DNA from: Verrucomicrobiales bacterium | Lineage (GTDB): Bacteria; Verrucomicrobiota; Verrucomicrobiia; Verrucomicrobiales; DEV007 | DNA: 32,338 bases | NCBI GenBank assembly: GCA_029233965.1 | Contig: JARGOP010000036.1 | Span: forward strand, 1-32,338 | Direction: 5' to 3' | Shown: piece by piece, positions 1 to 32,338 of the stretch | Layout of the letters: each line of letters opens with the position of its first letter | How positions within the stretch are numbered: position 1 is the first letter of the stretch | The notes under the pieces: generated by a model | Database searches by the model: none | What the model was told of the DNA's origin: nothing | What the model saw: only the letters and a program-made list of their open reading frames with translations | Translations under genes and position numbers: made by a program

Positions 1-158
1 TGAATCTTCGTGAATCAGGGGCGCTGTGGGTTTTGGGGTTGATTGCGGTTTCGGGCGGGGCTCTGGCGGTCGGAACCGTGGCCGGTTCTGCTGCGGGGGC
101 CGGGGTGTGTGGTGGTGTCACCTATGCGCGTGAATGAGCGTGAATCTTCGTGAATCAG
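1..158. repeat. Direct repeats (140-base period) with 10-base CGTGAATNNN units
   Basis: A block beginning TGAATCTTCGTGAATCAGGG at position 1 recurs at 141 with only a few substitutions over about 33 bases, so the two copies are exactly 140 bases apart. Positions 129-158 are three consecutive 10-base units of the form CGTGAATNNN, and two such units are visible at the left edge. The sequence between the copies is G-rich. An open frame from 3 to 137 would encode a hydrophobic, glycine-rich tail, but it begins inside the repeat and is probably not a gene. No coding function is claimed. The array may continue beyond the left edge. Confidence 0.7.
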
Positions 159-234
159 GGGCTCTGTGGTTTTCCGGGTTCGGAGATGGATGCTCTGCCC
201 AAGGAGCCAATGAGCTAAGATCCAGGATCCAACC
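159..234. other. Short noncoding stretch downstream of sbcC
   Basis: This lies between the direct repeats and the end of sbcC. I see no strong hairpin with a T-run that would serve as a terminator for the leftward sbcDC operon. Confidence 0.4.
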
Positions 235-3171
235 TCACGCTTCCGCCGGAACGACCCGGATTTTGCTCACTCCTCCGGGTTGCTTTTCGACGATGATCCG
301 GGTTCCGATGCGTTCTTTGAGGAGGTCGACGTGGGAAATGACGCCGACGGTTTTGTGATCCTGTTGGAGGCTTTCGAGGGTCGCAATCGCGACTTCGAGG
401 GAGTCCGGGTCGAGGCTGCCGAAGCCTTCGTCGATGAAGAGGGAATCAATCCGCACGGTGCGGCCCGCGAGGTCGGAGAGGCCGAGGGCGAGGGCAAGGC
501 TTGCGAGGAAGCTTTCCCCGCCGGAGAGGCTGGCCATGGGGCGTTTGGCCCCGGCCTGGTGGAGGTCTTCGATTTCGAGATTCAACTCCCCGGTGAGGTC
601 ACGGCAGATCCGGTAGCGGTCGCTGAGTTTCACGAGATGCCGGTTCGCATGCCGTGTCAGAATGTCGAGCGAGATCGCCTGGGCGTGACGGCGGAATTTG
701 GATCCGTCGTGGGAGCCGATCAATTCTTTGAGACGACGCCACACTGCGAAATGCTTGCGGTCCTCTTTGAGCGCTTTCTCGTTTTCCGCTTTCCGTTTCC
801 GGTTCTGCTCGTCGGTCGCGAGGCGGTTTCGCCGGGTCGTTTGCGCCTCGAGGAGTTGGTCACGGGTGGCTTTCAGTTCCTGTTGTTTCTGGACAAAAGC
901 AACCGCTGCGTCCCCTTCGAGAACCTCTTGGGCGACGAGTTCACTGACCTCTTTCGCGGCCTGCTTTGAGAGCGCCTTCGAGGCGGCGGCGCGCTGGTTC
1001 AATTCACTTTCGAGCGACTCGATCCTCGCGGCTTCCGCGGCGGGGAGGTGCGCCTCCCGCAAGGCGGAGAGGGTGTCGAAACCGGAGTCGGAGACAGCGC
1101 GGCTCATGGCGTCGCTCACGTCCTGCCACTTCGCGGCCGAGGATTCGGCATCCTTTTTCCGGTCGGCGCTTTGGGAGGCGGCCACTTTTTCCGACTGCGC
1201 TGCGTTTTGAAAATTCTCTTCCGCTTCCCCGACAGGGACCGGTGAAAATTCCGCCGTATCGGCTTCCGGTAACTCGCCGAGTTTGTTCCTTTTCAGCAGG
1301 AGCGCTTCCGCCTCTTCCGAGGCCTGTTTGGCGCGGTTCTCAGCGTCAGTCTTCTTTTTTTCTGCTGCTTCCTTCTGTTTTTCTTTTTCGCGAAATGCTT
1401 CGGCCCGTTTCTGCAGGGATTTTTGCAGGAGCGTTTCTTCGCCGGGGGAGGGGACTTGCGTGGCGAACGGTTGCAGGAGCGAGACGAGGGTCGCGGTGCC
1501 TGCTTCGACTTGCGCGGTGAGCTGCAAAAGATCTGCCTTCCCGGATTCGAGACGCTTGAGATCATCCGACAGTTTGCGGTAGTCATCCCTCGCCGCTTCG
1601 AGCCGGGCGGTCGCTTTCGCGACTTCCGATTCCAGTTCCGTGAGACCGCTTTCAACGGGGGAATCTTCGGCAAAGGGATGTTCTTCGGAGCCGCAGAGGG
1701 GACAGGCTTCGCCTTGTTTCAAATGGGCCCGATGCTCATCCAGACTCGCGACAAGCCGGGATTTGTCGAGGTGATCCTGACGCAGCTTCAACTGGCGGTT
1801 CGCTTCGATTCCGGCCTCTTTCAGGAGGGCTTGTTTTTCCGTTCCCGAGGCAAGCATTTCGCTGATCCGGGTTTCGAGCTCTTTCTCCGGCAACCCGACC
1901 ATTCTCTCCGGGAGCTGTGCCGCATTTTCGGGAGAAACTTCTTCCGCGGTTCTTCGCCATTCATTCCAGGAGCGGGTCGTATTTTCCCGTGCGTTCCGCA
2001 GGTCTCCGAGGGCCGGGACAAGGTCGGCGAGTCCGTCGGCGAGATCTTTGTCTGATTGGTGTTTCTCCAGCCACTGGAGGGCGTCGGAAGTTTCCTCTTC
2101 CGCTTCTTTCGCGGCGCGTCGTCCTTCGGCTTCGGCTTCGTGCGACTTCGCGAGGGCGGCCTCGAGGGAGGCCCGGAAAATGAGGGCGGCGCGGTGGTGT
2201 TGCGCCCGGGCCACCTCGTGATTCTCCGTCGCGGCTTTGCTCTTTGCGTCCGCTTCCTGCGCGGCGGCCTCGGCATGATCGAGATCCGAGAGTCCTTTCG
2301 TGAAAGGCAGGGTGGCTCGGTGATGCTTGAGGCGTACGAGTTCGTCCTGCGACGACTTAAGGGCCTCGTCGAGCGCTTCTCTTTCCCGACGGGCGGACGC
2401 TTCGTTCCCGCGGGCGGTCCGGAGCCGGGCGATGGCGGAGAGCATCTCGGCGCCGAGTTCGATCTCCGCGGAGATCTTCTCAGTTTCCGCTTCGCCGGCC
2501 TTCACGGCGGCCTTGAGTTCGGTAAGGGTTTCCTCGTCGAGCAGTTCGATTTGATCGAGGCCGGCGGCGCGTGCGTTCAGGTCCGCCTCGCGTCGATTCG
2601 CCTCCTCGTGGGCGAGCTTTCCGAGGCGGGAGTAAATCGAGGTTCCGGTGAGGCTTTCGAGGAGGCCGGCCCGTTCGTTGGCGTCCGCTTTGAGGAAACG
2701 CGCGAAGTCGCCCTGCGCGAGAAGGACGCTGCGCAGGAAGCGATCGTAGTTTAACCCTAATAGATCCTCAATTTTCTGCTCCGCTTCCCGGATCTGCTGG
2801 GCAAGGGGTTCTCCGGCGGCGTTGTAGAGGTAACGTTTCGGGGCCTGGAGTTTCCCTCCCGGTTTTTTCCCGGCGCGGTGTCGTTCCCACGCGGCGCGGT
2901 AGACGCCGGAGGTCACTTCGAATTCCACTTCGGCGGAACATTCCCCGCAGTGACGCGTCATGACGTGCTCAGGGTTCGACTCGTTCCCGTAGCGGGCGAC
3001 TTTTCCGTAGAGCGCGAGCGTGATCGCATCGAGGAGGGTGGTCTTTCCCGCTCCGGTCGGGCCGGTGATCGCAAAGAGGCCGGCGCTCGCGAGGGGTTCG
3101 CGGTCAAACCGGACAAGGTGTTGCCCTTTGAGGGAATTGAGGTTGTGAAGCCGGACGCTGAGAATCTTCAT
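235..3171 (-). CDS. sbcC: SbcC-type exonuclease subunit (SMC/Rad50-like ATPase)
   Basis: 978-residue ATPase subunit of the SbcCD nuclease, which processes DNA ends, hairpins and protein-blocked ends (family knowledge). The N-terminus carries a Walker A loop, GPTGAGKT at residues 37-44. Two long charged coiled-coil arms flank a zinc hook, CPLC at about 490-493, which would join two SbcC molecules. The C-terminal half has the ABC signature LSGGES near residue 880 and Walker B (SLFIDEG) near 908. All parts needed for an active ATPase are present, and the length is in the normal family range. The ATG overlaps the stop of sbcD by four bases, so translation is almost certainly coupled and the subunits made together. 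The coiled-coil region contains many open frames on the other strand, which are shadows of its biased codons. Confidence 0.96.
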   Translation of the reverse strand: MKILSVRLHNLNSLKGQHLVRFDREPLASAGLFAITGPTGAGKTTLLDAITLALYGKVARYGNESNPEHVMTRHCGECSAEVEFEVTSGVYRAAWERHRAGKKPGGKLQAPKRYLYNAAGEPLAQQIREAEQKIEDLLGLNYDRFLRSVLLAQGDFARFLKADANERAGLLESLTGTSIYSRLGKLAHEEANRREADLNARAAGLDQIELLDEETLTELKAAVKAGEAETEKISAEIELGAEMLSAIARLRTARGNEASARREREALDEALKSSQDELVRLKHHRATLPFTKGLSDLDHAEAAAQEADAKSKAATENHEVARAQHHRAALIFRASLEAALAKSHEAEAEGRRAAKEAEEETSDALQWLEKHQSDKDLADGLADLVPALGDLRNARENTTRSWNEWRRTAEEVSPENAAQLPERMVGLPEKELETRISEMLASGTEKQALLKEAGIEANRQLKLRQDHLDKSRLVASLDEHRAHLKQGEACPLCGSEEHPFAEDSPVESGLTELESEVAKATARLEAARDDYRKLSDDLKRLESGKADLLQLTAQVEAGTATLVSLLQPFATQVPSPGEETLLQKSLQKRAEAFREKEKQKEAAEKKKTDAENRAKQASEEAEALLLKRNKLGELPEADTAEFSPVPVGEAEENFQNAAQSEKVAASQSADRKKDAESSAAKWQDVSDAMSRAVSDSGFDTLSALREAHLPAAEAARIESLESELNQRAAASKALSKQAAKEVSELVAQEVLEGDAAVAFVQKQQELKATRDQLLEAQTTRRNRLATDEQNRKRKAENEKALKEDRKHFAVWRRLKELIGSHDGSKFRRHAQAISLDILTRHANRHLVKLSDRYRICRDLTGELNLEIEDLHQAGAKRPMASLSGGESFLASLALALGLSDLAGRTVRIDSLFIDEGFGSLDPDSLEVAIATLESLQQDHKTVGVISHVDLLKERIGTRIIVEKQPGGVSKIRVVPAEA

Positions 3172-4403
3172 GCTGTCTCGATCAGTTCGGGTTGCGCCTC
3201 GATTTCCACGAGTCTCGCGAAGGCAAGCTTCAACTCTGCCACTTCCCCGTCGCTGAATTGTTCCTGTTGATCTAACAAGTGTTCAAAGACACGGGCCGGC
3301 TGGTCGAGGAGGGATTCGATCGCTTCGTCGTCGGTGACTTCGTCGACGGACAGGCTCACGAGCGAATCGCTCCGCCCGCGGATCACTTTCAGGACATCGA
3401 AGTCACGATCTGCGATCAACGAGGCGACACGTTCGGTGAGGTTGTCTTCGAGGAGGGCGTCTTCGACGATCAACTCGACCCAGGTGCGGAGGTTTCCCGC
3501 TTTCTCTGAAAATCCGGTGATCGATTTTTCGAGGTCCGCGGTCCTGGTCCTGAGTTGGGACAATTTCCGGAACACCGGGACGGGGAGGGCGCTTTGCTCG
3601 ATTTTTCCTTCGGCGATGGTGAGAATCCGCACTTCCTTTTGGTCGTTGGATTCACTGAAACTCAGCGCGATGGGCGAGCCGGAATAGCGGACCCGCCCGT
3701 TTTCATCGGTGGCCTGGGGGCGGTGCAGATGCCCGAGGGCGACGTAGTCGAACGCGGCGGGGAAGTGCCCCGGGGTGATGGAGCCGAGTCCGCCGATGTG
3801 AATGTCCCGCTCGCTGTCCGACGTCTTCGAGCCGACCACGGTGAGATGCCCGGTCGCGATCGCGGGGCAGGTGACCGTCGCTTCCGTGAGGGCCTGCGCC
3901 GTTTCCGCATAGCGGGCGGAAATTCCTTCCGCGAGCTGCGCCCGGATTTCCTCTGCAGTTTCGCCCGCCTTGCCGATGCGCAGGTCGTGATCCCGGAGAA
4001 AGGGGAGCAGCGCGATTGCCACCTTGGGATTTTCGGCATTCGGCAGGTAGTGAATCCGGTCCTGCGGGTCTTCCGGTAAGAAGCCGACGACCCGGGTTTT
4101 CAGCGAATGCAGAACCCCTTTCGGTGCCTCAAGCTGTGCCGCCGAATCATGATTCCCGGCGGTGAGGATGAGTTCGCAATCCCCCTGCGCGAAGAGCCGC
4201 GAGACGAAGTCGTAGTATCGCTGGAGCGCGCTTTGCGGGGGATTGGCGGTGTCAAAAATGTCGCCCGCGACGAGGATGGCGTCGATTTTTTCGCTCTTCA
4301 CCACGGTGAGGAGCCATTCGAGAAAGAGGCCGTGCTCGGCATCGCGGGACTGGTCGTTCAGCAATTTCCCGAGGTGCCAGTCGGCGGTGTGGAGAATTTT
4401 CAT
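3168..4403 (-). CDS. sbcD: SbcD-type exonuclease subunit (Mre11-like metallophosphoesterase)
   Basis: 411-residue nuclease subunit partnering SbcC. The calcineurin-like phosphoesterase motifs appear in order: D8 and H10 in TADWH, D48 in AGDIFD, GNHD at 83-86, and further on the ATGH and GHLH histidine motifs that complete the two-metal site. The C-terminal part, after about residue 280, should hold the capping domain and the SbcC-binding segment. It is the first gene of a two-gene leftward operon and ends in an ATGA overlap with sbcC. The ATG start gives the family's usual MKILHTADWHLG opening. No Shine-Dalgarno sequence precedes it. Function follows from the family, and nothing here looks defective. 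Confidence 0.96.
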   Translation of the reverse strand: MKILHTADWHLGKLLNDQSRDAEHGLFLEWLLTVVKSEKIDAILVAGDIFDTANPPQSALQRYYDFVSRLFAQGDCELILTAGNHDSAAQLEAPKGVLHSLKTRVVGFLPEDPQDRIHYLPNAENPKVAIALLPFLRDHDLRIGKAGETAEEIRAQLAEGISARYAETAQALTEATVTCPAIATGHLTVVGSKTSDSERDIHIGGLGSITPGHFPAAFDYVALGHLHRPQATDENGRVRYSGSPIALSFSESNDQKEVRILTIAEGKIEQSALPVPVFRKLSQLRTRTADLEKSITGFSEKAGNLRTWVELIVEDALLEDNLTERVASLIADRDFDVLKVIRGRSDSLVSLSVDEVTDDEAIESLLDQPARVFEHLLDQQEQFSDGEVAELKLAFARLVEIEAQPELIETA

Positions 4404-4617
4404 GCGGGCAGGGGGCGTTTCAGGAGGGCGGCTTTATCCTTATCCGGTTCCCTCTTTTTATCCACCCTCGAGTTCGGCAGGGACCCCGAAAAAGAGCCCG
4501 GGGGAGAAAAAGAGAGGGAAGCCCGGTGATAATTCTACGAAACCCGGTTGCATGATCGTCCATACCCTGTTGCGTCTCTGACCTGACCCTGTTAGGTGAT
4601 GGACCCAACCCTCTTTT
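4404..4617. promoter_or_regulatory. Divergent intergenic region between sbcD and the GH-GT2 gene
   Basis: Both transcription units must start from this 214-base gap. GAAAAAGAG occurs twice (4488-4496 and 4506-4514, 18 bases apart), and a CCTCTTTTT stretch near 4450 is its near inverted copy. On the minus strand GGATAA occurs three times upstream of sbcD. A GATAAT hexamer near 4527 could be a -10 element for the rightward gene, but no convincing -35 is visible. Promoter positions are guesses; the repeats are directly visible. Confidence 0.35.
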
Positions 4618-7101
4618 ATGTCGCCCCTCGACTATCCTGTTTCGACGATTGATAATCCTCTTCGTGTTCGCGGAAAATTTTTCTGTTCGGGCGATGAGGT
4701 TATCTTCTTGAAAAGCGTGACCTTCGGCCCGTTTCCGGCCGGCTCGTTTCCTGATGAGGGAATCTGCCAGTTGCGGGCGATTCGTGAGGAACTCGGAGCG
4801 AATGCGATTCGGGTCTACGAGATTCCGACGCTCCTCTTCATGCATGAGTGCGCCCGCTATGGCCTGCGGGTCTTTATCACGCTGCCGTGGTCGCAGCATG
4901 TTGACTTCACGAAAGAAACCGGGGTGCTCGCCGGGGCGGATCAATTGCTCCTGGAGACGATCAACCGGTTCCGCGGGCATCCCGCGCTGGGAGGGTATTT
5001 TATCGGGAACGAGATCGAGACGACCCTGGTCCGCTGGATGGGAAAACGGCAGGTCCTCGAGCAGCTTGAACGTCTCATCGATCTCGGTCATGCGAACGAC
5101 CCTGGCGCGCTTTTCGCTTACGCGAATTATCCGAGCACCGAGTATTTGCTCCCGCGGAATCAGGACTTTGTGGCCTTCAATTTGTATCTCGAAGATCGCG
5201 AAAGTCTCGCCGCCTACCTGCGACGGCTCCAGAATCTCTCGGGCGATAAGCCGCTTTTGATTTCCGAATTCGGCGTCGATTCCAGCACTCACGGGGAAGA
5301 GAAGCAGGCGGAAATGCTGAACTGGCACGTCGAGGAAGCCTGTCGCGCGGGGGCGGCGGGGACGACGGTGTTTGCCTGGTCCGACCTCTGGCAGCGCGGG
5401 GGGAATACGATCGAGGAGTACAGCTTCGGAATGAGGCGTCGGGATCAGTCCTCGAAGCCGTCGATGGCGAGACTCAAGGCGAAGTGGTCGCCCCTGCAGC
5501 GCGGCTCGGATGAACTGCCTCTCGAGACGACACCGAAAATGTCGGTCATTGTCTGCTCCTACCGGGGCAGCGCGACCCTGGTGGAATGTCTCGATTCCCT
5601 TGCCAATCTGGACTACCCGGATCTTGAGTTGCTGCTCGTGAACGACGGGAGTGATCAGCGGGTTTCGGAACTGGTGGCGAGCTATGGGGGGATTCGGGAA
5701 ATCGCAATTCCTCATCTCGGCTTGAGCGCGGCGCGCAACGTCGGGGCGGAGGAGGCGACGGGCGACATCTTTGTTTACACGGATGACGACTGTATTGTGG
5801 AGCCGGACTGGCTGCGGTGGATCGCGCATCAGTTTGCCTCCGGTGATTCGATTGGCTGTGCGGGAGGGCCGAATATTCCACCGGTGCCGACGTCGGCGAA
5901 GGCGGCGTTGATCGCAGCCGCTCCGGGAGGTCCGACGCATGTTCTCCTGACGGATTCCAAAGCAGAGCACCTCCCGGGATGTAATTTTGCGGTTCGGCGC
6001 GATGTCTTTGCAAAAGTCGGCGGCTTCAATCCTGTCTTCCGCACCGCAGGAGATGACGTGGACTTCTGCTGGCGGGTCCTCGAAGCCGGCTACGATCTGG
6101 GCTTTCACGCCGCCGCCTTTGTCTGGCATCATCGCCGTTTTACTTTCCGGACCTATTTTCGGCAACAATTAGGCTACGGGAAGGCTGAAGCGATGCTGAT
6201 GCCAATGCACCGTGACCGTTTCAAAGGACTCGGCGGAGCAGTATGGAAAGGACAGGTCTACACAAGTCGGTCACCGGTAAACAGCTTCGTTTATCACGGG
6301 CAGTATGGCTACGAGCCCTTCCAACTGATCTATCCGGACGGGAATCTCGGGATGAGTGAGGTCTGTCTGCATGTGGTCTGGTGGATTTTTATCCTCGGTC
6401 TTCTCGTGGGCGGGATGTTTTCCCCGTTTTGCCTCCTCCCTGCCGGACTCATGATTTTTGGAAGTCTTCTCGTGGCTCAAAAAAGAGCATGGCGGGTTCG
6501 CATTGATCCAGCGCACGACAAGGCGAGAGCGAGATTTGCGGTGGCCGGTCTTGTTCTGCTGCAGAGTTTCCTGAGGAGTGGAGCCCGGCTCGTGCTGGGG
6601 TGGAAAGAGGCCAAATGGTCCCGGGGGCTCGAAGTCGTCACCACGGCAACCTGGAGAAAGGTCGCTTCAGGGTGGTGGAAACTCGGGAGCGAAAAGACCT
6701 TCTGGAGTGATGACGGGATCACTCGTGACGATCTCCTCGAAAGCTTGAAGATCGAATTTCCCCGCGCGGAAGTTGATGAGACAGGGAAAACCGATTTAAT
6801 CCTCTCAAAAGAGCTGCTTTGGAACTGGGCGGTGATCACAGTGACGGAATATCACGAAGAAAACGGAAGGCTAACCCGCGTTCGGCTTCTTGCCCGTCCT
6901 GAGCCTGTTTCGAGAATTCTCGCTCTGCCCCTGTTGATCGGCACTCTCATTGCCGTTGGATTTGGATGGGGGCTGAAAAGCGAATTGCTGACCCTCGGTG
7001 TTCTCGGAGCGGCGGTATTTCTCTCCTCGAAAATTTTCATCAGGTCTCGATTGCCGAAAGTTGTGCGATCCGCCGCCCGGGTCGGACTTCGCCCTGTTTA
7101 A
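4618..7101 (+). CDS. Fusion of glycoside-hydrolase-like TIM barrel and GT2 glycosyltransferase, membrane-bound
   Basis: 827-residue two-domain protein. Residues about 10-290 resemble GH2/GH5-type barrel glycosidases: N131-E132 (GNEIE) fits the acid/base position and E217 (ISEFG) the nucleophile, so both catalytic glutamates look intact. Residues about 307-520 form a family 2 glycosyltransferase, with a nucleotide-binding start (MSVIVCSYRG), DDD at 389-391 for metal/sugar nucleotide, and GDD at 478-480 as the likely catalytic region. Hydrophobic segments near 583-620 and 767-805 suggest four membrane helices, placing the GT domain at the inner membrane. There is no signal peptide, so the barrel probably stays cytoplasmic. 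Presumably it makes or edits a cell-surface polysaccharide; the substrate is unknown. It stands alone and its stop overlaps the convergent neighbour. No Shine-Dalgarno sequence precedes the ATG. Confidence 0.85.
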   Translation: MSPLDYPVSTIDNPLRVRGKFFCSGDEVIFLKSVTFGPFPAGSFPDEGICQLRAIREELGANAIRVYEIPTLLFMHECARYGLRVFITLPWSQHVDFTKETGVLAGADQLLLETINRFRGHPALGGYFIGNEIETTLVRWMGKRQVLEQLERLIDLGHANDPGALFAYANYPSTEYLLPRNQDFVAFNLYLEDRESLAAYLRRLQNLSGDKPLLISEFGVDSSTHGEEKQAEMLNWHVEEACRAGAAGTTVFAWSDLWQRGGNTIEEYSFGMRRRDQSSKPSMARLKAKWSPLQRGSDELPLETTPKMSVIVCSYRGSATLVECLDSLANLDYPDLELLLVNDGSDQRVSELVASYGGIREIAIPHLGLSAARNVGAEEATGDIFVYTDDDCIVEPDWLRWIAHQFASGDSIGCAGGPNIPPVPTSAKAALIAAAPGGPTHVLLTDSKAEHLPGCNFAVRRDVFAKVGGFNPVFRTAGDDVDFCWRVLEAGYDLGFHAAAFVWHHRRFTFRTYFRQQLGYGKAEAMLMPMHRDRFKGLGGAVWKGQVYTSRSPVNSFVYHGQYGYEPFQLIYPDGNLGMSEVCLHVVWWIFILGLLVGGMFSPFCLLPAGLMIFGSLLVAQKRAWRVRIDPAHDKARARFAVAGLVLLQSFLRSGARLVLGWKEAKWSRGLEVVTTATWRKVASGWWKLGSEKTFWSDDGITRDDLLESLKIEFPRAEVDETGKTDLILSKELLWNWAVITVTEYHEENGRLTRVRLLARPEPVSRILALPLLIGTLIAVGFGWGLKSELLTLGVLGAAVFLSSKIFIRSRLPKVVRSAARVGLRPV

Positions 7102-7532
7102 GCGTCTTTTGCTCCGATCAGGCTGACCACCAGCCGCCGATGATGGGGAGCAACGCGGTGCTCGAAGAGGTAGACCCCCTGCCAGGTCCCGAGCGCGAGC
7201 CTTCCCTCGTGAATGGGAATGACTTCGCTGGTACGGGTAAGCGCCATGCGCAGGTGACTGGGGCTGTCGTCGGGACCTTCATAGGTGTGAACCAGAAACG
7301 GAAGATTTTCCGGCACAAGATAGTCAAAAAAGGAATGAAGATCCGTCCGCGCCTCGGGGTCGGCGTTCTCCATAATGACGAGGCTGGCGCTGGTGTGCTG
7401 GACAAAAACCGTGAGCTGGCCGGAGTGAATCTTTGATTTCAGGACCAGATCTTTCAGTTCCCGCGTGATTTCGTAGGTGCCTTTTCCGTTCGTCGGAACG
7501 GCAAATTCGCCGGTGTGAGTCTCAAGGTTCAT
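7098..7532 (-). CDS. YjbQ/UPF0047 family protein
   Basis: 144-residue single-domain protein of the YjbQ (UPF0047) family. Family signatures are clear: HTSASL at 46-51, NADPE at 56-60, PSHLR at 91-95 and GTWQGVYLFEHR at 115-126, with conserved histidines and acidic residues that may form a metal or phosphate site. Some members have been reported to show weak thiamine-phosphate synthase activity, but the physiological role of the family is not settled, so no gene symbol is given. Length is normal and the start is the conserved ATG. Its TAA stop overlaps the TAA of the convergent glycosyltransferase gene by four bases, so neither gene has room for a private terminator. Confidence 0.92.
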   Translation of the reverse strand: MNLETHTGEFAVPTNGKGTYEITRELKDLVLKSKIHSGQLTVFVQHTSASLVIMENADPEARTDLHSFFDYLVPENLPFLVHTYEGPDDSPSHLRMALTRTSEVIPIHEGRLALGTWQGVYLFEHRVAPHHRRLVVSLIGAKDA

Positions 7533-7627
7533 GGAATGGTCTTATCAGGTTAATCTTTCAGTTGAGTGAAGGAAATGAGAAATCAAATCAACTTGTCGTG
7601 GTTTTTGTGGTTGCCGCTCCCCCAAGA

Positions 7628-7638
7628 TTGTGTCACAA
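7628..7638. promoter_or_regulatory. Perfect 5-bp inverted repeat (possible operator) upstream of the TolC-like gene
   Basis: TTGTG-T-CACAA is a perfect 11-base inverted repeat about 80 bases ahead of the start codon, in the gap between divergent yjbQ-family and tolC-like genes. A second palindrome, TCGTACGA, lies at 7654-7661. The size and location fit an operator, but no regulator can be named. Confidence 0.3.
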
Positions 7639-7672
7639 AGAACGTTAGGTGCGTCGTACGAGTGTTATTTTC

Positions 7673-7694
7673 GGTCCCGGTGAGGCCCGGGACC
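7673..7694 (+). promoter_or_regulatory. Strong hairpin in the 5' leader of the TolC-like gene
   Basis: GGTCCCGG and CCGGGACC form a perfect 8-bp GC-rich stem with the six-base loop TGAGGC. It ends 22 bases before the ATG at 7717 and is not followed by a T-run, so it does not look like a classical terminator. In the leader mRNA it could affect translation or stability. This is inferred from sequence only. Confidence 0.5.
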
Positions 7695-7716
7695 CCACTG
7701 GGACAGCACACTTACC

Positions 7717-10230
7717 ATGAATTTTTACGCAAGACTGAGAAGCTTAAGCTCTTCGCTCACCATCCAGTTTTGTCTCTTTATCGTCTTGACGGTTGGACTT
7801 CAGGGACAGGAGGAAACCAATCTTGAGCGGAAAGGCCTCTTCATGAGGATTTTTTCAGGGGACGGCCAATCGAACTTCGCCGGACCCTTGGATCATAAGA
7901 CCGTTCACGACGAATACATGGATCGGGAAACCGACACGATTTCGGCGTTGGTTCAGGAGGCGACCGATGGGTTGCAGCGCGAGAATGATCCGGTTGAGCG
8001 CTTTCCGCACATTCCCGGTTACCTCACAATCAAGAACACTCCCCAGAAGGACATCGAGAAGTTGATCGAATCAATTTACGAGGCTTACGAGGCGCGCATC
8101 AACAAGATGGATCCGCCGGATCTTCGAAGTGCCAGGATCATGGCGATGGGACATGTCCCATCGGGTTTTCCCACCGCCTGGAAAGGTCGTGCCAATTCCC
8201 CTGTCTGGCCGGATCAGCGCACCGTGCATCAGGGGATCGACGACGTATACTCCCGAACGCTTGAATATTCGAATCAGGTGAAAGTCCTTCGTGATCTTCC
8301 GTTGATTCGCGAGACAGGGATGCAGGAGGCCGATGGGGAATTCGACATGGAGACTTTCCTTGAGGGACGTCTCATCCGCACGAACGAAGCAATCGGGTCC
8401 ACCCTGACGACGGGGAATACTGCCCGCCGCTTTCGAGAGAATCAGGATTATCTTGAGGGGGGATTTCGCAAGAAGTTCTCGACCGGAACCGAAGCCACGA
8501 TTTCGAACCGGATTTCTACGCTGAGCAACAATTCAACTTTCCTCACTCCGCAGAACCAGGGGGCCTCCGAGTTAGTCCTCTCGGTGGTTCAGCCTCTTCT
8601 TGAAGGGAACGGCTACCACTACAATCAATCCAAGATCAAGCTTGCGAAGTACGACGCGAGTATGGATTCCGCTGAGTTTGTTCGTCAGTTGCAGGAGCAC
8701 CTGATCGAGGTGAACCGGGCTTACTGGGCACTCTATTATTCCCGTTCCTACTACATTCTCATCCAAAGGCTTGTCGATGACACCGAATCGATCCTCGGGC
8801 AGTTGGAGCAGCGCTCCGATCTTGATGCCCTGCAGAGTGAGGTTCTCCGGGCACGCTCTTCCGCAGCAATGCGCAAGGCAATGCTGAGTCGTGCTGAGAT
8901 GGCGATCCGCAACAGCGAGGAGAGACTGCGCGCGCTCGTGAATGATCCGAATCAGGACATCGGTTCCAATGCCGAATTGGTGCCGGCGACACCACCGATT
9001 ATGACCCGTTATGTCGACGGGGTTCAGAGGGTTGCGTCCGATGCACTGAGGAACCGTCCCGAAATCCAGCAGGGTTTCGATCAACTCAAGGCGGCGATTG
9101 TTCGCCGTGACATGCAGAAAAACGAGAAGCTTCCCACCTTGAATCTTGTTGCTGAAATGATGTTGAGTGACATCGAGCCTAATGATGGAGTAGGGAGGGC
9201 TTTCGACGACCAGTTTGGAGCCGGAACCGGATACAATCTTGGATTTCAGTTCAGCCAGCCGCTCGACAACGACACGGATCGCGCCCAGTTGCTTCGCAGC
9301 GAAATTGAGCTTCGTCAGCAGGCGAACCGTCTTCGCTCCACGATCGACCTCGTTCTCCTCGAGTCGATTGTTTCCTACCGCGAGCTGATGACTGCTTATC
9401 GCGACATGCAGGGTCGCTACTCCGCGTTGCAGGCTTCGCGTGAAGAACTTCGCCAGCTCCGGGATCGACTTGAGGTCGATACGGAAGACGAGGGAGGTAG
9501 AACAACGGCGTCCCAGTTGCAGCTGATTCTCGATTCCATGGATCGCAACCAGACGGCTGAGGAAATGTTCCTGGATTCAGTGGTTTCTTACAATGCCTCT
9601 TTCGCCGCTCTTGAGCGTGCCCGTGGAACCTTCCTCCGCACTGAAAATGTGGAGATCAAACGTGTTCGCGAGAGCGATGACACCCATCCGGGAGAAGAGC
9701 TTGAGTCCCTTAAGGTAACCAAAGGAAACGGGATTGACAAGGGAGGGGAATCCTCCGGCTACTTTAATTCCTATCCGGACCAGGGTGAAATCCCCGATGT
9801 TCCGGAGATGGCGGATTTTGAGCTCCCTTCCCGTGATGGGGATGTGTCTTTTGCTTCCGGGAACGGAGATGCGGGAATGTTTGAGGAAGGTGCCGAACTT
9901 CCTTCTGCTTCGGTTGCTCCGGTGGAGAATAAAGTGGGGGCGACTCCGATGGCAGCAGCCCGGCCTGCGGCGGCAGCTCGACCTGCGGCTCCCAAGCCCG
10001 GGCCTGCTCCGGCAGTGGCACCACCGGCTCCGGTCACCGAGGTAGTGGTGGCTTACTCGGCACCGGCACCTTCTGCCTCAGTAGCAAGCTCTTCAGCGCC
10101 ATCCAGCGCTCCAGACCGTACCCGGGAAACGCCTGCGATCCGCATTCAATCGATGCCGCATCGGGGGGCGCGAACGCAGACGGTTCAGATTGTTCCTGCG
10201 GCAGCGGCTCGCCCGGTTTCCTCCAACTAG
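7717..10230 (+). CDS. TolC-family outer membrane protein with long N- and C-terminal extensions
   Basis: 837 residues against about 420-500 for typical TolC/OEP proteins. An export signal is visible at the N-terminus: basic MNFYARLR, then a hydrophobic stretch to about residue 28, with probable cleavage near GLQG-Q. An unrecognised region follows to about 200. Residues about 270-640 look like the outer-membrane efflux fold: heptad-rich helices, the recurring tyrosine/leucine pattern (VNRAYWALYYSRSYY), the NRPEIQQ motif that marks the second OEP repeat, and strand-like segments. Residues about 670-837 are low-complexity Ala/Pro/Ser, unusual for a TolC. The gene starts a rightward cluster with a SecA-like ATPase and a periplasmic adaptor. 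Its likely role is the outer-membrane duct of an export machine. An ATG at 7717 fits the signal peptide; there is no Shine-Dalgarno sequence. Confidence 0.85.
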   Translation: MNFYARLRSLSSSLTIQFCLFIVLTVGLQGQEETNLERKGLFMRIFSGDGQSNFAGPLDHKTVHDEYMDRETDTISALVQEATDGLQRENDPVERFPHIPGYLTIKNTPQKDIEKLIESIYEAYEARINKMDPPDLRSARIMAMGHVPSGFPTAWKGRANSPVWPDQRTVHQGIDDVYSRTLEYSNQVKVLRDLPLIRETGMQEADGEFDMETFLEGRLIRTNEAIGSTLTTGNTARRFRENQDYLEGGFRKKFSTGTEATISNRISTLSNNSTFLTPQNQGASELVLSVVQPLLEGNGYHYNQSKIKLAKYDASMDSAEFVRQLQEHLIEVNRAYWALYYSRSYYILIQRLVDDTESILGQLEQRSDLDALQSEVLRARSSAAMRKAMLSRAEMAIRNSEERLRALVNDPNQDIGSNAELVPATPPIMTRYVDGVQRVASDALRNRPEIQQGFDQLKAAIVRRDMQKNEKLPTLNLVAEMMLSDIEPNDGVGRAFDDQFGAGTGYNLGFQFSQPLDNDTDRAQLLRSEIELRQQANRLRSTIDLVLLESIVSYRELMTAYRDMQGRYSALQASREELRQLRDRLEVDTEDEGGRTTASQLQLILDSMDRNQTAEEMFLDSVVSYNASFAALERARGTFLRTENVEIKRVRESDDTHPGEELESLKVTKGNGIDKGGESSGYFNSYPDQGEIPDVPEMADFELPSRDGDVSFASGNGDAGMFEEGAELPSASVAPVENKVGATPMAAARPAAAARPAAPKPGPAPAVAPPAPVTEVVVAYSAPAPSASVASSSAPSSAPDRTRETPAIRIQSMPHRGARTQTVQIVPAAAARPVSSN

Positions 10231-10236
10231 CAGGTA

Positions 10237-10281
10237 GGCTCCCCTTCAGGTGGGAGTCACTGCGACAGGGCAGCCTGTTTT
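10237..10281 (+). terminator. Two short hairpins between the tolC-like and secA-like genes
   Basis: The 66-base spacer holds GGCTCCC/GGGAGTC (10237-10258, one G-T pair, 8-base loop) and then ACAGG-GCAG-CCTGT followed by TTT (10265-10281). The second resembles a weak intrinsic terminator or a partial attenuator, which would lower expression of the downstream secA-like gene relative to tolC. It is too short to be sure. Confidence 0.35.
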
Positions 10282-10296
10282 GCGCAAGCCATTCCC

Positions 10297-12258
10297 ATGG
10301 AGAAAGTCTCTTTCAGACGTCAATATGATCGCTCCGGCTTCCTGAAGGGGCTTGTCAGGCAGCGCTGGGATGCTCTGACCGGCGGAAGCCTCCGAAAGTC
10401 TGATCTCGAGCGCCTTGCTTCCATCAATGGAGTGGCGGACGCGGTAAAGGCGCTTTCCGACGATCAGATTCGGGCGCGGGTCAGTCAGCTTCGTGAATTG
10501 ATTGTCTCGGGGAAGAAAAAGGTCGACGAGATTGTGGAACCCGGCTTTGCTCTGCTGAGGGAGGCTTCGTGTCGGACGACGGGACTATTTCACTACGACG
10601 AACAAATTCTGGGAGGTCTTGCCCTCGTGAAGGGCGGGGTTGCCGAGATGGCGACCGGTGAGGGGAAAACCCTCGCCGTCAGTCTTCCGGCCTTTGTGTT
10701 CTCCCTCTCGGGAAAGGGGGTCCATGTCGTGACGGTGAACAGTTATCTTGCTGCGCGGGACTACGAATTTTCGAAGCCGATTTTCGATTATCTGGGGATT
10801 TCGATCGGCTTTCTTCCGGAGGGGAAAGAGGCGACTACGGAGAAAAAGAGAGCTGCTTATGACTGCGACATCACCTACGGGGTGGGCTACGAGTTCGGCT
10901 TCGATTACATGCGGGATCAGCTTTCCAGGATGAGACATCCCGGCGGAGCACCCGGTGAAGACCTGCGCTATGCGATTCTGGGTCGCGAAAAGCCCATTCC
11001 CGAGGTTTGCCAGCGAGGTCTCAATGTGGCGATCATCGATGAGGTCGACAGTGTTCTTATTGATGAAGCGGGGAGTCCGCTGCTGATCAGTGAGGCGTCC
11101 TCGATGGGGGAAAGTTCGGAGAAACCTTTTTACGAGGCCCGGGATCTTGCCCGCCGCTTGATGGAGAGCGATCATTTCACGTTGGATCGCAATCGTCGAA
11201 AGATCGATTTCACTTCCGAGGGAAAGCGTGAACTGTTTCGTGATGACTCGATCATTCCGTGGGATGATCTTCGCCGTCCCTGGGAGACCTATGTCTTGAA
11301 TGCCCTCAAGGCGGAGCATCTGTTTTTCCGCGATGAGCACTACGTGGTCGAGGATGACAAAGTAGTGATCGTTGATGAGTTCACGGGCCGCCGTTTCGAA
11401 GATCGCAGTTGGAGAGAGGGCCAGCATCAGGCGGTCGAGGCAAAGGAGGAGGTCGAAATCAGACCGGAAGCGGATTCGGCGGCGAGCATCACCCGTCAGC
11501 GCTTCTTTGCGCTCTACGATACGATTTGCGGTCTCACCGGAACCGCGGCCGAAAGTGCCGGTGAATTTTGGCGCTTCTTTCAAATGCCGGTGGCACCCGT
11601 GCCGCTGAACCGGCCCAGTCAGCGGAAAATCCTTCCGGAGAGGATCTTCGTGGATCATGACGCAATGGATGAGGCGGTTGCGCTGGATATCGCAGGCCGC
11701 TATGGAAAGGGGCAACCTGTCCTCGTGGGGACGCGAACGATCAAAGACAGTGAGCGGTTGTCGGCGAAACTTCACGAGTTGGGGCTTCCTCACCGGATTC
11801 TCACCGCGAAGCAGGATGCTGAAGAAGAAGAGATCGTGAGTGGAGCGGGGCAGTCACGGAGCATTCTTATCGCGACCAACATGGCGGGGCGGGGCACGCA
11901 TATTGACCTCTCCGCAGCAGCAGAGCGTGCCGGCGGGCTCCATGTCATTGCGATTGAGCGAAATGAGTCCGTGCGGATTGATCGGCAGCTGATTGGCCGG
12001 GGGGCCCGCCAGGGGCAGGCGGGATCGGCGCAGTCTTTTGTCTCGGCGGATGATTACCTCCTGCAAATTTATGCTCCCGAAACGGCCGCTCAGTTGAAGG
12101 AGATGAGGGCAGACGAAAAAGGCGAGTTGCCGGGGAATCTGAAACGAGTTTTTGATAAAGTTCAGTCTGAGGTTGAAGTTACCCGATACGAGATGCGTCT
12201 CCGCATGGCGGAACGCGATGAATGGCTCGAGCAAACCAAAGAAACCCTCGCACGATGA
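10297..12258 (+). CDS. SecA-like translocase ATPase, C-terminally short
   Basis: 653 residues against roughly 830-1000 for housekeeping SecA. The motor is intact: the Q-motif-like segment near 100 (FHYDEQILGGLAL), Walker A MATGEGKT at 118-125, DEAD-like IIDEVDSVLIDEA at 247-259, the cross-linking-domain stretch about 222-365 with the conserved VIVDEFTGRR, GLTGTA at 412-417, NMAGRGTHIDL at 528-538 and the arginine-finger motif QLIGRGARQGQAGS at 564-577. Only about 65 residues follow, enough for the beginning of the long scaffold helix but not the wing domain, two-helix finger or zinc tail of canonical SecA. It therefore looks like an accessory motor, not the cell's main SecA. Its stop overlaps the start of the adaptor gene (ATGA), so the two are coupled. 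Partner channel and cargo are unknown. Confidence 0.9.
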   Translation: MEKVSFRRQYDRSGFLKGLVRQRWDALTGGSLRKSDLERLASINGVADAVKALSDDQIRARVSQLRELIVSGKKKVDEIVEPGFALLREASCRTTGLFHYDEQILGGLALVKGGVAEMATGEGKTLAVSLPAFVFSLSGKGVHVVTVNSYLAARDYEFSKPIFDYLGISIGFLPEGKEATTEKKRAAYDCDITYGVGYEFGFDYMRDQLSRMRHPGGAPGEDLRYAILGREKPIPEVCQRGLNVAIIDEVDSVLIDEAGSPLLISEASSMGESSEKPFYEARDLARRLMESDHFTLDRNRRKIDFTSEGKRELFRDDSIIPWDDLRRPWETYVLNALKAEHLFFRDEHYVVEDDKVVIVDEFTGRRFEDRSWREGQHQAVEAKEEVEIRPEADSAASITRQRFFALYDTICGLTGTAAESAGEFWRFFQMPVAPVPLNRPSQRKILPERIFVDHDAMDEAVALDIAGRYGKGQPVLVGTRTIKDSERLSAKLHELGLPHRILTAKQDAEEEEIVSGAGQSRSILIATNMAGRGTHIDLSAAAERAGGLHVIAIERNESVRIDRQLIGRGARQGQAGSAQSFVSADDYLLQIYAPETAAQLKEMRADEKGELPGNLKRVFDKVQSEVEVTRYEMRLRMAERDEWLEQTKETLAR

Positions 12259-13097
12259 AAAGACTGATTTCGACTTTCGTAGTTGCCACGTTTTTGATGT
12301 TCCCCGTGAAGGCCGATCCGGGCACGGTGCTGGGTTATCTCGAGCCTTACCGGAGCATCGATATGGATGTCGCTGAGGTGGGGGTGATCGGGGAAATTTT
12401 TGTCGAAGAAGGGGAACTTGTGGATGAAGGCGAAGCCCTCCTGAGCCTGAATAACAGCGTCCTTGAAGCTCAGTTGGAGATTGCGAGGATTCAGTCCGAG
12501 AGCGTTGCTGCGGTGACGGTTGCCCAGGCTGACCTTGAGGTGGCGGATGATCGGTACTCCAAGCTGTCCAAGCTTCGCTCCAGCGGAACCGCGCACTCTT
12601 CCGAGGTCGCGAGAGCATTGGCAGAGAAAAAGAAGGCTGAGGGCCAGCTCAGTATTGCGAACGAGGAAAAAAAGATTGCCGGATTCCGGGTTGAGGAAAT
12701 TGAGGCACAGATTGAGAAACGCTTTCTGCGAAGTCCAATCCGGGGGATCGTTTTAGAAATCAACCGGGATGTGGCAGAGACGGCGGCGGCTTCCGGAGGA
12801 GGCCCGGCGAAGCCGCTCGTTCGGGTGGCCCGGATTGACCGGCTGAAACTGGTCGTGCATGTCCCGGCGTCGAGAGCGGGACAGCTCCAAAAGGGAAAGG
12901 TAATGCCGGTTCGAGTGCTTCAGCAGAGCAGTTTGACTCTTGATCGCGAAAATTCTGCGATTGACACAACGGGCATGATCGAATTTGTATCGCCCGAGAT
13001 TAACCCTTCAAGTGAAACGATCAGAACCCGACTGGTTCTGGAAAATGCGGACGCAGCATTGCTCAGTGGAAGCCATGCACTCGTTTTGTTCGAGTGA
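12255..13097 (+). CDS. Small HlyD/RND-type periplasmic adaptor (membrane-fusion protein)
   Basis: 280 residues. A signal peptide (MKRLISTFVVATFLMFPVKA) is followed directly by the mature adaptor. The first half of the biotinyl-lipoyl-like fold spans about 38-66 (GVIGEIFVEEGELVDEGEALLSL), an alpha-hairpin coiled coil about 67-155, the second lipoyl half about 156-176 (LRSPIRGIVLEI), and a beta-barrel region from about 195. Such adaptors bridge an inner-membrane motor or pump to a TolC duct. No inner-membrane pump gene is adjacent; instead the ATG lies inside the stop codon of the SecA-like gene. The start at 12255 was chosen over an upstream in-frame GTG because it begins the signal peptide and gives the four-base overlap. 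Short for the family, which suggests a minimal adaptor. Confidence 0.88.
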   Translation: MKRLISTFVVATFLMFPVKADPGTVLGYLEPYRSIDMDVAEVGVIGEIFVEEGELVDEGEALLSLNNSVLEAQLEIARIQSESVAAVTVAQADLEVADDRYSKLSKLRSSGTAHSSEVARALAEKKKAEGQLSIANEEKKIAGFRVEEIEAQIEKRFLRSPIRGIVLEINRDVAETAAASGGGPAKPLVRVARIDRLKLVVHVPASRAGQLQKGKVMPVRVLQQSSLTLDRENSAIDTTGMIEFVSPEINPSSETIRTRLVLENADAALLSGSHALVLFE

Positions 13098-13144
13098 CTT
13101 TGCCTCGTTTCGAGAGATCGCGACAATTGAATTTGTATTTTAGT

Positions 13145-13405
13145 ATGGCTGATTTTGTTTCAACGACGAACGGTAAGATTGTGAATGTCGACGCGATTGC
13201 CTTTTTGACATCGCGCCAACCCGCCGCCGAAAAGGCGGCTTCGAAGAAGCAACTCATTGTCGGGTTTTCATCATCTGCCACTGGCAGCGAGGGCGGCTTG
13301 ATCCCGTTGTCGCTAGTCCTTGAGGCGGAGGAGGCCACAGACTTTCTTGACCAACTTGGCAGCCGCGGTGTCGATGTCGCCGCGCTCAGGAAAAAGATCG
13401 GGTGA
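13145..13405 (+). CDS. Small protein of unknown function, last gene of the SecA-like cluster
   Basis: 86 residues from the ATG at 13145; an alternative GTG at 13094 would overlap the adaptor's stop by four bases and add 17 residues. The protein is soluble with no signal peptide or membrane segment. It begins with a strand-like stretch (FVSTTNGKIVNVDAIAFLTS), has a Lys/Ala-rich middle, and ends with a helical, acidic segment (LEAEEATDFLDQL). I do not recognise a family. Its position immediately after the adaptor suggests co-expression with the export genes. An AT-rich run (TTGAATTTGTATTTT) just before the ATG could instead be a separate weak promoter. Confidence 0.6.
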   Translation: MADFVSTTNGKIVNVDAIAFLTSRQPAAEKAASKKQLIVGFSSSATGSEGGLIPLSLVLEAEEATDFLDQLGSRGVDVAALRKKIG

Positions 13406-13410
13406 GCCCG

Positions 13411-14997
13411 CTACTTTCGTGGCGGCAAAAGGTAACACGCTGCCTCTTGATCATTTCTCACGAGGAGAAATCTTCCCGCCACCGTGGGAACGTTCCAGGT
13501 CATGCTGCTGAGAGCTTCGAGGCGTGAGGTTTCTTCAAATCCCTCCGGACCGATGTGACCGGCAATCACCGGCCCGCGCTCCGTTTGCACGAGCAGTTCA
13601 TCCCCGAAGAGGAGTTGCTGTCCGAATCCGACCTTTTGATTCTTCCACGCTTTGCTGCCATCGGACAAGTGGATGGAGGCGAGACGTCCCTCGTCAATGC
13701 CATACGCGTAGTCTCCGATGATGAAAGAAGTGCTGAATTTTGTCTTCATTCTCGTCGACTTCCACAACTGCGAAACTTTCCAGGCACCGGTTCCGTCCTG
13801 CTTCACTTCAAGCAGGGGGCTGCCAACGCCATAGCTCGCCGTCACGAGGACGAGGTTTTCGCCGGCGGAGACGGGCTGGCCGACCTTCGGAAAACTGCCC
13901 GGCCAGTCGTACTTCCAGAGCAGTTCGCCGGATGCCGGAACATGGCCTGTGACATCCTTTTGGTTGACGCTCACGATCATCGTGGTTCCGCCAATCTCCA
14001 TGAGGCGCGGAGAACTGTAGCTGGCACCATCACCCCGGTAGACCCACCGGTCGGTTCCCGACATCAGATCAAAGGCCACGAGCGTTGCGCCGGTTTTATC
14101 CGATCCCGGCACGACGACAAGGCCGTCTTCCGCAATGATCAGCGCAGCATTTGCGGAGCCCCATTTCTGGACCTCCCCGTCAAAATCTGAAATGACATTT
14201 CGAGTCCAGATTTCGTTCCCGGTGGCAAGGTCGAGGCAGTTGAGAATCCCGGTGGCACCGAGGGCAAACACGTTATTTTCGTCAATGACAGGGGTCGACC
14301 GCGGACCGTCTCCGCCCATAGCGGCTCCCTGATTTTCCTCCTTCACGAGGAGGAGTCGCGTCCCCGGGTTGTCGTGTTTCCAGATTTCGTCTCCGGTAAA
14401 AAGGTCGAGACAGAGAACCCGTTCCGCATCCGCTGCCTGCTCCTGAGTCACGGCATAGTGCCCCTTCACGGCGAAGCCGGACCATGCCTTGCCAACAGGG
14501 CGCCTCCAGAGTAACTCGGGAGGGTTTTCGGACCATTCCATGGAAAACGAGGCAGCGGGAAAGGTGCCGTTTCGATCCGGTCCGAGGAAGTCAGTGGAAT
14601 CGCCCATCGCGCGAACGAGACGCTCCTCTTCCTCACTCAAATCGGTTTGAACGAATTCACTGGGTTCATCCGCCCCTGAGTCTTCAGGCTCCCAGACCCA
14701 GGCGAGTTTGGGAAACGATGATCCGGAAGCGGATCCCTCGTAGCGGAGGAGCTGGCTCAGTATGAATCCGAGAACAAGGAACCCGCCAATCACCCCGAAA
14801 AAACGGGCAAGGCGTTTTCCAAACTGCACTCGTCCGAAGATGAGATGCCAGAGCCCGAACAGGAGCGCCCAGAGGATCACTGTTCCGACAAGGAACCAGT
14901 TCAAATAGGTCATTTCCTGAAGTTGGATCCAGACGTAAACCGCAGGGCCGAAGAGCGCGACGAGGCCTAAAGACGCGAGACGCAGAAAAGATTTCAT
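13411..14997 (-). CDS. Membrane-anchored PQQ-like beta-propeller protein
   Basis: 528 residues. Three hydrophobic helices occupy about 6-26, 31-55 and 64-84, followed by a long, probably periplasmic domain. From about residue 140 there are PQQ-enzyme-type propeller repeats, recognisable by units such as VLCLDLFTGDEIWKHD and LNCLDLATGNEIWTRN (DLxTGxExW). The family contains true quinoprotein dehydrogenases, BamB-like scaffolds and many proteins of unknown role. No cytochrome c motif (CxxCH) and no clear PQQ-binding catalytic site are visible, so a dehydrogenase activity should not be assumed. It is convergent with the small unknown gene (five bases between stops) and divergent from the AI-2E permease. 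The ATG start is supported by the immediate membrane helix. Confidence 0.85.
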   Translation of the reverse strand: MKSFLRLASLGLVALFGPAVYVWIQLQEMTYLNWFLVGTVILWALLFGLWHLIFGRVQFGKRLARFFGVIGGFLVLGFILSQLLRYEGSASGSSFPKLAWVWEPEDSGADEPSEFVQTDLSEEEERLVRAMGDSTDFLGPDRNGTFPAASFSMEWSENPPELLWRRPVGKAWSGFAVKGHYAVTQEQAADAERVLCLDLFTGDEIWKHDNPGTRLLLVKEENQGAAMGGDGPRSTPVIDENNVFALGATGILNCLDLATGNEIWTRNVISDFDGEVQKWGSANAALIIAEDGLVVVPGSDKTGATLVAFDLMSGTDRWVYRGDGASYSSPRLMEIGGTTMIVSVNQKDVTGHVPASGELLWKYDWPGSFPKVGQPVSAGENLVLVTASYGVGSPLLEVKQDGTGAWKVSQLWKSTRMKTKFSTSFIIGDYAYGIDEGRLASIHLSDGSKAWKNQKVGFGQQLLFGDELLVQTERGPVIAGHIGPEGFEETSRLEALSSMTWNVPTVAGRFLLVRNDQEAACYLLPPRK

Positions 14998-15108
14998 GAA
15001 GAACGGAGACCGCTAAACGCGAGGAGTGCTTAACGTTATCACAATGGGGCGCAATCGCTGCGAAAATTCCCTTGTGAACGCCGGACCCTGCGGGATGTTT
15101 GCCCGTCT
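14998..15108. promoter_or_regulatory. Divergent intergenic gap, no clear elements
   Basis: 111 bases between the PQQ-like gene (-) and the permease (+), and presumably promoters for both. I see no strong -35/-10 pair, operator palindrome or Shine-Dalgarno sequence. Confidence 0.3.
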
Positions 15109-16350
15109 ATGTCCGGTGAGGAAAGGTTAGCGCGAAAACAGGGAGGAAGCGGGATCAGGGTCCTACTTTCGCTCGCTTGTGTCGTCATCGTGGTGGCGGG
15201 ATTGAAGGCGGCTTCGGAGTTGTTCATTCCGGTGATGCTGGGCCTCCTTCTCGCGATGATGTCCCTCCCGATCCTGAACTGGCTTGACCGGAGAGGTCTT
15301 CCGCGCCCTCTCGCCGTTCTCATGACAATTCTCGTCGATTTCATGATCCTCGGCGGCATTGTTCTTCTGGGTTCCGGAGTGATCGGGGACTTTCAGGAGA
15401 AGACTCCCAAATACGTGGAGCGAATGGTCGAGCAGGCGACAGAATTCTCTGAGAATATCGACCGGAAGATCGCGAGGCTCGAAGGCTACTGGCAGGAGTT
15501 GAGAGTTGTCGGCGCTGAGAACGAAGGCAATGGTGAGTCCCCGGTTACGCCCGAGCAAAAGGCGGAACCGGGCGCGGTTCAGGATTCCGCCGGGGAAAAC
15601 GGGTTTGAAATTGCGCCCGTGATCACCTTCGGGGAGTTGGTGCGACTGTATTTTGATCCGGACAGAATCCTTGCTGTGTTTTCTCAGATCGATCTGGTTT
15701 CGCGTTTTACCTCCGTGGCTTCGAAAACGTTTTTCGCGCTGATTGTGATGATTTTCGTCCTCGCGGAGTCAGGGCGCTATGCTCACAAATTTCAGGATGT
15801 GCTCAAAGCGAGAGGGCCGGATCTGACCCGTTTCCAGAGTATTGCGAGAGACATCCAGAAGTATCTCGCGATCAAAACTGCGGTGAGCGCCCTCACCGGC
15901 ATTCTCGCGATGATCGCCTGTTATGTGTTTCGAATCGATTTCCCGCTGCTCTGGGGCCTCGTTGCGTTCCTCTTCAACTACGTGCCGGCAATCGGATCGA
16001 TTGTGGCGGGAATTCCTCCGGTGCTTCTCGCGTTGATTCTGCACGGATTCTGGCCTGCGATGGGGGTCACGGCCTGCTACCTCGCGATCAATATCACGAT
16101 CGGAAATTTTCTGGAGCCGATGCTCCTCGGGGATCGCTTCGGCATCTCCACGGTGATCGTGATTCTCTCGGTTCTCTTCTGGGGGTTCATCTGGGGCCCG
16201 GTTGGAATGCTTCTCGCGGTGCCGCTCACGATGCTGGTGAAAGTGATGCTCGATAACAGCTCTGACTTCCGCTGGATTTCCGCTCTCATGGGCAAGGGAA
16301 CGGGCGATTCCGAGGCTGGTGAGGAGGAAGCGGCTCCCGCTGCCAACTGA
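15109..16350 (+). CDS. AI-2E family permease (PerM/TqsA/YdiK type)
   Basis: 413-residue integral membrane protein. An N-terminal group of helices (about 16-33, 37-55, 66-90) is followed by a soluble segment at about 95-190, then a C-terminal helix cluster from about 200. The hallmark of the family is present (LVAFLFNYVPAIGSIVAGIPPV, here LLWGLVAFLFNYVPAIGS in part) together with the final GFIWGPVGMLLAVPLT motif. The soluble segment includes an acidic Glu/Gly/Pro-rich insertion (about 140-170) that looks disordered. Members export small molecules or act as ion antiporters; substrate cannot be predicted, and the AI-2 label is historical. The acidic, Ala-rich C-terminus (GEEEAAPAAN) is also disordered. 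It is 41 bases ahead of the next gene, so co-transcription is possible. Confidence 0.9.
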   Translation: MSGEERLARKQGGSGIRVLLSLACVVIVVAGLKAASELFIPVMLGLLLAMMSLPILNWLDRRGLPRPLAVLMTILVDFMILGGIVLLGSGVIGDFQEKTPKYVERMVEQATEFSENIDRKIARLEGYWQELRVVGAENEGNGESPVTPEQKAEPGAVQDSAGENGFEIAPVITFGELVRLYFDPDRILAVFSQIDLVSRFTSVASKTFFALIVMIFVLAESGRYAHKFQDVLKARGPDLTRFQSIARDIQKYLAIKTAVSALTGILAMIACYVFRIDFPLLWGLVAFLFNYVPAIGSIVAGIPPVLLALILHGFWPAMGVTACYLAINITIGNFLEPMLLGDRFGISTVIVILSVLFWGFIWGPVGMLLAVPLTMLVKVMLDNSSDFRWISALMGKGTGDSEAGEEEAAPAAN

Positions 16351-16391
16351 GGAGGAGAAACTCTCCACCTTCAGCGGGGTTTCTTTCGTTG

Positions 16392-17630
16392 ATGAAATTT
16401 TTCATTCTTCTCTCCGTTTTTTTGTCAGCTCTGGCTGCCTGTGGACAGGACGGGGCGGCTCGATTCGAGGCGCTATTTGAAAGGGTTGATACCAACAGGG
16501 ACGGCAAGGTTTCAAAGGAGGAACTCGGAGCTGCCGGTCAGCGGAGTGCCTGGTTGGAAAAAGCGGACCGCAATGGCGATGCTTTGGTGGACCGGGACGA
16601 ACTCCGCCGGTTTTTCCAGCGACCGGAACCCGGTGCTCAGGAGAAAAAGACTGTTGCGATTGAGGTGGTCCAGTCACACCCTCCCGAAGGCGAGGCCCCG
16701 GTGACGATGGAGGGAATTCGAGCTGCGGAAATCTACTCAGCGGACCGCGAAGGGCATAGTTTTCTGGTCATGATCGATGGGAAGACAGTCCATGAAAGCT
16801 ACGCCAATGGTTGGGACAGGATGGCGGGGCATCGCCTCGCGAGCGGGACCAAGAGTTTTTCGGGAGCCCTCCTTGCCCTCGCGGTGAAAGACGGACTCCT
16901 TTCACTCGACGAAGCGGTTTCCGCGACCATCACCGGGTGGAAACCGGATGACCGGCTCAGGACGATCACGATCCGGCAGCTCCTGAATCTGACCAGCGGA
17001 ATAGAACCGGGTGCAAATGGTAAGGTTCCTTCGTATGCCGAAGCGACGGAGGTCGCGGCGCTCTCGGGAGCGGGGGAAGCCTTTCGGTATGGTCCGAATG
17101 CCTTTCAGATCTTCGGGGAGCTGTTGAAGCGTAAACTGGAGGCTCACGAGCAGGTCGCCCCGGGTGACCCTTTGGCTTACCTTGAGGCGAGGGTCTTTGA
17201 TCGCATTGGCCTGAAATACACCCGGTGGCGCCGTGATGATGACGGGAACCCGCATCTTCCTTCCGGGGCCTTTCTCACCGCTCCGGAGTGGGCGAAATTC
17301 GGGCAGCTCCTCCTCCAAAAGGGGGAATGGGATGGAGAGGTGCTGCTGAATCCGGAAACGCTGGCGGAGGCGGTGCGGCCGCAGAATGACACGACCCCTG
17401 AATACGGGCTGACTTTCTGGCTCCTGGAGTCCGGGGTCGATGAGAGTAGACCCTGGATGAAGGGAAGTTACATGGCTGCCGGTGCCGGAAAGCAGCGTCT
17501 TTTCGTTCTCCCTGCCGTCGGTATGGTGATCGTGCGTCAGGGTGAGAGCCGGAAGTTTGAAAATATCGAATTTCTTGAGGCGCTGTTTTCGGTGGATTCC
17601 AGCGTCGCTTTTGTTCAGGATGGGGAATGA
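16392..17630 (+). CDS. Lipoprotein with EF-hand pair and beta-lactamase-fold serine hydrolase domain
   Basis: 412 residues from ATG 16392. A lipoprotein signal ends in LAAC with the lipidated Cys at 17. Two EF-hand loops follow at about 33-44 (DTNRDGKVSKEE) and 59-70 (DRNGDALVDRDE), both with calcium-ligand spacing. Residues about 105-405 form a beta-lactamase/class C-like serine hydrolase: SGTK at 151-154 supplies the SxxK nucleophile and lysine, YGPN at 233-236 lies where the YxN motif is expected, and RQLLNLTSGI (195-204) is a family signature. The substrate (ester, peptide or beta-lactam) cannot be told. The stop overlaps the following lipoprotein gene by four bases, so these are co-translated. 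Joining calcium-binding EF-hands to this hydrolase is unusual and could mean calcium-dependent stability or activity. Confidence 0.87.
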   Translation: MKFFILLSVFLSALAACGQDGAARFEALFERVDTNRDGKVSKEELGAAGQRSAWLEKADRNGDALVDRDELRRFFQRPEPGAQEKKTVAIEVVQSHPPEGEAPVTMEGIRAAEIYSADREGHSFLVMIDGKTVHESYANGWDRMAGHRLASGTKSFSGALLALAVKDGLLSLDEAVSATITGWKPDDRLRTITIRQLLNLTSGIEPGANGKVPSYAEATEVAALSGAGEAFRYGPNAFQIFGELLKRKLEAHEQVAPGDPLAYLEARVFDRIGLKYTRWRRDDDGNPHLPSGAFLTAPEWAKFGQLLLQKGEWDGEVLLNPETLAEAVRPQNDTTPEYGLTFWLLESGVDESRPWMKGSYMAAGAGKQRLFVLPAVGMVIVRQGESRKFENIEFLEALFSVDSSVAFVQDGE

Positions 17631-17932
17631 AAATTCTGACAATCCCCCTCGCGGTCACTGCACTTACCCTTGCCGGTTGTTCCACCGACTCGTCCACGCC
17701 GGAGTCTTCTCAGGAAGATCCAAAGAAAACGGAGACCGCGGCTGAGCTGAAAGACGGGGACATGATCGGTCTCACGATTGAAGCCGCGGAAGCACTTGCC
17801 GGGGAGCGGGGATTGAAAGCCCGCACCGTTTCAGTGGACGGGGAGGTTCGACCTGTGACGATGGACTACCTGCCCGACCGCGTGAATTTCACGGTCGAGC
17901 AGGGCAATGTGACCAAAGTCACCCGTGGCTGA
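17627..17932 (+). CDS. Peptidase inhibitor I78-like lipoprotein, copy 1
   Basis: 101 residues. The lipobox LAGC puts the lipidated Cys at 18, followed by a Ser/Thr/Glu-rich linker to about 44. The C-terminal domain of about 57 residues (from GDMIGL) has the I78 inhibitor pattern: a GLT-EAAEALAGERGL helix and then the DYLPDRVNFTVEQGNVTKV strand motif, matching the family's DYRxDRLNVxVD consensus. Proven I78 members inhibit serine proteases such as elastase and subtilisin; activity here is inferred. The start overlaps the serine hydrolase stop (ATGA). A close paralogue follows after 18 bases. Confidence 0.78.
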   Translation: MKILTIPLAVTALTLAGCSTDSSTPESSQEDPKKTETAAELKDGDMIGLTIEAAEALAGERGLKARTVSVDGEVRPVTMDYLPDRVNFTVEQGNVTKVTRG

Positions 17933-17950
17933 TCCCGACAACCCGAAACG

Positions 17951-18238
17951 ATGAAATACGGTTTCATTCTCATTCTTGCTCTCGCTCTCGGATTCCCCGT
18001 CACCGGCTGTCGGGAAGGAGTCCCTGAAAGCGACGGGGTGGAGGAAAAAGCGGAGCGTGATGAGGATATGATCGGCCTGCCGCTCAGTGAGGCCGAAAAG
18101 CTGGCGACGAAGCGCGGCCTGCTTTCCCGGGTCACGATGCTGGATGGAAAGCCTCAGGCGGCGACACGCGATTACCTTCCGCACCGGGTGAATTTTGTCG
18201 TCAAGGAGGGCAGGGTGCTTGGTGTCTCGAGAGGATGA
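17951..18238 (+). CDS. Peptidase inhibitor I78-like lipoprotein, copy 2
   Basis: 95 residues. The signal ends with VTGC, lipidated Cys at 20. The C-terminal domain shares with copy 1 the skeleton DMIGL...A..LA..RGL..R...DG....T.DYLP.RVNF.V..G.V..V.RG, so the two arose by tandem duplication, but their linkers and signal peptides have diverged. The shared strand motif (DYLPHRVNFVVKEGRV) fits the I78 inhibitor family. It is probably an outer-membrane or periplasmic lipoprotein co-expressed with copy 1 and the hydrolase. Target unknown. Confidence 0.77.
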   Translation: MKYGFILILALALGFPVTGCREGVPESDGVEEKAERDEDMIGLPLSEAEKLATKRGLLSRVTMLDGKPQAATRDYLPHRVNFVVKEGRVLGVSRG

Positions 18239-18439
18239 GATTCGGGCTTTATCGCTCAAACCTGCGGGGAACGCGGAAGCGGAAGGTAGCTCTGAGCGTG
18301 AGCGAAGAGACGGTCGCGGTTTGGTTTTTGTTCACGCTCAAACCTACGGAGTCCCTGCGTTGTAGGGGCGGCTGAATCCTTATCATTTCCCGACATTTCT
18401 GCGTGACATTCCTGTCGCGAACGCTTTGGTCATTCCTGT
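18239..18439 (+). promoter_or_regulatory. Leader region of the purine cluster with inverted and direct repeats
   Basis: A 201-base gap before purC. GCTCAAACCT followed by [G/A]CGG occurs twice (near 18254 and 18336). TGAGCGTGA (18293-18301) pairs with TCACGCTCA (18332-18340), giving a 9-bp stem with a 30-base loop that contains GCGA/TCGC. A smaller CCCT...AGGG hairpin lies near 18352-18366. These would form a structured leader or operator sites controlling pur expression. The region does not match the known guanine/adenine or ZTP riboswitch cores. No good promoter hexamers were found; TTGTAG and TATCAT near 18359-18385 are a weak pair with 15-base spacing. Confidence 0.4.
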
Positions 18440-19729
18440 ATGGTCATCCCCCAATCCGCCCTCGTTGAGCCGTTCTATGAAGGATCGGTGCAGCGCCTCT
18501 TTGCTGTTCCCGGAGATGACACGGTCATGGTCACGCAGACGACCGCGAAAGGGTCGGTCTTTGATGTCGGGGCACTCTTTGAAATTTCAGGCAACGATGT
18601 GAACCGCGCGCTCTTTCGTCATGTTCTTTATTCGAAGATGGCGGACCCCGAAGTCTGGAAGGGGGTTCGGTCGGCAATCGAAGCAGCTCCGGATTTGAGT
18701 GATGACTACCGCAACGAGCTGATTTCAGGCGCCCTCGAAGAGGCCTGCGTCCGGGGGGCGAAGACTCATCACGAAGGGATGCTCGACGCGGTCTCGGGGG
18801 AAGTGGCCCGTGGATCCGTTCCGGAGAATCCGAGCTCCTACAACGTGGTGAGGAAATATCAGATTCTGAAGCCGGTCCGCTCGGAGTTTCTCGGAGCCCA
18901 TCTCTTCGACTACTCGCAGTTTCCGCGTGAAGATGGATTTGTCGTTCCGCTGGAATACATCGTTCGTTTCGGGATCACGAGCGCGAGTTCCGTCTATCGC
19001 AAGTATGAGGCGATGGACGGGAAAGCGAAGCAGGCCTTCGAGCAGGAACTCGGAGTGACCCGCCCGCTCGATGCCTGGCAATATCTTGAGAAGCCGATCG
19101 GTGATTTCACCAGCAAATTTGAGCCCGAGGACCGGATGGTGAGCAAGCAGGAGGCTCTCGTCATGAGCGGCCTTTCCGGAGCGCAGTTCGTCGACAGCGG
19201 CAAACTCGCGATTCTGGGAGCCTGGGCAGTGCGTCAACTCGTCGAGGAAATCGGGTTGCTGATGTGGGACATCAAATGGGAATTTGCCAAGGATGGCGGC
19301 GATCTTGTCTTTGTCGACACGATCGATACCGATTCCTTCCGCGCGACGATGTTTCTCGACTTCGAGGGTGAGCGGTTTGTGAATCATTACAATAAGCAGG
19401 CAATGCGGGATTACTTCACGCTCCTGCATGGAGACTGGATCGAAGACATCAAAACCGCCAAAGCACTCGGGCAGCAGGAGGGAGTCGCGTTCACCGAGAT
19501 TCTCGCAGCAGGACAGTCCGAAGGGAAGTATGCCGCGACCCCGGAGGTGGATGCGGAATTTCTCCGGTTGCAGGAGCAGAAAATGATCGCGATCCGCGAC
19601 TACATGCTCGGTGAGGCGGAAGCGGGCGACGTGAAGGAGTTGCTGGTTACAGCAGGTACTGGCGAGATTGGATTTTATAAAGCCAAAGCAAAGCTGGATG
19701 GCTTTCGAAAAATAAACGGCATCTCTTAA
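18440..19729 (+). CDS. purC: SAICAR synthetase (long, divergent PurC)
   Basis: 429 residues against about 235-300 for most PurC proteins. It would ligate aspartate to CAIR in IMP synthesis (step 7). PurC-like features: an N-terminal GSVQRLFAV strand pair, the SGNDVNRALFRHVL segment where ISGKG-like residues stand, VPLEYIVRFGITSASSVYRKY at about 175-195 (the substrate-binding PxEvvvR/GS region), and WDIKWEFA ... LVFVDTIDTDSFR at about 273-300, matching the family's D-K-E-F and DE-TPD-R motifs. About 100 residues between residue 65 and 140 and the C-terminal tail are additional. Position at the head of a purine cluster supports the call. Start: an ATG that gives the family's N-terminus, without Shine-Dalgarno. 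Less certain than its neighbours because of the divergence. Confidence 0.82.
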   Translation: MVIPQSALVEPFYEGSVQRLFAVPGDDTVMVTQTTAKGSVFDVGALFEISGNDVNRALFRHVLYSKMADPEVWKGVRSAIEAAPDLSDDYRNELISGALEEACVRGAKTHHEGMLDAVSGEVARGSVPENPSSYNVVRKYQILKPVRSEFLGAHLFDYSQFPREDGFVVPLEYIVRFGITSASSVYRKYEAMDGKAKQAFEQELGVTRPLDAWQYLEKPIGDFTSKFEPEDRMVSKQEALVMSGLSGAQFVDSGKLAILGAWAVRQLVEEIGLLMWDIKWEFAKDGGDLVFVDTIDTDSFRATMFLDFEGERFVNHYNKQAMRDYFTLLHGDWIEDIKTAKALGQQEGVAFTEILAAGQSEGKYAATPEVDAEFLRLQEQKMIAIRDYMLGEAEAGDVKELLVTAGTGEIGFYKAKAKLDGFRKINGIS

Positions 19730-19733
19730 CTAT

Positions 19734-19750
19734 GGGCGGTTGACTCGCCC
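19734..19750 (+). promoter_or_regulatory. Small hairpin between purC and purS
   Basis: GGGCG-GTTGACT-CGCCC, a 5-bp GC stem with a seven-base loop, starts four bases after the purC stop. It lacks a T-run, so it is probably not a terminator. It could mark an mRNA processing or stability site in the 84-base purC-purS gap. Confidence 0.3.
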
Positions 19751-19813
19751 CGAATTAAGCCTAGGAAAGTGAAGGTGATTGGCCAAAACTCGACACAACA
19801 ACCCCTGTGATTG

Positions 19814-20263
19814 ATGCGGGAATTTTTTGAAATCAGCGACCGGTTCATTGAAGCAGCCGACGCAAACGAACTTCTCTATGAGCCGCTCGGCAGCGGTGTC
19901 ACGACCCGGCGGACCCGGCGGTATGAGGTTGAGTTTGAAGGAGGGAAGACGGCCCTTGATGCTTTCATTCGGAAGACACTCTTTGACGAGATTAGCCAGG
20001 ACTTCAGTGAAGGCGACGAGGCGGCTCTCGAGGGGTTTTCCTTCGTCGTCGAATATGGGATGAAGCCCGGAGCGCTCGACCTTGAGAAGGAGGCTATTTT
20101 GACCTATTACCGCGGAATCACGGATCCCGGATTTGAGTTGAAGGATCTGAAAATCCGCCAGCGTCTTTATGTTTTTGATGCGGAGGCAAAAGATTCCGAT
20201 CGATTCATCCGCGATATTTGCAACGGAGCGATCCACAACTGGAACGTGATTCAGGGAAGCTAA
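19814..20263 (+). CDS. purS: FGAM synthase subunit PurS with N-terminal extension
   Basis: 149 residues against about 80 for typical PurS. PurS is the small subunit that bridges PurL and PurQ in FGAM synthase. Residues about 76-149 match the family: VVEYGMKPGALDLEKEAILTYYR has the KPGvlDpqG-like start, and IRQRLYVFDAEAKDSDRFIRDICNGAIHNWNVI the second strand-helix-strand with the N-x-V-I ending. The first 75 residues are extra. Within them RRYEVEFEGGKTALDAFIRKTLFDEI resembles the C-terminal half of the PurS domain, suggesting a degenerate duplication. A TTG at 19811 directly precedes the ATG at 19814; the ATG is chosen. The gene ends five bases before purL. Confidence 0.85.
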   Translation: MREFFEISDRFIEAADANELLYEPLGSGVTTRRTRRYEVEFEGGKTALDAFIRKTLFDEISQDFSEGDEAALEGFSFVVEYGMKPGALDLEKEAILTYYRGITDPGFELKDLKIRQRLYVFDAEAKDSDRFIRDICNGAIHNWNVIQGS

Positions 20264-20268
20264 CTGAG

Positions 20269-22698
20269 ATGTCTGAAACAACCATTCTCGACGAAATTGC
20301 GGAAGCGCCCGCTGATCATTTCCGGATTCTCAAGATCTCGGATCTCGATGGTGACAAGCTGCTCGAGCTGAGCCGGTTCATGCACCTCTCTCTCTCGAAG
20401 GAGGACATGCTCGCCGTGCAGAAGATTTACAAGGAGTGGGATCGCGAGCCCACTGACGTGGAACTTGAGGTCATCGCGCAGACCTGGTCGGAGCACTGTA
20501 AGCACCGGATCTTCGGGGCGGATATCGACCATGAAGTGGACGGGGAAAAGGAATCCGTGAAGTCCCTTTTCAAGACCTACATCTTCGACGTCTCGCACAG
20601 GATTTTCGACAGCAAGCCGGGGTTCGTGCTTTCTGCCTTTCATGACAATGCCGGCTTCATTAAGCTCGATGACGAGCAGGCGATCTGCCTGAAGGCGGAG
20701 ACGCACAACCACCCAAGCGCGATCGAGCCCTATGCGGGAGCGAATACCGGTCTCGGTGGGGTCATCCGTGATATCCTCGGGGCGGGAAAGGGGGCAAAGC
20801 CGATCGGTTCTCTCGACGTCTTCTGCTTCGGTTCACCGGACACTTCGATGGAGAAGATCAAGGCGGACGACGTCCTTCACCCTCTCGGGATCATGCGCGG
20901 TGTCGTCCGCGGAGTTCGTGACTACGGCAACCGGATGGGAATCCCGACGATCAGCGGGGCGATCCAATTTGACGACTCCTACATCTACAATCCGCTCGTG
21001 TATTGTGGAACGGCCGGCGTGATTCCGATCAAAGACATCGACAAGAAGGTCGAGGCGGGCATGAAAATCATCGCGGTGGGCGGACGGACCGGGCGGGACG
21101 GTCTCCACGGGGCGACTTTTTCCTCGGCGGCTCTTGATACGGAGAGTCACGAATCGGATCAGCAGGCGGTGCAGATCGGGAATCCGATCGAAGAGAAAAA
21201 GGCGGCCGATTTCGTTCTCGCAGCACGTGACAAGGGGCTGATCGGGTTTATCACGGATTGCGGTGCCGGTGGTTTCTCCAGCGCCTGCGGCGAGATGCTC
21301 GAAGAGTGCGGCGGGACGATCCATTTGGACAATGCGCCCCTGAAAGAGCAGGGGCTCGTGAGCTGGGAGATCTTCATCAGCGAGAGCCAGGAGCGCATGG
21401 TCCTTGCGGTCGCGGAAGAGCATTTGCCTGCCCTTCAGGAACTGGCCGACCTTTACGAAACCGAGATGACGATTCTCGGGGAAGCGGATGGATCAGGGAT
21501 TCTCAAAGTGACGCATCATGGGGAAACAGTCTGTCAGCTCGACTGCTCGAAACTGCACGATGCCCCGACCCGCCATCTCAAGGCAAAGTGGGAGAAGAAG
21601 ACGAAGCCGGTCGAGGCTCCGGTTCTCTCCCGTCCGGGGACGACCTTGAAAGAGGTCCTCGGGGATTTTGCGGTCGTGTCACGCGAGCCGATCATCCGCG
21701 AGTATGACCACGAAGTTCAGGGCAATACGATCCTGAAGCCTCTCGCCGGTGCTTCCGGGGATGCGCCTCAGGATGCGGCGGTGCTCCGGATTAACGGCAG
21801 TGATCGGCTCATGTCGATGAGCGTTTCAATTCTGCCCGAATGGGGGAAGACCGATCCCTACGCGATGGGCACGGCCTGTGTCGATGAGTGCATGCGACAA
21901 CTGGTTGCTTCCGGGGCGGATCCGGATCGGATCGCGATTCTCGATAACTTCTGTGTCGGTAATCCGGAGGCGGAAGAGGAACTCGGTGCCCTCGTCGAGA
22001 CCGTGAAAGGAATCGCTGATGCTGCGGTCGCCTATGGAGCGCCTTTTGTTTCCGGAAAGGATTCGTTCTACAACTATTTCGAGACCGAAGAGGGTCCGGT
22101 ATCCATCCCCGTGACCATCCTCATCAGCGGAATGGGAATCGTCGAGGAAGCGTCTCACGTTACCGGGAGTTCCCTTCGTCGCAACGACAGTGTCCTCGCG
22201 ATCATTGGTCATACGCAGTCGAAGCTCGGCGGTTCTGTTTTTGCGCGTCAGGCGGGATTGACCACTGCTGAGGTGCCTTCCACAGATCTCGACGAAGCGA
22301 TGAAGATGTATCGCCAATACTACAAGGCGGTTCAGGAAGGTCTCATTCTCTCCGCGCATGACGTCAGTGAGGGAGGCCTCGCCGTCACCCTCGCCGAAGC
22401 AGCCTTTTCAGGAAAAGCCGGTCTCGAGATCGACCTGAGTTCTCTGCCGATGGATGACGACGCCTCGAAAGCCGCGATGCTTTTCGGAGAGTCGCCGTCG
22501 CGTTTGGTCATCGAAGTGGCTCCCGAGAATCTCGAAAAAGTGGCGGAGCTTTTCGAGGGCCTTCCTTTTGCGGGACTCGGTCGCGCTGCCTCCGGGCATC
22601 AGAATTTGAATGTAGTATGGGGTAAAGAAATCCTCATCAATGAATCGATCGACGAGCTGAAATCGCTATGGAAGAACGGCCTTGCGCAGTATTACTAA
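20269..22698 (+). CDS. purL: FGAM synthase catalytic subunit PurL (small form)
   Basis: 809 residues from ATG 20269; an in-frame upstream GTG-type extension would run into purS and was rejected. Small-type PurL without the glutaminase domain, which PurQ supplies. Landmarks: QTWSEHCKH at 71-79, the substrate/ATP segment KAETHNHPSAIEPYAGANTG at 142-161, a GGRTGRDGLHGATF motif, and the second half containing CVDECMRQLV and GAPFVSGKDS. It is somewhat longer than usual (about 720-770). It catalyses the ATP-dependent amidation of FGAR (step 4) together with PurS and PurQ, which flank it. Five bases from purS; overlaps purQ by 31 bases. Confidence 0.96.
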   Translation: MSETTILDEIAEAPADHFRILKISDLDGDKLLELSRFMHLSLSKEDMLAVQKIYKEWDREPTDVELEVIAQTWSEHCKHRIFGADIDHEVDGEKESVKSLFKTYIFDVSHRIFDSKPGFVLSAFHDNAGFIKLDDEQAICLKAETHNHPSAIEPYAGANTGLGGVIRDILGAGKGAKPIGSLDVFCFGSPDTSMEKIKADDVLHPLGIMRGVVRGVRDYGNRMGIPTISGAIQFDDSYIYNPLVYCGTAGVIPIKDIDKKVEAGMKIIAVGGRTGRDGLHGATFSSAALDTESHESDQQAVQIGNPIEEKKAADFVLAARDKGLIGFITDCGAGGFSSACGEMLEECGGTIHLDNAPLKEQGLVSWEIFISESQERMVLAVAEEHLPALQELADLYETEMTILGEADGSGILKVTHHGETVCQLDCSKLHDAPTRHLKAKWEKKTKPVEAPVLSRPGTTLKEVLGDFAVVSREPIIREYDHEVQGNTILKPLAGASGDAPQDAAVLRINGSDRLMSMSVSILPEWGKTDPYAMGTACVDECMRQLVASGADPDRIAILDNFCVGNPEAEEELGALVETVKGIADAAVAYGAPFVSGKDSFYNYFETEEGPVSIPVTILISGMGIVEEASHVTGSSLRRNDSVLAIIGHTQSKLGGSVFARQAGLTTAEVPSTDLDEAMKMYRQYYKAVQEGLILSAHDVSEGGLAVTLAEAAFSGKAGLEIDLSSLPMDDDASKAAMLFGESPSRLVIEVAPENLEKVAELFEGLPFAGLGRAASGHQNLNVVWGKEILINESIDELKSLWKNGLAQYY

Positions 22699-23411
22699 AA
22701 TTTCCCGGCACGAACTGTGACGGGGAAACCGCCCGGGCTCTCGAGACGGTCGGCTTTGTCACGGAGGTGGTTCAGATTTCGGAGCTCACCCCGGAGAAGC
22801 TCGTCGGTGTCCGTCTCGTTGTTCTCTCCGGCGGCTTCAGCTATGGAGACTATGTGATGGCCGGTCGTCTCGCCAGACTCGTTACGGAGCAGAAGGTGGG
22901 CGAGACTTTGAAGGAGTTCCGCGACAATGGAGGCTACCTTCTCGGGATTTGCAACGGCTTCCAGATTTTGACTCAGCTGGACCTGCTCCCGGCGGGAAGT
23001 CTCGTCGAGAATACAAGCGGGCGCTTCCAGTGCCAGTGGGTGACCTTGAAAAACCGGGCGCCGCAAAGTCCGTTTCTTTCGCAGCTTCCTGAAAGTTTTG
23101 AATTTCCCATCGCCCATGCGGAGGGACGCCTCGTCACCCGTGAGGCGGGCGAGGCTGCCGGGTATGTGGCGAGCGGTGCGGCGGCGCTGACCTATGCGAC
23201 GGACGTGAACGGAAGCTTTGAGCAGATTGCCGGCCTTCAGGATGAAACCGGGCGCGTATTCGGTCTCATGCCTCACCCGGAGCGCTTTCTCCGTCAGGAA
23301 GACCACTACGATCCCGACTGGAGCAGCGGCAAAGACGGTGGGGAAACTCACGGAAGTGGATATTATCTCTTTCGCTCTCTGTACGATTCGGTAACATCCA
23401 CTTCAGAATGA
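22668..23411 (+). CDS. purQ: FGAM synthase glutaminase subunit PurQ
   Basis: 247-residue class I glutamine amidotransferase supplying ammonia to PurL. The catalytic triad is complete: Cys95 in GICNGFQ, His203 and Glu205 in MPHPERF. The oxyanion region GGFSYGDYVMAGRLAR (55-70) is a PurQ signature, and residues 9-20 (LLKFPGTNCDGE) match the N-terminus of the family. The ATG at 22668 lies 31 bases inside purL, and the gene ends with an ATGA overlap into purM, so this is a tightly coupled set. Length is normal to slightly long; the C-terminal tail after 210 is polar. Confidence 0.96.
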   Translation: MEERPCAVLLKFPGTNCDGETARALETVGFVTEVVQISELTPEKLVGVRLVVLSGGFSYGDYVMAGRLARLVTEQKVGETLKEFRDNGGYLLGICNGFQILTQLDLLPAGSLVENTSGRFQCQWVTLKNRAPQSPFLSQLPESFEFPIAHAEGRLVTREAGEAAGYVASGAAALTYATDVNGSFEQIAGLQDETGRVFGLMPHPERFLRQEDHYDPDWSSGKDGGETHGSGYYLFRSLYDSVTSTSE

Positions 23412-24400
23412 GCGGCGAATTCACTTACAAAGGCGCCGGAGTCGATATCGAAGAAGCCGCCGCTCTGGTTGGCGACATCGGGGAACTCCGCCAAAGCACA
23501 GAAGCGAAACGATCCCTGATGCAATCGTTCGGGCTCTTCGCAGCCAGTTACGATCTCAGTGATTACAGGGAGCCGGTCATCGTTACAGGCTGTGACGGGG
23601 TCGGCACGAAGATTGAGCTTCTCCTTGAGCATGATCAATTGGAGATTGCCGGCAAAGATCTCGTCGCGATGAATGTGAACGACATTCTCACGACAGGAGG
23701 CGATCCGCTCATGTTTCTCGACTACATCGGGATCGGGGCGATCGATAAGGTGAAGATCAAGCGTCTCATCGGCGGCATGGCGGAGCATCTCGCGAGTTGC
23801 GATTGTATTCTCGCCGGTGGCGAAACCGCGGAAATGCCGGGGATCGTTCCGGACGGCGTCATCGAGTTGAGTGGATTTTGTGTTGGTGCGGCCGAGAAAC
23901 CCGATCTCATTGATCCTGCCCGGATCGAAGTGGGGGACAAATTCATCGGCTACCCCTCGGACGGATTTCACGCGAACGGCTGGAGTTTGATCCGCCGTAT
24001 CCTCGAAGCAAATCCCGGCCTGATCGATGAGGAGGAGTGGGTTCAGTTCCTGGCCCCGACCCGGCTGTATCACGATGTTGTTGCCGGGCTTCGGGAACGA
24101 TCCATTGATATCAAGGCGATGGCTCATATCACCGGTGGTGGTTTGCCGGAGAATCTGGAGCGCCTCCTCAACGGGAAAGGTGCCGACATCACAATTCCGC
24201 GCTGGGAACTCGGTGCTGTCGCCAAGGTTCTCTCGTTTGTGGAGGATGCCGAAGCAGTCAAGACCTTCAACATGGGTTGGGGCTGGGTCGTCGTTGTCCC
24301 TGCTTCCGAAGCAGAGGCGGCCGCGAGCTTCCATGAAGGGGCGCGCATCATCGGTGAGGTTGACTCGTCCGGTGAGGTCAAAGTTCACGTTTCCAGTTAA
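23408..24400 (+). CDS. purM: AIR synthase PurM
   Basis: 330-residue phosphoribosylformylglycinamidine cyclo-ligase, step 5, closing FGAM to AIR with ATP. Recognised by the opening TYKGAGVDIEEA, TGCDGVGTKIELL (about 59-71), the DLVAMNVNDILTTGGDPL segment, GGETAEMPG near 139-147 and GYPSDGFHANGWSLIRR near 180-196. It shares the PurM/PurL superfamily fold with the product of purL. ATGA overlap with purQ; nine bases separate it from purF. Nothing unusual. Confidence 0.96.
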   Translation: MSGEFTYKGAGVDIEEAAALVGDIGELRQSTEAKRSLMQSFGLFAASYDLSDYREPVIVTGCDGVGTKIELLLEHDQLEIAGKDLVAMNVNDILTTGGDPLMFLDYIGIGAIDKVKIKRLIGGMAEHLASCDCILAGGETAEMPGIVPDGVIELSGFCVGAAEKPDLIDPARIEVGDKFIGYPSDGFHANGWSLIRRILEANPGLIDEEEWVQFLAPTRLYHDVVAGLRERSIDIKAMAHITGGGLPENLERLLNGKGADITIPRWELGAVAKVLSFVEDAEAVKTFNMGWGWVVVVPASEAEAAASFHEGARIIGEVDSSGEVKVHVSS

Positions 24401-24409
24401 GGCCTCCAA

Positions 24410-26329
24410 ATGAGCGACCCCATCCATCACGAATGTGGCGTGGCCATGGTGAGGCTGAAGAAGGACCTGGGTTGGTACCTTCAGAAATATGGAACCTGCC
24501 TGTGGGGGTTTCAGCGGCTTTATCTTCTCATGGAGAAGCAGCACAACCGCGGCCAGGATGGCGTCGGGATCGGTTGCTGCAAACTCAATATGCCTCTCGG
24601 GCAGGCCTACCTTTTCCGTGAGCGTAATGCGAAGCGGGATTCTCTCATCAAGGTGATGGAGGGGCTCCTCAAAAACATCAGCAAGTTGACCCGCGAGAAG
24701 CGCTTGGATCCGAAAGACCCGGAGTCGTTTAAGAGCGCTTTTGATTTTGGCGGTGAGGTTTTGTTAGGGCATCTGCGTTATGGAACGTCGGGGGCGTTCG
24801 GAGAGGGTGGTTGTCACCCCTACGTTCGCCGGACGAACTACACCACGAAGAGCCTCATGGTTCTGGGGAATTTCAACATGACCAATGCCCGCGATCTGAA
24901 TCACCATTTGATTGATCGCGGGCAGCATCCGGTCTTTGATACAGATACGCAGACCGTGCTCGAGGAAATCGGTTATCATCTCGACGAGGCGCACGACGCG
25001 ATCTACCGCCGTGAGAGAGACAAGGGGACGGAGGGAAAGCTCATTCCTGATATCATTTCCGAAGAGATCGACATTCAGCGTATCCTCGAAAAATGCGGTG
25101 AGATCTGGGATGGCGGATATTCGATTGCCGGTGTCATTGGAAATGGCGACGGCTTTGTGCTTCGTGATCCCGGGGGAATTCGCCCCTGCTTTTACTATGA
25201 GGATGACGAGGTCATCGCTTTCGCGAGTGAGCGGGTTCCCCTCATGACCGTCTTCAATGCGGATCAGGATGAGGTGAAGGAGCTCCCTCCCGGACACGTC
25301 GGAGTCATGGATCATGCCGGCGGACTCGAGATCAAGCAATTCGCCGAGCCACAGACGCCGACGCCCTGTTCCTTCGAGAGAATCTATTTCTCACGCGGCA
25401 ACGATCCGGATATCTATCGCGAGCGGATGAAACTCGGGGAGAATCTCGTTCCGAAGATCGTGGAGAGGATTGACGCCGATCTCGATCATACCGTCTTCAG
25501 CTTTATTCCGAATACCGCCGAGATTGCCTACTACGGGATGATGCATGGTCTGCGGAAGATGCGCCGGGATCAGGTAAAGGAACAGATTGTCGCCGCAGTC
25601 GAATCCGGTGAAATGGATGCGATCGACAAGCTGATTCTCCAGAGTTGGCCAAGGGGGGAAAAGATCGCCCACAAGGATATCAAGTTGCGGACCTTCATCG
25701 CTCAGGAGAAAGGGCGCGACCAGATGGTTTCACACGTCTATGACGTGACCTACGGGCAGATCGCTCCTCATGAGACACTGGTTGTCCTTGATGATTCGAT
25801 CGTTCGCGGAACGACCCTGAAGGATTCGATCATCAAGATTCTTTCGCGGCTCAATCCGAAGAAGATCGTGATCGCTTCCACGGCGCCGCAGATTCGGTAT
25901 CCGGACTGCTACGGGATTGACATGTCGCATCTCGGAAAGTTCATCGTTTTCCAGGCCGCCGTGAATCTCCTCGAGCGGGGCGGGAAGCACAATCTTCTCA
26001 CTGATGTTTACTATCGCTGTCAGGAGGAACTCAAGAAGCCGGTCAAGGAAATGACCAATCCGGTGAAAGTGGTCTACGAAAATTTCACCGATGCGGAACT
26101 GTCTGCCGAGGTCAGTCGTCTCGTCACGCCGGAGGATATCAGCTGGAAAGGTGAGGTTGAGGTGATCTTCCAGTCGGTGGAAGCGATGCGTGATGCGATT
26201 CCGCACCACAACGGGGACTGGTATTTTACCGGGAACTATCCGACTCCGGGGGGCTTCAAGGTAGTCAATCAGGCTTTCATTGCCTACATGGATAAAACCG
26301 GCGGCCGGCCTTATGATATCCTTCTTTAG
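24410..26329 (+). CDS. purF: Amidophosphoribosyltransferase PurF (long form)
   Basis: 639 residues against about 450-510 for most PurF proteins. It starts IMP synthesis by transferring glutamine nitrogen to PRPP. The nucleophile is Cys9 (HHECGV), so the first eight residues are probably removed. Ntn-hydrolase motifs include NRGQDG, GHLRYGTSG, the GNFNMTN stretch where HNG is usual, and RDPGGIRPCFYY. The PRPP loop VVLDDSIVRGTT begins at residue 458, about 90 residues later than in the common form, so the insertions are mostly N-terminal. Extra C-terminal residues (about 600-639) also look distinct. Function seems intact. It sits between purM and purD, with a 29-base gap to purD. Confidence 0.93.
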   Translation: MSDPIHHECGVAMVRLKKDLGWYLQKYGTCLWGFQRLYLLMEKQHNRGQDGVGIGCCKLNMPLGQAYLFRERNAKRDSLIKVMEGLLKNISKLTREKRLDPKDPESFKSAFDFGGEVLLGHLRYGTSGAFGEGGCHPYVRRTNYTTKSLMVLGNFNMTNARDLNHHLIDRGQHPVFDTDTQTVLEEIGYHLDEAHDAIYRRERDKGTEGKLIPDIISEEIDIQRILEKCGEIWDGGYSIAGVIGNGDGFVLRDPGGIRPCFYYEDDEVIAFASERVPLMTVFNADQDEVKELPPGHVGVMDHAGGLEIKQFAEPQTPTPCSFERIYFSRGNDPDIYRERMKLGENLVPKIVERIDADLDHTVFSFIPNTAEIAYYGMMHGLRKMRRDQVKEQIVAAVESGEMDAIDKLILQSWPRGEKIAHKDIKLRTFIAQEKGRDQMVSHVYDVTYGQIAPHETLVVLDDSIVRGTTLKDSIIKILSRLNPKKIVIASTAPQIRYPDCYGIDMSHLGKFIVFQAAVNLLERGGKHNLLTDVYYRCQEELKKPVKEMTNPVKVVYENFTDAELSAEVSRLVTPEDISWKGEVEVIFQSVEAMRDAIPHHNGDWYFTGNYPTPGGFKVVNQAFIAYMDKTGGRPYDILL

Positions 26330-26358
26330 GCGGAACGAAATCGTCTGAATTTGATTTT

Positions 26359-27609
26359 ATGAAAGTGTTAGTTGTTGGTAAAGGTGGCCGCGAGCATGCC
26401 ATCATCACGGCATTGGCGGAGTCCCCGGGTGAAGTCGAAATCTATTCGTTTCCGGGATCGGATGCGATCTTTGAACTCGCAAAGCCGGTCGAGGCTGACG
26501 GAGTCGCTTCTCTTGTTTCCTACATGGTGGAGCACGGGATCGATCTCTGTATCGCGGGGGAAGAGAGCTATCTTGTGAAAGATGAAGGCCTTGCCAATGC
26601 CTGTGAGGCCGCCGGGATTCCCTGCTGGGGGCCGCCGAAGGAATCGGCGCAGCTCGAGGCGAGTAAGGAATTTGCGAAAGAATTCATGATGCGGCATGAA
26701 ATCCCGACGGGTGGCTACGCGTCGGTGAATGATATCGAAGCGGCTCGTGCCGCGGTTGCCGGGAAGTATCCGACGGTGCTGAAGTTTGACGGGCTGGCTG
26801 CCGGTAAAGGTGTTGCGGTCTGTCTCGATGAAGCCATGGCGGAAGAGTTTCTCGAAGAGGTTCTCGTGCAGCGAAAGTTTGGTCCCGGCCGTCTTCTCGT
26901 GGAGGAATTTCTCGAAGGGCCTGAAATTTCGATTTTTGCCTCTGTGGTCGATAATCAGTATCAGATCCTCGCCCCGGCCCGTGACTACAAGCGGATCTAC
27001 GATGCCGACGAGGGACCGAATACAGGGGGCATGGGAGCGGTCAGTTCCCTCGAAATGTTCGAAGGTGATCTTCGCGAAGTGATCGATGCCACGATTGTGA
27101 AGCCAACCGTGGAAGGGCTTCAGAAGGATGACCTTCCGTATCGCGGCTTCCTCTACTTCGGCCTCATGCTCACGGCAGAGGGGCCCAGAGTCATTGAATA
27201 CAACTGCCGCTTCGGAGATCCCGAGGCCGAGGCCGTCCTCCCGCTGATTCAGGGCGATTTCGCGAACTACGTTTTCTCGGGGGCGAAGGGTGATCTCCAG
27301 CCGGATCTTATCCGCTTTTCCTCCGGGTGGAGCATTTGCCTGGTCTCGGCTTCGGCGGGATACCCCGCGTCTTCGAGAAGCGGGGACGTCATTTCCGGAC
27401 TCGATGATGTGAGCGGCGCGCGGGTTTTTCACTCGGGGACGAGGCTCAATGATGCCGGTCAATTCGAGACCGCGGGTGGTCGCGTCCTCGTTGTCGTTGC
27501 GGGAGGAGAGTCGAGAATCGAGGCCGTCGAAAAGGTGTATGCCGAGAGCGAAAAGGTTTCTTTCGACGGAATGCAGCGTCGCACTGATATCGGCACGCGA
27601 AATTTTTAA
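26359..27609 (+). CDS. purD: GAR synthetase PurD
   Basis: 416-residue ATP-grasp ligase that joins glycine to phosphoribosylamine (step 2). The N-terminus MKVLVVGKGGREHAI is the PurD signature, followed by the CIAGEESYLVKDEGLANACEAAGIPCWGP segment and ATP-grasp motifs: LKFDGLAAGKGVAV near 141-154, the LVEEFLEGPEISIF strand, RDYKRIYDADEGPNTGGMGAVS near 210-230, and YNCRFGDPEAEAVLP near 276-290. The length is normal. It is the last purine gene of the cluster. No Shine-Dalgarno sequence precedes the ATG; the upstream bases are AT-rich (TTTGATTTT). Confidence 0.96.
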   Translation: MKVLVVGKGGREHAIITALAESPGEVEIYSFPGSDAIFELAKPVEADGVASLVSYMVEHGIDLCIAGEESYLVKDEGLANACEAAGIPCWGPPKESAQLEASKEFAKEFMMRHEIPTGGYASVNDIEAARAAVAGKYPTVLKFDGLAAGKGVAVCLDEAMAEEFLEEVLVQRKFGPGRLLVEEFLEGPEISIFASVVDNQYQILAPARDYKRIYDADEGPNTGGMGAVSSLEMFEGDLREVIDATIVKPTVEGLQKDDLPYRGFLYFGLMLTAEGPRVIEYNCRFGDPEAEAVLPLIQGDFANYVFSGAKGDLQPDLIRFSSGWSICLVSASAGYPASSRSGDVISGLDDVSGARVFHSGTRLNDAGQFETAGGRVLVVVAGGESRIEAVEKVYAESEKVSFDGMQRRTDIGTRNF

Positions 27610-27693
27610 TGGCGTTCGGGCGTTTTTTGCTTAGGAATAGAGAACCCCTGGAATTTTCCAACCAACCCCGCCCGCTCCTTCGGCAGCCACCTT
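27610..27693 (+). promoter_or_regulatory. Gap between purD and pyrR
   Basis: 84 bases that may hold a promoter for the pyrimidine genes, or nothing if transcription continues from purD. GTTCGGGCGTTTTTT near 27617 is a weak terminator-like sequence with a T-run but no clear stem. TTGCTT at about 27630 could be a -35. No PyrR-binding RNA loop of the Bacillus type was recognised. Confidence 0.25.
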
Positions 27694-28257
27694 TTGAGTG
27701 ACCGTACCGACATCTCGATTGAAGAGATCCTCAGTCCCGAGAGGATCGCGGAGACTATTTCCATTCTTGCGGATGAAGTCGCCGGAAAATGTGAGGGGGA
27801 GGACGTTGCCTTTGTCGGTATTTTTACCCGCGGCGTGACCCTGGCGAGACGGGTCTCGGCCGTCCTCGCGAAGCGGGGGATCGACTACCCGGTGGGTACG
27901 CTTGATATCTCGCTCTACCGTGATGACTTCGACAATCGCGGAACGGACCTTCCCCGGCTGGAAAGCTCGGACGTCCCCTTCGCGATCGACGGAACGCGAG
28001 TGATCCTTTTTGACGAGGTTATTTTCACGGGTCGGACAATCCGGGCGGCCCTGGACGGACTCATGGATTACGGGCGCCCTGCGAGAATCGAACTCGCGGT
28101 GCTCGTTGACCGGGGACATCGCGAGATCCCGATCCAGCCTGACTATGTCGGGTTGAGAGTCGAAACGAAGTTCGAGGAATACGTGAAAGTCCGCTTCATG
28201 GAGGATGACGGGAAAGAGGGCGTGTTTGTTGTCAGGGAAACGGGAGGTGGCGAATGA
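27694..28257 (+). CDS. pyrR: PyrR: pyrimidine operon regulator / uracil phosphoribosyltransferase
   Basis: 187 residues, close to the usual 170-180. The PRPP-binding motif VILFDEVIFTGRTIRAALD is intact, and the RGVTLARR, GTLDISLYRDDF and VDRGHREIPIQPDYVGLRVET segments are characteristic of PyrR. In Bacillus it is an RNA-binding attenuator of pyr genes; in many Gram-negatives it may act mainly as a uracil phosphoribosyltransferase. Which applies here cannot be told. The start is TTG at 27694, as no ATG or GTG lies in frame nearby. The gene overlaps pyrB by ATGA, so PyrR and PyrB are co-translated. Confidence 0.92.
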   Translation: MSDRTDISIEEILSPERIAETISILADEVAGKCEGEDVAFVGIFTRGVTLARRVSAVLAKRGIDYPVGTLDISLYRDDFDNRGTDLPRLESSDVPFAIDGTRVILFDEVIFTGRTIRAALDGLMDYGRPARIELAVLVDRGHREIPIQPDYVGLRVETKFEEYVKVRFMEDDGKEGVFVVRETGGGE

Positions 28258-29192
28258 GTGAACTGACGCCCCGTAAAGACCTTCTCGATATCGAGAGCCT
28301 CTCCCTCGACGAGATCGAATACGTTCTCGAGAACGCGGTTCCCTTCAAACAACTCTTCCAGCGATCCGTGAAGAAGGTTCCGACCCTCCGGGGTAAGACC
28401 GTGCTGAACCTTTTTTACGAACCTTCGACGCGGACCAGTTCGTCCTTTGAGGTGGCCGCGAACCGCATGTCCGCTGACGTGACGAACTTTACGATTTCCG
28501 CCTCCTCGGTCGTGAAAGGGGAGTCTCTCCTCGATACGATCGAGACGCTCCAGGCGATGCGCTCCGATTATATCGTGATCCGGCACCAGGCTGCCGGAGT
28601 CCCGGGGATCGTCGCGCAGCACACACGGGCCTCGGTCCTGAATGCGGGGGATGGCTACCACGCGCACCCCACGCAGGCGCTCCTTGATGCGATGACGTTT
28701 CGTGAGGTGTATCCGGATTTCAAAGGGCGGAAAGTGGTGATCGTCGGCGATGTCCTGCACTCGCGGGTTGCGCGATCGACGAGCACGCTCTTTCACAAGC
28801 TGGGCATTGAAGTTGCCGTGTTAGGGCCCGGTTCGCTGATTCCGGAGGGGAGGCACGATTTCATGCAGCGCTTTCGCAGCTGGGATGAAGTTTTCGAGTG
28901 GAAGCCGGATGCGGTTTATCTCCTGCGCGTGCAGATGGAACGACAGGAGGGGCAGTTTTTCCCCAGCATTGCTGAGTATCACAAGATGTACGGGATGCAC
29001 AGCGAGCGGGTTCAGAGAATGCGTGAACTGGGCTGCTATCTGATGCATCCCGGCCCGGTAAATCGCGGAGTCGAAATCACTGATGAAGCAATGGGCTATG
29101 AAAAAAGTCTCATCAGCACGCAGGTCGAAAATGGAATCGCGGTCCGCATGGCGGTTCTGCACTGGCTGAAACCCGAAACGCAACACGACTGA
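28254..29192 (+). CDS. pyrB: Aspartate carbamoyltransferase catalytic subunit PyrB
   Basis: 312 residues, normal length. Carbamoyl phosphate and aspartate are joined in pyrimidine step 2. Motifs: FYEPSTRTSSSFE at 54-66 (carbamoyl phosphate site), VVKGES at 86-91, HPTQALLD (carbamoyl phosphate/carbonyl binding), and MHPGPVNRG near the C-terminus. No regulatory PyrI gene is present. It is followed after one base by a dihydroorotase homologue that has lost active-site residues, the arrangement of Pseudomonas-type pyrB-pyrC', where the pseudo-enzyme stabilises the ATCase dodecamer. There is no long N-terminal extension like that of Pseudomonas PyrB. Confidence 0.96.
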   Translation: MSELTPRKDLLDIESLSLDEIEYVLENAVPFKQLFQRSVKKVPTLRGKTVLNLFYEPSTRTSSSFEVAANRMSADVTNFTISASSVVKGESLLDTIETLQAMRSDYIVIRHQAAGVPGIVAQHTRASVLNAGDGYHAHPTQALLDAMTFREVYPDFKGRKVVIVGDVLHSRVARSTSTLFHKLGIEVAVLGPGSLIPEGRHDFMQRFRSWDEVFEWKPDAVYLLRVQMERQEGQFFPSIAEYHKMYGMHSERVQRMRELGCYLMHPGPVNRGVEITDEAMGYEKSLISTQVENGIAVRMAVLHWLKPETQHD

Positions 29193-29193
29193 T

Positions 29194-30459
29194 ATGGCGC
29201 GTCTTTTCAAGAATGGGAAAATTGCCCGCGCCGGATCAGCTGAGTTGGTCGCCGTTGATGTTCTCGTGGACGATGAAGGGATCATCGAGTCGATCGGCCC
29301 CGACATGGCTGCGCCCGCAGATGTCGAAGTGACTGACTGCGAGGGATGTCTTCTCGTCCCGGGCATGTTTGATCTGCACGTCCACGGTCGCGAGCCGGGA
29401 GACGAGCACAAAGAGACGCTCGCGAGTTGTGCGGCGGCGGCGCTGCACGGCGGAGTGACCGGCCTGGTTCTGATGCCTGACACATCGCCTCCGGTCGACA
29501 GTGGAAATCTCGTGAAAAGCCTTCAGGATCTTGTCTCGGAAATTGGTTCGATTCCCATGCTTCCTGCGGGATGCCTGACAAAAGGGAGAAAAGGGCAGAG
29601 ACTTGCCGGCTTCCTGGGCATGGCAAACCGGGGGGTTTCGATGCTGACTGATTCGGGAAGTAGCGTTCCCTGTCCCGATTTGCTTCGGCGATGCATGGAG
29701 TATGCGCGCGACTTTGATCTTCTCGTGACGACATTTTGCGATACGGCGACTCTGACCAAGGCCGGGGCACTGAATGAAGGGAAGGTCTCTTATCGACTCG
29801 GCCTGCCGGGGATCCCCGCGATGAGTCAGGAGATCGCGATTGATCGAAATATTCGGGTCGCTCAGCACACTGGAGCGAGGCTTCATCTTCAGCAAATTTC
29901 CACCGCGAACGGAGTAAAATCGGTCTTCTGTGCGAAAGAGGCAGGGACGAGAGTGACCTGCGAGGTGTCGCCTCATCATCTCCTCCTCACGGAGAATGAT
30001 GTGATCGATTACAACACTCACTTTAAGCTGGCGCCGCCGCTGCGTCTGGAGTCCGACCGCGAAGCGCTCGTCGCCGGGCTCATCGACGGAACCATCGATG
30101 TGATCGCGTCGAATCATTCGCCACACACCGAGTTCGAGAAATCGGCTGATTTCGGGAGCGCGCCTTTTGGCGTCACGGGACTGGAAACGACAGTCCTCGC
30201 GATCTACGACGGCTTGATCAAACCCGGGATATTCGGGTGGGATCTTCTCATCGAACGCTACTCGAAGCGCCCCCGCGAGATCATCGGACTGGAACCGGTG
30301 GTGATCGAAGAAGGGGCGAAAGCGGAATTCTTCGTCTTTGATCCTGCCGCAGAGACCGAAATGAAGAGGGAATACTTCAAGACGAAGAGCCCGGTGACCC
30401 CGTTCCTCGGGAAAACCCTCAGCGGTGCGATCCGCGAGACGGTGGTGGCGGGACTTTAA
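29194..30459 (+). CDS. pyrX: Dihydroorotase-like protein, probably inactive structural partner (PyrC'/PyrX type)
   Basis: 421 residues with the class I dihydroorotase fold throughout. Compared from memory with Bacillus subtilis PyrC, HxH (H62, H64) with R66 and the bridging-site D153 (LTDSG) remain. The metal histidine of HCED is replaced by T180 (VTTFCD), the HIS histidine by Q234 (LQQIS), and the catalytic/metal Asp of TDHAPH by N307 (SNHSPH); the substrate Asn of KxNPPLR is Ala280. Three of the essential residues are gone, so hydrolysis of dihydroorotate is unlikely. Position one base after pyrB matches Pseudomonas pyrB-pyrC', whose pseudo-dihydroorotase is needed for ATCase assembly. An active pyrC should exist elsewhere. 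pyrX is used as a working symbol. Confidence 0.85.
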   Translation: MARLFKNGKIARAGSAELVAVDVLVDDEGIIESIGPDMAAPADVEVTDCEGCLLVPGMFDLHVHGREPGDEHKETLASCAAAALHGGVTGLVLMPDTSPPVDSGNLVKSLQDLVSEIGSIPMLPAGCLTKGRKGQRLAGFLGMANRGVSMLTDSGSSVPCPDLLRRCMEYARDFDLLVTTFCDTATLTKAGALNEGKVSYRLGLPGIPAMSQEIAIDRNIRVAQHTGARLHLQQISTANGVKSVFCAKEAGTRVTCEVSPHHLLLTENDVIDYNTHFKLAPPLRLESDREALVAGLIDGTIDVIASNHSPHTEFEKSADFGSAPFGVTGLETTVLAIYDGLIKPGIFGWDLLIERYSKRPREIIGLEPVVIEEGAKAEFFVFDPAAETEMKREYFKTKSPVTPFLGKTLSGAIRETVVAGL

Positions 30460-30461
30460 TC

Positions 30462-30495
30462 CCCGGCAACGCGAGGAGTCGCGGGCTTTTCTTTC
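30462..30495 (+). terminator. Rho-independent terminator-like hairpin after pyrX
   Basis: CGCGA-GGAG-TCGCG is a perfect 5-bp stem with a tetraloop, extended imperfectly by flanking CCCG/CGGG pairing, and followed by CTTTTCTTTCT. It starts just after the pyrX stop and would end the pur-pyr transcript. The sulfatase on the opposite strand converges here. Confidence 0.6.
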
Positions 30496-30560
30496 TCGCT
30501 CGCGCCAAGGTCAGGGAGGTCATAGTCCTCGGTCGCTTATCGTGCCGCCAATTCGCTCGC

Positions 30561-32063
30561 CTACTCGTAGTCCCACTTCATGATCCATGGGTCCTTCATT
30601 TCTTTCTGAAAGGCTTTGAGCTTTTCCTGATACCTGATCATCTCCTCCCGATAATTTGGATCGCTTGCGAGGTTCTTTGCCTCGTAGGGATCTTCTCCAA
30701 TTTTGTAAAACTCGAATTCAGGACGGTGAATGTATTCCCCGACGGTTTTCTGGCCGTAGGGCGCGTCCAGTGACTGCTGAAACTGGGCCTGAAAACTGCT
30801 CGCGGCCCAGAGGTCGGAAGCGAAGGGATAGGGAAGATCGTGGGCGATGTTCCAGATCAGCTTGTATTCCTTGTCGCGGACGACCCGCATCGGGTAGTAC
30901 ATCTGGATCTCGTGGAAGGTGTGGGAAGCAAAGATCGTCTCCCGGTGTTCCGCTTCAGGCTGGCCGAGGATCGGGATCCAGGATTTGCCGTGGTATGCCT
31001 TGATGACGGGCCCGAGATTGTCCTTTTGCATCTCGCTTCCTTTGAAGAAATCTTTGGCGTTCACCATCTTCTTCGGGGCGTTCGTTTTCGGGTTCAGTCC
31101 GCCCGCGAAATCGAGAATACTCGGAGTGATGTCGATGTGACTGATCAATCCTTCGTGTTTCACCCCGCGGTTCTCTTCGTAGGGATTGCGAACTACAAAG
31201 GGGACGCGAAGTCCGCCCTCGTAGACAGTCGTTTTTCCCCCGGCGAACGCCATGCCGTGGTCGGCGGTGAAAATGATCATGGTCTTGTCGTAGAGGTCAG
31301 CCTCCTTAAGAATCTCGACGAGACGGGCGACTCCCTGATCGACGCGGGAAACGCTCTGGTAGTATTGCGCGAGTTCTTCGCGTGTCTCCGGGGTGTCGGA
31401 AAGGAAGTGGGGAATGGGCAGCTCCGCCGGGTCGTAGAACACTTCCTCGACTCCTTCATGGGAACCTTTGTTGGGCTTGTTTCCGAAAAGATCGGCCTTC
31501 AGTTCGAGTTCCGAGGTTTCATCCTTGCCCCCGCCGCGATGAGGGTCCGAGGTTGCGAAGTAGAGAAAGAAAGGCTTGTCGCTCCCGGCGGTGATGAAGT
31601 CTTTGGACTGCTCCGCCATTTCGACCGCGTTCCGTCCGCTGGCTTTGAAATAGGTCTCGTAGCGATAGACCTGCTCGGGAGCGACGTGGTATTTGCCAAT
31701 GTGTCCCGTCCGGTACCCGGCACCCTGCATCACCCGCGGAAGCGCGAGGGGAAGGACGGAGTAATAGGAGGAGAACTTGTGGTAGGAATGCTGGTGGCCG
31801 TACTGACCGTTGAGGTGATTGTGCAATCCTGACATGACCACGGATCGACTTGCGGAGCAGCTCGCGGTCGTGGCGAAGGCGTTGAGAAAGACGGTGCCGT
31901 CCGCGGCGATCGCATCGATTGCCGGAGTCTTCGCGACCGGGTCTCCGTAACAGCCGAGCGTGGGAGACTCGTCGTCAGTGATAATGAAAATGACATTCTT
32001 CTCGGTGGCGTGGAGAGTAGAGGAGAAGAGGGCGACAAGCGCGATGAAATTGCGAATTCTCAT
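30561..32063 (-). CDS. Exported formylglycine-dependent sulfatase
   Basis: 500 residues from the ATG at 32063. The frame stays open upstream, but that part runs into repeats and lacks protein character, whereas this start gives a signal peptide (MRIRNFIALVALFSSTLHA, cut near 19). The active-site motif is CSASR at 69-73: Cys would be converted to formylglycine in a C-x-A-x-R context rather than the commoner C-x-P-x-R. Metal-binding D30-D31 (ITDDE) and the ADHGMAFAGGKTTVYEGGLRVPF stretch are conserved. The family removes sulfate from polysaccharides or glycosaminoglycans; it resembles N-sulfoglucosamine or heparan-type sulfatases, but the substrate is not determined. Likely periplasmic or secreted. 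No anaerobic or FGE-type maturase is in the window. Confidence 0.92.
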   Translation of the reverse strand: MRIRNFIALVALFSSTLHATEKNVIFIITDDESPTLGCYGDPVAKTPAIDAIAADGTVFLNAFATTASCSASRSVVMSGLHNHLNGQYGHQHSYHKFSSYYSVLPLALPRVMQGAGYRTGHIGKYHVAPEQVYRYETYFKASGRNAVEMAEQSKDFITAGSDKPFFLYFATSDPHRGGGKDETSELELKADLFGNKPNKGSHEGVEEVFYDPAELPIPHFLSDTPETREELAQYYQSVSRVDQGVARLVEILKEADLYDKTMIIFTADHGMAFAGGKTTVYEGGLRVPFVVRNPYEENRGVKHEGLISHIDITPSILDFAGGLNPKTNAPKKMVNAKDFFKGSEMQKDNLGPVIKAYHGKSWIPILGQPEAEHRETIFASHTFHEIQMYYPMRVVRDKEYKLIWNIAHDLPYPFASDLWAASSFQAQFQQSLDAPYGQKTVGEYIHRPEFEFYKIGEDPYEAKNLASDPNYREEMIRYQEKLKAFQKEMKDPWIMKWDYE

Positions 32064-32162
32064 GCCGCCGACTGTGGCGGAAACGCCGCAGAGGGTCAAG
32101 GTGGGGAATCGCGGGTTTTCATTCTGAAAGCAGTGGCAGACGGATCCCCCCCACCGGATTTG
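32064..32162. other. Sulfatase upstream region
   Basis: 99 noncoding bases containing the presumed sulfatase promoter on the minus strand. No Shine-Dalgarno sequence and no convincing promoter hexamers were seen. The adjoining repeat element begins at 32163. Confidence 0.3.
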
Positions 32163-32338
32163 GCGGCCGGGGCAACGCGGACGACGTGGAAGTCGTCCCT
32201 CCGGATTTCGCGTTCCGGATGCACCTGGAGGGACCGGTTCCACCCGGTCCGTGGAGGATAGACAGCGGAGGTGTAGCGGCCATGGCAACGCGGACGACGT
32301 GGAAGTCGTCCCTCCGGATTTCGCGTTCCGGATGCACC
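32163..32338. repeat. Intergenic hairpin repeat, 113-base period, running off the window end
   Basis: A 63-base unit at 32163-32225 recurs at 32276-32338 with only two mismatches, spaced by 113 bases. Each unit holds hairpin GGACGAC-GTGGAA-GTCGTCC (32179-32198 and 32292-32311) followed by CTCC. Between them, on the opposite strand, is GGACCGG-GTGGAA-CCGGTCC (32231-32250), also followed by CTCC. Stem pairs differ but stay paired, and the loop and ends are constant. A CCGGA/TCCGG stem lies at 32201-32218. This resembles REP/BIME-type bacterial repeats. The small open frames here are by-products. Confidence 0.8.

Follow-up and report, generated by a model that had tools for sequence, protein, structure and literature searches.

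A verrucomicrobial TolC-SecA-HlyD gene cassette as a probable part of a secondary-SecA exporter, with giant LEPR-XLL proteins as likely cargo

Gene content and borders of the cassette

The window analyzed here is the whole 32,338-nt stretch of contig JARGOP010000036.1, within which the feature under study occupies positions 7717-13405. Four genes on the plus strand lie between two border genes on the minus strand:

7098..7532, minus strand: YjbQ-type gene (TIGR00149), left cassette border, outside the cassette; adjoins the PQQ gene in empty sites
7717..10230, plus strand: TolC/OEP-type outer-membrane protein (PF02321 OEP, E 1.8e-19), cassette member
10297..12258, plus strand: SecA-like ATPase, 653 aa (PF07517, PF01043 and PF21090 matches)
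12255..13097, plus strand: HlyD/RND-type periplasmic adaptor, ~280 aa (PF16576, PF13437, TIGR01730)
13145..13405, plus strand: small cassette protein, 86 aa, cassette member
13411..14997, minus strand: PQQ/BamB-like beta-propeller gene (PF13360), right cassette border, outside the cassette; adjoins YjbQ in empty sites

The order given in an earlier sequence-only reading was confirmed: a TolC-type protein, a shortened SecA-like protein, an HlyD/RND adaptor and a small protein. The TolC-type protein (837 aa) carries an N-terminal extension of ~240 aa and a Pro/Ala-rich C-terminal tail, and likely possesses a signal peptide, with a 10-aa hydropathy peak of 2.85 at its N-terminus. The adaptor matched TIGR01730 at E 3e-26, slightly below that model's cut-off. 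Its preferred start, ATG 12255, yields a signal-peptide-like N-terminus; the ORF-list start at 12222 is too early. The SecA-like gene ends, and the adaptor gene begins, within the same ATGA at 12255-12258, so the overlap noted earlier is a true one. The small protein has six homologues, 52-88% identical, which begin at the site of ATG 13145 and thereby render a GTG start at 13094 less likely. A profile search returned no Pfam match for this protein, and kinship with DUF3467 was rejected (profile comparison probability 0.1%). Scanning 7500-13500 for promoters and terminators yielded no excess of hits over shuffled sequence.

Five other genomes likewise have all four genes together between YjbQ and PQQ. 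In six same-genus genomes that lack the cassette, all four are missing at the site and YjbQ and PQQ are adjacent. Because they are present together or absent together at one site, the four genes constitute one cassette. Genome comparison, which could have refuted the earlier reading by showing that the TolC-type, SecA-like and adaptor genes are not kept together, did not do so.

The SecA-like ATPase and its known relatives

Profile searches assigned the motor to the SecA family (PF07517, 5.1e-90; PF01043, 1e-25; PF21090, 4e-43), with no SecA_SW match at E 0.001. Like canonical SecA and SecA2, it comprises a DEAD motor and a preprotein cross-linking domain, and it shares ~39% identity with B. 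subtilis SecA, to which it aligns over residues 21-610, the match stopping near residue 610-613. Unlike them, it ends inside the first scaffold helix, lacking the helical wing, two-helix finger and C-tail. This same C-terminal end is common across a 30-member alignment, in which the catalytic ATPase motifs, intact in the window protein, are invariant. The missing two-helix finger is a difficulty for the idea that this protein pushes cargo. The predicted model (pLDDT 85) gave a Z score of 46.1 to 3jv2 in fold comparison and 44.9 to C. difficile SecA2 (6t4h); curated SecA2 cut-offs were not reached (TIGR04397, 558 of 1085 bits; TIGR03714, 446 of 930). In a tree that left out the published sequences of the 2015 study discussed next, 65 SecA-like rows separated from 5 canonical SecA with SH-aLRT 100.

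The system had been put forward as undescribed, which is not borne out. Kamneva, Poudel and Ward (2015) described secondary SecA_DEAD proteins without SecA_SW, encoded beside HlyD, OEP, M50-HlyD and GAF-HlyD genes, and suggested that the SecA_DEAD ATPase replaces the ATPase of an ABC transporter (PMC4452313). They termed the role of such loci "completely unknown", and their main text names no cargo and no LEPR leader (PMC4452313). Genes META1p2402-2399 of Methylobacterium extorquens AM1 are one such locus according to that paper. A search that did not extend to subscription journals and preprints found no later work on the locus beyond this paper. The window shares with these loci, which are patchy across phyla, a SecA_DEAD protein without SecA_SW that falls in a clade apart from canonical SecA, adjacent genes for an HlyD-type adaptor and an OEP (the latter only sometimes present in the published loci), and an M50-HlyD partner, with a GAF-like/HlyD protein as a candidate counterpart of the published GAF-HlyD one. 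It differs in representing a separate clade, in its TolC-SecA-HlyD-small order, and in having its partners on another contig (C51). The missing adjacent M50-HlyD gene is no exclusion, because the same is reported for some genomes in PMC4452313. The window belongs to a divergent clade of the secondary SecA_DEAD family. The conserved gene association supports the earlier proposal that a SecA-like motor serves an export route of the TolC/HlyD type.

Partner proteins on another contig

The sequence-only reading had also taken the inner-membrane component to be absent. This holds for the window, as profile searches found no ABC, RND or MFS pump among the main ORFs scanned, and fails for the genome, in which contig C51 encodes an inner-membrane candidate, an M50/HlyD membrane protein, together with a GAF-like/HlyD protein (61532-63436; HlyD match clear, GAF E 0.0046, below cut-off). 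M50/HlyD proteins were found in 26/27 SecA-like-positive relatives, the present genome among them, vs 4/30 SecA-like-negative ones (Fisher 6e-11; these and the Fisher tests below ignore shared ancestry). Among 145 Verrucomicrobiota genomes, the M50 partner at E<1e-190 marked exactly the 12 that are SecA-like-positive. At 80 M50 loci from many phyla, a SecA-like gene stood beside 72 and a GAF/HlyD gene beside 75.

The M50 protein of this genome displays the motifs HEFGH and NPLMRFDGY. Within an alignment of 15 sequences, HExxH and FD are invariant (H211, E212, H215, D313), and the G of FDG is nearly so. The strand-helix order of the N-terminal domain fits PqqD, and residues 11-105 superimpose on the end of GdmN (7vzq) with Z 9.9 and rmsd 2.5 over 86 aligned residues; no PqqD structure appeared among the matches listed, which were filled by the HlyD part. 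The PqqD profile (PF05402) matched weakly and in alphaproteobacterial members only, two in number (E 1.1e-4, 22.8 bits against a cut-off of 23.4; E 4.5e-5, 24.1 bits), and did not match the M50 protein of this genome. These features recall the M50 proteases of daptide and other RiPP pathways with PqqD-type leader-binding domains: one partner (L060) had as its best match the daptide intramembrane metalloprotease NF041824 (E 7e-53, below cut-off), and some members carry the PqqD-like N-terminal domain. The difference is that the partner here is fused to an HlyD adaptor domain, and its proposed cargo consists of giant proteins rather than small peptides.

Giant LEPR-XLL proteins beside SecA-like genes

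Inspection of recurrent extra neighbors, a check raised by the sequence-only reading, revealed giant LEPR-XLL proteins beside the SecA-like gene. LEPR-XLL is a named domain (NCBIfam NF012209) and supplies the motif at the N-terminus of the putative cargo; the literature searched contained no paper that connects it with an export machine. Of 145 Verrucomicrobiota genomes, 12 carry the SecA-like gene; LEPR-XLL proteins are encoded in 11 of these 12 vs 3/133 of the others (Fisher 4e-13). In the set of relatives, NF012209 exceeded its cut-off in 23/27 SecA-like-positive vs 3/30 negative genomes (Fisher 6e-9), or 18/19 vs 1/24 when only genomes at least 90% complete are counted. Three of the four positive relatives without LEPR over the cut-off are <90% complete, and one is 91% complete. 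Genome-wide, LEPR was present in 30/38 of the many-phyla M50-locus set. A single genome can have up to about 40 LEPR-type matches. The window's genome encodes one LEPR-XLL protein of at least 2,948 aa on contig C148; its cargo gene and partners thus lie on other contigs, outside the cassette, which speaks against the proposed link.

Many LEPR-XLL proteins are giant and adjoin the SecA-like gene, and by our own count, a LEPR giant lies beside it on the same contig at about 14 of ~38 loci. Alphaproteobacterial plasmids unite a giant LEPR gene, HlyD, M50 and SecA-like genes in one cluster; Thalassospira plasmid NZ_CP024200 carries LEPR, HlyD, M50 and TolC genes, with the SecA-like gene absent on that record. 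A LEPR start was found beside ~12 of 80 M50 loci vs 0-2 for permuted motifs; this figure leaves out two of 14 motif matches (L180, L193) that are probably fortuitous. Judged by its annotated start alone, the giant of Alisedimentitalea seemed LEPR-less; its LEPR lies upstream of that start. The leader is basic/charged, without a strong hydrophobic core. The strong correlation between SecA-like genes and LEPR-XLL proteins makes the giant LEPR-XLL proteins the likely cargo of the SecA-like machine, and that likely assignment of cargo is what is new in the present analysis. All of the evidence is correlational.

Proposed export route and alternatives

In the reading we consider fairly probable from sequence, the four genes form the duct-motor-adaptor cassette of a secondary-SecA exporter that works with the C51 partners and has LEPR-XLL giants as its main cargo. 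The basic LEPR leader would be recognized by the PqqD-like domain of the M50/HlyD protein and probably cut at the M50 site, the SecA-like ATPase would thread the unfolded cargo chain, and the HlyD-type adaptors and TolC-like duct would take it through the envelope to the cell surface. The sequences themselves show which genes are there, that the ATPase and HExxH motifs are intact, that the cassette is a unit, and that the genes in question co-occur and adjoin one another. That the leader is recognized and cleaved, that export proceeds in one step and that the parts touch is inferred, and motor, adaptor and duct may form a physical complex.

A two-step route, in which the SecA-like protein acts as an accessory SecA2 on SecYEG to move LEPR proteins to the periplasm and the TolC-type protein and HlyD adaptors act separately afterwards, accords with the closeness of its fold and sequence to SecA and SecA2 and with the retained cross-linking domain. 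We regard it as unlikely given the absent wing, finger and C-tail, the constant pairing of the SecA-like protein with M50-HlyD and GAF/HlyD, and the weakness of LEPR leaders, whose median hydrophobic peak is 1.24 vs 2.34 and 2.85 for the cassette's own signal peptides.

Type I secretion (HlyB-HlyD-TolC) resembles the proposed exporter in its HlyD-type adaptor, TolC-type duct and large repeat-protein cargo. The cassette differs in having a SecA-like ATPase in place of an ABC transporter, none being found among the scanned window proteins, and in its proposed signal, which is N-terminal rather than C-terminal. LEPR giants might still leave by an ordinary ABC-type system that reads RTX-type signals at their C-termini; the SecA-like cassette would then serve something else and merely co-occur in large-genome biofilm formers. 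RTX repeats, which are characteristic of ordinary type I secretion, do appear in C-terminal pieces of 4/6 alphaproteobacterial giants, and a Vibrio LEPR-XLL giant is reported to bear RTX and serralysin domains (PMC10868602). The verrucomicrobial C-terminal pieces examined are instead DUF11 or beta-helix, LEPR genes directly adjoin SecA-like and M50 genes in several phyla, and none of the 11 genomes of the same genus that lack the SecA-like gene had LEPR over the cut-off, which together leave this account improbable. That the TolC-type protein and adaptor simply belong to an efflux system with its pump elsewhere and an unrelated SecA-like neighbor, as the commonness of HlyD/RND adaptors in efflux and the lack of any energized pump encoded with adaptor and duct among the scanned window ORFs might allow, is scarcely credible against the joint presence or absence of the four genes and the recurrence of the SecA-like/HlyD association in many phyla (80 M50 loci; PMC4452313).

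Implications

Beyond the secondary-SecA exporter proposed for this genome, we suggest more tentatively that a distinct pathway may be widespread in Gram-negative phyla, one that would combine a LEPR-XLL leader, PqqD-like binding, M50-HlyD cleavage, a finger-less SecA-type motor and a TolC-type duct to deliver giant surface proteins. With a cargo family now named, and its N-terminal leader defined, the role of SecA-type loci becomes directly testable. If true, the proposal would mean that Gram-negative bacteria can also energize TolC-type ducts with a SecA-type motor, and it would suggest how certain bacterial proteins, among the largest predicted, leave the cell despite their weakly hydrophobic leaders.

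Gene Order and Prior Description of the Locus

The four genes of the cassette lie in the window as follows.

7717-10230, + strand: TolC/OEP-type gene
10297-12258, + strand: SecA-like gene (653 aa)
ATG at 12255, + strand: HlyD/RND-type adaptor gene, its start overlapping the SecA-like stop (ATGA)
Best start at 13145, + strand: small gene

None of the window proteins that were scanned was recognised as an ABC, RND or MFS pump. The same four genes stand between the YjbQ and PQQ genes in five further genomes of the genus, and these two border genes adjoin, with nothing between them, in six genomes lacking the SecA-like gene. Because the YjbQ-PQQ site is either filled or empty, the four genes are gained or lost together, and the cassette is one unit, small gene included. 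Window-type loci elsewhere usually carry TolC 5′ of the SecA-like gene and the adaptor 3′ of it. Also kept near the cassette site across the genus is an EF-hand and beta-lactamase-fold protein (window 16389-17630), encoded beside an AI-2E-type permease gene.

The sequence-only reading had proposed an undescribed export system, a claim that yields to an account from 2015, in which secondary SecA_DEAD proteins without SecA_SW adjoin HlyD, OEP, M50-HlyD and GAF-HlyD genes (PMC4452313); the locus is therefore not undescribed. That study proposed that the SecA-type ATPase replaces the ATPase of an ABC transporter and M50 its pore, called the role of these loci unknown and named no cargo in its main text.

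The SecA-like Protein

Alignment to B. subtilis SecA extends from residue 21 to ~610, with Walker A, the DEVD box and the motif VI arginines conserved and key residues invariant across 30 sequences. The predicted model (pLDDT 85, pTM 0.83) matches SecA structures 3jv2 (Z 46.1, 587 aligned, rmsd 6.2) and 6itc (Z 46.0, rmsd 2.7) and, by fold comparison, terminates within the first scaffold helix of SecA. By the domain positions of SecA, the protein thus truncated lacks wing, two-helix finger and tail. Phylogenetically, 65 SecA-like proteins stand apart from five canonical SecA (support 100); the window type forms its own subclade of 23 rows (support 100), sister to the other SecA-like proteins (support 98). 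Canonical SecA is also encoded in the window's genome. The same genome holds a further SecA-like protein, incomplete and belonging to the other, M50-linked clade (G000:C73:9084-10235, locus L068), with 80% identity to that of genome G014 over 338 aa and its N-terminal part lost near the contig end.

M50-HlyD and GAF-like/HlyD Partners

Of the 27 relatives carrying the SecA-like gene, 26 encode an M50-HlyD protein, the candidate for the inner-membrane component that the window lacks, as do 4 of the 30 in which the SecA-like gene is absent. In the window's genome its gene (C51:63439-65697), with HExxH and FDG motifs intact, directly follows that of the GAF-like/HlyD protein (C51:61532-63436). 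Among 145 phylum genomes, M50 matches at E<1e-190 fall in the same 12 that are SecA-like-positive, and an M50 profile scan of GTDB genomes retrieved 80 loci from many phyla, 72 with a SecA-like gene nearby. PqqD matches at the M50-HlyD N-terminus are weak and come from two alphaproteobacterial members; the N-terminal domain of the IMCC26134 protein is predicted to comprise three strands followed by three helices, as is expected for a leader-binding domain of the PqqD type.

LEPR-XLL Giants as Candidate Cargo

Near related loci lie open frames of great length, whose repeats are of Ig, cadherin, DUF11 or beta-helix type; several of these frames begin with LEPR-XLL (NCBIfam NF012209). LEPR matches over cut-off occur in 23/27 SecA-like-positive versus 3/30 negative relatives, in 19/23 versus 0/11 within the genus and in 11/12 versus 3/133 across 145 evenly sampled phylum genomes, each at least 90% complete; Fisher tests on this co-occurrence treat genomes without regard to shared ancestry. 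Of 38 genomes checked from the GTDB M50 scan, 30 contain LEPR matches over cut-off, and the count at E ≤ 1 reaches 42 in one genome. The longest LEPR-containing frames reach 18,544 aa in relatives and 20,466 aa in the phylum sample; LEPR-XLL-starting frames of 16,801 to 20,466 aa (G004:C57, G108:C142, G111:C1) are among the longest bacterial frames. By eye, a LEPR giant adjoins the SecA-like gene in about 14 of 38 loci; in the window's genome, cargo gene, partners and cassette occupy separate contigs.

Across 48 distinct leaders, gathered by a motif filter that itself fixes several positions, the pattern is E-x-L-E-P-R-[VIL]-L-[LFY]-S-[AG], with the Glu and Arg of LEPR constant. The stretch upstream has a median length of 35 residues and a net charge of +5, and the leaders peak lower in hydrophobicity than do the putative signal peptides of the cassette's TolC and adaptor.

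Giant LEPR genes also cluster with HlyD, M50 and SecA-like genes on alphaproteobacterial plasmids (Pseudosulfitobacter, Mesorhizobium, Pontibrevibacter, Methylosinus, Alisedimentitalea). Thalassospira marina NZ_CP024200.1 (L130) carries consecutive genes for LEPR-XLL, DUF3467, HlyD, M50, adaptor and TolC, and no SecA-like gene was found on this whole 908-kb plasmid. Two further families recur: SapC, which adjoins the module in loci of Alpha- and Betaproteobacteria and in one labelled Akkermansia (L121, L155, L160, L166, L168, L170, L171, L174, L177), and DUF3467, which in loci from Proteobacteria and Nitrospirota lies near M50/HlyD genes and often directly 3′ of the giant gene (L122, L123, L128, L129, L130, L182, L192).

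Proposed Mechanism

Beside the established gene content, intact catalytic motifs, cassette unity, co-occurrence and adjacency, we infer the roles of the parts. The leader would be bound by the PqqD-like domain and cut by M50, and the chain would be threaded by the SecA-like ATPase. Passage across the inner membrane might proceed through either the M50 assembly or SecYEG, with the HlyD parts and TolC forming the putative conduit.
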